From: Leptolyngbya subtilissima AS-A7
GTDB taxonomy: Bacteria > Cyanobacteriota > Cyanobacteriia > Phormidesmidales > Phormidesmidaceae
Assembly: GCF_039962255.1 (NCBI RefSeq)
Contig: NZ_JAMPKY010000007.1
Location: 124,001-188,000, forward strand
Direction: 5' to 3'
Length of the DNA stretch: 64,000 nucleotides
The translations under genes were made by a program, and so were the position numbers. This document shows positions 1-64,000 of this stretch, in pieces (within the stretch, counting starts at the first letter, position 1; each line of letters begins with the position of its first letter). The notes below the pieces were generated by a model that saw nothing but the letters and a program-made list of their open reading frames with translations, was not told where the DNA came from and made no database searches.

Positions 1-1803
1 GTTAAGGGTGCTGCCCGATAGGTTGACGTCGCCCCCGGCGTAGAAGCTGCCGTCGCCTGTGTTAATGGGGTTGTTCATATTGTTAATTTGTACGCTGGAT
101 AAAAATCGACTGAAGCCCAGGGAAATATCTTTAATGTCGTCGGCTCGGCGCTTTTCGGCTTCGAGTTGGGCAGCGGCGGTGGCGGCAGTGAGGCGGGCTT
201 CATACACTTCGTCCCAAGTGCGCTCGATATCGGCTTTGTTGGTGGCTTCGGGCACTTGAATGGTAACTAGGACATCGTCGCCCTTGCGCTCAAAGCCCTG
301 AATGGAGTCGGCGGTAATGTCGGGGTGCGTTTCGATAATGCTCTGAAATGCTGCCTTAAACGAGTCAGGGTTGACCCCGTTGCGAATGAGCAACTGCACG
401 GTGTCGAGCATGTCTTTGAAGAATTTTTCAAAGTCGCCGGGCTGAAAGTCTTTGTCAGGATTATGGGGTCGCCGCTCTCGGTCGCCCCGCCCGTCAGGCT
501 GCTTTCGCAGAAACACATACTGGCAGTCGATGTCTTTGAGAATGGTGGTGCTGTCGATGTTCCAGGCTTCGAGGCAGGCCCCGGTGAGTTGGGCAGCGGT
601 GAGGTCAGTGCCGACGCAGTTGGCCTCGGTCAGCGTGGCCTCGTGAAGTTCGGCGTAGTGCAGTATTGCCCCACTTAGATTTGCACCAGTGAGATTGGCA
701 CGGTGGAGCTTGGCCCCGGCCAGGTTTGCCCCGCGCAGATCGGCGTTGCTTAGGTCTTGGTCGATGCCGTTGAGGGTGGTGAGCAGCAACCGCACGCGTG
801 GGTCTTGCAGGATGGCGATGCCTAGGCGGGCGCGATCGAGCTGTTGAGCCTGGTGCCAGCGAACGTGGGTGAGGGTGGTGGGCCGCTGGCACCAATCGGC
901 AAAGTTAGCGCTTTTGAGGATGGCATGGGCCAAGGTGCCCCCGGTGAGATCTGCGCTGCTAAAGGTGGTACCCCCCAGGGCCGTAAAGGCTAATCCAATA
1001 ATGCGAAGATTCTCAAATTTTGGATCTCCTCTATGGCTTTTTCGACTGATATAGAGTGAAAGTAGTAAGTTTGCGAAAGCGAAAGCGAATGCAAAAACGA
1101 CAGCAAAAGAAACAGCGACAGCGAAAGCGACAGCGCCAGCAATAGCGCCAGTAACAGCGAAAGCGAAAGCAAAAACAACAGCGCCAGCGCCAGCAACAGC
1201 GCCAGCAACAGCAATAGCGCCAGTAACAGCGAAAGCGCCAGCGAAAGCGAAAGCGACGGCAACAGCGAAAGCGCCAGCGAAAGCAACGGCAACAGCGAAA
1301 GCACTAGCGAAAGCAACGGCGAAAGCGAAAGCGCTAGCAAAAGCGACAGCGACAGCGAGAGCGACGCTTCCTAATGCTTTTAACGTGAAGCCTTGGCGGG
1401 CAATCGTTAAGAAAACGACGATGACTAGAACTGAACTGACTAGTCCTGCAATCAGGAATTCCTGAGAACCTTCAGTCAGCAGGTATCCAATCCAAGCTCC
1501 GGCAAAGCCTTGCAGAAATCCTGTAATGACGGAGATAAGAACGATTAAGAGCAACTGACCGACAACCCACCGCCGTTGCAACCCGGCCCTAGCGTGGCTA
1601 AAGTTTACTTCTTCCAGCGTCGCTTCCACAAACCGGGCGCTGCGAATATCTGCCCCGCTAAAGTCAGCTCTCGACAGATCTACCCTATGAAAATTGCACC
1701 CGCGCAGCACCGCACCGCGAAAGTCGCGTTCTCCGGCGGCGTAGAGGCGGGTGACTTCAGTGGCGCTCAGGCGTTTGCCCTGGTACCGGCCTGGCTTAGT
1801 CAA
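1..1803 (-). CDS. Pentapeptide-repeat membrane protein (C-terminus beyond window)
   Basis: The minus-strand frame is open from a stop at about 1834 to the window edge, giving 601 codons in view. No ATG exists near the N-terminus. I chose a TTG at 1803 with GAG about 9 nt upstream. Reading from the N-terminus it shows a first block of pentapeptide repeats (LSRADFSGADIRSARF), then one or two hydrophobic segments. Next comes an Ala-alternating stretch (FA/VA/GA units) coded by a hexanucleotide repeat, then a second pentapeptide block (ADLRGANLAGAKLHRANL), then a soluble region ending near SFYAGGDVNLSGS. Pentapeptide repeats fold as right-handed beta-helices, and the middle probably sits in the membrane. 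The role is unknown. The frame is certain; the exact start is not. Confidence 0.8.
   Translation of the reverse strand, partial: MTKPGRYQGKRLSATEVTRLYAAGERDFRGAVLRGCNFHRVDLSRADFSGADIRSARFVEATLEEVNFSHARAGLQRRWVVGQLLLIVLISVITGFLQGFAGAWIGYLLTEGSQEFLIAGLVSSVLVIVVFLTIARQGFTLKALGSVALAVAVAFASAFAFAVAFASAFAVAVAFAGAFAVAVAFAFAGAFAVTGAIAVAGAVAGAGAVVFAFAFAVTGAIAGAVAFAVAVSFAVVFAFAFAFANLLLSLYISRKSHRGDPKFENLRIIGLAFTALGGTTFSSADLTGGTLAHAILKSANFADWCQRPTTLTHVRWHQAQQLDRARLGIAILQDPRVRLLLTTLNGIDQDLSNADLRGANLAGAKLHRANLTGANLSGAILHYAELHEATLTEANCVGTDLTAAQLTGACLEAWNIDSTTILKDIDCQYVFLRKQPDGRGDRERRPHNPDKDFQPGDFEKFFKDMLDTVQLLIRNGVNPDSFKAAFQSIIETHPDITADSIQGFERKGDDVLVTIQVPEATNKADIERTWDEVYEARLTAATAAAQLEAEKRRADDIKDISLGFSRFLSSVQINNMNNPINTGDGSFYAGGDVNLSGSTLN
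1073..1366. repeat. Hexanucleotide repeat tract inside the pentapeptide-repeat gene
   Basis: About 290 bp are built almost only of 6-bp units of the form GC(G/A)(A/C)(A/C)A on the plus strand. Units such as GCGAAA, GCGACA, GCGCCA, GCAACA and GCAATA recur dozens of times without a frame break. Read on the minus strand in the frame of the host gene, each unit gives Ala plus one hydrophobic or small residue (FA, VA, GA, IA). Confidence 0.9.
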
Positions 1804-1905
1804 TGAGTAGATCTCGTGTGGGTTGCTCTCAATTTAAGCGCAACCCACCCTAAAAGGCACTACCCACGCAGTTACGCTGCCTAACGACAGAGAAAACCCC
1901 GGTTT

Positions 1906-2049
1906 TTAAGGGCAGGGCCAGGGCTTGAGGCACGGCGCAGCAGAAACCTGGTTTCTAGCAGAGGCGATAGCATAGCCACCAATCACCAGATAGCGCACCT
2001 CATTATCGTTTAACGACTGTACAAACTCTTTGAAATCTTGGTTCAGCAC
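1906..2049 (-). pseudogene. Truncated nucleotidyltransferase (AbiEii/MNT-like) remnant
   Basis: A GTG at 2049 opens a frame that overlaps the end of the upstream small gene. It reads VLNQDFKEFVQSLNDNEVRYLVIGGYAIA, the expected start of the nucleotidyltransferase family with an early GGYA motif. Family similarity stops there. The frame continues about 18 unrelated codons and ends at 1906. The catalytic Asp residues that should follow are missing. The break coincides with short palindromes (1893-1906 and 1942-1956). Identification rests on family-style sequence recognition. Confidence 0.55.
1942..1956. repeat. Short palindrome AGAAACC-T-GGTTTCT
   Basis: A perfect 7-bp inverted repeat with a 1-nt centre. 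A related palindrome (AAAACC-CC-GGTTTT) lies 36 bp away at 1893-1906. Both sit where the nucleotidyltransferase remnant loses its similarity, so they may mark a small inserted repeat or a deletion joint. Confidence 0.5.
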
Positions 2050-2236
2050 CGTATTTCCAGAGGTGGTATTGCTGCCGGATAGACTCTAAAGCTTTTAGTC
2101 TGTCTGTATGGGGTTGGCTACGCCAATAGGTAGCATCTTGCTTGGGTGCATGAAGGCTAGCTCTTGTAACCACCATCTGCATAGCGCAAGGCTTTGGAAC
2201 AACCACAACTGGTATTTTCTCCCTAGCTAAACCCAT
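2003..2236 (-). CDS. Small partner protein of a nucleotidyltransferase module (77 aa)
   Basis: A 77-residue basic protein with the core YWRSQPHTDRLKALESIRQQY and the C-terminal RFQRVCTVVKR. I recognise this layout as the small upstream partner commonly paired with AbiEii/MNT-like nucleotidyltransferases in cyanobacteria, possibly as a toxin-antitoxin-like unit. The partner frame starts at 2049, inside the 3' end of this gene, so the two were translationally coupled. Because the partner is truncated, this gene is probably an orphan. No family name can be assigned from the sequence alone. Confidence 0.6.
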   Translation of the reverse strand: MGLAREKIPVVVVPKPCAMQMVVTRASLHAPKQDATYWRSQPHTDRLKALESIRQQYHLWKYGAEPRFQRVCTVVKR

Positions 2237-2360
2237 TGTAAATCACCTGGATAGCCTAGGGTGTCTAGGCTCCCGTTCAGAAACCAGCGCACAGATTGGT
2301 GCCGCGACCGGCGAAAAATTCGCTACCCTAAACGGTCGTGTAGCGTAGGCAGCAACAAGG

Positions 2361-2912
2361 ATGGCAGCAATGGAGATAGTAGGCAAAATTGCGGTGGGTT
2401 TAGCCCTCGGGGCGACCCTAGTCAGCGGCGGGCTAGGGCCAGCTCTGGCGAAGATGCCAACGCCGACGGCGGCAGAAGTCAGCTTAGACAGCCGCCTGAA
2501 GCAGACGCGATCGCAGTCCTACCGCTATGCCATGCTGGCGGGCTACTCCGCCGCCGAACTGGGAGACTACCACACGGCATTGATCAACTTTCGCCGGGCG
2601 CTGACGTTTCGGCCGGGTGATCGCTACGCCAACGCCGGCATACGCAATATGCAAACCTATATCGCCCAAGAGCGGGCCGAGGCCGCCAAACAGGCCGAAA
2701 TTGTCCAGCGCCAGGCAACTTTAGCCAGGGCTGTGGAAGCCAGCGATTGGGCCTGTGCCGCTGCCTCGGTCGATCGCTTAGTGGTGCTGATACCGCCCAC
2801 CTCCGCCGATCGCGCTCGGCTGATTGCCTACCGAGGCGAGCTTGCCGGGTTCATTCAGGCCAGGGCCAACTTAGAGCAATGGTCTACAGTTTGCCCCGGC
2901 GGTCAGGTTTAG
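2361..2912 (+). CDS. Secreted TPR-like protein
   Basis: 183 residues. The N-terminus (about 1-30) is a signal peptide ending near GPALAK. Residues about 50-100 form a TPR-like helical pair: YAMLAGYSAAELGDYHTALI followed by FRRALTFRPGDRYANAGI. A helical charged stretch follows (YIAQERAEAAKQAEIVQRQA). The protein probably acts in the periplasm or as a scaffold. A second ATG at 2370 is better spaced from the AAGG box and may be the true start. No specific function is recognised. Confidence 0.75.
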   Translation: MAAMEIVGKIAVGLALGATLVSGGLGPALAKMPTPTAAEVSLDSRLKQTRSQSYRYAMLAGYSAAELGDYHTALINFRRALTFRPGDRYANAGIRNMQTYIAQERAEAAKQAEIVQRQATLARAVEASDWACAAASVDRLVVLIPPTSADRARLIAYRGELAGFIQARANLEQWSTVCPGGQV

Positions 2913-3003
2913 TCGGTCAACGCTCCCTGAGGGATGAACATCGACGCGGCATAATAACTATTGGGTTCACACCCAGCTGTCTTTGCCCCATTGTCTTTTG
3001 CAA

Positions 3004-3507
3004 ATGAACTACCTGGTTGCCGTTTTAGACAATCGCATCAAAGCCGAAGAAGCCTACAGCGCCCTTGAAGAAGCCAGTCTGCCCACAGATAACTTCGACA
3101 TCTTGGGCAAAGGCTTCAAGAGCGCCGACGAATACGGGCTTGTCGACCCCGCCGACCAGGCCTGGAATCAAATTCGACTGATGGCGGTGTGGCTGGTGCC
3201 CTTTGGTTTCGCTGCTGGGTTCATGTTCAACATCATTACCGGGCTAGATACCTTTGCCTTCACGGGGCGGTTGGGCAACCAGATCATCGGTGGGTTGCTC
3301 GGGGCGATTGGGGGATCGATGGGAGCCTACTTTATTGGCGGCGGCATGGGCATTCTCGGCAGTGGCGATGCCCTCTCGTACCGCAACCGACTCGATGACG
3401 GCAAATTTTTAGTGGTAGTGCGCGGCTCCGAAGCAGTGATTCGCCAGGCTACCCCCATTCTGCGCAAGTTTCGTCCCGAGAATATCCAGGGCTACACAGG
3501 GAGATAG
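3004..3507 (+). CDS. Conserved cyanobacterial membrane protein with glycine-rich segment
   Basis: Starting at the ATG at 3004 (MNYLVAVLDNRIKAEEAY), this 167-residue protein has an N-terminal ACT/ferredoxin-like alpha-beta region. Two hydrophobic segments follow: WLVPFGFAAGFMFNIITG and a glycine-rich one around IIGGLLGAIGGSMGAYFIGG. A soluble end carries VVVRGSEAVIRQATPIL. A longer TTG start at 2983 is possible but has no ribosome-binding site. It lies 5 bp before the flavoprotein gene, so the two are co-transcribed. The function is unknown; the linkage suggests a membrane or thylakoid role. Confidence 0.75.
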   Translation: MNYLVAVLDNRIKAEEAYSALEEASLPTDNFDILGKGFKSADEYGLVDPADQAWNQIRLMAVWLVPFGFAAGFMFNIITGLDTFAFTGRLGNQIIGGLLGAIGGSMGAYFIGGGMGILGSGDALSYRNRLDDGKFLVVVRGSEAVIRQATPILRKFRPENIQGYTGR

Positions 3508-3512
3508 GGGCT

Positions 3513-5063
3513 ATGCCATCTTCCAAAACCGCCGATGTGATCGTGATTGGCAGCGGCATTGGTGGCCTGTGCTGTGGCGCGCTGCTGGCCCGCTATGGCT
3601 ATAGCGTCACCGTCTGCGAAAGTCACACCATTGCGGGCGGAGCAGCCCACGGCTTTGAGCGCCAGGGGTTCATCTTTGATTCGGGGCCATCCCTCTACTC
3701 GGGAATGTCGTACCGGGCTTCCACCAACCCCCTGCGCCACGTGCTCGATGCGGTGGGCGAAGGGGATAGCATTACCTGGGCCAACTACAACACCTGGGGC
3801 GTGCGCCTGCCCGAAGGCGACTTTGACACCACCGTGGGCAACGATCAGTTCGCTGACGTGCTGCGCGATCTGCGGGGGGAGACCGCTGTTCAAGAGTGGC
3901 GTCGCCTGCAAAAAGCGATGGTGCCCCTAGGCAAAGCGGCCACTGCCCTCCCCCCCGCCGCTCTGAGGTTAGATCTGGGTGCGGTGCAAACCGTGGCTCC
4001 CTACACTTGGGAACTGCTGCGCAATGCTCCAGTGTTCACCCAGTCCAGCAAACCCTTCAGCACCGTGCTCGATCGCACCACCCGCGACCCCTTCATTCGC
4101 AACTGGATGAACATGCTGTGCTTTTTGCTGTCGGGTCTGCCCGCCGAGGGCACCAGCACTGCGGAAATGGCCTTTATGTTTGCCGAGTGGTATCGGCCCG
4201 GCGTCACGCTGGACTATCCCATGGGCGGCAGCGCAGCTCTAGTCAATGCCTTGGTGCGCGGGCTAGAGAAGTACGGCGGCACTCTGCGTTTGGGCGCTCA
4301 CGTTAAAGAAATCTTGGTAGAAGGCGGGCAGGCAACGGGCGTTGCCCTCCGCTCTGGAGAAGTCCTCAGCGCAGGCACCGTGATCTCTAACGCCTCTATT
4401 TGGGACACGCTCAAGCTAGTACCCGATGGGACGCTGCCCAAGGCATTCGTAGAAGAACGCCAGGCTACTCCCGAGTGCCCTAGCTTTCTACACCTGCACT
4501 TGGGCATCGACGGCGAGGGACTTCCCCCTGACTTGGCCTGCCACTACATCACCGTAGAGGATTGGGAACGGGGCATTGACGCTCCGCAAAATCTCATCGT
4601 CATGTCGATTCCCACGGTGCTCGACCCGTCGCTGGCTCCACCGGGCAAGCACACCATCCACGTCTACACCCCCGCCACTGAGCCCTATGAACTGTGGCAG
4701 GGGTGCGATCGCCGCAGCCCCGAATATGCCCAGCTCAAGGCAGAACGGGCAGAACCCCTCTGGCAGGCCCTAGAGCGCATCATCCCCGACGTGCGCCAAC
4801 GGGTAGAGGTAGAATTGGTCGGCACTCCCCTCACCCACGAACGCTTTTTGCGCTGCCACCGGGGCAGCTACGGTCCCGCCATCTCGGTTCAAGATGGCCT
4901 CTTCCCAGGGCCAAAGACCCCGCTTGAGGGGCTGCTCTGCGTGGGCGGTTCTACCTTCCCCGGCATCGGACTACCGGCGGTAGCCGCTTGCGGCTTGATG
5001 ACTGCCAACACCCTGGCTTCGGTCAGCCAGCACCGCCAAATGTTGCGGGAGGTATTGGGCTAG
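3513..5063 (+). CDS. FAD-dependent carotenoid isomerase/desaturase-like oxidoreductase
   Basis: 516 residues. The N-terminal dinucleotide-binding motif is VIVIGSGIGGLCCGALLARYG, followed by an acidic residue at the strand end (VTVCES) and GGAAHGF. The C-terminal FAD-contact region is GLLCVGGSTFPGIGLPAVAACG. This is the phytoene desaturase/CrtISO superfamily layout and length. The substrate cannot be fixed: the early part (FDSGPSLYSG) differs from classical prolycopene isomerase as I know it. A GGAG box lies upstream of the ATG. The paralogue at 34649 resembles CrtD, so this window has two members of the superfamily. Confidence 0.8.
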   Translation: MPSSKTADVIVIGSGIGGLCCGALLARYGYSVTVCESHTIAGGAAHGFERQGFIFDSGPSLYSGMSYRASTNPLRHVLDAVGEGDSITWANYNTWGVRLPEGDFDTTVGNDQFADVLRDLRGETAVQEWRRLQKAMVPLGKAATALPPAALRLDLGAVQTVAPYTWELLRNAPVFTQSSKPFSTVLDRTTRDPFIRNWMNMLCFLLSGLPAEGTSTAEMAFMFAEWYRPGVTLDYPMGGSAALVNALVRGLEKYGGTLRLGAHVKEILVEGGQATGVALRSGEVLSAGTVISNASIWDTLKLVPDGTLPKAFVEERQATPECPSFLHLHLGIDGEGLPPDLACHYITVEDWERGIDAPQNLIVMSIPTVLDPSLAPPGKHTIHVYTPATEPYELWQGCDRRSPEYAQLKAERAEPLWQALERIIPDVRQRVEVELVGTPLTHERFLRCHRGSYGPAISVQDGLFPGPKTPLEGLLCVGGSTFPGIGLPAVAACGLMTANTLASVSQHRQMLREVLG

Positions 5064-5103
5064 TCGCTTCTCCGCCTACCCTAAGCGGCATCATCCTCCA
5101 CGC

Positions 5104-6777
5104 CTAGGTTGGCTCACGCCAGAAGGTCAGATTTTCGCCAATCGGCTGCAACGTGGTGCCGGGATAGTAGAACTGCAAAATGCGAGGATAGGCCCAGCCC
5201 AGGCTGCCCAGGCGGTATGACCCAGTTTGACTCAGGCCAACGCCATGACCCCAGCCGCCGCCCACAAAGCGGTAGCCCGTGATCTGTCCTGAAGCAGGGG
5301 TACCAGGGGAAGTATTGCCCGCTGCCGGAGCCTGATACATCGGCTCGACATAGAACAGCAGGCTGCGGGGAGCCGTGAGCACCCGCACAATTTCATCCTT
5401 CTTGAGCTGCACCACACCCAGGTCGGTTTCGATATCGATCGCCTGCACCCGACCCGAGTCAGCCCGTTCTGAAACGCGCACCGATCGCACCTGGGTCAGC
5501 CCTGCCATCGGGTGCTGGCGACGGCCCAGGTAGGTTTTTAGATCTTGGGTGATTTCGGCCAAGGGGCTCTCATTGCGCCAGCGAAACAGCTCCCAGGTGT
5601 CTTCGTTGAAGCCTTTGTCGATGGCCATAAAGGCGCGAATCGCCTCCTCGGAGCTGAGGGGGTACTGGTTGATATCCCACAGGCCGTTGACGGTATCGAC
5701 CACCGGGCGCAGGTAGGGGCGATCGGGGCCATCCCACACGTCGCTAAAGGCGGCGGTAATGCCCCCGGTGGTGGAAGAGTACAGGGCATCTACTAGCTCG
5801 TTTTGGTAAGTGAGCACCTGACCTTGGGTGGCTTGAATGGCCTGATCGGCCACGGGCGCGGTGCCGGTCAGCCCTCGGTAGACCTGGCACTGGGTGTCGG
5901 CGCAAAGCTCATAGTCGTCAATGGCAAAGCGGCGCAGATTGCGCAGGGCATAGGTGCGGGCCAGCACTGCCTGGGCCTGAATGGCGGGCACTGGCGCACT
6001 GGCACCAATCTCGTGGGGCACTACTCCGCGCAGGTAGGTTTCGATCGGCACGCTGTTGACTAGGGTGTAGGTGCCGTAGGTGTTGGGCTGTACCCGCAGG
6101 GTGCCGCCGTAGACGCGGGTGACGGGCGGCTCGCCGGGCTGGGTGACACGCACCCGTCCGCCGCTGGCGCGAATATCGAGGGTGTCGCGGCCGTAGCGAT
6201 AGCCGTTGGCCTCAAAATAGGTGCGGGGAATTTGACCCACCACTTCGCTGTCGAGAAAGACTTCGGTAAAGCCCTGGGCTTGCAGGTTTTTGACCAGCAG
6301 GCGACGCACTAGGGGGCTGTTGTAGGTTTCACGGTTGGCCCACACTTCCCAACTGCCGGGCTGAGCGATCTCGGGCTCGATGCCGCGATCGCGCCACTGC
6401 TGGGCGCTGTATTCGGCGGTCTCAAAGCTGCGGTGGTTGCTGAGCACCACGCGCTCGCCTAGGGTGGCCTCGGGCAGTTGCTCAGGGGTGAGGCCGATCA
6501 CCACTCGCGTTGCGGTTACGGTTTGGGGCTGGCCCTGGGTGTCAAAGCTGAGGGTGAGCTGCTCACCGGGCAGGGCTTCGAGGGTGATGCGGTCTTGTAG
6601 GTTTTCGCCAAAGCGCTGCACAATGCCTACTTGAATCACCGGGTTTTGGGCGGCGGGGGCGGGGGCGGCGATGGCGGTGGTGAGGGCGATCGCCATGCCG
6701 CCCACCGCTCCTAACCATCGCGATCGCCGATGGCCTAGGGGTTGAAGCTGAAGCCGGGGCGGGGAGAGCGTAGCCAT
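5104..6777 (-). CDS. SpoIID/LytB domain protein
   Basis: 557 residues. The N-terminus has a basic start and an Ala-rich signal segment ending around APAPAAQ. The SpoIID core is clear: PIETYLRGVVPHEIGASAPVPA, then QAQAVLARTYALRNLRRF, and C-terminally GGGWGHGVGLSQTGSYRLGSLGW before a final FYYPGTTL. SpoIID-family proteins are peptidoglycan lytic transglycosylases acting outside the plasma membrane, so a wall-remodelling role is likely. The gene converges on the flavoprotein gene with about 40 bp between the stops. Confidence 0.88.
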   Translation of the reverse strand: MATLSPPRLQLQPLGHRRSRWLGAVGGMAIALTTAIAAPAPAAQNPVIQVGIVQRFGENLQDRITLEALPGEQLTLSFDTQGQPQTVTATRVVIGLTPEQLPEATLGERVVLSNHRSFETAEYSAQQWRDRGIEPEIAQPGSWEVWANRETYNSPLVRRLLVKNLQAQGFTEVFLDSEVVGQIPRTYFEANGYRYGRDTLDIRASGGRVRVTQPGEPPVTRVYGGTLRVQPNTYGTYTLVNSVPIETYLRGVVPHEIGASAPVPAIQAQAVLARTYALRNLRRFAIDDYELCADTQCQVYRGLTGTAPVADQAIQATQGQVLTYQNELVDALYSSTTGGITAAFSDVWDGPDRPYLRPVVDTVNGLWDINQYPLSSEEAIRAFMAIDKGFNEDTWELFRWRNESPLAEITQDLKTYLGRRQHPMAGLTQVRSVRVSERADSGRVQAIDIETDLGVVQLKKDEIVRVLTAPRSLLFYVEPMYQAPAAGNTSPGTPASGQITGYRFVGGGWGHGVGLSQTGSYRLGSLGWAYPRILQFYYPGTTLQPIGENLTFWREPT

Positions 6778-6945
6778 AGTGCGCTAACGAAGTAGGGTGC
6801 TGCCCGCTGTTTGTGCAGTCGGGTCAGAGCAATTCTAGCGGCTCAGACCCTTAAGGGTGGGAATAGTTCCTGGGTCTATTCTCGATGGGGACAGGCAATT
6901 CCTAAACCGCCGCCTCTTACCAGCGGCACAGCTTGTGCTCCAAAT

Positions 6946-7557
6946 CTACCTATTGTTGACTTGGGACAAGATGAAATCATATCCATGGTCAAAACGAGGG
7001 ATCATTCGGCAATTGAGTTGACTGAGTTCTTCAACAATGTCGGGACTGTCAAAATCTTTGGAGTTTCGATTCAAAAAACATGCCTGCTTAGGCCTAAAAT
7101 TTTGCAAGTGGCTGATGACTGATGCGTATACCAAAGCATCCTGGGGAGCTAAGTCGTACCTAGTTTCAAACTCTGCTGCACTGCTTAAAACCTCGGCTGT
7201 GAGGGCAATAATTTCGCCAACTTCCACAATGCGCTGACGGCACTGAACAAAGCGAGAGCGCTCTTCTTCGTTGCTTTGTACTAATAAACTGGCGATATCT
7301 TGAATGCTCTGAATTCGGCTGGCGTAGGATGCTGTGCGTGAAAGCTGGCTCAGTTCAGCATTCAATAATTGTTGAAGTTCACGACGGTTGCGGCTTTGGC
7401 GAGTCAACTTTTCGTGAGGTTCGGCCAAACTGTAGGCTGGCATGATGAGTTTTGCCTGCTCAGCCTCACAAAGGGAAAGAATCTGCTCGCAATCAGAGCA
7501 TTGCTCTTGTTCGAAGGTCAGCTCTAGGACAAAGTTGGTTTCAGCGTAAATATTCAC
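6946..7557 (-). CDS. PIN-like nuclease domain protein
   Basis: 203 residues beginning MNIYAETNFVLELTFEQEQC. An early acidic-x-x-Asn strand is the usual opening of a PIN domain. A long helical insert follows (residues about 55-125), then LAPQDALVYASVISHLQ with a conserved Asp, and FLNRNSKDF near the C-terminus. PIN domains cut RNA or flap DNA and often act as toxins. Its start overlaps the end of the upstream PD-(D/E)XK-like gene by 4 bp (ATGA), so the two are translationally coupled. The assignment rests on motif order; the biological role is unknown. Confidence 0.65.
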   Translation of the reverse strand: MNIYAETNFVLELTFEQEQCSDCEQILSLCEAEQAKLIMPAYSLAEPHEKLTRQSRNRRELQQLLNAELSQLSRTASYASRIQSIQDIASLLVQSNEEERSRFVQCRQRIVEVGEIIALTAEVLSSAAEFETRYDLAPQDALVYASVISHLQNFRPKQACFLNRNSKDFDSPDIVEELSQLNCRMIPRFDHGYDFILSQVNNR

Positions 7558-8024
7558 GCTGCTGCCTCGTGTTCAAATTTGCCTCCAGATAGGGCATTGT
7601 TTAAGCCTGACTCGACAAGCCACTGTAGGGACTCATCGCGGGCTTCTGGTGCTTGCTTAGAGTGGAGCAGTTCTCCAAGCCACGAAGCAACAATGAGTTC
7701 AAGGCTCTGCCCGCTAATCTGGTCGGCGGTTACCCCAGCCTTATCAAAATAGGGCTGAAGGATAGGACGAGCATCGATGGTGTAGGTCGGGTCGCTCTGC
7801 TCGGGATGAGCCTCGGCATCTGCCCACAGGTAAAACCTATCTGGGAAGGCTATTAGAAAGTAAGGGGCATTGGGAAAGGTGCCGTGGGCCAGAATGTTGC
7901 GACGAAGTGCTGCGGCCCAGGCTGGCGATGCGTTGGTTTTGCCTTTGACTTCAACTACTAGGGTGAGTTTGCCGTTGCGATCGCTAACGGAAAGATCCCA
8001 GCCCATGTCGCGAGTGAAAGCCAT
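7554..8024 (-). CDS. PD-(D/E)XK-like nuclease-fold protein
   Basis: 156 residues. The N-terminus carries GWDLSVSDRNGKLTLVVEVKGK: a D followed about a dozen residues later by E-x-K, matching the PD-(D/E)XK core of restriction-like nucleases. It continues with RFYLWADAEAHP and a C-terminal helical region. It overlaps the PIN-like gene by 4 bp. I read it as the DNA-acting or partner subunit of a small two-gene module, possibly defence or toxin-antitoxin; this is inference. Confidence 0.6.
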   Translation of the reverse strand: MAFTRDMGWDLSVSDRNGKLTLVVEVKGKTNASPAWAAALRRNILAHGTFPNAPYFLIAFPDRFYLWADAEAHPEQSDPTYTIDARPILQPYFDKAGVTADQISGQSLELIVASWLGELLHSKQAPEARDESLQWLVESGLNNALSGGKFEHEAAA

Positions 8025-8227
8025 AGCGGGTTCGCATTGGAAGGTGACTACTCAATTATATTGGGCACAGCACCCGGTAAAGCATGGTGTTGAGCAGGAA
8101 ATTTATTCGAATGGTTGGGGTGTTGATGGAAAAATCTTTTTTTAAGACACAGTAGGTTGGGAATAATATTGCACTGAGATTGTTGGGTTTCCTGCGTCAA
8201 CACAGCTATAGGAGAGATGCGATCGCA

Positions 8228-8447
8228 CTATAGGTCTTTATCGCTGCCACTGCCAACATAGGAAGCTGTTTCAATTAATTTATCAAGTTTGTTCTCTAAA
8301 CGCCTCAATGCCTCTGGTGCTGAGAATCACCATGATAATGATGCACTGATTTAACAAAGCCATCCTGATACTCCACTTGAAGATCACAGGAAGCCTGGCA
8401 CGTTAACCCATACTCACTGTAAGAATCACTAAGAGCTTGAAAGCTAG
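8228..8447 (-). pseudogene. Unrecognised gene remnant with a frameshift
   Basis: The minus strand reads SFQALSDSYSEYGLTCQASCDLQ, then VEYQDGFVKSVHHYHGDSQHQ, and then hits a stop. The neighbouring frame continues naturally as EALRRLENKLDKLIETASYVG and ends at 8228. The two halves look like one protein tail split by a single frameshift. Its 5' side ends abruptly where the nurA remnant begins on the other strand. I do not recognise the family. Confidence 0.4.
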
Positions 8448-10145
8448 GGCCTGCACCGCCACATCGAGCGCTTCTTTGGCACCCGCTAACTCGACTTCGT
8501 CGCGATCGACGGCACCTGCGGCAAAGACCCCTTCCAAGACTTCATCGTCTTTTCGGCCTGCGCCTACGGGGCCAAAGGCCAAATCAACCTCGACGACGAC
8601 CCACCCACCGTCCGCTACCAAAAGTGGTCGCTGGAAAAGGATGTCTCTATGGTTACCTACATCCCCGTCCCCTTCTCCGAATTTGCCGATGTCGTAGACC
8701 AAGATCGGCCCGAAACCTTTCTTGTCTCTGATAACGAACGGGTAGACCTCTCCAGTATCGATACCAAAATGATGGAGCTGGCCGAAATCTACCTGGCCTA
8801 CAACGTTGCCACCTCCTCTTCCCTCGAAGCACCCAAGGTCATCCTGCTTGACAGATCTCCCTCCAGCATCCTGGCGAGCGTGGCCATCCAGCCCGAGGCC
8901 ATTCCCATGCTCAACTTCCCCTTCGACCGTCGTCACCTTACCGTCGATGACGCCACCGTCGCCCTGGCCCACCCCTTCAACCCAGTCCTTGGCATTCCCA
9001 CTACCAAAAAGTTCAGCCAGTACATGGCGCTGATCGCCGAGTTCCACCACCAGCGCACCCAGTCCCTCAACCTTGACGACTTCGCTGCCCGCCACCACCT
9101 TTCCGTAGATGACCTAGACGGAGCGATCCGCTACCTCACTAAGGCTCGCTGCCGAGGGCAAGATCCCCTCCCCCCCTTCGCCCGGCTCGAAACTCGCCAA
9201 GGCAACCACCACCTCACTACCGACGTCAACTGCATCACCTCCTGGGACTATTGCGTGTCCCTGTTCGAACACATCTGCCGCCGCCTCTTTATCGAAAAAG
9301 ATCAAAAGGCCCTCGTCTATGAAACTCCCGACGACTACGGTGTCGTCCGCCAGCGCTGGATGTCGCCCAACGACGTGGGCTTCCTCATCGCTGTCGGCAT
9401 CCGCGCCTTGATCGAAGTCTGCTGGAACCGCAAGATTCTGCTCACCGGCATCATCAAAGACTCTGCTTCTCGCTACCTCACCCGCAACTACCTGGGCGTG
9501 ATGAAACAGCTCGGCGCCCAGGGTTACCCCAACCTCGCTGACCTGGATGTGCGTCAACTGCCCTGGACCGATCGCATTTTCCTCGAACTGCTACCCCTCG
9601 CCGACGAAACCCTCACCACCCCCTGGTCATCCATCGAGTTCGACTCCACCTACATGACCCTCCACGCCCGCGCCAAGGCCGACGGCAGCCCAGAAATCTC
9701 AGGCGTACAGGGGTTCATCGTGGCTCCAGAGCGACTATTTGCGCGATCGCTGGCCCAATTTTTTCTCAAGCGAGATAAGGCCACCCCTCTGATGGGGCAC
9801 GTTGTATTTATAGATAGGCTTATCTACCCCGAGTGGGACCGGTCCGGGCTTGACCAGGTCACCATTGAAACTAAGGCTCTGGGACGCATTCAGCCCCTCT
9901 GTTACCGCACCAAGAATGACACCAATCTGGCCCAGTTCATCAACATGTATCTGCTCGACGTCCTTACCCGCAACCATTTCCCCGAGGTAATCGGCTACCC
10001 CGATCCGCTCCACAAGGCCGACTGGGGAGCTAAGACCGTGGGCAAGCGCATTCAGGGCATTATCCGGTCGTCCGCCTACTCCTTCCGTTCTCAGCCCCTG
10101 AGCCGCACCTTCCGCACTATCCGCGACTCCTTCCACCGCTCCTGA
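8448..10145 (+). pseudogene. nurA: NurA-family nuclease, 5'-truncated with in-frame stop
   Basis: The open part (8649-10145, 498 codons) is a NurA-like protein directly upstream of herA. The same frame extends backwards in sensible coding sequence: HIERFFGTR-stop-LDFVAIDGTCGKDPFQ, with a TAA at 8487-8489. The VAIDGT strand should hold the catalytic Asp, and it lies upstream of the first usable start (ATG 8649). Coding similarity stops at 8448, where unrelated DNA begins. Any protein made from 8649 would lack the first catalytic motif. NurA works with HerA in DNA end resection in archaea, and HerA-linked nucleases serve phage defence in bacteria. Confidence 0.65.
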
Positions 10146-10159
10146 CCTTGAGGCCCACC

Positions 10160-11978
10160 ATGTTTGTACGCGACCTGAGCGGCATTCTCATGAAAATTGA
10201 GGAGAACGAAGTCACCCGCTACCGCTACGAACTCTGGTTCGACTATACCCGACAGGCTATGAACACCATCGCCGAGGGGGCCATGCTGGCAGTGCCCAAC
10301 TTCGCTAGCGACCAGCAGCAGACCTGCTACAGCATCCTCGAAGTCACTGGCATTTTGCCCATGCACTATGCCCTCGGCACCGATACTGGCGGCTACCCAG
10401 GTTTCATCACCGAGGCCGCCCGCAACGCCGGCCAAGACTGGATCACCCAAGACGTCCTCTCCACCGAAGACACCACCAAAATTCGCTGTATCGCTGTCCC
10501 CACCAATCTGGAGGTGGTCGAAGTCGCCTTCTCCCCCAATGGCACTGGCCCCACCATTCAAGAAGAGAGCAACGTGCCTATGGTGGGGCACGAAGTCCAC
10601 CTGCTAGATACCGCCATGACCGAGCAGGTCGCCAACCTCTCCCTCGACCTGGAGAACGAAAGCCTGATCCAGATCGGAGCCCTCGTCCGCGACGAAAACG
10701 TGCGCGTCTACTTGCGGGTGGAAGAGCTGATCAAAGTCCACTTCGGCATCTTCGGCTTCACTGGGGCCGGTAAGTCAAACCTGCTCAGCACGCTAATGCG
10801 CAAGCTGCTGACGGAGGTAAAGTCGGAGCCAGTCAAGATCGTCATCTTTGACTTGATGAGCGAATACACCGGCCTGCTGCTCGATCAGCTGGTGCAGCTA
10901 CAGGAAGGCTTTATCGTCAACATTGGGGCGCAGACCAGCCCCGAGTCGGTGATTACCTACTACAGCGATCTATCTAAGCAGAACAAAGCACTAAATTTCT
11001 CTAATTTGGAAAGGGCCACAAAGGACTTCGTTAACTCTACTGTTTTGCCAAAAGCTTTGAAGCGGCAGCAGTCATCCCTTCATCGACCTGCTGCAATTTT
11101 CTTGCATGAACATAAAATGCGGTTCTGGCAGCAAAAAAATACTGTGGGCGACGCCCTGGCCGCCGCCAAAGAGCAGTTCAAGGGCAATATGGGGGCCTGC
11201 GGGCGGGATGTGCTCAAGTTGCTCAAGGAAATGGATCGGCTCTACGGCAGCAAGGGAATTGATGGGTCGCTCGCAGAAACAATCGAGTCCGACATCGAAG
11301 CCTTCGTCGACGACTACAACGAAGATGCTTCTAAAAATAAGGCAACTAAGAAACCCATTACGCCTACAGCCCAAACCAACCTCGATACCGTCGTCAGCGT
11401 GCTTAAGGCCCAAGCCCAGCAGTACAACATCGATATCCCCGCCAGTGTCACCGTCTCCATTCCCCAGATCGTCGATTGGCTCAACGACGACAGCCAAAGT
11501 AGCCTAATCATCGTCCAATCCCATAACCCCGATGATCTACGCGACTTTGCTGCCAAGCTCTCCTACGTCGCTTACGAGTCGCGGCGGCGCACCGGCCGCA
11601 TTACACCCCTTGTTTCCCTCATCTTCGATGAGGCCGACGAGTTTATCCCCGGCAAGAGCAGCAGCGACAGCCAAAAGCACTCTAAAGCTGCAGTGATGAC
11701 CTTGGCCCGCCGGGGTCGTAAGTTTGGCTTGGGCATTGGCATCTCTACCCAGCGCATCGCCAACCTCGACGTCAACACCCACCCCACACCTACTTTGTGT
11801 CGAAGCTGCCCAGGGAGTATGACCGCCGGGCGATCGCCGAAGCATTTGGCATCTCCGAAGACATGTTCCGTCAGACCTTGCCACTGGTCTAGAGACGCTG
11901 TCGATTCCAATCCACACCGAAGACGCTAACCACAACATTCTCGACTTTGTTGAGCAGCAAAGTTCAGCCCACCCATAA
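10160..11978 (+). pseudogene. herA: HerA-type ATPase with 3' frameshift and deletions
   Basis: The FtsK/HerA-like ATPase starts at ATG 10160 (an upstream TTG at 10148 is also open). It has a Walker A at about residue 199 (GFTGAGKSN) and a Walker B at about 488 (LIFDEADEF), then STQRIANLDVN. There the intact frame leaves homology and ends at 11929. The expected C-terminal sequence continues in another frame (HTYFVSKLPREYDRRAIAEA, then FGISEDMF). It continues in a third as ETLSIPIHTEDANHNILDF, ending at 11978. Two small deletions therefore removed codons after VN and after FRQTLP. The gene lies 15 bp after nurA. Confidence 0.7.
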
Positions 11979-12287
11979 CTATTTCAACGGCAGCCCTAGT
12001 TTTTACCCCAGCCAAATTCCCCTACGTTAGAGGTTTGCTCAGTTGGCAGTGTCGGCATCAATACCCCTTCTGCCGTCAGTAAAGCTTTATGGATTGTGAT
12101 AGACCATTGAGATACGATTTATTGACAATTCTTAAAGCCCTTGAGAAATAAAGCTTTTCAGAGGTTTGATTACGCCCTTCACATGGAAGAGGTCACTGAT
12201 TCGAAACCGGTATCGCCCATACATTAGTTTTGACAAGTCAGCACTTGCAGGCACGTTGCAAATGTTGAACTGTCAAAGTCTATTGAA
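11979..12287. other. Non-coding stretch between the herA remnant and the transporter gene
   Basis: No credible gene on either strand. It holds the tRNA-Val fragment at 12176-12219 and is otherwise AT-richer than its surroundings. Confidence 0.6.
12176..12219 (+). pseudogene. Fragment of the 3' part of tRNA-Val (att-like remnant)
   Basis: The 44 nt match positions 29-72 of the intact tRNA-Val(CAC) at 47745-47816 with 41 identities. They cover part of the anticodon arm, the variable loop, the T arm and the 3' acceptor strand (GTATCGCCCA). The 5' part of a tRNA is absent. Such 3' fragments are the usual trace left at the far attachment site of an element that integrates into a tRNA gene. It points the opposite way from the intact tRNA. 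Confidence 0.75.
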
Positions 12288-13307
12288 CTAATGCTGGTCT
12301 AGAAAGCCTCTTACCCAAAACTCGTCCAGCCACTGTTGAATAATTAGCGTTAGCGGCAGGGCTAACAGCAGACCTAAAAAGCCGAAGAATGCGGCAAAAA
12401 TAACCTGAGACAGTAGGGTTATTGCCGGTAGTAGGGAAACCTGTTTCTTCATGACCAGCGGAGTCAAAATATTACTCTCAATCTGCTGAATCACGATATA
12501 GAGGACGACTACTGCGATCGCTTTCCAGGGAGCTTCGAGTAGGGCGATCGCAGCAGGCGGAATTACGCTGATAAAGGGGCCAAGATTAGGGATGAATGCA
12601 AGCAGCCCTGCCAGCAATCCGTTGGCAAAGGCTAGGGGGATGCCCAAAATCCAGAGGCCAATCATGCTCAACAAAGCGATAATCGTCATGTTGAAAAGGA
12701 TGCCAATGAACCAGCCTGCGATCGCCTCTTCGCAGCCGTCTAGCACTCGACTTATCTGTTGTTTTCTAGACGACGGAAAGACCCTGAGCAAGAGTCTTCG
12801 GTAGGCCATCGGATTTAACAGCACCATGATGATGACAACCGACACCAACAGCAGGTTGAAAACAACGGTTAGGGTGTTGGAAAACCATAGGAAGAAGCGG
12901 CCAAATATGATGTCTAGATCTAATGCCTGAAGCTGACCTAGGATAGCTTCAAGACTTTGGAGATCTTCGATGGCAAACCCCGGCAATATGTTTCCTAAAG
13001 CCACAAGCCAAGACTGCGATCTATCAACAACTTGACCGGCAAGACCCATCAAATCTTGAAGCTGGTCAACAAAGGGAGGAACAATAATTATCCCAAACCC
13101 TCCCATGACTAATAGAACAGCGCTGGTTAAAATAAGAACGGCTATTCTGCGATCGGGAATTCGTTTTTGCAGGAGTCTGACTGCGCGGTTGAGCACTACG
13201 GCAAAGGTGATTGCTGTCAATGCTAGCAATAGTACGTTGCGAATCTGCCAAAAAATATAAAGACAGACTCCTAAAAGTACTAAGCTTAACCACTGGCTAA
13301 AAATCAC
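12288..13307 (-). CDS. AI-2E family transporter-like membrane protein
   Basis: 339 residues with eight or so hydrophobic segments. N-terminal helices run from WLSLVLLGVCLYIFWQI to AITFAVVLNRAV. A long soluble middle contains the residues around VVDRSQSWL. The C-terminal signature reads FIPNLGPFISVIPPAAIAL, then IQQIESNILTPLVM. This PNLGP plus QQIESNILTP pattern is typical of the AI-2E/UPF0118 family (PerM/TqsA-like), which moves small solutes across the inner membrane. The actual substrate is unknown. Confidence 0.88.
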   Translation of the reverse strand: MIFSQWLSLVLLGVCLYIFWQIRNVLLLALTAITFAVVLNRAVRLLQKRIPDRRIAVLILTSAVLLVMGGFGIIIVPPFVDQLQDLMGLAGQVVDRSQSWLVALGNILPGFAIEDLQSLEAILGQLQALDLDIIFGRFFLWFSNTLTVVFNLLLVSVVIIMVLLNPMAYRRLLLRVFPSSRKQQISRVLDGCEEAIAGWFIGILFNMTIIALLSMIGLWILGIPLAFANGLLAGLLAFIPNLGPFISVIPPAAIALLEAPWKAIAVVVLYIVIQQIESNILTPLVMKKQVSLLPAITLLSQVIFAAFFGFLGLLLALPLTLIIQQWLDEFWVRGFLDQH

Positions 13308-13770
13308 TTAAGATTCCTGCAATACAAACTCGGTAAGATTTAGTTGAAAATACTTGAACTTCCATAAATCGCACAATTTTCTTGTTCGGATGCATCCGAC
13401 ATAAGAGCACTCGAGCGAGAAGTACGTTGACTATCAAAATGCTACTACTTATTTTCTGTTAGTAACGCACGAACGAGCCTTCTGCCTAGCTGGCAAATTT
13501 AATACCTGGCAAAAATGCTCTTTACCAAGAACTTTGTTTGTGTGTAAATAATGTGATTTTGTTCTCAGCAGATTCAAACTTGATACTAAGTCTGAAACCT
13601 GACTTCCTATCTAAAATTTATGGCTGCCGAGGGTAGAAGGTCATCTTCCTCAAGAATCATATTGACTTAACTATGTCTTTGTATAGATAGAAGTAGGAAC
13701 TAAAGACAGATGCCATGCGTATCCAAACACTCTTTAATTGAGACAGATAAGGATTAGGCTAAGAAACTCT
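13308..13770. other. Intergenic region
   Basis: About 460 AT-rich bases with no gene I can support. It presumably holds the promoters of the divergent transporter and PMP3-type genes; no clear sigma-70 pair was chosen. Confidence 0.5.
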
Positions 13771-13929
13771 ATGGATATCTTGAGGCTTATAGCAGCCATT
13801 TTTCTGCCGCCCCTTGGAGTTTTTCTTCAGGAAGGGATTGGCACTCAGTTTTGGATTAACATTTTGCTTACGCTTTTGGGGTATATTCCCGGTATTATTC
13901 ATGCAGTCTGGATTATCGTGAAGCGGTAG
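13771..13929 (+). CDS. PMP3/YqaE family small membrane protein
   Basis: Starting at ATG 13771, the 52-residue product is MDILRLIAAIFLPPLGVFLQ, EGIGTQFWINILLTLLGYIP, GIIHAVWIIVKR. The LPPLGVFL motif, two transmembrane helices and GYIPGIIHA are the PMP3 (UPF0057) signature. Members are stress-induced membrane proteins linked to cation balance. An upstream start at 13738 would add a basic leader not seen in the family. A strong terminator follows. Confidence 0.88.
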   Translation: MDILRLIAAIFLPPLGVFLQEGIGTQFWINILLTLLGYIPGIIHAVWIIVKR

Positions 13930-13968
13930 ATTGCATTCATATTCCTAAGATTTTATGCTGCGGTTAAG

Positions 13969-13999
13969 CCTTGCTTTTTCAAAAGCAAGGTATTTTTTT
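13969..13999 (+). terminator. Rho-independent terminator after the PMP3-type gene
   Basis: A 10-bp stem (CCTTGCTTTT / AAAAGCAAGG) with a 2-nt loop, followed by TATTTTTTT. Confidence 0.85.
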
Positions 14000-14415
14000 G
14001 TGTTTTATATTTCTCGGGAAAATATTTTTATTTGGTGTTCGCTAGTTTCGCTTCTGTACGCAAGGTAGAACTTTTGAAGCTGCACTAAGGATTGTCTGTA
14101 ATGTTACTCAATCTAAAATTAAGGAAAGCGGCTAATTGCTAACTTTTGATGTGGACTAATGGTTTCAATTCTTCTTGGGGCTAGGGAAAATAATGCTAAC
14201 GCAAACAGGTCAATTTGCTTTGGCGGTGTCAAAAGATAGAGGTACGACCGTTGAGAACTCTAGCGCGGGAAGGATGGTTCAGGCTGTTTTAACGGGTACA
14301 AATTTATTACCTTCAGTAGAGTACGTCTGAGCTAAGACAAAGAGCTTGGTGAAGCTGTAGAGAAATATTTTCCTCGGTAGTTTTGTTTGTAGCTAGAAAG
14401 CTAACCGTATAGGTA
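14000..14415. other. Intergenic region upstream of the DUF1206 gene
   Basis: About 415 bases without a supportable gene or strong structure; it probably carries the promoter of the next gene. Confidence 0.5.
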
Positions 14416-14421
14416 GTGTCA

Positions 14422-15243
14422 ATGAATATTCAAGAATTAACCCCGCCAGGACAACAGCCTGAAAAGTGGATTGAACGCTTAGCGCGGTTTGGCTATGCGG
14501 CTAAAGGTATTGTCTACATGATTGTCGGGTTGCTGGCTGTGATGGCTGCCTTTGATTGGGGTGGAAGAATAACCGGTACCGAGGGGGCTTTTCAGACGAT
14601 CGCATCTCAACCCTTTGGCAAGCTGATGCTGTTTATAGTAGCCATAGGGCTACTAGGGTATGTTCTCTGGCAGTTTGTGCAAGCGATTAAAGATCCAGAG
14701 CACCAGGACAGCGGGGCAGCGGCCATTGGCAGACGCCTCGGCTACGCGGCTAGTGGGCTAATCTATAGCGGCTTGGCCTTCTCTGCTCTAAAGCTGGTCT
14801 TTGGCCGCTCGTCGGGTGGTGGTTCTGGCAGTGAACAGCAAACGGCCACATTGCTCTCTCAACCCTTTGGTCGGTGGTTGGTAGCCGCCGTTGGCGTAGC
14901 CAGTGTGGCCTACGGGTTTTATTCGTTTTATCGAGCTTATTCTACCGAGTTTCGCCGCAAGCTTAAGCTGTCTGAAATGAGCGCTAATACCGAGAAGTGG
15001 ATCACTCGTATTGGCCGATTTGGCTATGCTGCCAAGGGAGTGGTCGCTGTTATTATCGGCTACTTCTTTATTCAAGCGGCCCGGGCGGCCGATGCCAGCC
15101 AGGCTGGCACGACTGAAGGCGCTCTGCAGGCCATTCAGAAGCAGCCCCACGGAGCCTGGCTGATGGGAATTGTTGCCCTTGGCCTGGTTGCCTACGGCAT
15201 TCATCTCGAAGTTCAGGCTCGCTACCGCCGCATTTCCCCTTAG
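14422..15243 (+). CDS. DUF1206 membrane protein
   Basis: About 273 residues with three internal repeats, each opening with an R-FGYAAKG/LGYAASG-like motif: RFGYAAKGIVYMIVGLLA, RLGYAASGLIYSGLAF, RFGYAAKGVVAVIIGYFF. Each repeat ends with a QPFG/QPHG turn and two transmembrane helices. This threefold architecture defines DUF1206. A GTG six bases upstream (14416) is an alternative start. The function is unknown; it is a plasma-membrane protein by sequence. Confidence 0.87.
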   Translation: MNIQELTPPGQQPEKWIERLARFGYAAKGIVYMIVGLLAVMAAFDWGGRITGTEGAFQTIASQPFGKLMLFIVAIGLLGYVLWQFVQAIKDPEHQDSGAAAIGRRLGYAASGLIYSGLAFSALKLVFGRSSGGGSGSEQQTATLLSQPFGRWLVAAVGVASVAYGFYSFYRAYSTEFRRKLKLSEMSANTEKWITRIGRFGYAAKGVVAVIIGYFFIQAARAADASQAGTTEGALQAIQKQPHGAWLMGIVALGLVAYGIHLEVQARYRRISP

Positions 15244-15329
15244 CGACGCGCTGCATTTACATACATTGCCGATAGATAGAGGTGCTACTATACACCTCTT
15301 CTGTTGTGGCGATGGGTAGTTAACGCGGC

Positions 15330-16052
15330 ATGGCACGTTGGGTAACGGCTCAGACTTTCAGACAGGGTTGGTATCAGTTTTGGCAAGACTGTCACAAAGT
15401 GCCCCAAGCAGTATGGCGGCGGTGGGCAGGCACGCTGGCAATCGGTCTGGGGCTGTGTGCGTTGGTCACTTTAACGCTTACTGTGTGGGCTAAGGGGCAT
15501 GTTGACCAGGGCCTACAGGATTGGGATGTGCGGCTGTTGCCGGTGCTAGCTGAGGGTTTGCCGCTGAGTTTTTCGAAAGCGATCACGTGGGAATCGCCGG
15601 GTAACTTAATCGGCATGCTGCCCATCGTGGGGGGATTTGTGGGGGTGATGGTGGCGCGATCGCGCCCTCTGCTAGCCGCCACCATGATGGCCGCCTACGG
15701 GCTGCAATTTGCCTTGGTGTGGATTGGCTGGGGTTACTGGAACCGAGATCGGCCCGATTTGATCGTTGGTGGCATCGCGGCTCCGGGGCTGCATTCGTTT
15801 CCGTCGGGGCACGCGGTGGTGGTGATTACGGTGTATGGGCTGCTGGCCTATCTGTGGTACCAGGCCTCTCGCAGTTGGGTTGAAAGGCTGCTGATTATCT
15901 TGGGCGTAACGGGTTGGATTGGCATGATTGTCAGTTCACGCCTGGTGTTGGGAGCCCACTGGCCCAGCGATGTGATCATGGGTGTGATTGTTGGGGTGCT
16001 GTGGTTGACGACGGTAATTGTTGCCCTAAAACGGGTGGAAGACGCGATTTAG
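15330..16052 (+). CDS. PAP2-superfamily phosphatase
   Basis: 240 residues, six predicted membrane helices. The three catalytic motifs are present in order: WNRDRPD, then FPSGHAVV, then SSRLVLGAHWPSDVIMG. These are the motifs of the phosphatidic acid phosphatase type 2 / undecaprenyl-diphosphatase-like enzymes, which dephosphorylate lipid phosphates at the outer membrane face. The exact substrate is not decided by sequence. The stop lies 25 bp from the stop of the convergent sensor kinase gene. Confidence 0.88.
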   Translation: MARWVTAQTFRQGWYQFWQDCHKVPQAVWRRWAGTLAIGLGLCALVTLTLTVWAKGHVDQGLQDWDVRLLPVLAEGLPLSFSKAITWESPGNLIGMLPIVGGFVGVMVARSRPLLAATMMAAYGLQFALVWIGWGYWNRDRPDLIVGGIAAPGLHSFPSGHAVVVITVYGLLAYLWYQASRSWVERLLIILGVTGWIGMIVSSRLVLGAHWPSDVIMGVIVGVLWLTTVIVALKRVEDAI

Positions 16053-16076
16053 GGCAGGGAGATCCTAACGAAGGGG

Positions 16077-19000
16077 TTACGACTGGAGCAATTCGGCGAT
16101 CGCCCGCAGGAGGGCAGCGGGTTCCACCGGCTTAGAAATGTGCCGCTGAAACCCGGCAGCGAGGGATTGCTCTTGGTCAGTCTCTCTGACGTAGGCGGTC
16201 AGGGCGATCGCCGGCACCTGGCCGCCCTGCTCGGCCGGCAACGCTCTAATCTGCTGCATCAGCATGTAGCCATCCATATCTGGCATGCCGATGTCGCTAA
16301 CTAAAACCTGAGGCTGGGCCTGCTTGAGGGCGGCCAAGCCTTCCTGGGCTGAGGCGGCGGCGACTACATGGGCCCCGGCCTGTTCTAGCAAAAAGGTGAT
16401 GAAGGTGCGCGTATCGTCATCGTCATCCACCACGAGGATTTCGGTACCCGGCAGGCTCAGCGAGGGTTGCTGGAGGGGGAGTTCTGACTGGGCCAGGGGC
16501 TGCTGGGCCAGGGTCGGTAGGCTAACGGTGAACGTCGCTCCCATGTTTTCGCCCAGGCTGGCCGCCTGGATAGTGCCGCCGTGCAGCTCGACTAGGTGGC
16601 GCACGATCGCCAGCCCCAAACCCAGCCCGCCAAACTGGCGGGTCGTAGCGCTGTCGGCCTGGCGAAAATAGTCAAAAATCAGCGGCAAAAACTCAGGCAC
16701 AATGCCCTTGCCGGTGTCCTTGACAATGATGCGCGCTTGGTTGGCATCGCCCCGCACCAGACGCACCTCAATCTGTCCGCCGGCGGGGGTAAATTTAACG
16801 GCATTGGACAGCAAATTCCACACCACCTGCTGTAGCCGGGTGGCATCGCCCGAGACTAGGCCAACGTCAGTTTCTAGATGGGCTTCAACGTGAATTGATT
16901 TGGCGTCTGCTGCTAGACGCACGGTTTCGATCGCGGCCCGGATGGTACTGGCCAAATTGACCGGGCTGGCCGAGATCTGGAGCTTGCCCCGCAGCATGCG
17001 AGACACGTCGAGCAGGTCATCAATCAGTTCGGCTTGCAGCTTGGCGTTGCGCTCAATGACCGTGAGCGCCTGTTGGGTTTTGGTTGCGTCTAGGGTGCCG
17101 TTTTTGAGCAGGGTTGCCCAGCCGAGAATGGGGTTGAGGGGCGACCTAAGCTCGTGGGAGACCACCGCCAAAAACTCATCCTTGGTACGGCTGGCGACTT
17201 CGGCAGCGGCGCGCGCGGCCTGCTCCTGCTGAAGCAGCTGACTGCGCTGCTGCTCTAGCTGTTTTTGGTCCTCGATATCAGTGGCGGTGCCAAACCACTT
17301 GAGAATTTGCCCCTGTTCGGTCTTGAACGGTACCGCCTGGTGCAGGTGCCAGCGATAGACGCCATCGGCCCGACGCATGCGGCCCTCGGCCTGGTAGTTG
17401 CTGCCCTGCTGCTGAGCGATCGCCCAGTTGTGGCCGAGCACGGAAATATCGTCGGGGTGCACTATGGCCTGCCAACCTGTTGTCTTGACCTGATCTGGGG
17501 TGAGCCCTGTGAAGTCACACCAGCGCTGGTTGGCATCGAGCAGAACCCCTTCGGCGTCGGCCGTCCACACCAGCTGAGGAATGGACTCGACCAGGAAGCG
17601 GTAGCGCTCTTCGCTCTGGATGAGGGCTTCTTCGGCCCGGCGGCGATCGCTGAGATCGTTAATGAGCGCCACAAAGCCTTCTACCACGCCCTGGGGACTG
17701 AGGCGCGGCACGTAGGTGGCGCTAACATAGCGGATGTCCCCGTCTATGTGGACAACCTGGGTGTCAAAGGTAACTTTTTGCCCAGCCAAAACCTGCTCCA
17801 CATAGGGGCGAATATTGCCGTAGGCCCTATCCCCCAGCACCTCCCACAGGTATTTGCCATAGATTTCGCTGGCTGAATGGCCAAACCACTCCTCGTAACC
17901 GCGATTGTTGAACCGGTAGCGCTGGTCGGCATCCACGAACGAGATTAAGGCGGGGACAGTATTGGTAACTAATTGCAGTTCGGTTTCGCGCTGCCGCAGG
18001 CTTTCTTCGATGCGCTTGCGATCGCTGATATCCAGCACCGAGCCAATGTAGCCCTTGAACTCGCCGTCTGCCCCAAACCAGGGGCTAGCCGCATCGATCG
18101 CCCAGTGATAAAACCCGTCTTTGCTGAGCAGGCGATACTCAAAACGAAACGCCTCCTGACGCTCATTAGCCGCTAGAAATATTTGACTACAAGTCTCTTT
18201 ATCGTCGGGATGGACGGCATCCAACCACCCTGAGCCCAAACCGGTGGCCTCGGTCTGGCCCGTGAAGTCATACCAGCTTTGGCTGAGGTAGGTGCAGTAG
18301 CCGGTCGAGTCTGTCACCCAAACCATGACCGGCGCGTTGTCGGCCATGCTGCGAAAGCGTTTCTCACTCTCTCGTAAGTTGGCTTCCGTGCGCTTGCGAT
18401 CGGTGATGTCAATGGCCGCGCCATAGAGCATCTGCCTGTCTGAGTAAAACTGAGCATTCCAGAGAAACCAGCGGTAGGAACCGTCTTTATGGCGATACCG
18501 GTTTTCAAAGGCCATCGTTTCGCTGCCCGCAAACCCCTGGTTCGCTTCCCCCACCGATGTCGTCACGTCGTCGGGATGGACGAACTCTACCCAGGGGCGA
18601 GACAGCATTTCCTGAGTGGTCCAGCCGAGAATGCGCTCAAAGGCGGGGCTGACCCACTGAAAGTAGCCGTTAGAGTCGGTGAGCACCTGTAAATCTGCAC
18701 CCACCGCCAGAAATCGCTCTCGCTCTAGCTCTGCTTTTTTGCGATCGCTGATGTCGGTCAACAGAATGGCAAACCTGTGGCTTTGCGGGTCACCAATAGC
18801 GAAGGCGTCGATATTGAACCAACGGCCCGAAATCACCGATTGACGCTCAAATTGATAGGATTCCCCCATTGATACGACGCGGCCGTAGGTCTCAATCCAA
18901 AAGGCATCCAGGTCAGGAATCAGTTCGAGTGCCGTTTTGCCGAGCATCCCTGGTAGTTCCGTCAGCCTCTCAAAGGCTGGGTTAACCTCCAAGAAGCGAT

Positions 19001-22000
19001 AGTCGATCGGTTTGCCGTGGTCATCAAACAGCATTTCACAGGCACAAAAGCCCTGATCCATCGATTCAAACAGCGTTCGATAGCGGTACTCGCTGTTGCG
19101 CAGGGCCAGGGTGGCGCGATCGCGCTCAACGGCAATGCGGGCCACCTGGGTGCCGAAGTCGGCCAGCTGGTATTCCCAAGGGGTGGGCTGTCGAGCCTGA
19201 TCAAAACAGAGCATGAGTGACCCCACGGGCCGCCCCTCCAGGTCCAGCAGTGGGGTAGAGTGGCAGGCGCGAATGCCGTGGGCTAGACACAGGTCGCGCC
19301 AGGCCGCCGACCAGCGATCGTCGGTTACTACGTCGGGACAGGTGACCGGCTCCCCGCAGTCAACCGCCTTCGCACAGGTGCCAATGTGGAGGTCGTTGAT
19401 GGGCAAGCCTTCAACGGCTGCCCTGAAGGCCGGCGGAAAGTCTGGGGCAATCGTCCCAACAAACTGCTGCTGTTGGGTATCGCTCAGCAGCACACCGGCC
19501 CGAATCAGGGGATTTAGCTGCGATACGGCGAGGCAGATGGCGGTTAGACAATCTTCTAGGGGGTACCCCGAAGCAACCAGCTCTAGCAAATGCTTTTGCT
19601 CCGCCAGCAGCAATTCAGTCTGCTTGCGTTCGGTAATGTCGAGGGCGGTGCCGATCAGCTCGACGACTTGCCGCGCCAGACCCTCGCCCCCAAAGATGGC
19701 CTGGCCACTGGCCATAATCCACCGCTCGGTGCCGTCATTCCACACAATGCGGTAGTCGATTTCGTAGGCCCCTGACGACGGTTCGAGGGCGGCACCGACG
19801 GCACTGACCACCCGTTCGCGATCGTCGGGATGCACCCGCTCTATGACTTGAGCCAGCGGTAGCGGCGTCGCTGACTCACCCCAAATTTCCTGCATGCGCT
19901 CGTCTAGCTCGACCAGCTGGGTACTTGGGTCATAGTGCCAGGTGCCTAGCTGCGCCACCCGAATGGCCAGCCGCGATCGCTCTTCGCTCCGTTGCAGGGT
20001 GGCCTTAGCCGCTTGCCGCAGCTGCGCCAGCTTGAGGGCCGCCTCAACTTTGGCCAACAGCTCCCGGGCCGAAAATGGCTTAGTTAGATAGTCATCGGCC
20101 CCCGCCGCTAGGCCCTCAATGCGAGACTCTTCCCCTGCGCGGGCCGACAGCAAAATAATCGGCAGCTCCTGGGTCTGGACATCGCTCCGCAGCTGCCGCA
20201 GCAGCTCAAAACCGTCGATTTCGGGCATCATCACATCCGTCAGCACTAGGTCGGGGCGCTGCCGACGAATGGCGGCGATCGCGGCTCGGCCATCCCTGGC
20301 CGTCTCGACGGTGTAGTGCGGGCTCAGCAGCCGCTCGACGTAGTCGAGCATGTCGGCGTTGTCGTCTGCTAAAAGAACGCGGGCGGTAGCGGTGGGTGAT
20401 GGCGTAGGGGGGTGAGGGAGTGAGGGAGCCGGCGGAGCGGGTTCCCTGGGCTCGGTGGGGTGCCAGCGGAGGGCTTCTTCTAGGTAGGGGGTGGCTCCGG
20501 TGGCGGTGGAGAGGCGGGTGCGGGGGGTATTGATGCTATCGCTGGGCAAATGGTCAGACCCGGCTGGCATGGTGATAGTGAAGCAGGTGCCCTGGTCAAC
20601 CTGGCTGGTGACTTCGATGGTGCCGCCGTGCAGGCCTACTAGCTCTTGCACCAGCGACAGCCCAATGCCTGAGCCCTCGTGGGTGCGGCCTCTGGCCCCC
20701 TGCACGCGGTGAAAGCGCTCAAAGATATGGGGCAGCTCCTCGGGTGGAATGCCTGTCCCCGTGTCTCGCACCTCGAGCTGAATCTGGTCTGCGTTACCGT
20801 GCAAAACTACCGCAATCTCGCCCTCAAAGGTAAACTTCAAGGCGTTAGAGAGCAGGTTCAGCACGATTTTCTCCCACATGTCGCGGTCGACGTAGGCGGG
20901 TGCTGCCAGGGGAGGGCAGTCTACGGCCAACCGCAGTCCGGCTTGCTCCACTGCCGACCGAAACACCCCTGCTAAGTCCGTTGTCAGCAGGGCCAGGTCG
21001 GTGGGCTCATAGCTGGCTTCAATGCGCCCCGCCTCAATGCGAGAGAAATCGAGCAGGGTGTTGACCAGCTTTTGCAGGCGCAGCGCGTTGCGGTAGACCA
21101 GCTCTAACCGCTGCCGCTGGTCGGCATCTTGGGTATCTTGCAGGGCTTCTTCCACCGGCCCCAGCATCAGGGTCAGCGGCGTGCGAAACTCATGGCTCAC
21201 GTTGGAGAAAAAGACCGTCTTGGCGCGATCGAGTTCGGCCAGCTTGTCCGCCCGCCGCCGATCTTCTTCGTGGGAACGGGCGTTGGCGATCGCCGCCGCA
21301 ATCTGCCCAGCAATCTGCTCAAAAAAGTCGCGATAGACCCCATCTACGCGGCGGCGGGGGTTGGCCACCGTCACCAATACCCCCACGGCTTTGGCCTGCC
21401 CCGGCACCAGGATGGGCAAGACCATGGCCTCCTGAGGCGGCTCTGGCCAAGGACTGCCCGGCAGGTGGCCAAAGTGGCTGACCAGATCATCAATGGTGCG
21501 AGACTGGCCGGTCTGGGCAACCGAGGCGATCGGCCAGCCCCTGGCCTCATCCTCAACGGTTAGGTCAACCTGGTCAAGCGTCTTGGGCAACCCCAGGGCA
21601 ACCTCACTTCCCCCGCTGAGGTAGGCCATTTTGCCATCGTCGTCGACAATATAGAGCAACGCTAGCGGAACGTCGGCCGAGCTAGATTTAAGCGCCTCTG
21701 CCATCAGGGCACAGGCATCGTCAACGGTCTTGGCACTGCCGGTGCGGGAGGCCAGCTCGCGCAGCAGTCGGGCCCGGCGATCGTTCAACACCCGATAGGT
21801 GGTCTCACTGACCACATTGAGGATGCCGTCGATTTTGCCGCCCTCCCCTTGAATCGGGTTGAACGTATAGTCAAAAAAGCATTCTTCCTCGTAGCCAAAC
21901 CGACGCATCACCAACAGCGTGTCGCTGTAAAAGACGCCCTCGCCCGTAGCAAACACCCTGGCAAAATCTGGGCTGATATCGTCCCAAATTTCGGGCCAGA

Positions 22001-22271
22001 CTTCGTCGGCTGGGCGACCCAGCGACCAGGGGTGCTTATCTCCCACGATCGGTCGCCAAGCGTCGTTGTAGAGCAACCAGCAGTCTGGCCCCCAGTAGAT
22101 CGCCATGGGGAAGCGAGAGTTCAGGCAAATGCTCAGGGTCGATCGCAGGCTCTGCGGCCACTGCTCAACCGCGCCAAACGGTGTTTTTGACCAGTCGTAG
22201 GAGCGCATCAACGCCCCCATCTCACCACCGCCCCCAAACAACTGATCAGCCGCCTGCTGATGCTGAACCAT
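16077..22271 (-). CDS. Giant hybrid sensor histidine kinase with two kinase cores and two receivers
   Basis: 2064 residues, no obvious transmembrane helices, so probably soluble. Domain order: N-terminal PAS-like (about 30-160), GAF (about 180-340), HisKA with His360 (SHEFRTPL) and an ATPase domain, receiver 1 with Asp679 (LTDVMMPEIDG), a PAS, a GAF (about 930-1080), five more PAS/PAC units, a second HisKA with His1706 (SHELRSPL) and ATPase (GLGLGLAIV), and receiver 2 with Asp1993 (SDIGMPDMDG). Both phospho-acceptor histidines and both aspartates are present. The linker before receiver 1 (about 611-632) is Pro/Ser/Thr rich and carries the GA/CT repeat family. The signal is unknown; the output would be a separate regulator or phosphorelay. 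Confidence 0.93.
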   Translation of the reverse strand: MVQHQQAADQLFGGGGEMGALMRSYDWSKTPFGAVEQWPQSLRSTLSICLNSRFPMAIYWGPDCWLLYNDAWRPIVGDKHPWSLGRPADEVWPEIWDDISPDFARVFATGEGVFYSDTLLVMRRFGYEEECFFDYTFNPIQGEGGKIDGILNVVSETTYRVLNDRRARLLRELASRTGSAKTVDDACALMAEALKSSSADVPLALLYIVDDDGKMAYLSGGSEVALGLPKTLDQVDLTVEDEARGWPIASVAQTGQSRTIDDLVSHFGHLPGSPWPEPPQEAMVLPILVPGQAKAVGVLVTVANPRRRVDGVYRDFFEQIAGQIAAAIANARSHEEDRRRADKLAELDRAKTVFFSNVSHEFRTPLTLMLGPVEEALQDTQDADQRQRLELVYRNALRLQKLVNTLLDFSRIEAGRIEASYEPTDLALLTTDLAGVFRSAVEQAGLRLAVDCPPLAAPAYVDRDMWEKIVLNLLSNALKFTFEGEIAVVLHGNADQIQLEVRDTGTGIPPEELPHIFERFHRVQGARGRTHEGSGIGLSLVQELVGLHGGTIEVTSQVDQGTCFTITMPAGSDHLPSDSINTPRTRLSTATGATPYLEEALRWHPTEPREPAPPAPSLPHPPTPSPTATARVLLADDNADMLDYVERLLSPHYTVETARDGRAAIAAIRRQRPDLVLTDVMMPEIDGFELLRQLRSDVQTQELPIILLSARAGEESRIEGLAAGADDYLTKPFSARELLAKVEAALKLAQLRQAAKATLQRSEERSRLAIRVAQLGTWHYDPSTQLVELDERMQEIWGESATPLPLAQVIERVHPDDRERVVSAVGAALEPSSGAYEIDYRIVWNDGTERWIMASGQAIFGGEGLARQVVELIGTALDITERKQTELLLAEQKHLLELVASGYPLEDCLTAICLAVSQLNPLIRAGVLLSDTQQQQFVGTIAPDFPPAFRAAVEGLPINDLHIGTCAKAVDCGEPVTCPDVVTDDRWSAAWRDLCLAHGIRACHSTPLLDLEGRPVGSLMLCFDQARQPTPWEYQLADFGTQVARIAVERDRATLALRNSEYRYRTLFESMDQGFCACEMLFDDHGKPIDYRFLEVNPAFERLTELPGMLGKTALELIPDLDAFWIETYGRVVSMGESYQFERQSVISGRWFNIDAFAIGDPQSHRFAILLTDISDRKKAELERERFLAVGADLQVLTDSNGYFQWVSPAFERILGWTTQEMLSRPWVEFVHPDDVTTSVGEANQGFAGSETMAFENRYRHKDGSYRWFLWNAQFYSDRQMLYGAAIDITDRKRTEANLRESEKRFRSMADNAPVMVWVTDSTGYCTYLSQSWYDFTGQTEATGLGSGWLDAVHPDDKETCSQIFLAANERQEAFRFEYRLLSKDGFYHWAIDAASPWFGADGEFKGYIGSVLDISDRKRIEESLRQRETELQLVTNTVPALISFVDADQRYRFNNRGYEEWFGHSASEIYGKYLWEVLGDRAYGNIRPYVEQVLAGQKVTFDTQVVHIDGDIRYVSATYVPRLSPQGVVEGFVALINDLSDRRRAEEALIQSEERYRFLVESIPQLVWTADAEGVLLDANQRWCDFTGLTPDQVKTTGWQAIVHPDDISVLGHNWAIAQQQGSNYQAEGRMRRADGVYRWHLHQAVPFKTEQGQILKWFGTATDIEDQKQLEQQRSQLLQQEQAARAAAEVASRTKDEFLAVVSHELRSPLNPILGWATLLKNGTLDATKTQQALTVIERNAKLQAELIDDLLDVSRMLRGKLQISASPVNLASTIRAAIETVRLAADAKSIHVEAHLETDVGLVSGDATRLQQVVWNLLSNAVKFTPAGGQIEVRLVRGDANQARIIVKDTGKGIVPEFLPLIFDYFRQADSATTRQFGGLGLGLAIVRHLVELHGGTIQAASLGENMGATFTVSLPTLAQQPLAQSELPLQQPSLSLPGTEILVVDDDDDTRTFITFLLEQAGAHVVAAASAQEGLAALKQAQPQVLVSDIGMPDMDGYMLMQQIRALPAEQGGQVPAIALTAYVRETDQEQSLAAGFQRHISKPVEPAALLRAIAELLQS

Positions 22272-22740
22272 TTACAGCTCTCTCCTATCCATACCCAAAT
22301 GAGCCAAGGGCAACCAGAATCTTCAGCCTCTAATCGACTGGGGCGATGAAAGCGATCGAAGCAATTTTAGCTCTCGGTTTCCTCTAGCTGCCCGTCCTAA
22401 TTACCCGTAAGTAGTGGTTTATGTGTTGGCTTGGAAAAAGAGTATTTTATAAAGAGAAGCTGACTAACTGAACGTAGAGCGCTTAAGCAAGCCTAAAAGA
22501 ATGACTGTAGTTTCCTCGGGAGCCTATTTATTCTCGTTATAAGATTAGCAGCAAGAATCCGTCCGAAGATAGATAAAGCATTTGCCAACACTTTGCAAAC
22601 AGAAGTAATCAAGCTTCCACCCGCCTAAAGGTCGCCGTTGCCTGAAGGGTCAATACCCTAGCCGCTAGTCCAACCAAGTTTTGGGGATGGCGAATGCTTC
22701 ATAACTTCTCTATCTACAGATCAAACCGTAGCCGCAGCCG
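22272..22740. other. Intergenic region upstream of the giant kinase
   Basis: About 470 bases with no gene I can support. It lies upstream of the kinase start (minus strand) and downstream of the DUF445 gene stop. Confidence 0.5.
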
Positions 22741-23985
22741 CTAAATACCACCGGAACGCTGAAAATAGAAAAATCCAGATTGTAGAATGCCGATCGCAAA
22801 CCCTAGAATGCCGCCTAGGTTGACGATCGCCTGCAGCTCACTGCGCACAATGCCCTGAATCGCCAGCTCCAGCTCCTGGGCCGAGGTGCCCCGCACCCGG
22901 TCGATAATCACCTGATCAATGTTCAAAATTGGAATAATCTGCGCCACCAGCGATTCTAGGTCGCGCTCTAGGTAGCGTTCTAGAATCAGCGCCAGCTCTT
23001 CACTCACCGGGTCTAACGACTGGGTGATCACCTCAGAATTTTGCAAGCGGTTGAGCAGCTGGGTGGCTAAGGTTTCCCAGTTGACCGAGTTGCCCAGATT
23101 TCTGACAAACTCTGGTCCCAAGGTGCGAATGTAACCCTGCAATGACTCGCGCAGGTTGCCACGCACCTGGCGCACCGTTGACACGGGCAGATTTTGCAGC
23201 GACACCCGCTGGAGCGACTCTTTGAGGCGCTTTTTGAGCTGAAGCGCCACCTCCAGCTCGGCAATGCGCGCGTTGCTTACCTCCCGCTCGTCGAGGCAAA
23301 AGGCTCTCAGGCGGCTCAGGGCGTTGCGCACGCCAAATAGGTTGGCTACCACCCAGTAGGTGCCGCTGGTGCGCTCCCGAAAGATGGTATCGATGACTTG
23401 AATGTTGCGATCGGTGAGAAAGTCAACGGCCAGCTGGCGCAGCTTATCGGGGGGAAACACGCCGCTGAGCAGCCAGGTGGCGATCTGGTCAGCTTGGTCG
23501 GCCGTGAGCTTAAAGTCGAGCAGCACCTGGTCGAACAGCTGGTTGAGCTGGGGCTCTAAAAAGTCTTCGCGCCGGGCCCAAACGCGAATCAGGCGGGGCA
23601 GAGATTTGCCGAACAGGTCTTGCAAAATCGCCCCGGCAATTTTGGCGGTGCGCTCCTGGGCACGGCTCTGCACCTGGTCGAGGGCAAGCTGCAACAACCA
23701 CTTGATGGCTGCTTGGGTGCGATCGGTTTGTAGCAGCCGCCGGGCCAGCTTTTGCAACTCCTGAGGGGTGAGCAGTGACCCCATAATGGTGTCGGAGATA
23801 CGCTTGGCCAGCCGCTCCTGGTTGCTAGGGATCAGTCCTGGGGTAAAGGGTAACTGCCGTTTGCCCAGGTAGATGGGGCGGTAGGGGCGAAACAGCATCT
23901 TAATGGCGATGTCATTGGTGAAATAGCCAATGATGCCGCCCACGATGGGCGGCGCCAGCAGTAGCCACAGCTCAGAGCTGGTCAT
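22741..23985 (-). CDS. DUF445 family membrane-anchored protein
   Basis: 414 residues. The N-terminus is [20 protein letters not shown] followed by [20 protein letters not shown] and [11 protein letters not shown], the DUF445 signature. A long helical soluble middle follows, then a C-terminal hydrophobic helix ([21 protein letters not shown]). The two ends would anchor the protein with the helical part in the cytoplasm. Its start overlaps the end of menG by 14 bp, so the two are co-transcribed. The function is unknown. Confidence 0.87.
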
Positions 23986-24766
23986 GGCGACTCACCACCA
24001 ACACCCCCATCAGCCCCCCGGCAATGGGGTAGTGAACGGCCCGCTCAAACCCGGCTTGGCGGGCTAACTTCACCTGTTCTGGCCCGGTCGGGAAGCGATC
24101 GACGCTGGGGCCAATATAGGCGTATTCGTCGGTCAGCCCCATTTGCTCAGCGGTAGGCACCACCAATGCCTCTAGGTACCAGCGCTGAAACTGCTCGGCT
24201 ACCCAGCCCTGGGGGCGATGAAAGTCGAGGATGGCGGCGCTGGCACCGGGCTTGAGCACCCGTCGCAGCTCGGCTAGCCCCTGGGGAATGTCGGTGAGAT
24301 TACGCAAGCCGTAGCCCATGGTGGCAGCATCAAAGGTGTTGGCCTCAAAGGGCAGGGCTAGGGCGTCGCCTTGCACCCAGTGCAGCGGCGCGGGCAGGTG
24401 AGCACGGCGCGATCGCTCTTTAGCTACCGCCAACAGCTCTGCCGAGAAGTCAAGACCGTACACCGTACCCGTGGCTCCCACTTGGTGGGCCAACAACAGC
24501 GCCAGATCGCCGCTGCCGCAGCAGACATCCAGCACCTGCTGCCCCGGAGCGGCCCCGCTCCAACGCACGGCCATGCGCTTCCACACTCGGTGCAGCCCAA
24601 AGCTGAGGCGTTCGTTTAGGCTGTCGTATACCGGGGCAATACGATCGAACAGGCCTTGAATATCAGTGGCGGTGGGCGGGGCGGCTGAGGGTGGCTGGGC
24701 AAATCCCACGGTGAATGCAGTAGAAGAGTAACCTTTACTGTAACGCTGCCCCTGGCCCACAGCCAC
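23972..24766 (-). CDS. menG: MenG/UbiE-type methyltransferase (phylloquinone biosynthesis)
   Basis: 264 residues in the longest form. The UbiE/MenG core is clear: [19 protein letters not shown], the SAM-binding [16 protein letters not shown], then [18 protein letters not shown] and RRVLKPGAS. In cyanobacteria this enzyme methylates demethylphylloquinone, the photosystem I quinone. The first ~20 residues are not family-like; a GTG at 24709 (VGFAQPP) may be the real start. It is the promoter-proximal gene of a pair with DUF445. Confidence 0.85.
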
Positions 24767-24919
24767 GGTAGTTCGTAGTGTTTGTTACATCTGCGATCGC
24801 GATTGGGTCAGCCGTGGCCGATTTAGGGACAACGCTGAGGTCTATAGGGATAAGGTTCTGCCTCCCACCTCAAGCTTTAGACCTGGAGACCGCCTACCTT
24901 ATATTCTGCCCACCGCCCC

Positions 24920-25444
24920 TCAGCGCAGCGTGCAGTTGGCAATCTGCACCTGCCCTGCCACCGTGATCGGCGTTGGAGCTGGGACGCCCGCGGTACTGCC
25001 CTGGCAAATGGCCGTGCCCAGTCGGGCCAAGCCGCTGGAATCAACGGTGGCAAAGACGAGCCCGGCATAGCCTCGCAACGCCGGGTTGATAGGTATAGCT
25101 TGGGTGCTGGTAATTTCTAGGCCGGTACCTCCGGCAGTCATCGTATAGGTGTAGTCGGGGGGAGCATTCTCCCTAGCAAAACCCAGCTCGTCGGTAGAGG
25201 TAGCAAAGCGAGAATGTTCTACAAAAAATGCCTGCTGGGCTCGGTTGATCGTGCCGACGTATTTCAGCGCTCTGGCCTGTTTAGAGCGGGCCGCTTGATT
25301 GAGAAAGCTAGGAAGGGCTACAGTTGCCAATACCCCCAGGATCACGACCACAACCATTAGCTCAATCAGGGTAAACCCTCGCTCCCTCTGAACAGAGCTA
25401 GAGGATGGGCGACGGGCAAACTTGTAACGGATAAGAGCAACCAT
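24920..25444 (-). CDS. Type IV pilin-like protein
   Basis: Prepilin signature RERGFTLIELMVVVVILGVLATVALPSFLNQA: a basic leader, a Gly-Phe cleavage site, Glu at +5 and a hydrophobic helix. The globular part includes the PilA-like FFVEHSRFATSTDELGF and a C-terminal Cys pair (AICQG and IANCTLR). I took the ATG at 25444 because it gives a leader of normal size. Starts at 25474 and 25525 are also open. It is likely a major or minor pilin of the type IV pilus used in motility or DNA uptake. Confidence 0.85.
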   Translation of the reverse strand: MVALIRYKFARRPSSSSVQRERGFTLIELMVVVVILGVLATVALPSFLNQAARSKQARALKYVGTINRAQQAFFVEHSRFATSTDELGFARENAPPDYTYTMTAGGTGLEITSTQAIPINPALRGYAGLVFATVDSSGLARLGTAICQGSTAGVPAPTPITVAGQVQIANCTLR

Positions 25445-25656
25445 AGCAACGAAAATCAGGATAGAAATTGCCATACCGTCTACGCAATTTCTCGGAGAAA
25501 ACCGGGAGTCTTTGCCGAGTTTCATCTGACCTTTAAGTCGGCTGCGGGCCGCTGCGAAGCGAAACCCAAAGACAGAAATTATGCTTTGATGAGTCCTTCA
25601 ACCACTAACAAACGCTTAGCTCTGCCAAAACCGTCTAAACTGTCTGACTATAGCTG

Positions 25657-26682
25657 TTGAAGTTGAGCGATTTGGACACTCTTTCCTCTACCGGCCCAAG
25701 CCCCAATTGCCTGCGCGTGTTTATGACGGGGGCCAGCGGTTGCATTGGCCACTATATTTTGGAGCTGCTGCTGGAGAGCGATCGCTACGAGCTATTTTTG
25801 CTGCTGCGCCACCCCGAGAAGCTACAGCTGCCGGTGCAGGGCAACCCCAGGGTGCACATTCTCCAGGGTGGCCTCGAAAATATTGAGCCTTTTGCCGACC
25901 TGCTGCCCACGATCGACATCGCCATTTTGACTGCTGCGGCTTGGGGCGGCGACCCGGCCTATGTAGAAGCCATCAACGTTGAGGCCAACCTGGGGCTACT
26001 GGCCCGCCTCGATCGCGATCGCTGTCAGCAGGTAATCTATTTTTCCACCGCCAGCATTCTGAGCCAGCGCAGCGAACCCCTCCCCGAAGCTGGGGAAATT
26101 GGCACCGACTACATTCGCACTAAGTACGAGTGTCACCACCGTCTGAGCGAGCTGCCGGTCTACAACAAAATTACGACGGTGTTTCCTACTCTGGTGTTTG
26201 GCGGCGACAAAGAAAAGCCCTACTCCTTTATTTCGGCTGGGCTTCAGGATGTCACCCGCTGGATAGGCCTGGCGCGCTTTTTTCGGGCCGATGCTGGGTT
26301 TCACTTTGCCCACGCTCAAGACATTGCTACGGTGGTCAACTATCTCGTCGAGCATCCCTCCACCCAGGGCTACCGTGAGTACGTGTTAGGCAACCCACCC
26401 CTGACGGTGAACCAGGCCGTCGAGCAAATCTGCGACTACTTTGGCCAACGCATCTGGTTTCGCATTCCCCTCTCAATGTGGCTGACCGATGTGCTGATTA
26501 AGCTATTTCGGGTGCAGATGGCTCCCTGGGACTATTTTTGTCTGCACTACCGCCACTTTGTCTACGCTGGAGCCGTCAGCCCAGCCAGCTTTGGCATGGA
26601 GCCCTACTGCTCGACCTTGGCCGATCTAATGCGGGTGCATGGTCTGCCTGGAGTGAAGCGGCGGAAGAAGATTAGGGGGTAA
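25657..26682 (+). CDS. NAD-dependent epimerase/dehydratase (extended SDR)
   Basis: 341 residues from a TTG start. The cofactor motif is MTGASGCIGHYILELLL (TGxxGxxG). The active-site Tyr-x3-Lys is DYIRTKYE. A sugar-nucleotide or nucleoside-diphosphate substrate is usual for the family, but the C-terminal half (SMWLTDVLIKLFRVQMAPWD) gives no specific match. The gene faces away from the pilin gene and converges on sppA. Confidence 0.83.
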   Translation: MKLSDLDTLSSTGPSPNCLRVFMTGASGCIGHYILELLLESDRYELFLLLRHPEKLQLPVQGNPRVHILQGGLENIEPFADLLPTIDIAILTAAAWGGDPAYVEAINVEANLGLLARLDRDRCQQVIYFSTASILSQRSEPLPEAGEIGTDYIRTKYECHHRLSELPVYNKITTVFPTLVFGGDKEKPYSFISAGLQDVTRWIGLARFFRADAGFHFAHAQDIATVVNYLVEHPSTQGYREYVLGNPPLTVNQAVEQICDYFGQRIWFRIPLSMWLTDVLIKLFRVQMAPWDYFCLHYRHFVYAGAVSPASFGMEPYCSTLADLMRVHGLPGVKRRKKIRG

Positions 26683-26795
26683 GGGAGATAGGGAAGATGA
26701 GGCAGGTGGGGAAGATGGGGCAGTTGGCAAACTGAGTTTTCTTTTCCCTCATCTTCCTCATCCCGCCATCCCCTCACCTTCCTCATCTCTCTACC
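26679..26795. repeat. GA-rich / CT-rich imperfect hairpin repeat between convergent genes
   Basis: The stretch runs as purine-rich units (GGGAAGATGAGGCAGGTGGG) and then pyrimidine-rich units (CCCTCATCTTCCTCATCCC), which are near reverse complements. It could fold into a long imperfect hairpin that ends both convergent transcripts. A sister copy lies at 41177-41296. Confidence 0.7.
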
Positions 26796-26798
26796 GCT

Positions 26799-28634
26799 CT
26801 ACTTCACCACAAACTGATAAGGCATCAGCATATAGACGCCACGAGGATCGTTGAGGGCGCGCAGAATTTGAGCATCGTCAACGAACTGGAGCACCTGAGC
26901 CGTCAGCGGGTCATGGGTCTGGGCCTGGGCAACTTCAGTGCTGAAAAAGCCGCGCAAGAATTGCTGCAACTCGCTGGGTTCAGGATACTCTTGCAGACGC
27001 CAATCATCGCCCAGCTCGGCCAGCTCAACGGCAGTGGCGATCGCCGCATTCACTCCCCCCAGTTCGTCTACCAAGCCTAGATCGAGTGCTGCCTGGCCTG
27101 ACCACACCTGCCCTTGGGCCAGCTCGGCCACCGCTGGTCGCGTCAGGTCGCGGCCTTCTGCCACCCGGTCGAGAAAGCTGTCGTAGATGGCATCAACAGA
27201 GCGCTGCAAAATCGCCAGTTCGGCTGCCGTTTTAGGTCGGGTGCTGGAGAAAATATCGGCCAGCTCAGAGGTTTTAACTCCGTCCCAGTTGACCCCCACC
27301 TTGGTACCCAGCTCTTCGAGGTTGAGAAAGATGCCGTACACCCCGATGGAGCCGGTGATCGTCGTGGGCTGGGCCAAAATGGCATCGGCCTGGGAGGCAA
27401 TCCAGTAGCCGCCGGAGGCCGCCACATTGCCCATTGACACCACCACGGGCTTACCCGCTTCGCGCAACAGCTGAACTTCGCGCAGAATTACCTCCGAGGC
27501 GGTGGCGCTGCCGCCGGGGCTGTTGACCCGTAGCACTACGGCTTTGACCTCGTCGTCCTGGCGCAGCTGGCGCAGCTGCCGAGCTAGGGTATTGCCCTCG
27601 ATAATGCCGGTCTGGCTAAAGTCGCCGTCGCCGCCGTCAATGATGGGGCCTTCGGCGTAGACCAGAGCCACCTGGTTGTCAGAGCGGCGGCTGGTGAGGG
27701 GGTCGTCAACAGTGGCTGCATAGCCCGCTAGGCTGATCTGACGAAAGTCGAGGTCGCTGTCTTCTACCTCCTCATCCTTTTCGCCGGTCAGCTCCCGCAG
27801 GGCGGTGATCACTTCGTCTTCGTAGGCGATCGCATCGGCAAGCTGCTGCGTTTCAGCCTCGGCCCCAAACAAAAAACCCTTAGTGTTGGCAATATTTTGC
27901 AGCTGCTGGGCCGTCAGATCGCGGGGGGCGGCAGCGGTGGTCAGTAGGTTTTGCCACACATCCCCCAGTAGGCGCTGGGTTTGCTCTCGCTCCTCGGGAC
28001 TCATAGTGTCGCGAATCAGCGGCTCGACCGCCGACTTGTAACGGCCCACGCGGGTTACCTGCACCCCTACTCCCAGTTTCTCCAGGGCATCGGCCTGGTA
28101 CATGGTTTCGGCGTAGAGCCCGTTCATTTCGATCTCCCCAAAGGGGTTGAGATAGATCGTGTCGGCCAGGGCAGCTACCGCATACTCCCGCTCGCTCCAG
28201 GAGATGTCGTAGGCCAAAACTGGTTTGCCCGCGGCCTGAAAGGCCTCGATCGCCGGCTGCATTTCGGTTTGGCTGGCTAGACCGGCGCCCAGAGCAGTGC
28301 TGCCCTTAAGGTAAAGGGCGGTGATGCGATCGTCGGTGGCAGCTTCTTCGAGGGCCAGCACCGCCTGGCGCAGGGTCAGCTCGCTGGGGACCTGGGTGCC
28401 AAACACCAAGGCGCTGGGGTCGATCGCCTCGGGCGAGTCAGGAATCACTGTAGAGAGGTCGTAGACCAGCACCGTGTCTTTCTCGACGGTAGGGGCATCG
28501 CCTTCTTTGCCCAAACCCGCCACGATCACTCCTACCAGCCCCACCGCCCCCAAGGTGAGCAAAAAGCCCAGCAGCAAACAGAACAAAATTGACCCGGTCA
28601 GGCTGGCCAGGGTGTACTTCAAAAATTGCCGCAT
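26799..28634 (-). CDS. sppA: Signal peptide peptidase SppA (long form)
   Basis: 611 residues with an N-terminal membrane anchor (LTGSILFCLLLGFLLTLG). It has the duplicated S49 layout of 67-kDa SppA. The catalytic Lys is about residue 200 (GRYKSAVEPLIRD) and the nucleophile Ser about 407 (AASGGYWIASQ), preceded by LRVNSPGGSATASEV. The enzyme degrades cleaved signal peptides in the membrane; cyanobacterial forms act in thylakoid acclimation. Both catalytic residues are present. Confidence 0.93.
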   Translation of the reverse strand: MRQFLKYTLASLTGSILFCLLLGFLLTLGAVGLVGVIVAGLGKEGDAPTVEKDTVLVYDLSTVIPDSPEAIDPSALVFGTQVPSELTLRQAVLALEEAATDDRITALYLKGSTALGAGLASQTEMQPAIEAFQAAGKPVLAYDISWSEREYAVAALADTIYLNPFGEIEMNGLYAETMYQADALEKLGVGVQVTRVGRYKSAVEPLIRDTMSPEEREQTQRLLGDVWQNLLTTAAAPRDLTAQQLQNIANTKGFLFGAEAETQQLADAIAYEDEVITALRELTGEKDEEVEDSDLDFRQISLAGYAATVDDPLTSRRSDNQVALVYAEGPIIDGGDGDFSQTGIIEGNTLARQLRQLRQDDEVKAVVLRVNSPGGSATASEVILREVQLLREAGKPVVVSMGNVAASGGYWIASQADAILAQPTTITGSIGVYGIFLNLEELGTKVGVNWDGVKTSELADIFSSTRPKTAAELAILQRSVDAIYDSFLDRVAEGRDLTRPAVAELAQGQVWSGQAALDLGLVDELGGVNAAIATAVELAELGDDWRLQEYPEPSELQQFLRGFFSTEVAQAQTHDPLTAQVLQFVDDAQILRALNDPRGVYMLMPYQFVVK

Positions 28635-28666
28635 GGAGGTAACGCTAAGGGGTTAAGCAAGGCAAA

Positions 28667-28864
28667 CTAGCGATATACGTCAGCGTCTTCAGCGTCTTCG
28701 TAGGTGTCTATAGCCGCGTCGTCGGGGGTCTGACTCATCTCTTCTTTAAAGCCGCGCAGGGTTTTGCCGAGGGCGCTGCCCAGTTCAGGGATTTTCTTGG
28801 GGCCGAAAATCAGTACGGCCACTCCGATGACGAGAACGACTTCAGTCCAGCCGAGGTTAAACAT
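28667..28864 (-). CDS. tatA: Twin-arginine translocase subunit TatA/TatE
   Basis: 65 residues: MFNLGWTEVVLVIGVAVLIF, then GPKKIPELGSALGKTLRGFK. A single N-terminal helix, the FGPKKIPELG hinge and an amphipathic helix are the TatA hallmark. The acidic tail (TYEDAEDADVY) is short. It forms the Tat pore for folded proteins. It lies 32 bp upstream of sppA on the same strand, so the two may share a transcript. Confidence 0.93.
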   Translation of the reverse strand: MFNLGWTEVVLVIGVAVLIFGPKKIPELGSALGKTLRGFKEEMSQTPDDAAIDTYEDAEDADVYR

Positions 28865-28953
28865 GGCGCTAGGGAGGGTGGAGGTTTGTCTAACTATACA
28901 GCCTAGGGCTAGCGGCCGGGGTAGAGGCGACTAGCACCCCGGCTTTTCGAGGC

Positions 28954-30156
28954 CTACACCGTCGCTGTTTCGGGGGCGAAGCGGAAGCCGGCCTGGCGAA
29001 TGCGATCCATGGCGACGGCGAGGCGATCGCACTCGGCAATCAGGCTGACGCGAATGTAGCCCTCTCCGCCGGGACCAAAAGCGTTGCCGGGGGTGACCAC
29101 CACCCCAGTTTCCTGTAGCACTGAGAGGGCAAAGTCTGTGGAGGTGCTGTCGGGAGGGCAGGGCACCCACAGGTACATCGTGGCCTGGGGTTTGTCCACC
29201 GTCCAGCCCAGGGAGGCAAACTCGTCGATCAAAAAATCGCGCCGTGATGAATAGCGCTGCTGCACCTCTTCTAGATAGTGGTCAGGCAGCGACAGGGCCG
29301 TTTCCGCCGCCCGCTGCAGGGCCGCAAAAATGCCGTAGTCGAGGTTGGTCTTGAGGGTGCGCAGGCCTTGAATAATGTGGGAGTTGCCCACCACAAAGCC
29401 CACCCGCCAGCCGGCCATGTTGTAAGTCTTCGACAGGGTATGAAACTCTACACCAACTTCCTTGCCGCCAGGAATTTCCAGCAGGCTGGTGGGCTGGTAG
29501 CCGTCGAAAGCCAGCTCGGCATAGCAGAGGTCATGCACCAGCAAAATCTGGTGGCGGTGGGCAAACTCTACCGCAGCCTCAAAGAACTCGCGAGGGGCAG
29601 TGGCAGCGGTGGGGTTGTTGGGGTAGTTAAAGAACAGCGCCTTAGCCCGCTGGGCCACCTCCACCGGAATGGCGTCGAAGTCGATTAGCCAGTTGTTGGC
29701 GGCGGTAAGGTGCAGATTGTAGATCTCGGCTCCGGCGATCGCCGGTCCGCGGAAGTGGGCCGGGTAGGCAGGAGTTGGCACCAGCACCAGGTCGCCGGGG
29801 TTAATAAACGCCATGGCCAGGTGGGTAATGCCTTCTTTAGAGCCCAGCAGGGGCAGGGCCTCGGCGGTGGGGTCGAGGGCCACGCCGTAGCGGCGACCAT
29901 ACCAGTCGGTAATAGCGGTGCGGAAGCTGGCGGTGCCCTCAAAGGGCGGGTAGCCGTGGGTGGCGGCGTCGCCGATCGCAGCGCGGGCGGCCTCCACTAC
30001 TGGGGCCGGGGTAGGGCCATCGGGGTTGCCCATGCCTAGGTCAATCAGATCGAGGCCCTGCTCGCGAGCGCGGGCCTTGAGTTCATCCAGGCGGGCAAAC
30101 ACGTAGGGGGGCAGGGCGCTAAGGCGGTGGGCGGTGGGCATCCAGTCGAGGGTCAT
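28954..30156 (-). CDS. Class I/II pyridoxal-phosphate aminotransferase (AlaC/DapL-like)
   Basis: 400 residues. The N-terminus, LSALPPYVFARLDELKARAR followed by DLIDLGMGNPDGPTP, is typical of the AlaC/LL-diaminopimelate aminotransferase-like branch. The PLP lysine lies in TLSKTYNMAGWRVGF, and the C-terminal phosphate/carboxylate Arg is in GYIRVSL. The amino donor and keto acid cannot be fixed; alanine-pyruvate or LL-DAP are the best options. It overlaps the upstream GldA-like gene by 4 bp. Confidence 0.85.
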   Translation of the reverse strand: MTLDWMPTAHRLSALPPYVFARLDELKARAREQGLDLIDLGMGNPDGPTPAPVVEAARAAIGDAATHGYPPFEGTASFRTAITDWYGRRYGVALDPTAEALPLLGSKEGITHLAMAFINPGDLVLVPTPAYPAHFRGPAIAGAEIYNLHLTAANNWLIDFDAIPVEVAQRAKALFFNYPNNPTAATAPREFFEAAVEFAHRHQILLVHDLCYAELAFDGYQPTSLLEIPGGKEVGVEFHTLSKTYNMAGWRVGFVVGNSHIIQGLRTLKTNLDYGIFAALQRAAETALSLPDHYLEEVQQRYSSRRDFLIDEFASLGWTVDKPQATMYLWVPCPPDSTSTDFALSVLQETGVVVTPGNAFGPGGEGYIRVSLIAECDRLAVAMDRIRQAGFRFAPETATV

Positions 30157-31340
30157 GGCTGCACCTCCGGGGCAACACTAGAGGACGAACGGGCAGGGGC
30201 AGAGGCGCGAGGTTTTTCGCGCAGTTCAGGGCACAGGGGCGACACCATGGCCGCCATCACCGCTTCGGGGGTGACGGTAAACGGCAGGTGGTGAATGTCA
30301 GACCCCTCGCGGCAGGCAAACTCGGCCACCTGCTGGAGCTGGCTTAGGGTAATGTCTCCCAGGCCCATATCAGCTAGGGTTTGGGGCAATCCTGCCGCCT
30401 GATAAAAGGGCAACAGCTGCTGCCGCGCAGCCCGAGCCAGAGAAGCGTTGCCCCCCATTTCTTCAAGGCGAAGCTGCACCAAAATGCCGTAGGCTACCTT
30501 CTCGCCGTGGAGAATGTTGTGGCTGGCGGGTAGCTGAGTCAGGCCGTTGTGTACGGCGTGGGCCGCCACGGTACGGCACTGGGCACCGCCAATACCCCCT
30601 ACAACCCCAGCCAGCAGCACCGTAGCATCTACGACCTCCTGCCAGTCAAGGCCACCCCACTGGTGCAGGGCCGCCGGGGTTTTTTGCAGCAAAATGTCGC
30701 GCAGCACTCGCGCCTGCTGCACCGCCGCCACCATTAGGGTCTGCTGGCTCGTACCACTGCTGATCGCAGCCTCATACCACTTAGCTAAGCCATCGCCGAT
30801 GCCCGCTACCAGGGTACGTCGGGGTGCAGTGCGAATCAGGGCATAGTCCAGAATTAGCAGATTAGGACAGGTGTTTAGAGCCACGTCGTAGCGGAAAGCC
30901 CCCTGGTCAGAATACACGTTCGACAGGGCGGTCCAGGCGGCACAGGTAGCGCCCGAGGTAGGCACCGTCACAACTGGTTGATTGAGCTGGTGGGCCAGCA
31001 GCTTAGCGGCATCGAGCGCTTTGCCACCGCCTATGCCAATCACCATATCGGCTTGGTGATCGGCATAGGCAGAGTGGAGGTGGGCCAGGGCCGCTTCGCT
31101 ACAGTCGTGACCGTAGGCTACCGTTTGAGTCGCTAGACCCGCTTCGTTCAGGGCCTTAACCAGAGGAGCAGCTAGCTTCAGGCTGTAGCTGCCGCCGACA
31201 ATCAGAGGACGCTGCCCCAGTCGGGCAATTTGCGCAGCGATTCCTCCAGAAATCGCCGCTTCCTGGGCCGTCAAAATGCCGTCTCCCCGAACAACCTGGG
31301 CCGGAGCGATGGCAAGGGTGGGTAGTTGAGCGGTGGTCAT
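30153..31340 (-). CDS. Glycerol-dehydrogenase-like iron-containing alcohol dehydrogenase
   Basis: 395 residues. The Rossmann part carries MVIGIGGGKALDAAKLLA, then VTVPTSGATCAAWTALSNVY; the metal-binding part has GIGDGLAKWYEA and the His-containing HNGLTQLPASHNILHGEKVA. This is the GldA type (NAD, zinc or iron). The last ~20 residues are low complexity. It is translationally coupled (ATGA) to the aminotransferase gene, suggesting a shared pathway. The substrate is unknown. Confidence 0.85.
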   Translation of the reverse strand: MTTAQLPTLAIAPAQVVRGDGILTAQEAAISGGIAAQIARLGQRPLIVGGSYSLKLAAPLVKALNEAGLATQTVAYGHDCSEAALAHLHSAYADHQADMVIGIGGGKALDAAKLLAHQLNQPVVTVPTSGATCAAWTALSNVYSDQGAFRYDVALNTCPNLLILDYALIRTAPRRTLVAGIGDGLAKWYEAAISSGTSQQTLMVAAVQQARVLRDILLQKTPAALHQWGGLDWQEVVDATVLLAGVVGGIGGAQCRTVAAHAVHNGLTQLPASHNILHGEKVAYGILVQLRLEEMGGNASLARAARQQLLPFYQAAGLPQTLADMGLGDITLSQLQQVAEFACREGSDIHHLPFTVTPEAVMAAMVSPLCPELREKPRASAPARSSSSVAPEVQP

Positions 31341-31386
31341 AGGCCGAGAGAGGGTGGATAAGTAGGTTGGTTAGGTGTAAATGGGC

Positions 31387-31899
31387 TTAGCTTGGAGTGG
31401 GGAGTTGAGACCAGGACTCGCGGTTGATCTGTACCTGGAACGGTTCCTCTGAGCCTTTGGGAGTGGGCTGAATTTGGCCTAGGTAGAGCAATCGAGAGAT
31501 GCCACCGGGGTTATGGACAACCGTGCGGGCGCGAATGGTGGCGACCTGCCCTGGCAGGCCTAGGCGGTAGGGCTTAAACAGATTGCTGGCGGCCTGGTGC
31601 AGGGTGGCATCTAGCATCTCAGGGGTGATGGCCGGCGGCACCGTAATCACAATTTGGCTGGCTCCGGAGTCGTAAACCGTTGTGTAGGGAATGGCACCGG
31701 GCACGGCAGTGCGGCTAAAGGGCTCAAAGCTCAGACCTAGCAGACCAACGGTGAGCACGGCGGCAAACCCCGTTGCCCCCACTAGGCGAAAACGTAGGCC
31801 CCACTTCAGCCCAAAAGCCAGCGCCGTCAGCGCCGCTAGGGCTAGAGTACCAATGCCAGCCCACTGGGTGGCAGTTAAAAATTCAGCGGGGCTGAGCAT
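31387..31899 (-). CDS. Ycf51 family protein
   Basis: 170 residues. Two N-terminal membrane helices (WAGIGTLALAALTALAFGLK and RLVGATGFAAVLTVGLLGLS) with the FKWG/LKWGLRFRLVG link precede a soluble domain (YTTVYDSGASQIVITVP) ending near the tail PTPS. The pattern matches Ycf51/DUF2518 as found in cyanobacteria and algal plastids. The function is unknown. Confidence 0.75.
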   Translation of the reverse strand: MLSPAEFLTATQWAGIGTLALAALTALAFGLKWGLRFRLVGATGFAAVLTVGLLGLSFEPFSRTAVPGAIPYTTVYDSGASQIVITVPPAITPEMLDATLHQAASNLFKPYRLGLPGQVATIRARTVVHNPGGISRLLYLGQIQPTPKGSEEPFQVQINRESWSQLPTPS

Positions 31900-32354
31900 G
31901 GTGCGATCGCATCCTTATAGTCTGAGACGGCCAGAGTATCCAAGATATCGCAGAAGCCCTTGGCCCAATCGAGAAAAGCGTTCCCCGGCGGCGATGGCGT
32001 TCAGACCCATAGCTATCCCAGAACCACGGTCCTGGTATCTAGCAATACCCTTCAATACCCGATCCTATCAGCAGTTTTCCAGTCTTTGCGGAGCGGGGCC
32101 AGAACTGAAGGCGGTGGCGCAGCCTCTCTGGAGGAGAATCGCGGGGGCTGAATGGGCAGTGGCGCGGCTTATTCGGGAGAATCGCGATCGCCGTCACCGC
32201 TGCTCCAACCAGGCTGAATCAGGGCTGCAAACCCCTTACTTAGCTACCTCTATATTCCACCGCGCCTCACCATCAAAACTCAATAAATTAGGTTGTAAAC
32301 CTACCCAAGACAGGGTAAAACTTGAAGCCGTAGCAATAAACAACGGCGGCAGCG
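31900..32354. other. Intergenic region between divergent genes
   Basis: About 455 bases with no supportable gene. It carries the promoters of the Ycf51-type and lipoprotein genes; no clear motif pair was chosen. Confidence 0.45.
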
Positions 32355-32936
32355 ATGACACAGGTAGCAGATATGGTCATGGGTAAATGGCGACGGGGCA
32401 TGGGCCGGGCAGTGCTTTTGTTGCCGCTGCTGCTGTTCGGCTGTGGGTCATCTAAGGTCGCCCAGTGCAACCAGCTCGCTGAAGTGGTCAATCAAACCCA
32501 GGGCTTTATGCAGGAGTTTGAAGCCGAGATTCAAACCTTTAGCGAGAGCGCCGCCCAGGTCAAAAACTTAGACGACATCAAGCTAGCCGCCAGCCAGTAC
32601 ACTACTGCCGTCGATAAAGTAGTCACCAACCTAGACGGGCTGGTCGGCGATCTCCAGTCCACTACCCTGCGAGACGAAGACCTTAGCAAGTTTAGGGATG
32701 ACTATGTGGGGGTTGTGCAGGGCTTCAGCACCGCCCTCACAGATGCCCGAGAAGCCATGGATCTCGTAGTGCAGGTTGAGACCGAGGCCGAGCTACCCGC
32801 CAAAATCGAAGAATCTCAGCAGCAAACCATGACAGCGGTATCTTCCATCGAGACCCTCTCCCAAACCGAATCGCAGTTAATTACTGAGGTCAACGGCTAC
32901 TGCGGTGCTGCCCAGCCCGCCGATACTGGATCGTAG
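32355..32936 (+). CDS. Putative lipoprotein with helical domain
   Basis: 193 residues from the first ATG; ATGs at 32373 and 32379 are equally likely starts. A basic N-terminus, a Leu-rich core and the lipobox LLFGC (Cys about 30) mark a lipoprotein signal. The rest is almost all helical and acidic (FMQEFEAEIQTFSESAAQVK and similar), with a second Cys near the C-terminus. No family is recognised. Confidence 0.72.
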   Translation: MTQVADMVMGKWRRGMGRAVLLLPLLLFGCGSSKVAQCNQLAEVVNQTQGFMQEFEAEIQTFSESAAQVKNLDDIKLAASQYTTAVDKVVTNLDGLVGDLQSTTLRDEDLSKFRDDYVGVVQGFSTALTDAREAMDLVVQVETEAELPAKIEESQQQTMTAVSSIETLSQTESQLITEVNGYCGAAQPADTGS

Positions 32937-32981
32937 CCTTGTTCGTGGGGCCGATTCTGCGACCTGTAACCGTTCTGAGAT

Positions 32982-33025
32982 AGCCCCACCCCAGCGTTGT
33001 AGCCGCCTAGAGCTGGGGGCTATTT
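32982..33025 (+). terminator. Possible terminator after the lipoprotein gene
   Basis: AGCCCC-AC-CCCAGC pairs with GCTGGGGGCT across a 20-nt loop, followed by a short ATTTCC. There is no long U run, so the call is weak. Confidence 0.4.
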
Positions 33026-33530
33026 CCTAGGCTTTAGGTCTCAGCGATCGCCTAGGTATACATACGGATAAATTCACGCCCAAATCAGGCTGAATGAAGA
33101 CTGACTCCAATTTCCTGACTGGAGACGATTAACTTCTGAGCATTTTGCTCCCTAATATGAAGCATTTTCTTCAACTAAACCTATACTTTGAATTCTGATT
33201 AAACCCGCCAATTTAGAGAGCCGCAAGAACTGTGAGCTTGGGCTATGTTAGGGCATAGTAACGCTCTGGAGCTAAGGGCTGCGGCTTTGGAGCACACTGT
33301 GTGCTTAGACCAAATTAAGTTAACTCTGCAAGGGCAGGTGAGCAAATGTTGCTCGATGCTTGCTACTCAATGCTTATGGCGGGTTTCTAAATCATTGAGC
33401 AAGGCAATTTTAAGCAGCTCAAACGCGGTTGTTTTGTCCTAAGTAGCCATCATCGTCACCTTGGTGTTATCGGTAAGTTACTGAGGCTAAAAATTCTGTA
33501 ATTTACCTAGTCTGAGTAATTATTCATCCT
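33026..33530. other. Intergenic region
   Basis: About 500 bases. One 65-codon frame at 33245-33442 is not convincing (no ribosome-binding site, Cys/Leu-rich random composition). Nothing else was found. Confidence 0.45.
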
Positions 33531-34460
33531 GTGACCCACCCGTCCCAAGTTCCGCCTGATTTGAAAGATGATTTGCTGCGAGCCGTAGACAGTAGCCCCG
33601 CAGACTGGATTTTGCTAAACCTCGCCCTCAGCACCATGAAAATGGGCGGGCACCGCTACGGAGCCTTTTTAGACGCCGCCACCACCGCCGCTAAACTGGC
33701 GATCTACAGCACCTTCGTCGAACAGGGCAACAATATTCGCAAGACGGGGTTTTTGTACCACGTTGAACCCAAACGGGTCAAAGCCATAGTGCAAGAGATT
33801 CAGGTCGCCCTAGCGGAAGGGCAGAGCCTCAAGGTACTCAATTCAAAGGAGCCCTACTATCTCATTGCCCTGCCGTTTCTCTGGCAAGAGCACTTTCCCT
33901 GTCCCCCTGGTGCAGCGCGGGTGCGATTGCAGGGGTTGACCCCCGGCGAGCGCAAGACTATCGAAGAGAGCCTGCCCTCCAGCGCTCCTCGAGCGCGCAT
34001 CTTAGACCAGGTCGAGTTCGCCGAGTTGATGGAATTACTTCATCATATGTCGCAGGAGGAACTGCCCTCCAGCCAGCGCATGCCCTTCAGCGATGCCCTG
34101 ATGTTGCACATCAAGTTTCGGCTGCTGCACTCTGGCACCGTCATCCAAATTGACTCTCCCCTAGTGGATATTCCGCTGTATGCCCTGGCTAGTGAGTCCT
34201 ACTCACCTAAAGGTGAGCAGGAGCGGGTCTTCGCCATGATCGACGACGTGGCCAGATTCTTCAGCTTGCTACAGGCCTGGGTGCGAGAAGATGAGGGCGT
34301 GCTGCGGGGGGTAGAGGTGTTTGATGTTGCCCCCCAAGACCGCAAGGCCGCTTTAGAAGAACTTGATGCCATGCTGCGTGCCTGGGCCGACAAGTATCAC
34401 CAGGATGGTGGTCTGCCCATGGTGCTGCAATTTGCCGCAGGCCGCCGCGAGTACGAGTAA
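33531..34460 (+). CDS. Conserved protein of unknown function (309 aa)
   Basis: GTG start. The N-terminus DDLLRAVDSSPADWILLNLA has the look of a helix-rich regulatory domain. The middle includes AAKLAIYSTFVEQGNNIRKT, and the C-terminus is acidic and helical (RKAALEELDAMLRAWADKYH). No signal peptide and no catalytic motif are visible. It stands upstream of crtD on the same strand with a 190-bp gap and may have its own promoter. I do not recognise the family. Confidence 0.7.
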   Translation: MTHPSQVPPDLKDDLLRAVDSSPADWILLNLALSTMKMGGHRYGAFLDAATTAAKLAIYSTFVEQGNNIRKTGFLYHVEPKRVKAIVQEIQVALAEGQSLKVLNSKEPYYLIALPFLWQEHFPCPPGAARVRLQGLTPGERKTIEESLPSSAPRARILDQVEFAELMELLHHMSQEELPSSQRMPFSDALMLHIKFRLLHSGTVIQIDSPLVDIPLYALASESYSPKGEQERVFAMIDDVARFFSLLQAWVREDEGVLRGVEVFDVAPQDRKAALEELDAMLRAWADKYHQDGGLPMVLQFAAGRREYE

Positions 34461-34648
34461 AGCGCTAGGTTGCAATCTAGGCCTTAACCCAGTGGCAATG
34501 GTCGAAGCGAGGCATTTGAGGATGGGTGAGCCCGCTCGACTCAACCTGACACCTCGCAGCCAGTGAACTCCACCACTCACCCAAAAAAACGGCCAATCTC
34601 ACCCCCAGGTTGAGTTAAGCTTAAAATATCGTAAAGAAATGTAACGCT

Positions 34649-36154
34649 ATGGGCCATGTCTCTTCATCGTCTGGCCGTAGGGTAGTAGTGGTTGGCGCTG
34701 GCATTGGTGGACTGACCGCAGCGGCCCTGCTGGCTCGCCAAGGTTATGCGGTGCAGGTATTTGACCAGGCCCGTGTGGCTGGGGGTTGTGCCTCAACCTT
34801 TAAGCGGCGAGGCTTTACCTTTGACGTAGGAGCAACTCAGGTGGCGGGGCTAGAGCCGGGAGGCATTCACCACCAAATCTTCAGCGAGCTCGACCTGCCG
34901 CTGCCTGATGCGACCCCCTGTGACCCGGCCTGTGCCGTGTTTTTGCCCGGCGAAACCGAGCCCATTCAGGTATGGCGCGATCCTGCAGCTTGGCAGGCCG
35001 AGCGCCAGCGGCAGTTTCCAGGCAGTGAGCCCTTCTGGCAGCTGATGCAGACTCTGTTTCAGCCCAGCTGGCGGTTTCAGGCGCGACAACCGGTATTGCC
35101 CCCCCGCAGCCCGTGGGATCTGTGGCAGCTGACCCAAGCCCTGCGCCCCGATACCCTGGTGACGGTGCCCTACACCTTTAGCACAGTGGGCCAAGTACTG
35201 AGGCAGCTGGGGTTGGCGGGCGATCGCCGCCTCAAGACTTTCCTCGACCTCCAGCTCAAACTCTACTCCCAGGTGAGTGCCGATGAGACGGCGGTGCTCT
35301 ACGCCGCTACCGCCCTGAGTATGTCTCAAGCGCCCCAGGGTCTGTGGCACCTAAAGGGCAGCATGCAGGTGCTGAGCGACAGCTTGGAAAAAGCGCTGGT
35401 GCGCGATGGTGGCCTGCTTCAGCTCAACCATGGGGTGCGGCAGATCCATGGGGTGCAGGGCCGAGTGGGCGGAGTAACCGTCGAAGACCAGAGCACAGGC
35501 AAAACTTGGGTAGAACCCGCTGACCACGTGGTAGCCAATGTAACGGTGCAAAATTTAGTGCAGCTGTTGGGCGATCGCGCTCCCCAGGGTTATCAGCGAC
35601 GGGTTGAGGCGCTGCCTGAGGGCAACGGTGCTTTTGTCCTGTACTTGGGAGTAGAGGCGGCGGCGATTCCCACCGATTGCCCACCTCACCTACAGTTTCT
35701 CTACAGCTACGACAGCCCCATTGCCGAAAATAACACCCTGTTTGTGTCAGTCAGTCGCCCTGGAGACGGACGCGCCCCTGAGGGACGAGCCACCATTGTG
35801 GCCTCATCGTTCACTAACCTTGCGCCCTGGTGGCAGGGCGATTATGAGGCTATGAAGCAGGCCTATACTGACGGTGCTCTGCGGCGGCTGTCTAGCTATT
35901 TTGACCTGCGGGCCGAGCATCTGATTCACGTCGAGGCAGCTACTCCCCGGACCTTTGCCCACTTTACCGCCCGCCACCAGGGCAGTGTTGGTGGGTTGGG
36001 GATGCGGATAAACACATTTGGACCCTTTGGGTTTGCTAATCGCACGCCACTGGCCGGACTTTGGCTTGTGGGTGACAGTACCCATCCGGGTGAGGGGACG
36101 GCAGGGGTGAGCTACTCGGCCCAAACCGTAGTGAGGCAGATTGTGGCCCAATAA
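34649..36154 (+). CDS. crtD: C-3',4' desaturase CrtD-like carotenoid flavoprotein
   Basis: 501 residues. FAD-binding VVVVGAGIGGLTAAALLARQ, then GGCASTFKRRGFTFDVGATQ and VAGLEPGGIHHQIF. The middle has the family stretch LKTFLDLQLKLYSQVSADET, and the C-terminal FAD motif is GLWLVGDSTHPGEGTAGVSY. Length and these stretches fit the cyanobacterial CrtD family, which desaturates C-3',4' of carotenoid glycoside precursors such as myxoxanthophyll. It is the second phytoene-desaturase-type gene in the window. Confidence 0.85.
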   Translation: MGHVSSSSGRRVVVVGAGIGGLTAAALLARQGYAVQVFDQARVAGGCASTFKRRGFTFDVGATQVAGLEPGGIHHQIFSELDLPLPDATPCDPACAVFLPGETEPIQVWRDPAAWQAERQRQFPGSEPFWQLMQTLFQPSWRFQARQPVLPPRSPWDLWQLTQALRPDTLVTVPYTFSTVGQVLRQLGLAGDRRLKTFLDLQLKLYSQVSADETAVLYAATALSMSQAPQGLWHLKGSMQVLSDSLEKALVRDGGLLQLNHGVRQIHGVQGRVGGVTVEDQSTGKTWVEPADHVVANVTVQNLVQLLGDRAPQGYQRRVEALPEGNGAFVLYLGVEAAAIPTDCPPHLQFLYSYDSPIAENNTLFVSVSRPGDGRAPEGRATIVASSFTNLAPWWQGDYEAMKQAYTDGALRRLSSYFDLRAEHLIHVEAATPRTFAHFTARHQGSVGGLGMRINTFGPFGFANRTPLAGLWLVGDSTHPGEGTAGVSYSAQTVVRQIVAQ

Positions 36155-36425
36155 AGCCTCCTCAAGAGTCAGCGAGGGGCAAATCCTCAAGAAAACTTTA
36201 AAAAATGCATCCTACTTGACGGAGAAAACTGTCCCTGTCCTGGGTATTATTGTCTAAACTATGCCCGTACTCTGGGCTAGTCTAAGTAAAACTCGCTACT
36301 TAGCCTACCGGCAAACCTGCTGTAGCTAAGCCGTCCCTGTTCCTGAAAGTGCAGCTAATCCTTGCAACCATCGGTTTTGATCGGGTGCCTTCGTCATCTA
36401 CCGCTCTTCTAATCAGGTCAGCAGC

Positions 36426-37688
36426 ATGAGTCCTTGGGATTCCTTAGATTCGTGGTCAAATTACTCTAGTCGGCCCCCCGCTAACCTAGAGGACTTGCTC
36501 TACCAGCACTGGCAGTACTGGCGCAAGCAGGAGGCCCCCCACGAGCTGATTGCGCGGTTTCGCAGCCTGTTTTTGGATGTGGCTAACTACCCCGACAGCT
36601 CAGTGGCTAGCGCCCTTTTGAGTTTGTCTGAGCAAGAGACCGCTGACCGCGAGTTTAAGTATGTGCTCAACCGCTGCTGCTACACCCTGATCAATCTCTG
36701 GTACACCCAGCCTCGTGATCATTGGGCAATTCCAGAACTGGTGCGGCTCTTTGAGGATTTGCCCCCCGCCAATAGCACTAACCCCAAGGCTCGAAAGGTC
36801 TACGGCTTAGTCAAGGAGTTTCCTCAAACTGAGCAGTATGCGTCTTTGGTGCGGCTTCAGCAGATTATGGCTCCTGCTCGGGAGGCCGATGTTTCAGCGG
36901 CAGCCGTGATTGAAGATCAGCCTCTGGCCCACCGCATTCGCCACTACCCCTTTCTCTACGACAACAGTCTGCTGACCAAAGACAGTGGCCAAGAGCAAAA
37001 ACAAAACATCAACGACCTGCGCCGTCGAGCTGAGACCGACCTGGGCATTCGCTTGGCCAGATACCATGCTCAGCACCAAACTTCCGGTCGGGCTATACAG
37101 GCGGTCAACCCCACCTTGCTTGATGCTGATGGTCTAGAGCAGGCGCTGAGCTTTTACACCGGCAAAATTGATGGGCGCACCCACCGCGACCAAGCTCGCT
37201 GGTTTGCTACTTACAGCAAAACTGTGCGATCGTTTCGCGACTTCAAAGATGAGTTTGTCGACTACCTAATCGGCCCGATCGCAGCGGCAGAGCCTAAGTA
37301 CAGCGGCAACCATTTCACCCGCAACCTGCGCCAGTACCTGCGCGAAACCCTAGCGGAGTTCGACAACCAGCCGTTGAACAGCTTTATTTTGGTTGAGACC
37401 TGTCGCCGTCTGCTCAACTTTTTGGTGGTCGATAGCCCCCACCGGCCCGTATTTCGCAACTTTCGCCACCTGGTCAACGATGTGGGACACACCCTGACCA
37501 TGGGGCTGCTGCTGCGGCTGGTGCTGTTTTGCTCGGCCGCCAAGCCTTGGCTGGAGCGCTGCTTTTCGGTGCTGTTTAATCTGCATGAGCGCCGCACCTG
37601 CAAAGAGGTGCCCTGGCTGGTCACTAGCCTGGAGCACGCCAACGTGGCGCTGATCACTAACTTTAACGATGTGGGCTACCAATTTTAG
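36426..37688 (+). CDS. Conserved protein of unknown function (420 aa)
   Basis: ATG start at 36426, 420 residues, no signal peptide. Helical throughout, with a short hydrophobic segment near TLTMGLLLRLVLFCSAAK. Notable stretches include LNRCCYTLINLWYTQPRDHW, RDFKDEFVDYLIGPIAAAEP and ENDVGYQF-like end NDVGYQF. I do not recognise a domain, but the conserved aromatic and Cys pairs make a real protein likely. It lies 270 bp after crtD. Confidence 0.7.
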   Translation: MSPWDSLDSWSNYSSRPPANLEDLLYQHWQYWRKQEAPHELIARFRSLFLDVANYPDSSVASALLSLSEQETADREFKYVLNRCCYTLINLWYTQPRDHWAIPELVRLFEDLPPANSTNPKARKVYGLVKEFPQTEQYASLVRLQQIMAPAREADVSAAAVIEDQPLAHRIRHYPFLYDNSLLTKDSGQEQKQNINDLRRRAETDLGIRLARYHAQHQTSGRAIQAVNPTLLDADGLEQALSFYTGKIDGRTHRDQARWFATYSKTVRSFRDFKDEFVDYLIGPIAAAEPKYSGNHFTRNLRQYLRETLAEFDNQPLNSFILVETCRRLLNFLVVDSPHRPVFRNFRHLVNDVGHTLTMGLLLRLVLFCSAAKPWLERCFSVLFNLHERRTCKEVPWLVTSLEHANVALITNFNDVGYQF

Positions 37689-37865
37689 ATCGCTACTGGG
37701 ATGAGCCAGGCAACGGCTTTAGTTTTCCTTTCAGGGGGAGCTGGCTGCTCGCCTTGGCAGATGCAGGCTAAGGCTATTGCGGGTTTTAGCCCCTGTCTGG
37801 GGTGGGTTAGAGCTTGAGCATAGCTGTAGCCAAGATGACTGGGGCCAAACTTAAGGAGAAGAAGC

Positions 37866-39446
37866 TTGGCAAAGGGCTGGGTTGGGGTCAAGGGAGTGGC
37901 GATCGCCGCCATAGCAGTGGGCCTGGTACTGCGTTTCTCTAACTTAGACCGCAAGGTCTACTGGCACGATGAAGTCTATACCAGCCTGCGAGTGGCAGGC
38001 TACATCGGCCCAGCCGTGGAGGATGCTGTTTTAGATCGCCCCGATCTGACCGCCACCGATCTGTTGCGCTATCAGCAGATGCCGCCTTCCCCCTCCCTAT
38101 CAGCTTGCTGGGATGCCCTAGCCAACCACCCGGAGCACCCACCGCTGTATTACCTTGCCGCCCACGGCTGGGGACGGATGTTTGGGGCATCGGTGGGAGG
38201 CTATCGAGCGATCGCGGCGATTTTTGGGGCGATCGCCCTGGCGGCCATGTTTTGGCTGGGGCGGCAGCTGTTTCCGCTGCACCCACCCGTAGCCTGGCTG
38301 GCGACGGCCCTGATGGCGGTCTCGCCTGTGCAAATCATCTACAGCCAGGAGGCCCGCGAGTATAGCCTATGGGCGGTGGGGTTGCTGCTGTCCCACGGTG
38401 CCCTAGCGCGGGCGGTGCGACTCAACCAACCATTGGCTTGGCTAGTCTACGGTCTGGCCCTAGGGCTAAGCTGGTACGGATCGCTGATGACTGGATTGCT
38501 GGGGCTGAGTCACCTGGCCTTTGTGGCATTGACCCAGCGGCAGCGACGGCCCTGGATGGGGTTTGTGCTGGCCCAGGGTTTGGGCATTGGGCTATTCACC
38601 CCTTGGATTTGGACGATTGTGCGACGGTGGGAGCGGCTAAGAGAGGTCACCGCCTGGACCGATGACCCTCAGTCTTTAGACTATTTGGCGAAGCTGTGGG
38701 GTTTGCATTACAGCGCCACCGTGGTTGATTTTAATCTGCCCATCGACCATCTTTTTACGGTGGTTGGTCCGGCCCTGGTGCTGGGACTGGTGACCGTCAG
38801 CCTGGTTCACGTTGGGCGACACTATCCTCGCTCAACGGCGGTGTTTTTGGGCTGCGGGCTGCTGTTGCCGCCCCTAGTGCTGATTGGCGGTGACATTGTG
38901 CGCAGCGGGCAGATTTCGACCAATACCCGCTACTTTTTTCCGTCGCTGCTGCTGGTGCCGCTGGCGATCGCCCCCCTGATTAACGCTGGGCTTGCCGCCG
39001 CATCGCAGCGCTCTAGGACAGTGGGGGCGGCTCTTCTGGCTCTGCTGCTCACCCTGGGCATTGCCTCTGGGTTCGCCAACAACCGCGCCTTCACCTGGTG
39101 GAACAAATCTCTCAGCTACCCCAACCTGGCGATCGCCAACTACCTCAACCAGCAGAACGCTTCGGTAGTTATCTTTGGCGAGAGCGGTATTGCCCTGGGA
39201 GAAGCAATTTCCCTCAGCCACTACCTCACCCCCGAGACCGCTCTATGGCTGCTGCCCGAGAGAACCTTGCCCCCGGCGGCCACCCTGCAGACCGTCGCCC
39301 AAGACCAGCCCAGGCTATTTTTGTTTGAGCCGCCGTCGACCATGCTCGACACGGTGCCGCTGGGGTGGCAGATAGCTCCAACCGCCGATGTTAACGGGTT
39401 CGCTCCCAATGACCTGGTGCAGCTGATTCCGCCGCAGGGGTCTTGA
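37866..39446 (+). CDS. Glycosyltransferase family 39-like membrane protein
   Basis: 526 residues, TTG start behind AAGGAGAAG. The first loop has the GT39/ArnT signature NLDRKVYWHDEVYTSLR with the acidic DE pair, followed by about ten membrane helices and QIIYSQEAREYSLW, the second family motif. Such enzymes transfer sugars from a polyprenyl-phosphate donor in the plasma membrane. The C-terminus is a soluble alpha/beta domain. The acceptor is unknown. The gene converges on ldcA with 6 bp between the stops. Confidence 0.83.
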   Translation: MAKGWVGVKGVAIAAIAVGLVLRFSNLDRKVYWHDEVYTSLRVAGYIGPAVEDAVLDRPDLTATDLLRYQQMPPSPSLSACWDALANHPEHPPLYYLAAHGWGRMFGASVGGYRAIAAIFGAIALAAMFWLGRQLFPLHPPVAWLATALMAVSPVQIIYSQEAREYSLWAVGLLLSHGALARAVRLNQPLAWLVYGLALGLSWYGSLMTGLLGLSHLAFVALTQRQRRPWMGFVLAQGLGIGLFTPWIWTIVRRWERLREVTAWTDDPQSLDYLAKLWGLHYSATVVDFNLPIDHLFTVVGPALVLGLVTVSLVHVGRHYPRSTAVFLGCGLLLPPLVLIGGDIVRSGQISTNTRYFFPSLLLVPLAIAPLINAGLAAASQRSRTVGAALLALLLTLGIASGFANNRAFTWWNKSLSYPNLAIANYLNQQNASVVIFGESGIALGEAISLSHYLTPETALWLLPERTLPPAATLQTVAQDQPRLFLFEPPSTMLDTVPLGWQIAPTADVNGFAPNDLVQLIPPQGS

Positions 39447-39452
39447 ACTGCG

Positions 39453-40493
39453 CTAACTCACCGCCGGAGCCTGCATTTGTAGACTGCCGAGGGTAGCATC
39501 CATCGTCACTGAGCCGCCAATGGGTAACGTCCAAAGTGGCTCTACATGCCCAATCCAGGCGCCTGCATAGGCGGGAATGCCTAGGGGTTTGATGTGGTCT
39601 TGCAGAATGTCCTCCAAGGTGAGCGAGCCATAGCCTTCACCGGGGCCGCAGGCGGTGCACTGGCCGAACACAAACCCCGCCAGACCGTCGAGCACCCCAG
39701 CCAGCTTGAGCTGGGTCAGCATGCGATCGATGCTGTAGGGAGCTTCGCCCACATCTTCTAAAAATAGAATTGCCCCAGTTGTGTCGGGCATATAGGGCGA
39801 CCCCACAATGCCAGAAATGACTGAAAGATTGCCCCCCAGCAGTGGCCCGGTGGCGCGGCCCGAGGTAATGGTTTGAATGCGGCCCTGGTCGCGCATCAGG
39901 CGGTCTTGATCGCCCCCCAACAGCGGGTTGCTGTAGGTGAGCATTTCACCATTGATCAAAATGCGGCGCAGCGGCTCTACCTGGTCGTCTCGCCAGGCGG
40001 TTAGGCCGTGGGGGCCGTGGAATGTGACCAGCCCCGTCTGGGCGTAGAGCCCCAGCAATAGAGCCGAGATGTCGCTAAAACCGATGATAACCTTGGGGTT
40101 GGCGCGAATTAGGTTGTAGTCGAGGTAGGGCAGAATGCGGGCGCTGCCCCAGTCGCCGCGAATGGGCAGCAGTGCTTTTACTGCCGGGTCGGCGAACATG
40201 GCATTTACATCGGCGGCCCGCTCGGCGTCGGTGCCCGCTAGATAGCCGTAGCGCGCCAGGGCGTGGGGAGCCACGCGGGGCACGAAACCGAGGGCTTTGA
40301 CAGCGTCGATCACCAGATCGAGGCGATCGCGCTCAAAGGTGGCCCCCGCTGGGCTGACAATGCCCACCGTATCCCCTGCTCGCAAGCGCGGCGGCAGTAG
40401 GGTAGGACGCCCTTGGGCCTGCACCGCCCGCTGCCCAAGCGTCACCCCTGCCGCTGCTACCCCCAGCCCGCCCAATAGCTGTCGCCGCCGCAT
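39453..40493 (-). CDS. ldcA: LD-carboxypeptidase (family S66) with Tat-type signal
   Basis: About 346 residues when started at the ATG 40493, which places a twin-arginine leader first (MRRRQLLGGLGVAAAG). A longer start at 40583 would overlap the divergent methyltransferase gene. The S66 core shows GIVSPAGAT, the Ser region PIRGDWGSARILPYLD, FLEDVGEAPYSIDRML and the His in AWIGHVEPLW. Family members cut the L,D-bond of murein tetrapeptides during wall recycling; export by Tat suggests periplasmic action. tatA lies elsewhere in this window. Confidence 0.88.
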   Translation of the reverse strand: MRRRQLLGGLGVAAAGVTLGQRAVQAQGRPTLLPPRLRAGDTVGIVSPAGATFERDRLDLVIDAVKALGFVPRVAPHALARYGYLAGTDAERAADVNAMFADPAVKALLPIRGDWGSARILPYLDYNLIRANPKVIIGFSDISALLLGLYAQTGLVTFHGPHGLTAWRDDQVEPLRRILINGEMLTYSNPLLGGDQDRLMRDQGRIQTITSGRATGPLLGGNLSVISGIVGSPYMPDTTGAILFLEDVGEAPYSIDRMLTQLKLAGVLDGLAGFVFGQCTACGPGEGYGSLTLEDILQDHIKPLGIPAYAGAWIGHVEPLWTLPIGGSVTMDATLGSLQMQAPAVS

Positions 40494-40549
40494 ACGCGCT
40501 ACCCTAAAATTTTGCAACACCACTGCCGAGCATACACCGGAGTCCCCCC

Positions 40550-41176
40550 GTGACCGCACAACCTTCGTCCTCATCCCTGCCATCTCTTGGACCCGACGAT
40601 TGGGAACAGCGCTACCAAGAGGGCACCCCCCGCTGGGATCTAGGTCATCCCGCCCCCGCCTTTCAATCGCTGCTTACTGCTGCGGATGCGCCTCAGTCGG
40701 GCCGTGCGATCGCCCTCGGTGCTGGACGCGGCCACGATGCTATCTTCTTTGCTCAGCAGGGGTTTGAGGTGACTGCCGTAGACTTTGCCCCTTCGCCGAT
40801 GCAGTCGCTGAGGGAGCAAGCCCAGGCGCAGCAGCTTTCCCTTAACCTGCTGCAAAAGGACATCTTTGAGCTGACCCCTGATCTGGCGGGCCAGTTTGAC
40901 TATGCGATCGAACACACCTGCTTTTGTGCGATCGATCCTGCTTTGCGTCCTGACTACGTGGCTTTGGTGGCGGAGTTGCTGGTTCCCGACGGCGAACTGC
41001 TGGCTGTCTTCTTCACCCACCAGCGCTCCGGTGGCCCTCCCTTTGGCACCACCTCGGCAGAAGTGCGCCAGCTCTTTGAACCCCACTTTGAAATATTGAC
41101 TCTGGAGCCAGTGACGAACTCTATACCCTCGCGGCAAGGGGAGGAGCATTTTGGGCGACTGCGGAAGCGGGGATGA
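40550..41176 (+). CDS. Thiopurine-methyltransferase-like SAM methyltransferase
   Basis: 208 residues from a GTG. WEQRYQEGTPRWDLGHPAPA is the TPMT family opener. The SAM motif is AIALGAGRGHDAIFFAQQG and VTAVDFAP; EHTCFCAIDPALRPDYVALV matches the family. Bacterial TPMT-like enzymes methylate small thiol, selenium or tellurium compounds; the true substrate is unknown. The divergent ldcA start lies about 56 bp away, so both promoters overlap. Confidence 0.85.
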   Translation: MTAQPSSSSLPSLGPDDWEQRYQEGTPRWDLGHPAPAFQSLLTAADAPQSGRAIALGAGRGHDAIFFAQQGFEVTAVDFAPSPMQSLREQAQAQQLSLNLLQKDIFELTPDLAGQFDYAIEHTCFCAIDPALRPDYVALVAELLVPDGELLAVFFTHQRSGGPPFGTTSAEVRQLFEPHFEILTLEPVTNSIPSRQGEEHFGRLRKRG

Positions 41177-41296
41177 GAGAGATGAGGGGATGAGGGAGAA
41201 GGGGAGATGAAGGAGACTTTAGCTTACTTCCCCACCCTCCTCACCTTCTCTATCCTCCTGACCTTCCTCACCTGCCCCATCTTTCTCATCTCCTTA
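41177..41296. repeat. GA-rich / CT-rich imperfect hairpin repeat
   Basis: Purine units (GATGAGGGGATGAGGGAGAA) are followed by pyrimidine units (CACCTTCTCTATCCTCCTGA), near reverse complements of each other. It belongs to the same family as 26679-26795 and can fold as a long imperfect stem; it may end transcription after the methyltransferase gene. Confidence 0.7.
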
Positions 41297-41330
41297 TACT
41301 GAAGAAGACCGTTCACCCCGAATCTTCCCC

Positions 41331-41999
41331 ATGGATTTAGAGCAGATTTCTGCCCAGCTTAAAAGCGAAGACTCGAAAGACCGCATGCTGGCTCTGGCCT
41401 CGCTGCGGGATGTGCCTGCGGCTCAGGCGGCACCGCTGATTCGGCAGGCGCTCCACGACAAAAACCTGCAAATCCGTTCGATGGCGGTGTTTGCTCTGGG
41501 CATTAAGCCCGATGAAGAGTCCTACGATATTTTGATCAATCTGCTCACCTCTGACCCTGACTACGGCATTCGTGCTGACGCGGCGGGGGCACTGGGATAT
41601 TTGGAAGATCCCCGAGCCTTTGAGACTCTGGTGCGGGCCTTTTACGAAGACACCGACTGGCTGGTGCGCTTCAGTGCGGCGGTTTCCCTCGGCAATCTCA
41701 AAGACCCTCGCGCCCACGATGTGCTGATGCAGGCGTTGCAGAGTGACGAGGTGGTGATGCAGCAGGCGGCGATCGCGGCTGTCGGCGAGATTGGCGACCT
41801 GGAAGCGGTTGATGAAATCCTCAAGTTTGCCCAGTCGGAAGACTGGCTGGTGCGCCAGCGCTTGGCCGAGGCTCTGGGCTATCTGCCCACACCCAAAACT
41901 GAGCCAGCCCTGCGTTATCTCGAAAAAGACTCCCAGTTTCAGGTGGCTGAGTCGGCGCGAATTTCTCTCACCCGACTGCAGAAGCGTAAGGACGGTTAG
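41331..41999 (+). CDS. HEAT-repeat protein (PBS lyase/NblB-like)
   Basis: 222 residues built of about six HEAT/PBS-lyase repeats: units such as IRSMAVFALGIKP, YGIRADAAGALGYLEDPRAF, WLVRFSAAVSLGNLKDPRAH and WLVRQRLAEALGYLP. Length and repeat style match NblB and CpcE-type proteins, which handle bilins or phycobilisome breakdown, but also generic HEAT scaffolds. I cannot tell these apart from sequence. Confidence 0.82.
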   Translation: MDLEQISAQLKSEDSKDRMLALASLRDVPAAQAAPLIRQALHDKNLQIRSMAVFALGIKPDEESYDILINLLTSDPDYGIRADAAGALGYLEDPRAFETLVRAFYEDTDWLVRFSAAVSLGNLKDPRAHDVLMQALQSDEVVMQQAAIAAVGEIGDLEAVDEILKFAQSEDWLVRQRLAEALGYLPTPKTEPALRYLEKDSQFQVAESARISLTRLQKRKDG

Positions 42000-42032
42000 T
42001 GCGCATCGATATCGCTGGGTCAAATTGACATA

Positions 42033-42254
42033 ATGCGGCGTGCAATTGGCAATTTGACCTCTGAAAGCATTACACAGCTGTGCCACTTTGCTTTGCAGCG
42101 GCCTCTGCAAGCTAAACAGCTGTGCCACTTTGCTCAACAGCGGCCTGTGTATGTCAAACAGCTGTGCCACTTCGCTTTGCATCGGCCTGTGTAAGCTAAA
42201 CAGCTATGCCACTTCGCTATACAGCTGTGCCACTTTGCTTTGCAGCGGCCTTAG
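42033..42254 (+). repeat. 42-bp minisatellite (QLCHFA repeat) with small open frame
   Basis: ACAGCTGTGCCACTTTGC recurs at 42074, 42116, 42158, 42200 and 42221, giving a 42-bp period with one 21-bp half step. A frame from ATG 42033 to TAA 42194 (53 codons) reads MRRAIGNLTSESITQLCHFA, LQRPLQAKQLCHFAQQRPV and similar, so each period gives 14 residues. The same frame re-opens after the stop. Whether it is translated is unknown. The opposite strand is open over a longer range, as expected for a period divisible by three. Confidence 0.75.
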
Positions 42255-42362
42255 TTTGTTAAGCGGGCTGCTGAGTATGCCAAGTTGCGATCGCAGTGGG
42301 CTTGATTTGGCGATCGCAGCCCCCGACAGCAATGGGTAGTCCGTCGAGGGCGGGCGAGGGCT

Positions 42363-42668
42363 TTACTCAATCAGCACGGTTTTGGTGGCGATCGCCATCC
42401 ACATCTCGGCTCCGCTCGATGCTGGCGTGGTGCCTGCTGGGGAGGTTGGGTCAGGGGTGCCGCTGGTGGGCGGCACGGGGATGGGGTCGCTCCAGTCGTT
42501 GGGGTCGGTGTAGCCGAGGGTGTGGAGGATTTTGATGGTGCGATCGATGCCGGCGAGGCTGCCGTAGAGCATGTGGCGCACCCGCTCTGGACGAACTTGG
42601 GAGGTGCTGTGTGAAGACGGCGGAAGATTAGATGCGCCGCTGGCATCAGGTTCGAGATATTCAAACAT
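42363..42668 (-). CDS. Small conserved cyanobacterial protein
   Basis: About 101 residues from ATG 42668 (MFEYLEPDASGASNLPPSSH). The core VRHMLYGSLAGIDRTIKILH, then TLGYTDPNDWSDPIPVP is typical of a small conserved cyanobacterial family seen near mobile elements and elsewhere. The C-terminus ends MWMAIATKTVLIE. The function is unknown. The upstream extension to 42728 looks non-coding. Confidence 0.65.
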   Translation of the reverse strand: MFEYLEPDASGASNLPPSSHSTSQVRPERVRHMLYGSLAGIDRTIKILHTLGYTDPNDWSDPIPVPPTSGTPDPTSPAGTTPASSGAEMWMAIATKTVLIE

Positions 42669-42856
42669 CGGTTCTGTTTCCTTGTTGTGGGTACGGTATT
42701 GATATGACAAACTCGCGTATCCGCCCATATGCGATGCCTCTCAAATCTTCACAAAACAAGCCTTTTCGGCCTTTTTCGGCGTTCTTTTTACTAACCTATG
42801 TAGGATACTCTCCTACAGAAAATCTTCCTAAGGGCAAGGCAAGAAACGACCATTGG

Positions 42857-43919
42857 CTAAAAATTTGGTAGCTTAATATCCGGATTCACATTGCCGACGT
42901 AGCGACGCAAAATGGTCTCCGGCGTATTGCCAGACACCGCACTAATCGACCCAATCGACTCCCCCTCCTCCACCGAATGAGAAATTCTAGATATCCGCGT
43001 TGTGTAGGGCTTCCGGTATCGAATCTCCGCCAGTTTCAGCGCCAGTTGCCAATACCGCTTTCGAAAATTCCCCGTATGAATTGGCTTCCCTCGCACCGAC
43101 GTGAAAATGAGACTGTCCGGGGATGGCTGCTCAACCCCTTGGCTCATACACACCGCATCCTACCGACGCTTCAAGATCTCTTTTGCCGTCTCATTGAGCG
43201 GAATAGCCCTCGTCTTCCCCTTCTTGGGCAGCTTCCGCTCCTTCTTGCGGGTCAGCTGCTCCAAAATATTCACCCGCGAAAAGTCCTTCGCCAAATGTTT
43301 CCACCGTAGCCCCAGCAGTTCACCAGGCCGACACCCCAGATTCAGCGCCACCCGCACGTAGTCCGCATAGTGGGTCAACCGCTCCTCTGTTTGAAAAATG
43401 CTGATCAGCTCCTCAATCTCCACGCGGGTGAACGGCGACGGCAGCTTCTGCGTCAGCTTCACCCCCTTAATGGCCTCCGTCCACGGATCCGGTTCCACCC
43501 CGTAGCCCCGTCGGGCTGCCCACTGCCACTCATCTCGAATCCGGTACAGGTAGCTTTTGCGTGTTTCCTGGCTCAGCGGTTTTTCCATCAGCCAGTCCAC
43601 AAACTTAAATCCGTCCTCTTCCCGTAGCCCCTTAATCAGTTTTTCACCCCAAAACGCTTGCAGCTTCTTCAGAGCATAGCGGTAGCCATCCTCCGTACTA
43701 TCGGCATCAAATCGATGGGTCTTGCGGTACAGCTCCCATAGCTCATCGAGCCGTCGCGGCTCCCCTGTCTTCTGGACAACCTCCTGCTTCGGAAACAGAC
43801 GGTACTTCGCTTTGGTTGGGTCAAAGGTGCCGTTCTTCAAATCCACCGCCAAAAGCTCAGCGCGGTTCTGAGCCAGCTCCCGATTTGTGGGTGTATCTTT
43901 GGTCCCCAGATAGCAGTAG
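42857..43919 (-). pseudogene. Tyrosine-type phage integrase, cut by CAST and interrupted by an amber stop
   Basis: One frame holds both halves: 43160-43852 (230 codons) and 42857-43153, separated only by a TAG at 43157-43159 after LNETAKEILKRR. Arm-type N-terminal sequence (YLGTKDTPTNRELAQNRAEL) continues upstream of 43852 until it runs straight into the transposon end at 43920, so the true start is lost. The catalytic region has CRPGELLGLRWKH with the first Arg, and near the C-terminus the nucleophile Tyr in ETILRRYVGN. The usual HxxR box is altered (TTRISRIS). It is an integrase of a tRNA-targeting island. Confidence 0.8.
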
Positions 43920-44140
43920 TGTCGAGTAACAGATTATCCGTCGTCTTAACAAACTTTTGTCATCTAATCAAAAATCGCTAAACTATTGATAGAAAAGGGT
44001 TTTAGCGATTGCCGAGCACCCAATTCTCGTTAGCAAGATTAACATTATATGTGTCGCCTCCTCGAGAACTAACAAATTAACTGTCGTATTTTAGCTGCTA
44101 CTATCTGGCAGAATTTAACAGAATAAGTGTCATGTATTGA
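43920..44140. repeat. Transposon end opposite the tRNA
   Basis: Begins TGTCGAGTAACAGATTATC, followed by TnsB-site-like motifs: CCGTCGTCTTAACA, TTGTCATCTAATC, AACTGTCGTATTTT and TTAACAGAATAAGTGTCATG. The first 11 bp match the inverse of the other end exactly. The original tnsB side would normally lie here. Confidence 0.75.
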
Positions 44141-44173
44141 GGGGTCTTACCTTTCAATCTCAATGAAAGTTCA

Positions 44174-44317
44174 TCAACTTTCACTCCCTCTATAGGATTT
44201 ACCACAGTAGGGACAGAACCGGAACTTGAGAGAGGCAATGGGTTCCTAGCAACCTGAGCAGCGGTCTTGCAACTTGCTCCCACAGACGAAGCATTGCTTT
44301 GAGCGCGAAGCCGTTAA
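44174..44317 (-). pseudogene. Zinc-ribbon protein remnant (cargo)
   Basis: The minus strand reads KQCFVCGSKLQDRCSGC, then TAG, then EPIASLKFRFCPYCGKSYRG and ends. Two CxxC-type pairs on each side form a double zinc-ribbon layout interrupted by one nonsense codon. The frame has no good start. It is probably a short cargo gene of the transposon that has decayed. Confidence 0.45.
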
Positions 44318-44407
44318 TTATAGAGGTGGTCTCGCCGGGGACGGAGGCATATAAACGGGGTGGAAAATTTACGCTCTACCGTCAGTTAGACAATCTGAAG
44401 GAGTAAA

Positions 44408-46140
44408 GAGTGGAACCAAAACGGGAAAATTCCTGCCGACGTTTTTGAAAACCTGCGCAAAAATCTGAAAGAAGATTCAGCCTTTCAGGGAATGCCAGGG
44501 CGCTGGTATTACGCTGGCCGAGATTCGGTTAAGCGAATCTATAAGTCATGGCTCACCAAGCAGCGTCGCTTATACAGCCGGTTAGATGGTCAAACTCACT
44601 GGCTCACCGTCCTCCAGAGTGATGATGAACTCATAGCTGCCTGTAATCAAGACCTAGAGGTAATGCGAGCCGAAGCAGCAGCGCTTTTGGTCAAGGCTGA
44701 GGCTGAAGCACCTCCTAGCCCCAGTGCCAAAAAATCAAAAAAATCTCCTCACCCCCAGAAAAAGACTCAAAAGCAGAAATCTGCCCAACCCAGTAAAAGC
44801 CTCTATCCTTGGCTATTTGAGGCATACAAAACCGCAGAAACAGATTTGTCTAAGTGCGCGATCGCCTATCTGCTAAAAAATAACTGCCAGATTCCCACGA
44901 AAGCAGAGCATCCCAAAAAATTTCAGAAGCGCCGCCGTAAAGCCGAAATTCGGGTAGAGCGGATTATTGAGCAGTTAGCTCGCACTCGACTACCAAAAGG
45001 GCGCGACTTAACCAACGAGAAGTGGCTTGACACCCTCAAGATGATCGTTCAGCAAGTTCCAGAAGATGAAACCGAGATTGCTTTATGGGCAGCCGATCTA
45101 CAAACAGACTCTAGCTCTCTACCTTTTCCCATAGCTTACGAAACCAACGAAGACCTGAACTGGTCTCAGAATGACAAGGGGCGACTCTGCGTGCGCTTCA
45201 ACGGGCTAGCTGAGCACACCTTTGAGGTCTATTGCGATACCCGTCAGCTCCACTGGTTTAAACGCTTCCTAGACGATCAAACCATCAAAAAACAGGGAGG
45301 CAAACTACACTCTGCTGGTGCCCTAACACTCCGCTCGGGTCGCATCGGTTGACGGTTAGGCGCTGGCAAAGATGAACCAAGGAAGGTACCGAAAAAGCTA
45401 GCCAAGAAAAAGCCTCTAAAATTGCCCAGGTAATCTCTGGTACAAAGGCCAAAGGTAATTTGACCAGCCAGCAGAAAGACTTTGTTCGCAAGCGGGAAAA
45501 AACCTTAGCTCTGCTTCAAAACCCGTTTCCCCGCCCTAGCCGCCCCCTCTATGAGGGAAGTCCAGCAATCCTCGCTGGTGTCAGCTTTGGCTTAGATAAA
45601 CCCGCCACTCTAGCTATCGTGGATGTCACCACAGGCAAAGCCATTGCCTATAGAAGTATTCGGCAACTGCTCGGCGACAATCATAAGCTGCTCAATCGGC
45701 AGCGCCAGCGCCAACAGCAAAAAGCCCAGCAACGACGCAGCAACCAGTTAAAGTTTGCTTCCAGCCGCGTTTCTGAGGGTGGACTAGGAGACCATATTGA
45801 CTCGCTGATAGCTAAAGCCATCGTCCAAACCGTCCAGCGGTATAACGCCAGCAGCATTGTACTTGGTGATCTAACCAACATCCGCGAGGTCATCGAGAGT
45901 GAGATACAGGCCAAGGCAGAGCAAAAGACTGCCCTTAAGGAAATCCAAGCCAAATATGCCCGAGACTATCGCACCAGCATTCACCGTTGGAGCTATAGTC
46001 GGCTAGCGCAGAAGATCGAGAGCAAGGCTCTGCAAGCAGGTCTAACCGTGGAAACGATAAAACAGCCCTCCATTGGTACTCTGCAGGACAAAGCACGAGA
46101 GATCGCGATTGCAGGCTTTCAATCCCGCAAAGTCAGCTAA
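44408..46140 (+). pseudogene. cas12k: cas12k, broken by 5' loss and internal deletion/frameshift
   Basis: Coding sequence begins in mid-protein at KEWNQNGKIPADVFENLRKN, so about 60 N-terminal residues are missing. It runs through SVKRIYKSWLTKQRRLY and RMPKGRDLTN-like RLPKGRDLTNEKWLDTL to HSAGALTLRSGRIG, where a stop follows. A few codons continue in another frame (LGAGKDEP). Then the frame of 45460-46140 resumes with TEKASQEKASKIAQV, leaving out roughly 25-35 residues. The second part has the RuvC-like GVSFGLDKPATLAIVD and ends LQDKAREIAIAGFQSRKVS. Cas12k is naturally nuclease-dead and only guides insertion. Confidence 0.87.
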
Positions 46141-46144
46141 ATTC

Positions 46145-46174
46145 TTGACAGTGGTTCATGGGTACCAGTACATT
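46145..46174 (+). promoter_or_regulatory. Sigma-70-type promoter of the tracrRNA
   Basis: -35 TTGACA at 46145-46150, 18-bp spacer, -10 TACATT at 46169-46174. Transcription would begin near 46181, where the tracrRNA similarity starts. It lies 5 bp after the cas12k stop. Confidence 0.75.
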
Positions 46175-46180
46175 GTTTCT

Positions 46181-46376
46181 AGCGCCGCAGCTCATGCCAG
46201 TAATGGCCAATGTGTTGTGCAAAATGCGAGCTAGTTTGACTATCTGCTAAGTAGTCTTGCTTTCTGGCTCAGGTAACTGTCCACCCGCAAGGTCGTTGGT
46301 GCGCTGGCGATCGGAGAGCATGGGTCCTGTAGTGATGGTTACCGCTTACACCTCCGATCAAGGAGGAATCCACCCA
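46181..46376 (+). ncRNA. Type V-K tracrRNA
   Basis: Starts AGCGCCGCAGCTCATGCC and contains the conserved blocks seen in the ShCAST tracrRNA: GTTTGACTATCTG with AAGTAGTCTTGCTTTCTGGC, GTGCGCTGGCGATCGG, TGTAGTGATGGTTACCG and the hairpin CCTCCGATCAAGGAGG at 46351-46366. The anti-repeat AATCCACCC (46367-46375) follows. The order and spacing of these blocks agree with known V-K tracrRNAs, and the RNA looks intact even though cas12k is broken. Confidence 0.85.
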
Positions 46377-46385
46377 AACCCTAAA

Positions 46386-46441
46386 TTTGGCAAACCTAAG
46401 CAAGGGCGAAATCTCTAGGGAGTTTGCCAAAAAAGTGAAGC
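46386..46441. repeat. Inverted repeat downstream of the tracrRNA
   Basis: TTTGGCAAAC (46386-46395) and GTTTGCCAAA (46432-46441) form a perfect 10-bp stem with a 36-nt loop. It may fold at the 3' end of the tracrRNA transcript; no U run follows on the plus strand. Confidence 0.6.
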
Positions 46442-46576
46442 CATTATTGTGGCAGGCTTTCGGCTTATTGGCTGTAGCCCAACCAGTACCCCAAATCCTT
46501 TTCTTGCTGTAACAGTGTAACCTTTGCCAAAAAGGCCATTGAAACGCTTGATGGATACGGGCTGTAGATCACAGGG

Positions 46577-47487
46577 GTTGCCTCACCCTTTGAGGCCCAG
46601 GAGCGATTGAAAGCTGTCTCTGGCGCCGCTGTCGGGGGCTATGTGGGGGGGTTGCCTCACCCTTTGAGGCCCAGGAGCGATTGAAAGATCGTAGTGTAGT
46701 TGCTGGCGTCAAACGTGCCGCTGGGTTGCCTCACCCTTTGAGGCCCAGGAGCGATTGAAAGAACTAAAGCAAAGGTCAACACCATCATGGCTAGGCAGGT
46801 TGCCTCACCCTTTGAGGCCCAGGAGCGATTGAAAGAAGCCAGCTACGCTATCCTCTTAGGGAAGCGTAATCGTTGCCTCACCCTTTGAGGCCCAGGAGCG
46901 ATTGAAAGTTGACGATACAATTGGGCCCTAAAAAACGTTTCAAGGCGTTGCCTCACCCTTTGAGGCCCAGGAGCGATTGAAAGAGGCTAACAATGTGCTC
47001 AGAGCCCGAGGGCAGTGTGAGTTGCCTCACCCTTTGAGGCCCAGGAGCGATTGAAAGTCCTGCTGCCGGTTTACTCTACGGTCTTTTCCGTAGTTGCCTC
47101 ACCCTTTGAGGCCCAGGAGCGATTGAAAGAATTCGGTTGAGAGTTTCCACTTGGGCATGGCAATGGGTTGCCTCACCCTTTGAGGCCAGGAGCGATTGAA
47201 AGTCGATAATCTTAATGTCCAGCAGCTCGGGGGCATTTGTTGCCTCACCCTTTGAGGCCTAGGAGCGATTGAAAGCTCAAGCCAGACCCCTACGATAAGG
47301 GTGAAATCGCTGGTTGCCTCCCCAGCTTGAGGCCTGGGAGCATTGGAAGGCGACGTAATCAAGCATTCCCCATGCGACAAGGTTGCCTCCCCCTTCGAGG
47401 ACTGGGAGGTCTTGAACGCATAAAACGAACTGATGCAGCATCACGCGCGGGCAAGCTGCCTCACCATTTGGGCTTAGAAGCTAAAGT
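46577..47487 (+). CRISPR. CRISPR array, 13 repeats, degenerate at the 3' end
   Basis: The 37-bp repeat begins GTTGCCTCACCCTTTGAGGC and ends CCAGGAGCGATTGAAAG. Repeats start at 46577, 46651, 46725, 46799, 46872, 46947, 47021, 47093, 47167 (one base lost), 47239 (one change), 47313, 47382 and about 47455; the last three are increasingly degenerate. Spacers are 32-38 bp, mostly 36-37. No cas1, cas2 or other effector genes are in the window. The inner stem is CCTCA...TGAGG. Spacer targets cannot be told from the window, apart from the separate guide at 47572. Confidence 0.95.
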
Positions 47488-47549
47488 CCCAGCAAACTGA
47501 ACTAATGTCTTTCAGGACAAGCGTACTGCCACACTGGGTTTGCGTTATT

Positions 47550-47588
47550 CTTGACTTGGGTGGATTGAAAGGCGCGCTTCCTTCACAC
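47550..47588 (+). ncRNA. Delocalized homing crRNA (repeat end plus 17-nt tRNA-matching spacer)
   Basis: GGGTGGATTGAAAG (47558-47571) is a V-K-type repeat end. The spacer GCGCGCTTCCTTCACAC (47572-47588) equals the tRNA-Val gene at 47780-47796 on its sense strand, 17 of 17. The 3 nt before that target are GTA, fitting the GTN PAM of Cas12k. The repeat end is exactly complementary to the tracrRNA anti-repeat AATCCACCC. After the 17 nt the match stops, as reported for V-K homing guides. Confidence 0.87.
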
Positions 47589-47610
47589 TAGGCTGATAGA
47601 AGCGCTTTTG

Positions 47611-47734
47611 GACGACACTAAAGTGTTATCGACTGATCTTAAGGCTTTTGATGACATCAGACTGTTAAGACGACATCGAACCCGTTAGGACGACACTAAA
47701 GTGTTATCGACGACAACTAAATCGTTACTCGACA
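47611..47734. repeat. tRNA-proximal transposon end with TnsB-site-like repeats
   Basis: The 22-bp unit GACGACACTAAAGTGTTATC-GA occurs twice exactly (47611-47632 and 47689-47710), with an imperfect copy between (GATGACATCAGACTGTTAAG). The end is GTTACTCGACA at 47724-47734. The terminal heptamer CTCGACA is repeated at once (47728-47734 and 47735-47741), just before the tRNA. Confidence 0.8.
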
Positions 47735-47744
47735 CTCGACAGTA

Positions 47745-47816
47745 TGGGCGATACTGGTTTCGAACCAGTGACCTCTTCCGTGTGAAGGAAGCGCGCTACC
47801 ACTGTGCTAATCGCCC
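47745..47816 (-). tRNA. tRNA-Val(CAC)
   Basis: 72 nt. Acceptor stem GGGCGAT / ATCGCCC with discriminator A, D arm with AGCACAGTGGTAGCGC, anticodon stem CTTCC/GGAAG with loop TTCACAC (anticodon CAC), T arm CTGGTTCGAAACCAG. The CCA end is not encoded. It is the target of the CAST homing guide. Confidence 0.95.
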
Positions 47817-47875
47817 TTGGGTTTTTTAAGATAGCACATCTTCTGGGGCGGTTTAGCGAAAATCTTAATTTCAGG

Positions 47876-48349
47876 TCAAGCCATATCAGGAGGGACTGGG
47901 CTGCCCTGTTGTGCTTGCTGAAGCTGTGCTTGAATTAGGGCCTGCATGTCTTGACGGTGAATCTCGACACCTTGGCTTACCTGCCCCGGCGTTTCAAAAA
48001 AGATCAGGCTGTCGATGGGCTGCATAGCCAGCAGCTGAAACAGGATGTGCACCACGGGCACCGGCAGAGCCATGACCTGGGGATCTTTGACGGTGGCTTG
48101 GCTGGTGGCAGCGTCTTGCAGGGTGGGGTAGGCGTAGACGATATTCTTTTGGCTGTTGGGCTGGGTGCGGTTACTGAGGGTGGTCATCATCCAGCCCTGC
48201 TCTAGGGTTTGCAGCACGTAGTATTGCTCATGCTTGAGCTGCCCGGCGATCGCCTTGAGGGTGGGCGCAATGGTGGTAATGGCGTTGCCAGTTACGCCAT
48301 CGTTGGGGGCACTGTGCTGGAGGGAGACAATTTGGGCATCAAGATCCAT
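47876..48349 (-). CDS. Conserved protein of unknown function (157 aa)
   Basis: 157 residues, ATG at 48349. The N-terminus is LDAQIVSLQHSAPNDGVTGN; the middle has QYYVLQTLEQGWMMTTLSNR and a small beta-rich region; the C-terminus is Gln-rich (MQALIQAQLQQAQQG). It has no signal peptide. I do not recognise the family, but codon usage and a tidy start support a gene. It lies next to the tRNA on the side away from the transposon. Confidence 0.65.
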   Translation of the reverse strand: MDLDAQIVSLQHSAPNDGVTGNAITTIAPTLKAIAGQLKHEQYYVLQTLEQGWMMTTLSNRTQPNSQKNIVYAYPTLQDAATSQATVKDPQVMALPVPVVHILFQLLAMQPIDSLIFFETPGQVSQGVEIHRQDMQALIQAQLQQAQQGSPVPPDMA

Positions 48350-48712
48350 AGCGGGTTCTGAGGGATAGTTGGGGGCTAGCGTTGAAGGTGACGGCTTGGG
48401 CCAAGAAATTTAAAGATGGCGATGGTTGAAGACCGTTCCAGGGAACCATCGAGCTTGATCTAGCATCACTTTACCGCAGGGGGCTACCGGCGAGGTGCCT
48501 CGCCCCGCATCCATAAAATTACGGACAGATGTTAAGGTGTTGGGTAGCTTGCAATTCTTGGGCAACCAATCTACTTAGACTCAGACTTTTCTACCTACTG
48601 CGTCTAGATTGGTCTCGTTAGCTAACCGCTATAGCTCACCCCAAGGTCGCAGCGGGCGCATCCACCACGTTCCTAAAAACCTGAATATCGCTCCACGGGT
48701 CTGTGTAGCTTT
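48350..48712. other. Intergenic region upstream of hetZ
   Basis: About 360 bases with no supportable gene. It lies between divergent genes and should contain the hetZ promoter; no NtcA-type GTA-N8-TAC was noticed. Confidence 0.5.
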
Positions 48713-49861
48713 TTGAGGATAGCCAGATTGAGTCAGGGTATCTGTGCGTTGAGTGTGGATTCGCTTAGCCAGCTTTTCTACCAAGATTTAAAGAATGGTA
48801 CTGGTGCCCCAGAGTCGGGGTGCCAGGCGATGGCTCAGCGGTTGGCTAGCGAAGTGCAGCGCATCTGTAACGAGAGCGATCGCATTCAGTCATCCGGCGA
48901 TGTTGAAGCCTGGGCCAAATCGCTGGGCAAACACCGTCTAGATCAGTGTTTCAAATATTACAACCTGGGGTCACGCCAGGGCCGCGTTGAGCTGCACAGC
49001 ACCCTCAGCGCCATCGTATACCGCTACATTACGCCGCCCCAGGCGCAAACCAGCTACCCAGCTCGGCTGGCGCTGATCGAAGATTTTCTCCAGGGGTTCT
49101 ACGTCGAGGCGCTCAACGCCTTTCGGCGGGAAAATCAGCTGGGCGATCGCTATCAGCCCCGCACGCTGCTTGAGCTGGCTGAGTTCATGGCCTTTTCTGA
49201 GCGCTACGGCAAGCGGCGTATTCCGCTGCCCGGCCGGCGCAGCCAGCAGCTGATCATCCTGCGAGCCCAGACCTTTTCCAAGCAGCAGCCCCCCGAAGTC
49301 GCCATCGACATCGAGCAGGCCACCGACTACGGCGGCGACGGCGATGACGTTCGCCCCGCCGCTTCCCACCAGCGGGTGCGCGAAGAGATGATCGCCCAGG
49401 CCGATGATCTGCCCGAAAACTCCCTGCGGGGGCGGGTAGTCGAAGAGCTGCTGGCCTATCTTAAAGAGCGCAACCAGGATGAGTGTGCCGACTACTTTAC
49501 CCTGCGACTGCTCGACCTGCCCACCCACGAAATCGAGGCTCTCCTAGGGCTGACCCCCCGGCAGCGCGATTACCTCCAGCAGCGGTTTAAGTACCACCTG
49601 CTGCGCTTTGCCCTGTCCCATCACTGGGAATTGGTGCATGAATGGTTAGAGGCGGGCCTAGAAACTAACCTGGGCCTAACCGCCCAGCAGTGGCAACAGC
49701 TGCAAGACAGCCTCAACACTAAGCAAGCCAGACTGCTCTCCCTCAAACAGCAGGGCATACCCGATGGCGAAGCCGCTAAAATCTTGGGCATAACCGCTAC
49801 CCAATTTCAAAAGCAGTGGACTAAGCTCCTAGAGCAAGCCTGGGAGATTCGTAACGTTTAA
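48713..49861 (+). CDS. hetZ: HetZ-like regulator
   Basis: 382 residues. Stretches such as VQRICNESDRIQSSGDVEAW, LGSRQGRVELHSTLSAIVYR and YIEDFLQ-like IEDFLQGFYVEALNAFRREN match my memory of Anabaena HetZ. The C-terminal part (LLGLTPRQRDYLQQRFKYHL) is a sigma-factor-like helix-turn-helix, followed by another (GEAAKILGITATQFQKQW). In heterocyst formers HetZ acts in early differentiation; non-heterocystous filaments keep it for an unclear role. The TTG start at 48713 is uncertain. Confidence 0.78.
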   Translation: MRIARLSQGICALSVDSLSQLFYQDLKNGTGAPESGCQAMAQRLASEVQRICNESDRIQSSGDVEAWAKSLGKHRLDQCFKYYNLGSRQGRVELHSTLSAIVYRYITPPQAQTSYPARLALIEDFLQGFYVEALNAFRRENQLGDRYQPRTLLELAEFMAFSERYGKRRIPLPGRRSQQLIILRAQTFSKQQPPEVAIDIEQATDYGGDGDDVRPAASHQRVREEMIAQADDLPENSLRGRVVEELLAYLKERNQDECADYFTLRLLDLPTHEIEALLGLTPRQRDYLQQRFKYHLLRFALSHHWELVHEWLEAGLETNLGLTAQQWQQLQDSLNTKQARLLSLKQQGIPDGEAAKILGITATQFQKQWTKLLEQAWEIRNV

Positions 49862-49900
49862 TATCCGTCAAACATCCATCCGGACAGACCGTAGCAGGCC

Positions 49901-50902
49901 ATGAATAGAGACTCAGATATCCCCGAAGACCTCTTGCTAAAGCTCCTGCTAGAGCCACTTTCGGCGGATGACTCACCATCAGGAACGCGCTTTTCCCCGG
50001 CTACTGACGCTGACACGGCGAAGCTAGAGAGGGCAGGGCTACCTACCCCTCCGGTCTACCCTGATCCTGAGACATCTACCCCAGCGCCAGCGGCTTCAGA
50101 GGATGATGCGCTCAACCTCAGCTACACCCCTGTCTTTGACTCTGGAGACCTATCCACTGTGCAACCCCATTTTGAAGCCCTTTTGAAGCGCCGCCTGCGG
50201 CAAGAGATTGCCCATCGCCCGCCTCTGTTTCCTTGGGAGAAAGGTCTGCAAGACTATCCCGATGCCCTGCGCCCTAGCGCCGCCTCTATTTGGTTAGACC
50301 ACCTTAGAAATCTTTCGGTTCCCGGCGATGTGCCTGAAGATGTGCTGGCTGACTTGCTCAACCAGTGCCAGCAGGTGGCTCAAGACATTCGCCAAACCGG
50401 TCGGCGACTGGTAGCGGCGGTCGAAGGCTTGTTTCCAGATCAACCCCAAACCCTGGAATACATTGCTGGGCTGGTGGCTCGACCGGCCTACCGGTCAGCT
50501 CAAACCGAGGCTTTGACCCAGGTAGACTACAACACGGCCTCGACGCAGCAGCAGGTGGCGCTAGCTATGCTGGCTGCCCAAGGCATCTTTGAAGCCCTAT
50601 CGCTGACGGTAGGAGAAGCCAACCCCACCCAAACCCAGACCTGGCTCACGGCCTCTGGCCTGTTGACGGTGCAGGCGGCCTACGCGGCTGTCGGACAGCT
50701 GGAGGTCAAGGCGGTGCTACCGGCGGACGGTAGCCTGGTGCTGACCAGCCTGGGCGAAACCGTTGGCTCCGAACGCTCTACCCCCGGCGAGCTGGTGCTG
50801 CGCTTGACCACCCAGCCCGGTGCTGTGCATCGTCTGGATGTCAGCCTAGGGGAAGCCCAGGTGGCCCCCCTGAGCTTTCAGGTGATGATTGCTGAGCGCT
50901 AG
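49901..50902 (+). CDS. patU: PatU-like protein
   Basis: 333 residues, ATG start 40 bp after hetZ. A disordered acidic/Pro-rich N-terminus (1-75) is followed by FEALLKRRLRQEIAHRPPLF, PWEKGLQDYPD, then a helical and a beta-rich C-terminal part. In Anabaena hetZ is followed by patU5 and patU3; a single patU-type gene at this place fits the unsplit ancestral form. The family call leans on synteny plus the PPLFPWE block. Confidence 0.65.
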   Translation: MNRDSDIPEDLLLKLLLEPLSADDSPSGTRFSPATDADTAKLERAGLPTPPVYPDPETSTPAPAASEDDALNLSYTPVFDSGDLSTVQPHFEALLKRRLRQEIAHRPPLFPWEKGLQDYPDALRPSAASIWLDHLRNLSVPGDVPEDVLADLLNQCQQVAQDIRQTGRRLVAAVEGLFPDQPQTLEYIAGLVARPAYRSAQTEALTQVDYNTASTQQQVALAMLAAQGIFEALSLTVGEANPTQTQTWLTASGLLTVQAAYAAVGQLEVKAVLPADGSLVLTSLGETVGSERSTPGELVLRLTTQPGAVHRLDVSLGEAQVAPLSFQVMIAER

Positions 50903-50965
50903 AGTGACTCTGGGCAGGGGCTAGCCCAGCGGTTAGCATGGAGGCGACCCTCCTCCGGTTTGTCT

Positions 50966-53257
50966 ATGGTCGCGTCCCGCTGGCTGGCCTCTTCTCCCTT
51001 AACTCGGCCCATCCCTCACGATGAAATTGAAGACTCGCGGCTGCTGCGGGTGCTGGTGCAGGGGTTAGTTACCGTAGGCATTGGTTCGGTGGTGGTAGCC
51101 GCCGCTGGGGTGACTGCGGCTTCGTGGTGGAACCTGCTGGCTATACCCCTAAGCGCGGTGGGAGCAACCTTTAGCTGGCAGCGGCGACGCGATCGCAACA
51201 TCGCGGTGAAATTTCTTATTGCCATCGGCATGCTAGTGGCTCTGGCGGCGTTTTTTTCTCGGCTGCTCGAAGCGCCCGGCGACACCCGCATTGTGCTAGC
51301 AGAACTCTTGGTGCAGCTGCAGGTGCTGCACAGCTTTGACCTACCCCGCCGCAAAGACCTGGGCTACTCGATGATGATTGGCTTGATCTTGCTGGGGGTG
51401 GCTGCCACTATCAGCCAGACCTTGGCCTTTGCACCGCTGCTGCTGCTGTTTTTGGCGTTGGCAGTGCCGGTGCTGAGGCTCGACTACCAGTCGCGGTTGG
51501 GATTAGGACCAATCGCCTGGGGCGAGATCAAGTTGCGGCCTAGCCTAGGGCGGTTTTTGGGCCTAATGGGGCTGATTGTGGGCCTGGGGCTGCTGATTTT
51601 TGTCTTTTTGCCCCGGCTGCCGGGCTACCAGATTCAGAATTTTCCGGTGAGTTCGGTGATCGACACGCCAGGAGATTTTTCGGGGGAGGATATTCTCAAC
51701 TCGGCCTACCGAAACGAAGGTGAAGACGGCGAAGGCGACGGCTTTGGCGACGGCGCTGGCACCATTCGAGGGCAGGGCAAGTCTACTGGTCCTGGGGTGG
51801 TGGATACCGTTTCTTACTACGGCTTTAACCAGCGAATGAACCAAAACCTGCGGGGCACCATGACTCCCCAGGTGGTGATGCGAGTCAGGTCTCAGGCACC
51901 GGGCTTTTGGCGAGTGCTGGCCTTTGACACCTACACGGGCCAGGGCTGGGATATCTCCCGCAATGACGATACCCAGACGCTAAAGCGATCGCGGTTTTCG
52001 GCCCAAACCTTTTTGCCCATGGACCCAACCCTGTCCCGCGATCGGGAGGTGGTGCAGACTTACACCTTAGTCAGCGAACTGCCCAACCTGATTCCGGCGA
52101 TGTATCAGCCTAAACAACTCTACTTCCCAACTCGAGAGGTGGCCATCGACGCCGAAGGCAGTCTTAGGTCACCCGTGATCTTGCAGGAAGGCATGACCTA
52201 TACGGTGGTGTCGCGGGTGCCTTTTCGCGATCGCACCCTGCTGGGTCAGGCGGGCACCCGCTATCCCCCCGGCATTCGCTCCCACTACCTCCAGGTGCCG
52301 GAGGAGATTCTAAAGCCGGTAAGGGCTAAAACCGAGGAGCTGCTTGCCACCTCCCCGGTGCCCCTGACCAATGCCTACGAAAAATCCCTTTACTTGGCCC
52401 AGGCTCTCAAGCAGCGCTACACCATTCAACCCGAGCTGCCCTTCTTCAGCGCTGAGCAAGATCTCGTTGAGAACTTTTTGTTTCAAGCCCAGGGAGGCTA
52501 CCCCGACCATTTCTCCACCGTGTTGACCATCATGCTGCGCTCCATCGACATCCCAGCGCGACTGGTGGCAGGGTTTGGGGAGGGTGAATTTAACCCCTTC
52601 ACCGGGTTCCACGTGGTGCGCAATACCGATGCCTATGCCCTCACCGAAGTCTATTTTCCCCAATACGGTTGGTTTGGCTTCGACCCCATCCCCGGCCATG
52701 AGCTGATTCCGCCTAGCCTTAGAGAGTACGAAACCTTCAGCACGGTGCGGCGGGTTTGGGCTTGGCTGGCTGGCTGGCTGCCCTCTCCCTTAGTGGGCTT
52801 CGTCGATGGCTTGGTCAGCTTGCTTGGCGATGGGATCGCCTATCTATTACGCACCTTTAACGTGCTGCTAAATCTAGGCTGGGTAGGCATTTTGCTGGGC
52901 ATTGCGATCGCCACCGCCTTTGGCTTCATCGCCTGGCTAGCCTTCTTAGGGTTGCGTCGAGGCTGGCGCTACCGACAACTGCGCCAGCTCGCCCCCACTG
53001 AGCGGTTATATCAACAAATGCTGACTTGGTTTGCCCACCAGGGCCTCGGCAAAACCCCTGCCGAAACCCCCATCGAGTATGGCCAGCGCCTCTACCAGCA
53101 GACCCGGCCTCAGCCCGCCCAGGCCGCTAACGAAATTACCCACGCCTATGTCCGCTGGCGCTACGGCGGTGAACCCCAAAATCTCGCCTACCTAAGCGAA
53201 AAATTGCAGACCATCCGCAAAAAGGATAGCCCCCGCCAACGGCTCATTCGTCGCTAA
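50966..53257 (+). CDS. TgpA-like membrane protein with degenerate transglutaminase domain
   Basis: About 763 residues. The N-terminal half has six or so membrane helices (DUF3488 type). A soluble transglutaminase-like core follows, and a further helix pair and a DUF4129-like tail (YVRWRYGGEPQNLAYL) end the protein. The catalytic Cys expected in GYCxHF is Pro here (GGYPDHFSTVLTIM), and the catalytic His expected in DAHAW is Tyr (NTDAYALTEVYF); only the last Asp (GFDPIPG) remains. It therefore cannot act as a normal transglutaminase or protease. A TTG at 50960 is also open. Confidence 0.85.
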   Translation: MVASRWLASSPLTRPIPHDEIEDSRLLRVLVQGLVTVGIGSVVVAAAGVTAASWWNLLAIPLSAVGATFSWQRRRDRNIAVKFLIAIGMLVALAAFFSRLLEAPGDTRIVLAELLVQLQVLHSFDLPRRKDLGYSMMIGLILLGVAATISQTLAFAPLLLLFLALAVPVLRLDYQSRLGLGPIAWGEIKLRPSLGRFLGLMGLIVGLGLLIFVFLPRLPGYQIQNFPVSSVIDTPGDFSGEDILNSAYRNEGEDGEGDGFGDGAGTIRGQGKSTGPGVVDTVSYYGFNQRMNQNLRGTMTPQVVMRVRSQAPGFWRVLAFDTYTGQGWDISRNDDTQTLKRSRFSAQTFLPMDPTLSRDREVVQTYTLVSELPNLIPAMYQPKQLYFPTREVAIDAEGSLRSPVILQEGMTYTVVSRVPFRDRTLLGQAGTRYPPGIRSHYLQVPEEILKPVRAKTEELLATSPVPLTNAYEKSLYLAQALKQRYTIQPELPFFSAEQDLVENFLFQAQGGYPDHFSTVLTIMLRSIDIPARLVAGFGEGEFNPFTGFHVVRNTDAYALTEVYFPQYGWFGFDPIPGHELIPPSLREYETFSTVRRVWAWLAGWLPSPLVGFVDGLVSLLGDGIAYLLRTFNVLLNLGWVGILLGIAIATAFGFIAWLAFLGLRRGWRYRQLRQLAPTERLYQQMLTWFAHQGLGKTPAETPIEYGQRLYQQTRPQPAQAANEITHAYVRWRYGGEPQNLAYLSEKLQTIRKKDSPRQRLIRR

Positions 53258-53394
53258 ACCAGCCCCGATTGGTTCAGGATAATCATTGATTATTCTGAGG
53301 TTTCCGTTATGCTCGATCCATTAGTTGGAGTCGGTGAGTCAAGGCCATTAGTGAGGCGGCGACTAGCATAATTAACTGCTGTATCGTTCTTACT

Positions 53395-53442
53395 CCCCAC
53401 CCTCCCACCCCCCACCCTTACTCCCCCACCCCTATCCCCACC
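53395..53442. repeat. CT-rich repeat directly upstream of argD
   Basis: A run of CCCCACCCTCCCACCCCCCA-type units on the plus strand, continuing to the GTG start of argD. It belongs by style to the GA/CT repeat family seen at 20384, 26679, 41177 and 61551. Confidence 0.6.
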
Positions 53443-54738
53443 GTGAGCCTAAAAACCCTCGTCGAAAATTCCCTCAAGTCGCTCAATATTGCGACCAACG
53501 GCAGCACCGCCTTCTCGCCGGACCAGTTTGATGCCGACGTGATGACCACCTACGGGCGCTTCCCCATCGCGCTAACCAAGGGCCGAGGCAGCTTTGTTTG
53601 GGATGATCAGGGCCGTCGCTACCTCGATTTTGTGGCCGGCATCGCCACCTGCACCCTGGGCCATGCCCACCCAGCTATGGTCGAGGCCGTGACTCGGCAG
53701 ATTCAAACCCTGCACCATGTGTCGAACCTCTACTACATCCCTGAGCAGGGGGAGCTGGCCCACTGGTTGGTGGAGCATTCCTGCTGCGATCGCGTCTTTT
53801 TCTGCAACTCCGGCGCCGAGGCCAACGAGGGGGCGATCAAGCTGGCCCGCAAGTACGCCCACACCCAGCGGGGCATCAATAATCCGCTGATTATTACCGC
53901 CCAGGCCAGCTTCCACGGGCGCACCCTGGCCACCATCACCGCCACCGGCCAGCCCAAGTACCAAAAGAACTTTGACCCGCTCATGCCGGGGTTCGCCTAC
54001 GTCCCCTATAACGACATCGCGGCCCTAGAGGCGCTAGTTGCTGAGTTGGATGCTGAGACGCCCCAAGTCGCCGCCATTATGCTAGAGGCCCTACAAGGTG
54101 AAGGGGGCGTCTGCCCTGGTGATACTGCCTACTTCCAGCGCATCCGCCAGCTCTGCGACGAGAAAGGCATTCTGCTGATTCTCGACGAAGTGCAGGTGGG
54201 CGTCGGTCGCACCGGCACTCTCTGGGGGTTTGAGAATCTGGGCATTGAACCCGATATCTTCACCTCAGCCAAGGGATTAGGGGGCGGCATTCCTATTGGG
54301 GCGCTGCTGTGCAAAGCCTCCTGCGCGGTGTTTGAACCCGGCGACCACGCCAGCACCTTTGGCGGCAACCCCTTCGCCTGTAAGGTGGGCCTCACGGTGT
54401 GCGAAACTTTGGAGTCTGAGAACCTGCTGAGCAATGTGAAACTGCGCGGTGAGCAGCTGCGGTTTGGCCTGCAACGCCTGGTGCAGCAGTACCCAGCCCT
54501 GCTAGAGCAGGTGCGCGGCTGGGGGCTGATCAATGGCCTAGTACTTCAGCCCAACTCCACCATTAAGTCAGTGGATATAGTCAAAGCGGCGATGGATGAA
54601 GGTTTGCTGCTGGTGCCCGCTGGACCGCAGGTGGTGCGCTTTGTGCCACCGCTGAACGTCAGTGCTGACGAGGTGCAGCAGGCGCTCATGGCGGTGGAGA
54701 AAGCTGTGGCCATGCTGGTTAAGCGGGAGCATGCTTAG
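53443..54738 (+). CDS. argD: Acetylornithine aminotransferase
   Basis: 431 residues from a GTG. Class III aminotransferase with DVMTTYGRFPIALTKGRGSF, FFCNSGAEANEGAIKLARKY, LILDEVQVGVGRTGTLWGFE and the PLP lysine in TSAKGLGGGIPIGALL; the C-terminal STFGGNPFACKVGLTV follows. Length and motifs fit ArgD, which converts N-acetylglutamate semialdehyde in arginine synthesis. The CT-rich tract before the start leaves no normal ribosome-binding site. Confidence 0.93.
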   Translation: MSLKTLVENSLKSLNIATNGSTAFSPDQFDADVMTTYGRFPIALTKGRGSFVWDDQGRRYLDFVAGIATCTLGHAHPAMVEAVTRQIQTLHHVSNLYYIPEQGELAHWLVEHSCCDRVFFCNSGAEANEGAIKLARKYAHTQRGINNPLIITAQASFHGRTLATITATGQPKYQKNFDPLMPGFAYVPYNDIAALEALVAELDAETPQVAAIMLEALQGEGGVCPGDTAYFQRIRQLCDEKGILLILDEVQVGVGRTGTLWGFENLGIEPDIFTSAKGLGGGIPIGALLCKASCAVFEPGDHASTFGGNPFACKVGLTVCETLESENLLSNVKLRGEQLRFGLQRLVQQYPALLEQVRGWGLINGLVLQPNSTIKSVDIVKAAMDEGLLLVPAGPQVVRFVPPLNVSADEVQQALMAVEKAVAMLVKREHA

Positions 54739-54871
54739 TACACGCTTGAGTTCATTATTAGGTCGTTAGGACGCTCTGTTCACTCCGCCCTAACTCCAAA
54801 ATAGCCGGCGGCTTTCCCCTCTGGGGACGCTTCGTGTTGGTAATGCTTGCCACCAAGACAAACAGCTCCAT

Positions 54872-54892
54872 TAGCCAACGGCTATTTTTTTT
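54872..54892 (+). terminator. Terminator-like hairpin after argD
   Basis: A 5-bp stem TAGCC / GGCTA with a 3-nt loop, followed by eight T. The stem is short, but an outer arm (AAATAGCCG earlier) could extend it. Confidence 0.45.
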
Positions 54893-54928
54893 AAGCAACT
54901 CCGATCGCGGGTGAAGATACTCAAGCTC

Positions 54929-54955
54929 AAAAGCCTCCTCTTCGAGGAGGCTTTT
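54929..54955. terminator. Bidirectional terminator between argD and the next gene
   Basis: A perfect 12-bp stem AAAAGCCTCCTC / GAGGAGGCTTTT with a 3-nt loop; A and T runs on both sides let it work in both directions. Confidence 0.85.
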
Positions 54956-54968
54956 GCTAATTCTGGTT

Positions 54969-55355
54969 CTATTCTTCTAGGTTGGTGTCTGGGTCAAGGG
55001 GTATGCCAATCGGGTCAGTATTGGGTAAGGTGCCTTGCATACCCTCACCTGGGATATCAGGATTGTTCTGCAAGTTAACCTGTCCCTGCTCGGAGGATTG
55101 ATCCACTGTAGACGGCCCGCTGACTGTGGCAACGTCTGCTGTTTTGGCGTCTCCACTGGTAGAGGCGGTTGAGAAATTGGTGGCAATCGGAGACTCAACC
55201 GGATCGCCCTCGGGTTGGGCTTCGCCAGCGGCAGCATGGGCGTCAAGCATAGCGCTGCCGGAGGCATTAGTAGGTGCCATCAGCTGGGCGTGCTCTGACG
55301 CAATGACGGCCTGGTCAGGATTGGTCTGCTGATTGGATAGTGTGGGTTCAGACAT
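54969..55355 (-). CDS. Disordered small protein of unknown function
   Basis: About 128 residues from ATG 55355 (MSEPTLSNQQTNPDQAVIAS). Composition is Ala, Ser, Thr, Gln, Asp and Pro with no hydrophobic core, so it is likely intrinsically disordered. Its end PIGIPLDPDTNLEE abuts the terminator. An in-frame ATG at 55379 would add MFLTRYKP. I do not recognise it. Confidence 0.5.
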   Translation of the reverse strand: MSEPTLSNQQTNPDQAVIASEHAQLMAPTNASGSAMLDAHAAAGEAQPEGDPVESPIATNFSTASTSGDAKTADVATVSGPSTVDQSSEQGQVNLQNNPDIPGEGMQGTLPNTDPIGIPLDPDTNLEE

Positions 55356-55379
55356 GGGTTTATACCGGGTTAGGAACAA

Positions 55380-55628
55380 TTAATAGCTTTGGGAAATGGC
55401 TGTGGTCAGCAGCCAGCTTGTAACCCTCTGACCTGCGACAATCATGGTCGCAAGGGCGGGATGCTTAGACGCTTTCACGTATAGGCTGCCTGTGCGGATC
55501 CAGCCTTTGTGGGTGCCTCGCTCATGCATGCCGTCCTCAGGCCGATAGAGGGCGTTGTCCTCACGCTCGCGGGAGGAGCGATTAGCGTGATGAGAGGGGT
55601 AGGTCCAAAATTCCATCAGCTTGTCCAT
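55380..55628 (-). CDS. Small protein resembling a C-terminal tail of SDR-type proteins
   Basis: 82 residues: MDKLMEFWTYPSHHANRSSR, EREDNALYRPEDGMHERGTH, then a basic KGWIRTGSLYVKASKHPALA and a hydrophobic end. The DNALY-RPEDG / GSLY-KASKHPAL pattern reminds me of the C-terminal extension of some short-chain dehydrogenases, without the Rossmann part. It may be a stand-alone small protein or a remnant. It lies 14 bp after the esterase gene. Confidence 0.45.
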   Translation of the reverse strand: MDKLMEFWTYPSHHANRSSREREDNALYRPEDGMHERGTHKGWIRTGSLYVKASKHPALATMIVAGQRVTSWLLTTAISQSY

Positions 55629-55641
55629 AAGGCGCTCCGGG

Positions 55642-56445
55642 TTAGGACTGGGCAGTCAACCAAGTCATCGCTTCACGGGAAATATCAGCAGGAACTGTGT
55701 GCCCGCCATTAAATTCTCGATAGCGGGTGTCGTAGTGCGCCTGCTGCAATTGTGGGACGATTCTACGGCTGCAACTGTCGATCGGTAGCACCGGGTCTTG
55801 GGTACCGTGGGAGATGAAGATATGGGGTTCTCCTCGCTGGGCTGCGGGAGCCATAAAACCAGGGGAAAAAGCTATTACATGGGTAAATAAATCCCCGTTG
55901 GTAATGCCCACCGAGAGTGCATAGGAAGCCCCATCGGAAAAACCTGCGATCGCAACTCGGCTCGGGTCTATTGCGTAGCGCCTAAAGGTCTGGGCCAGCG
56001 CCCGATCCATCACAGCAATATCGGGGCCATAGTCGCCGAGAATGTCATCCCAGGTGCGCCCCCGTGACTCCACAGCCAGCGGTATCAGCCCATAGGTGTC
56101 GGCTAGCCCTGCCAAAATTCTGAGTGCCCCTTCCGCATCGCCGCCTGCACCGTGGAGCATCAGCACCAAAGGCACTGGGGTATCGGGCTGATAGCCTTTG
56201 GGCACATAGATAAACCCATCTCGCTGGCTTTCCAACTCTAGGGGATGTAAGCCTCTAGCAGCCCCTGCTTCAGTGGGCGGACTGGGGCGAGAAAGAAGAA
56301 AACCTGTTTCCTGTTGTGTGCTGTTCACAAGCTGTGTGCTTCCTGAGATATGGTCGGCTGTGCAGGCCGCTAGCGCAGCAACAGCACCCACCAATCCCCT
56401 CTTAAGAAGTCTTCGCCGCGTCAGAGTTAAGGGACTGTTCATCAC
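55642..56445 (-). CDS. Secreted alpha/beta-hydrolase (esterase/PHB-depolymerase-like)
   Basis: 267 residues. The N-terminus MNSPLTLTRRRLLKRGLVGA with AALAAC suggests a Tat or lipoprotein signal. The hydrolase core shows LVLMLHGAGGDAEGALRI (oxyanion HG), the nucleophile elbow GFSDGASYAL (GxSxG), an acid in HGTQDPVLPI and the His in FNGGHTVP. The order fits polyhydroxybutyrate depolymerase-like or feruloyl-esterase-like enzymes. Substrate unknown. Confidence 0.83.
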   Translation of the reverse strand: MMNSPLTLTRRRLLKRGLVGAVAALAACTADHISGSTQLVNSTQQETGFLLSRPSPPTEAGAARGLHPLELESQRDGFIYVPKGYQPDTPVPLVLMLHGAGGDAEGALRILAGLADTYGLIPLAVESRGRTWDDILGDYGPDIAVMDRALAQTFRRYAIDPSRVAIAGFSDGASYALSVGITNGDLFTHVIAFSPGFMAPAAQRGEPHIFISHGTQDPVLPIDSCSRRIVPQLQQAHYDTRYREFNGGHTVPADISREAMTWLTAQS

Positions 56446-56733
56446 TTCCCTTGGGCACGTTTTCTAGACAACCAAAAGATGATGTTGAGAGGATGAAAAC
56501 AGTCTAAAAAGATACCCGTAGTGACGGCCTCTTACTAACAGCCTTTTAAGGCTAGAAACTTCTCTATCTAATGGAATATCTAGATATTCAGGCTATGTTT
56601 TTTGAACAGATTTTCTGCTGCTAGAAAGTGAAAGATTGGCAAATTTTAGGTCGTTTTACTCACCGCACCAATAGGTTTATCGATTACTTTCAAATCTAGT
56701 GCTACTGCCGCAACAGAAGCAATCACAATCAGC
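56446..56733. other. Intergenic region
   Basis: About 290 AT-rich bases with no supportable gene; it precedes the esterase gene start (minus strand) and the terminator of glnA. Confidence 0.5.
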
Positions 56734-56774
56734 CATAAAAGAGGCCAGGGTTTAATACCCTGGCCTCTTTTATG
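56734..56774 (-). terminator. Strong terminator downstream of glnA
   Basis: A near-perfect hairpin: CATAAAAGAGGCCAGGGT paired with ACCCTGGCCTCTTTTATG, loop TTAAT. It lies 35 bp after the glnA stop. Confidence 0.9.
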
Positions 56775-56808
56775 GCTTACCCTTTAAACAAGGGCTAATC
56801 CACTCGCT

Positions 56809-58227
56809 CTAGCAATCGTAGTAGAGAGCCAGTTCGTAGGGGTGGGGCCGCAGGCGCATGGGGTTAACTTCGTTGTCGAGCTTGTACTCGATCCAGTTGC
56901 TGATGAAATCTTCGGTGAAGACGCCAGTGCTGGTCAAGAAGCTGTGGTCAGCTTCGAGGGCCTTGAGGGCATCCAGCAGCGAGCCGGGGGTAGACGGAAT
57001 CTTCGCTAGCTCCTCGGGACTGAGGTCGTAGATATCCACATCCAGCGGGTCGCCGGGATCGATTTGGTTTTTGATGCCGTCGATACCAGCGCAGAGCATG
57101 GCTGCAAACGCCAGGTAGGGGTTCGAGGTGGCGTCGGGGCAGCGGAACTCAAGGCGCTTGGCCTTGGGGTTGTCGCCCGAGAGGGGAATGCGCACGGAGG
57201 CCGAGCGGTTGCCCTGGGAGTAGGCCAAGTTCACCGGCGCTTCAAAGCCGGGCACCAGACGCTTGTAGGAGTTGGTGGTGGGGTTGGTTAGCGCCAACAG
57301 GGCGGGGGCGTGCTTGAGAATGCCGCCGATGTACCACAGAGCCATCTGGCTCAAGCCGGCATAGCGATCGCCCGCAAACAGAGGCTCACCGTTGTTCCAG
57401 ATTGACTGGTGGGTGTGCATGCCAGAGCCGTTGTCGTTAAACAGAGGCTTGGGCATGAAGGTGACGGTCTTGCCCCACTTCTTGGCGACGTTCTTAATGC
57501 AGTACTTGTAGATCATCAGCCAGTCAGCGGCCTCGATCAGCCGACCAAAGCGAATGCCCAGCTCGCACTGACCACCGGTAGCCACTTCGTGGTGGTGCTT
57601 CTCGATCGGCACGCCCAGCTTGGCCATGGTCAGCAGCATTTCGCTGCGCATGTCTTGGGAGGTGTCGGTGGGGGCGACGGGGAAGTAGCCCTCCTTGTAG
57701 CGGGGTTTGTAGCCCAGGTTGCCGCCTACTTCTTCACGGCCAGTATTCCAGCGGCCCTCGACGCTATCGACGTAGTAGTAGGCCGAGTGCTCGTTTTGGT
57801 CGAAGCGCACGTCATCAAAGATGAAGAACTCAGCTTCGGGGCCAAAGAAGGCGGTGTCGCCCAGACCGGTGGACTTGAGGTACTCGATCGCCTTGGTTGC
57901 GATCGCCCGAGGGCAGCGAGCATAGAGTTCTCCGGTGCGGGGCTCCTTAATGGTGCAGATCATGCTCAGGGTCGGCTCCGCCATGAAGGGGTCGATCCAG
58001 GCGGTGTTGGGATCGGGCACCATCATCATGTCTGATTCGTTGATGGCCTTCCAACCCCGAATGCTGGAGCCGTCAAAAGCTACCCCATCGGTAAAACTGC
58101 TCTCGTCAATCTGGCTCTTGTGCAGAGTGAGGTGCTGCCAGATACCCGGCATGTCAATAAATTTCAGATCAATTAACTCAATGCCGTCATCCTCAATCCA
58201 TTTCAGGATGTCTGCTGGGGTTGCCAT
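56809..58227 (-). CDS. glnA: Glutamine synthetase type I
   Basis: 472 residues, ATG preceded by AAGGAG. Key parts are all present: [76 protein letters not shown] (loop), and the Tyr-containing [10 protein letters not shown] near the C-terminus. It makes glutamine from glutamate and ammonia, entering nitrogen assimilation (GS-GOGAT). It is driven by the NtcA site at 58449 and faces away from apcF. Confidence 0.97.
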
Positions 58228-58420
58228 GAACTACTCCTTAGCCTCTTTAGCGTTCAAACGTGGGGAAACCGATTTAACTCGTCGTAGATGATGCCCTGGC
58301 TCCGTCCCAATTTCCCTGCCAAATCGGCAAGGCTGCAACAGGCAAGCCCTATACAACACCGGTTTGTTGGCACGGGCACTCTGACCCTGCTGGTTCCACA
58401 GGTATCAACTCATCAGAATT

Positions 58421-58462
58421 ATCCTAGGGAGAGGGGTTAGCCCGTTTTGTATCACCTAATAC
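58421..58462 (-). promoter_or_regulatory. NtcA-activated promoter of glnA
   Basis: The palindromic NtcA box GTATCACCTAATAC (GTA-N8-TAC) lies at 58449-58462. On the glnA strand the -10 TAGGAT is at 58426-58421, exactly 22 nt away. This is the canonical layout of NtcA-activated promoters, which respond to low nitrogen (2-oxoglutarate). Transcription would start about 190 bp upstream of the glnA ATG. Confidence 0.87.
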
Positions 58463-58721
58463 TTTTTGTCAGGGAAAGCCAACAAAAGCGCTAGGTCAGT
58501 CCATGATGTTTTGTAACAATTCGCTCATAAAGCCCCGCCTCTGACGGGCCTGAGCAACCCAGGGGTTAGGCCCCCGTGGTAAACTTCTTCGAAGATTAAA
58601 CCTGGCAATTTATCAGGGTTTTGGCCCTTAGGGTTAGAGCCTTTAGCCAGAGACGGGCAGCCTGCGCCTGCCACCATTTATAAAATGCTGTTTGCCAAGT
58701 GAGAGTTGGGAGAAACCACCT

Positions 58722-59231
58722 ATGCGGGACGCTGTCACCACGCTAATCAAGAATTACGACAACACTGGACGCTATCTCGATAGCAGCGCCCTCGACTCTA
58801 TTAAGTCCTACTTTGACAGCGGTCTCGATCGCATCAAGGCGGCGGCAATCATCAGCGCTAACGCCGCTGGCATTGTCAAAGAAGCAGGGGTTACCCTGTT
58901 TGCGCAAGTCCCTGAGCTGATTCGCCCCGGCGGCAATGCCTACACCACCCGCCGCTACGCTGCCTGCCTGCGCGATATGGACTACTACCTGCGCTATAGC
59001 AGCTATGCCCTAGTAGCTGGCAACCCCGACGTGCTCGACGAACGTGTGCTGACCGGGCTGCGCGAAACCTACAACTCCCTGGGCGTGCCCATTGCCCCTA
59101 CGGTGATCGGCATTCAGCTGATGAAGGACCTCGTGAAGGCCAAGGTGCAAGAAGCGGGCGTAGCCGATCCCTCCGTGGTCGACTATCCCTTCGACTACAT
59201 CACCCGTTCGATCAGCGAGACCAGCATCTAA
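58722..59231 (+). CDS. apcF: Allophycocyanin beta-18 subunit
   Basis: 169 residues from ATG 58722 (MRDAVTTLIKNYDNTGRYLD). The bilin-binding Cys82 sits in RRYAACLRDMDYYLRY; AYTTRRY and ETYNSLGVPI are the beta-type phycobiliprotein signatures. The MRDAV start and C-terminal part (VDYPFDYITRSISETSI) fit ApcF rather than ApcB. It is a phycobilisome core linker-proximal subunit (terminal emitter cylinder). It stands alone, without apcAB here. Confidence 0.93.
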   Translation: MRDAVTTLIKNYDNTGRYLDSSALDSIKSYFDSGLDRIKAAAIISANAAGIVKEAGVTLFAQVPELIRPGGNAYTTRRYAACLRDMDYYLRYSSYALVAGNPDVLDERVLTGLRETYNSLGVPIAPTVIGIQLMKDLVKAKVQEAGVADPSVVDYPFDYITRSISETSI

Positions 59232-59268
59232 GCGAAATCGGAGGAATGGTGTAGCGAACGGCTGCTTC

Positions 59269-60540
59269 GTGACGCCCCTTCCCCTGGCTCTGGGTATAGA
59301 CTTTGGCACCTCTGGGGTGCGTGCCGCTGTGGTCAATCCACAGCGGCATTTGTGCTGGCAATATCGCCAGAGCTACCCCGACTTGCCGGCTCCAGAGTGC
59401 TGGCGGCAGGGGCTCTTTGCCCTGCTAGAGGCGCTGCCGAGGGCGATCGCTCCCCAGATCGGCCGAGTGGCGATCGATGGCACCTCGGCCACCGTGCTGC
59501 TGTGCGATCAAGCGGGGGAATCGCTTACTACCCCACTGCTCTACAACCATCCCTGTAGAGAATCTTTGGCAACCGTCAAAGCCTTGGCCTCTGCTCAGAG
59601 CCCCGCTGCCAGCGCCACGTCGAGCCTGGCCAAGCTGGTGTGGTGGCATCAGACGTTGCCTTCCTCAATCTGGAATCAAGCGACGTATTTACTGCACCAG
59701 GCCGACTGGCTTAGCGCTCAGCTCCACGGTCAATGGGGGCTGAGCGACTACCACAACAGCCTCAAGCTGGGCTACGACGTGGGCGATCTCAGCTATCCCG
59801 CCTGGATGCAAGGGCAGCCGTGGAGTCGGGTGCTGCCTCGCGTGCTGGCACCGGGAGAATTAGTGGGGTGCGTGACGGAAACCGTCGCCCAGCGGTTTGG
59901 CCTATCGCCCCAGTGTCAAGTATTCGCAGGCACCACCGACAGCATTGCGGCTTTCTTGGCCAGCGGCGCGATCGCCCCAGGCGATGGGGTCACATCCCTG
60001 GGCTCAACCTTGGCCATCAAGCTGCTCAGCGACCAGCGCGTCGATATAGGCGACTATGGCATCTACAGCCACCGGCTAGGAAGCCACTGGCTAGTAGGCG
60101 GTGCCTCTAACAGCGGCGGTGCCGTGCTTGAAAAATTTTTTGACCGAGAGGCTTTAGCCACCCTGAGTCAGCGCATCGATCCAGCCGTGCCCACGGAGCT
60201 AGACTACTACCCCTTGGTGCAGCCAGGGGAGCGCTTTCCCATCAATGACCCCACCCTGGCTCCGCGTCTCTCGCCGCGCCCTGAGGATGACACCGCGTTT
60301 TTGCACGGCCTGCTAATGGGCATTGCCCGCATCGAGCAGCGCGGGTACGAGTTGCTCACCCAGCATGGGGCATCGCCCCTACGGCAAATTTTCACGGCTG
60401 GGGGCGGTGCCGCCAATGAGACCTGGCGTCAGCTGCGAGCTACCCTGCTGCCAGTGCCCATCAAAAACGCCGCCCCGGTGGAGGCGGCGGTCGGTAGTGC
60501 TTATTTGGCGCTGGGGTGGCTAAAGGATACGATTGAGTGA
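59269..60540 (+). CDS. FGGY-type sugar kinase, D-ribulose kinase-like
   Basis: 423 residues from GTG 59269, 37 bp after apcF. LALGIDFGTSGVRAAVV (phosphate 1), RVAIDGTSATVLLCDQAGES, GTTDSIAAFLASGA and TSLGSTLAIKLLS (with the catalytic Asp before) and FTAGGGAANETW (adenosine) form the FGGY order. It resembles the S. elongatus D-ribulose kinase SePSK in length and these motifs. A close substrate preference is inference. Confidence 0.83.
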   Translation: MTPLPLALGIDFGTSGVRAAVVNPQRHLCWQYRQSYPDLPAPECWRQGLFALLEALPRAIAPQIGRVAIDGTSATVLLCDQAGESLTTPLLYNHPCRESLATVKALASAQSPAASATSSLAKLVWWHQTLPSSIWNQATYLLHQADWLSAQLHGQWGLSDYHNSLKLGYDVGDLSYPAWMQGQPWSRVLPRVLAPGELVGCVTETVAQRFGLSPQCQVFAGTTDSIAAFLASGAIAPGDGVTSLGSTLAIKLLSDQRVDIGDYGIYSHRLGSHWLVGGASNSGGAVLEKFFDREALATLSQRIDPAVPTELDYYPLVQPGERFPINDPTLAPRLSPRPEDDTAFLHGLLMGIARIEQRGYELLTQHGASPLRQIFTAGGGAANETWRQLRATLLPVPIKNAAPVEAAVGSAYLALGWLKDTIE

Positions 60541-60594
60541 TCCTTAAAGCGGGTGAAGGGGCGCGATCGCTCTGCCTTGCCCCCAGCTGCTCGG

Positions 60595-60708
60595 CTACGA
60601 ATTAAGCTTATTGTCCCGGCGATATTGCAGGTAAGCCGCAACGAAAAGCCCGGCCAGGGTGACAGGAATAAACCCTAGAACAATGCCACTTAGCAAAGGC
60701 TCAACCAC
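60595..60708 (-). CDS. petG: Cytochrome b6f complex subunit PetG
   Basis: 37 residues from a GTG behind [26 protein letters not shown] then [40 protein letters not shown] is diagnostic of PetG, a single-helix subunit needed for b6f stability. It is short and GTG-started, and therefore easy to miss. It stands alone between the sugar kinase and cobB. Confidence 0.95.
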
Positions 60709-60916
60709 AGCAATACTCCTTGTCTCAACAAAAATCTATGGTCTAACCATAACACTAATCAGGGCCTGAACTCAGGCCTTCAACCGCTAACCCCATGCCG
60801 GTCTGTCAGTTTAAGCACCCCGGTCGAACTAGCGCTCTGGCGCGATCGCAAACGCAAGTTAGTGGCTTCGTTACCAATGCTGAAAAGAAGCTATTTCAAC
60901 GGGAAGGTTTTTGGGG

Positions 60917-62323
60917 TCAAGCTTGGCCTTGGCGATAGTGTAGGCAGGCCGCAACCAGAGCTTGCGCGACCTCTGGACAGCCGCCCCAGTGCAGGTGCAG
61001 GTATGAGGCATGAATACGATGCGATCCCCAGCCCTCAGCGGCATGGCGCTGCGTTGCTCCGTAGCGCTTGAGTTGATACAGCGGCGAGGGAGATGGTGTT
61101 TCTGCCTCGGAGCGGTGAAACTCGTGCCCCCATATAGTTTGACCGCTCTGCAAGAGTAAGCTGTCTTGTTCTGCCAAGGCGTGACGGTAGCCCAGGGTGA
61201 GTCGTCCGGTCATGCGCACGCTGGTGGGCAGCACTCCGACCATAGGCCAGGCGTTGTCGTTTAGATCGACCAGGGTAGTGGCTAAATACATCAACCCGCC
61301 GCACTCAGCGTAGATAGGTAAGCCTCGACAAATGAGGGCGTTGAGCATTGAGCGCAAGCCCTGGTTAGCGGCTAGTTCCGCCCCAAATATTTCGGGAAAG
61401 CCGCCGCCGAAGTACAAGCCATCGGCATCGGCAGGAGGCTGGGCGTCCCGCAGCGGGCTCCAGGGAATAATCTCGGCCCCCAGGGCGGTGAGAATGTCGA
61501 GGTTGTCGGGGTAGTAGAAGCTGAAGGCGGGGTCTTGGGCGATCGCGATGCGGGGAGTGGGGGAGTGGGAGAGTGAGAGGGTGGGAGAGTGGGAGGGTGG
61601 GAGAGTGGGAGGGTAGGGAGTGGGGTTGGAAACAAGAAGGGGGGTGAGGGCGGGCCAGTCGAAGGAGGTGTGGCCGAGGTGGGCGAGGCGGGTGAGGATG
61701 TCGGGAAGTTGGGGGAGTTCGGCGGTGGGGACTAGGCCTAGATGGCGATCGGGAAGGGCGATCGCCGTTTGCCGGCGCAATACGCCAAGAATCGGCAGAT
61801 CGATGCTGGCTAGGGCATCGGTGAGGAGTTCGAGGTGGCGATCGCTGCCGACTCGATTCAGCACCACCCCAGCTAGTTTCACCTGAGGATCCAGCGTACG
61901 GTAGCCGTGAATAATCGCCAGCACCGATCGCGACAGGCGGCTGCAATCGACCACTAGCAACACGGGCAGGTTCAGCAGCCGGGCGATATGGGCAGTGCTG
62001 GCGACATCTGAGAGCCCAGACGCGCCGTCAAAGAGACCCATGACCCCTTCGACCAAAGCAAAGTCGGCCCCTTGGCAGCGGTGGGCAAAGCACTGCTGCA
62101 CGTAGGTTTCTGAAGTCAAAATGGGGTCGAGGTTGTAGCAGGGTCGCCCAGTGGCCTGCTGGTGGAACATCGGGTCAATGTAGTCTGGCCCCACCTTAAA
62201 CGACTGCACCCGGGGCGATTTTTGCGCTAGGGCCGCCAATAGCGCCAGGGTGACGGTGGTTTTACCTACACCGCTGCGCTCGCCTGCGATCACTAGGCCG
62301 CCGGGGCTAGCCGCTGTACTCAA
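60917..62323 (-). CDS. cobB: Cobyrinate a,c-diamide synthase (CobB/CbiA)
   Basis: 468 residues. N-terminal P-loop VIAGERSGVGKTTVTLALLA, KVGPDYIDPMFHQ and VEGVMGLFDG; C-terminal glutaminase with catalytic Cys in IYAECGGLMYLA and His in GHEFHRSE. This is the CbiA layout: ATP- and glutamine-dependent amidation of cobyrinate in B12 synthesis. The linker between halves (about 233-262) is a Pro/Ser/Thr tract coded by the GA/CT repeat family. The reading frame stays intact. Confidence 0.92.
   Translation of the reverse strand: MSTAASPGGLVIAGERSGVGKTTVTLALLAALAQKSPRVQSFKVGPDYIDPMFHQQATGRPCYNLDPILTSETYVQQCFAHRCQGADFALVEGVMGLFDGASGLSDVASTAHIARLLNLPVLLVVDCSRLSRSVLAIIHGYRTLDPQVKLAGVVLNRVGSDRHLELLTDALASIDLPILGVLRRQTAIALPDRHLGLVPTAELPQLPDILTRLAHLGHTSFDWPALTPLLVSNPTPYPPTLPPSHSPTLSLSHSPTPRIAIAQDPAFSFYYPDNLDILTALGAEIIPWSPLRDAQPPADADGLYFGGGFPEIFGAELAANQGLRSMLNALICRGLPIYAECGGLMYLATTLVDLNDNAWPMVGVLPTSVRMTGRLTLGYRHALAEQDSLLLQSGQTIWGHEFHRSEAETPSPSPLYQLKRYGATQRHAAEGWGSHRIHASYLHLHWGGCPEVAQALVAACLHYRQGQA
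61551..61620. repeat. GA-rich repeat inside the cobB linker
   Basis: Units of GGGAGAGTGGGAGGGT type recur for about 70 bp on the plus strand. On the coding strand they give SHSPTLSLSHSPT-like residues. The same family occurs between genes at 26679 and 41177 and in the kinase gene near 20384-20420. Confidence 0.75.
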
Positions 62324-62448
62324 GACCCTGCCCTCATGGTGAGCTTCCTACGGTTAAATCTGTGCAAACCATCTTATCGAGGGACGGGTACCGACGGTGG
62401 CGGTTGGGTAGTCTTGAAATATCTACGGTACGGGATAGGCCCAATGCG

Positions 62449-63912
62449 ATGACGACGCCTTCGCTACTGGAGCAGGCCAAGGATGGGGATGCGGCAGCGA
62501 TCGCCGCCCTGCTCACCCACGCCCTCAAGCCCAGGGGCATTACCGTACGGGGCGATCGCCATAGCTACTGTTTGCAGCTGTGGTTTAGCGGCAGCCCCGC
62601 CCCACCCCAATCGACAACGGTGGCCTACGTCCGCCGCACAATGGCAAAATTGCAGCCCTCCGTCATTGGTATTGTGCAACTCCACGGCACACAAACAGGC
62701 GAAACTCAGCCTGTTTGGACTGAGGAAATTGCCCTGCTGTCGCTGTTCTCAAAAGCTCCCCTATCTGACGAGTCACAGGCCTGTGAGACGCTAACCTCTA
62801 CAAATGGGGGCAGAGCTGCTACCCCGGCCCCCCCAGAGCCAGTAGCAGTAGTTCGCGCCTACAAGGAACTGGGGCTATCCCTGGGAGACCCGCTGCCTCA
62901 GATAGAGGCTGTGTATTTTAAGCGCCGAGCGGAGCTGCTTTACCGGGGCGATCGCGCCGCCCTAGAGCCCCTCAAGTGGGCCTTCACCACCCTCAAGACT
63001 CATCTAGAGCAGAGTGTTGTCGCCGAGGTCGCCCCCACTAGCACCACTTTGCTAGAAGCAGATCTCCCTACAAATCCAGGACCGGGGCGGCGATCGCGAC
63101 CCCGACAGACCAAGCCCCAGCCTGACCCACCAGCAGACGATACCGATTTGCTGTCATTTCAGAATCGCTACAGTAACGGGCTGATCTTCCCCGGCCTGAT
63201 GCTGCTGGGAATGCTGATGAACGCCATGCCCATCGTCAATGCGCTGCTGTTCGGCATCAAAATTTGGATCCATGAGTTTGGCCACGCCACCGTGGCATGG
63301 CTGTCGGGGCGGCAGGCGCTACCCCTGCCCATCGGCTGGACGAGCTACAACCCCCAGCGATCGGTTTTGGTCTACCTTGCCATTCTGGTGCTGCTAGGTT
63401 TGCTTTTTTGGGCTGGACGACGCGAGGCCCAGCGCTGGCCAATGGTGCTGGCTGCGACGCTAGCTGTGGTGCAGTTTTATATGACCTGGCTGCTGCCTGC
63501 CGATCGCTTTGAGATGCTGATGGCCTTTGGCGGCGTGGGGGGCGAAATTTATCTGTCCGCCCTGCTGATGGTGGGATTCTACTTCCCCCTGCCCAACTAC
63601 TTTCGGTGGGATTTTTATCGCTTTCCGGTAGTGCTGGGGGCGGCCTTTTGCTTTTGGGGTCAGGTGTGGCTGTGGCAGCAAGTGCCCAAGGGCAAAGCCT
63701 CAATTCCCTTTGGCAGCCTGTGGGGCGAAGCCGAGCACGGCGACATGAACCAGCTGATCGACATTCATGGCTGGATGCCGGGTGACATCATTGGCACCTA
63801 TAGCACCCTAACCCACCTCTGCCTGCTGGGAATCATCGGGGTCTACGGGTACAAGCTATTTCGGCAGCACCGTGAGATTTTTATTGCTCTTGGGCGGCAG
63901 TGGTTACCCTAG
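62449..63912 (+). CDS. Membrane protein with HEFGH metalloprotease-like motif
   Basis: About 487 residues from ATG 62449 (MTTPSLLEQAKDGDAAAIAA); a start at 62362 would overlap upstream DNA without coding character. The soluble N-terminal half has TPSLLEQAKDGDAAAIAALL, a strand repeat, and a short J-domain-like stretch (YKELGLSLGDPLPQIEAVYF). Then come about six membrane helices with IWIHEFGHATVAWLSG, the HExxH motif of M50 site-2-protease-type peptidases, and GDMNQLIDIHGWMPGD. It may be an intramembrane protease or a degenerate relative. The stop overlaps the stop of cysS. Confidence 0.75.
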   Translation: MTTPSLLEQAKDGDAAAIAALLTHALKPRGITVRGDRHSYCLQLWFSGSPAPPQSTTVAYVRRTMAKLQPSVIGIVQLHGTQTGETQPVWTEEIALLSLFSKAPLSDESQACETLTSTNGGRAATPAPPEPVAVVRAYKELGLSLGDPLPQIEAVYFKRRAELLYRGDRAALEPLKWAFTTLKTHLEQSVVAEVAPTSTTLLEADLPTNPGPGRRSRPRQTKPQPDPPADDTDLLSFQNRYSNGLIFPGLMLLGMLMNAMPIVNALLFGIKIWIHEFGHATVAWLSGRQALPLPIGWTSYNPQRSVLVYLAILVLLGLLFWAGRREAQRWPMVLAATLAVVQFYMTWLLPADRFEMLMAFGGVGGEIYLSALLMVGFYFPLPNYFRWDFYRFPVVLGAAFCFWGQVWLWQQVPKGKASIPFGSLWGEAEHGDMNQLIDIHGWMPGDIIGTYSTLTHLCLLGIIGVYGYKLFRQHREIFIALGRQWLP

Positions 63913-64000
63913 CGATGCCACTCGGTGACGCCGCCGGGCTTATCGATCAAAGTAATGCCCTCGGCCTGGAGTAGGTCGCGGATGCGATCGCCCTCGGCAA
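63909..64000 (-). CDS. cysS: Cysteinyl-tRNA synthetase, C-terminal end
   Basis: The last 30 codons read AEGDRIRDLLQAEGITLIDK, then PGGVTEWHR and a TAG at 63909-63911. The ADxIRDxL-GI-L-D-PGGV-W-R pattern is the CysS C-terminus in cyanobacteria. The rest lies outside the window. Its stop overlaps the stop of the convergent membrane protein gene. Confidence 0.75.
   Translation of the reverse strand, partial: AEGDRIRDLLQAEGITLIDKPGGVTEWHR

Follow-up and report, generated by a model that had tools for sequence, protein, structure and literature searches.

How does a transposon come to lie ten nucleotides from a tRNA gene, with a short CRISPR-type guide at its edge that repeats part of the same gene? 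This question is raised by a locus in the window, i.e., the whole 64,000-nt stretch of the Leptolyngbya subtilissima AS-A7 genome that was analysed. Homing by an anchor spacer was reportedly described for type V-K systems by Saito in 2021 and by Hsieh & Peters in 2021. The locus is best explained as the homing unit of a type V-K (Cas12k) CRISPR-associated transposon that was inserted at tRNA-Val under the direction of its guide and of which the window copy is a remnant, and a probability of about 0.93 is assigned to this explanation. It is based on features of the sequence, namely the guide match, the PAM, the distance, the transposon ends, and the same layout in relatives. The locus offers a clean natural example of guide-directed homing combined with decay, in which the tRNA target and the homing unit have stayed intact, cas12k has been disrupted, and the transposase genes have been lost.

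The homing guide and its target

The part of the window around the tRNA gene contains the following features:

47552–47571, + strand: R*, the truncated CRISPR repeat of the homing guide, TGACTTGGGTGGATTGAAAG; 11/14 match of the last 14 nt to the array repeat
47572–47588, + strand: homing (anchor) guide of 17 nt, GCGCGCTTCCTTCACAC; exact match to tRNA-Val(CAC) positions 21–37
47589–47734, − strand: left end (LE) with TnsB-type repeats and its terminus at 47734; 144/146 nt shared with the LE of L004
47735–47741, − strand: extra TGTCGAG between the tRNA and the LE, a copy of the LE tip by sequence
47745–47816, − strand: tRNA-Val (CAC), the attachment gene, intact; ARAGORN and Rfam RF00005 (64.1 bits)
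47780–47796, − strand: protospacer in tRNA-Val, exact guide match
47797–47799, − strand: PAM GTA (GTN type), the 3 nt preceding the protospacer

The guide has the arrangement expected of a homing guide, with a short repeat and a spacer of about 17 nt that lie outside the CRISPR array and beside the LE. An earlier note on this DNA had stated that the spacer is identical to tRNA-Val positions 21–37 and that the target is preceded by GTA, a GTN PAM. Both statements proved correct, as the flanking tRNA carries the GTA and a protospacer that agrees in 17/17 nt. An exact search of the 5.66-Mb genome returned two copies of the guide string, the guide itself and the tRNA-Val target, and the same two places alone were found genome-wide when a PAM and up to three mismatches were allowed. 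In the guide's own copy the PAM position is occupied by AAG, so tRNA-Val is the sole PAM-bearing match with up to three mismatches. A better genomic match for the spacer, which the earlier note had named as grounds for giving up the idea, was found by neither search.

The mode of targeting at tRNA-Val is the type V-K homing already published in the accessible text of PMC9938897 and PMC11406308. The former describes the homing layout, the 17-nt guide length, the GTN PAM, and the tRNA target for type V-K. The window agrees with it in having R* and a 17-nt guide beside the LE, a GTN PAM, and a tRNA protospacer pointing at the element. It differs in lacking transposase genes, in its broken cas12k, and in its rearranged right end. 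Truncated, separately placed guides to tRNA attachment sites are described in the consulted part of PMC11406308, and a delocalised homing crRNA in that of PMC11656645.

The left end and the insertion distance

The PAM lies 62 nt from 47734, and the tRNA 3′ end lies 10 nt from the LE. Position 47734 is taken as the true end because three observations place it there. Within the window, the terminal inverted repeat of 11 nt, TGTCGAGTAAC, has just two copies, at 43920 (+) and at 47724–47734 (−). The same LE (144/146 nt) is joined to a different target sequence in L004. Finally, the LE rule, which requires a TGT and, 19 nt inward of it, another TnsB-type repeat, gives 62 nt alone for the window. 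An end at 47741, in the extra copy of the LE tip and 55 nt from the PAM, was rejected on the same three grounds. The transposon end proposed earlier, at 47734 and 62 bp past the PAM, was thereby confirmed, and the end did not map well outside 60–66 bp, the other finding that was to tell against guide-directed insertion.

An insertion distance of 60–66 bp is the figure for ShCAST. The earlier note had taken it as the window for Cas12k-guided insertion in general; the 62 nt observed here fall inside it and are mid-range among sister loci, but the natural spread is wider, with 44–65 nt in the loci sampled and 46–82 nt, with one exception of 147, for natural type V-K LEs in the accessible text of PMC9938897. 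According to the available parts of two further papers, almost all delimitable CASTs, of several types, lie 50–60 bp from the target site (PMC8649781), and 55–70 bp were counted as on-target in one assay (PMC9876797); the string “60-66 bp” is absent from the accessible portion of the latter.

Content and decay of the element

The element spans 43920–47734 (3815 bp) and comprises the right end (RE), a cas12k pseudogene, the presumed tracrRNA region, a CRISPR array, R* with the guide, and the LE. The remaining features of the locus are as follows:

42857–43919, − strand: tyrosine integrase remnant; PF00589 on 43160–43852
43920–44150, + strand: right end (RE), terminus TGTCGAGTAACAG at 43920, inner limit approximate; 11-nt inverted repeat with the LE
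44406–46140, + strand: cas12k pseudogene; NF038191 with 361 and 284 bits on two pieces (cut-off 150)
46367–46377, + strand: putative tracrRNA anti-repeat core, AATCCACCCAA, complementary to R*
46577–47275, + strand: CRISPR array of 37-nt repeats, nine copies with up to three mismatches

Both ends are of the TnsB type and share the terminal inverted repeat at 43920 and 47734. By analogy with related systems, TnsB would bind both of them. The effector gene of a type V-K system is present, though broken. In comparison with an intact 641-aa homologue (L003), its first ~45 codons are missing and a 55-nt deletion at ~45378 breaks the frame. Twelve degenerated Cas12k proteins are mentioned in the accessible text of PMC9938897, so a broken cas12k is a known state as well. 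The region at 46367 is presumed to encode the tracrRNA from its position between cas12k and the array. In the array, one repeat has a 1-nt deletion at ~47167, and degenerate copies continue to ~47420. The segment between the RE and the broken cas12k (44150–44400) has no sizeable match in the other elements compared.

No tnsB, tnsC, or tniQ was found across the window by tblastn with E up to 1e-3 and two TnsB/TnsC/TniQ query sets. Together with the broken cas12k, this makes the element a non-autonomous remnant of a type V-K element, and the window copy is unable to transpose by itself. Consequently, the guide would either have led an intact ancestor to this site in the past or have acted in trans.

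The right end and the history of the site

The right end has been rearranged since insertion. The integrase gene beside it has an in-frame stop codon (43160–43162), and its N-terminus is cut off by the RE at about the 50th codon. At L109, an intact 403-aa homologue, 85% identical in DNA, starts 158 nt downstream of tRNA-Val(CAC); relative to this arrangement, the window lacks ~0.3 kb between the point where insertion would be expected and the junction with the RE. A 5-bp target-site duplication was sought at the flanks of the element and was not found, the RE being flanked by AGTAG and the LE by CTCGA. Either a deletion beside the RE or a recombination event involving two copies would account for the lost duplication and flank. 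The element on C14, another contig of the genome and the only other element with both ends placed, has no target-site duplication either, so its absence is perhaps not special to the window copy. The same search in relatives was mostly uninformative, with right ends that lie beyond the stretches examined or were not recognised.

A further trace of the tRNA is present in the window. A 44-nt copy of the tRNA-Val 3′ end (41/44 nt) occupies 12176–12219 (+), ~35 kb from the tRNA-Val gene and in the opposite orientation. A similar 47-nt copy of a tRNA 3′ end is present in genome G004, 65 kb from the tRNA and in the same orientation. The copy at 12176–12219 resembles an old integrative-element attachment site, with a later inversion in the genome of the window.

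Relatives at the same tRNA-Val

An identical guide and tRNA are shared by the window, L003, and L004, with tRNA-to-end intervals of 10, 12, and 9 nt and PAM-to-LE distances of 62, 64, and 61 nt, respectively. One guide with three different junctions is what would be expected of separate guide-led insertions. Genome G020, to which L003 belongs (with L114 and L121), is 85–87% identical to the window in the DNA from cas12k to the array. Unlike the window, it has an intact 641-aa Cas12k, tnsB, tnsC, tniQ, and cargo, with the junction at 64 nt. Its tnsB, tnsC, and tniQ share a contig with its LE, ~24 kb away; its right end was sought and not located. Genes for a DUF4007 protein, a large protein whose AAA match is weak and falls below the cut-off, a PAPS-reductase-type protein, and a DndB-type protein (L114:10595–18847) look like defence cargo. 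In L004, from Nodosilinea sp. WJT8-NPBG4, the LE is nearly that of the window; in contrast to the window, the junction is at 61 nt and cas12k is open over 502 codons without the 55-nt deletion; the contig begins inside the cas12k region, so this frame leaves out the first part of the gene.

Homing guides in sister Cas12k loci

The layout was surveyed in two sets of Cas12k loci. In the first, 60 loci and the window were reduced to 53 by removing one without a usable C-terminus and seven duplicates. A tRNA faces the LE in 37 of the 53; the other 16 have none within the stretch examined, among them L011, whose guide matches outside a tRNA. A guide with at most two mismatches was found in 35 of the 37 loci with a facing tRNA, in a search that required a GTN PAM and a GAA-type repeat end, neither of which is therefore an independent result. 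L031 and L033 have no guide and short cas12k-to-tRNA gaps (404 and 39 nt), and they are counted against the homing explanation. The second set of 25 loci was reduced to 12 by the removal of three duplicates and ten loci without a tRNA, and all 12 contain a guide. Taken together, with the window included, 47/49 distinct loci with a facing tRNA have a matching guide. Decoys, in which the guide region of one locus was compared with a tRNA from a different locus and for a different amino acid, gave 0/1076 guide-like matches.

Among the 35 loci with a guide (window included), 33 allowed the LE to be called; it lies 59–65 nt from the PAM in 31 of them, with 44 and 55 nt in the others. Among the 11 called in the second set, seven lie in this range and the others at 46, 54, 56, and 58 nt. 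The pooled figure is thus 38/44, and the six distances outside the range (44, 46, 54, 55, 56, and 58 nt) are counted against guide-directed homing. When the 60–66 bp rule is applied to sister loci, as the earlier note had proposed, it holds for most of them (26/33 and 6/11) and fails for the remainder. The search for unoccupied tRNA-Val loci, also proposed there, was successful: no LE lies within 45 nt of tRNA-Val(CAC) in 21 flanks from relatives, so empty sites exist.

Pentamers of the LE tip (TGTAC or TGTCG) occur between the tRNA and the LE in 10/33 loci, namely the window (47735–47741), L005, L008, L009, L010, L019, L026, L035, L087, and L090. The mean after shuffling was 0.72, with 0/10,000 shuffles reaching 10, and such pentamers occur in 0/21 empty tRNA-Val(CAC) flanks. 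These copies are possibly traces of earlier insertions at one site. Layered old ends are nevertheless not claimed, since the pattern failed to replicate in a fresh set under a rule fixed beforehand (0/11; shuffle mean 0.08). In the window, L005, L008, L009, L026, and L087, the supposed older tips would lie 54–57 nt from the PAM, distances that for the most part fall outside the usual range. Nothing convincing emerged when the C13, C14, and C1 stretches were searched for the remainder of an older LE. In L035/L119, a type V-K locus at tRNA-Pro on C13 of the same genome, the 22 nt before the LE resemble the LE of another element (TGTCGAGTAACGG...), and the PAM-to-end distance is an odd 44 nt.

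Proposed mechanism and alternative explanations

By analogy, insertion would proceed through RNA pairing, Cas12k binding, and transposition by TnsB. R* and the 17-nt guide, read toward the LE, would pair with the tracrRNA of the element and load Cas12k, which would then bind tRNA-Val(CAC) positions 21–37 beside the GTA PAM. TniQ, TnsC, and TnsB would insert the element ~62 nt onward, 10 nt beyond the tRNA 3′ end. An insertion past the 3′ end would spare the tRNA and leave the target intact. The claim of the earlier note that this guide directed the insertion is supported by the unique match, the distance of 62 nt, and the same layout in sister loci.

It is conceivable, though very improbable, that the element reached the tRNA by another route, such as untargeted insertion or a protein target selector, and that the guide was copied from the tRNA afterwards. 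The origin of the delocalised crRNA is called unclear in the accessible part of PMC11656645. However, the PAM distance is nearly constant across many tRNAs, one guide is found with three different junctions at the same tRNA, and all type V-K systems lack a second TniQ/TnsD for attachment-site targeting, according to the available text of PMC11406308. An even more remote idea, hardly credible, is that the DNA reached the tRNA through the tyrosine integrase, in the manner of integrative elements, and that the CRISPR match is incidental. The intact homologue 158 nt from the same tRNA in L109 would fit, as would the tRNA-Val 3′ fragment at 12176–12219, which is typical of an old attachment site. 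Yet both ends of the element are TnsB-type inverted repeats, the guide layout and spacing are common to sister elements, and the integrase gene, being truncated at the RE, lies outside the element.

The remnant may also have been mobilised in trans by a resident intact type V-K element after the loss of its own transposase. The genome would provide for this, since it has three further Cas12k genes of full length, and C14 carries a tnsB-tnsC-tniQ set. Such mobilisation is nonetheless unlikely: the nearest TnsB in the genome, that of C14, shares 58% identity with its counterpart in the close relative G020 (a second TnsB, on C1, 39%), the C14 left end TGTACAGTGAC differs from the window ends, and the rearranged right-end flank fits decay in place.

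Possible pairing of R* with the putative tracrRNA

Comparison of the sequences leads to a tentative and rather doubtful suggestion, that the anti-repeat core of the tracrRNA might have co-evolved with R* rather than with the CRISPR array repeats in type V-K. If this were true, homing and roaming guides would be sorted at the RNA level in one Cas12k system. Should the pattern hold, it would provide a testable rule of how one Cas12k tells its home-site guide from plasmid-seeking guides. No earlier statement of such a rule was found in the literature covered, outside which Saito 2021 and Hsieh & Peters 2021 lie, and the lead may be new.

In the window, R* is perfectly complementary over 11 nt to the putative tracrRNA region at 46367, a length reached by 6/2000 R* shuffles; the array repeat has no exact run of more than 5 nt there. 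The comparison was extended to 37 loci with both a guide and a repeated array unit, after dropping two without a guide and 11 without a repeated unit. It was made post hoc on this one set of related loci, and the remaining part of the array repeat may pair at other sites. An exact R* core of 8–11 nt complementary to the tracrRNA region is present in 29/37 loci. Measured against the last 20 nt of the array repeat, the longest exact run of R* is longer in 31 of the 37, equal in five, and shorter in one. At the best 9-nt site, R* pairs better than the array repeat in 28 loci, equally well in eight, and worse in one; pairing of at least 8/9 is attained by R* in 33/37 loci (9/9 in 16) and by the array repeat in 14/37. 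At the best 9-nt site of R*, the array repeat has one to three non-Watson–Crick positions in 31 loci, four in five, and none in one. In 14/37 loci (e.g., L014, L019, and L140), the last 14 nt of the array repeat match or surpass R* in predicted duplex energy. With foreign tracrRNAs of another R* class, R* reaches 8/9 in 316/1234 pairings. The anti-repeat sequence at the pairing site, which was chosen by R* and is thus biased that way, varies jointly with R* between families.
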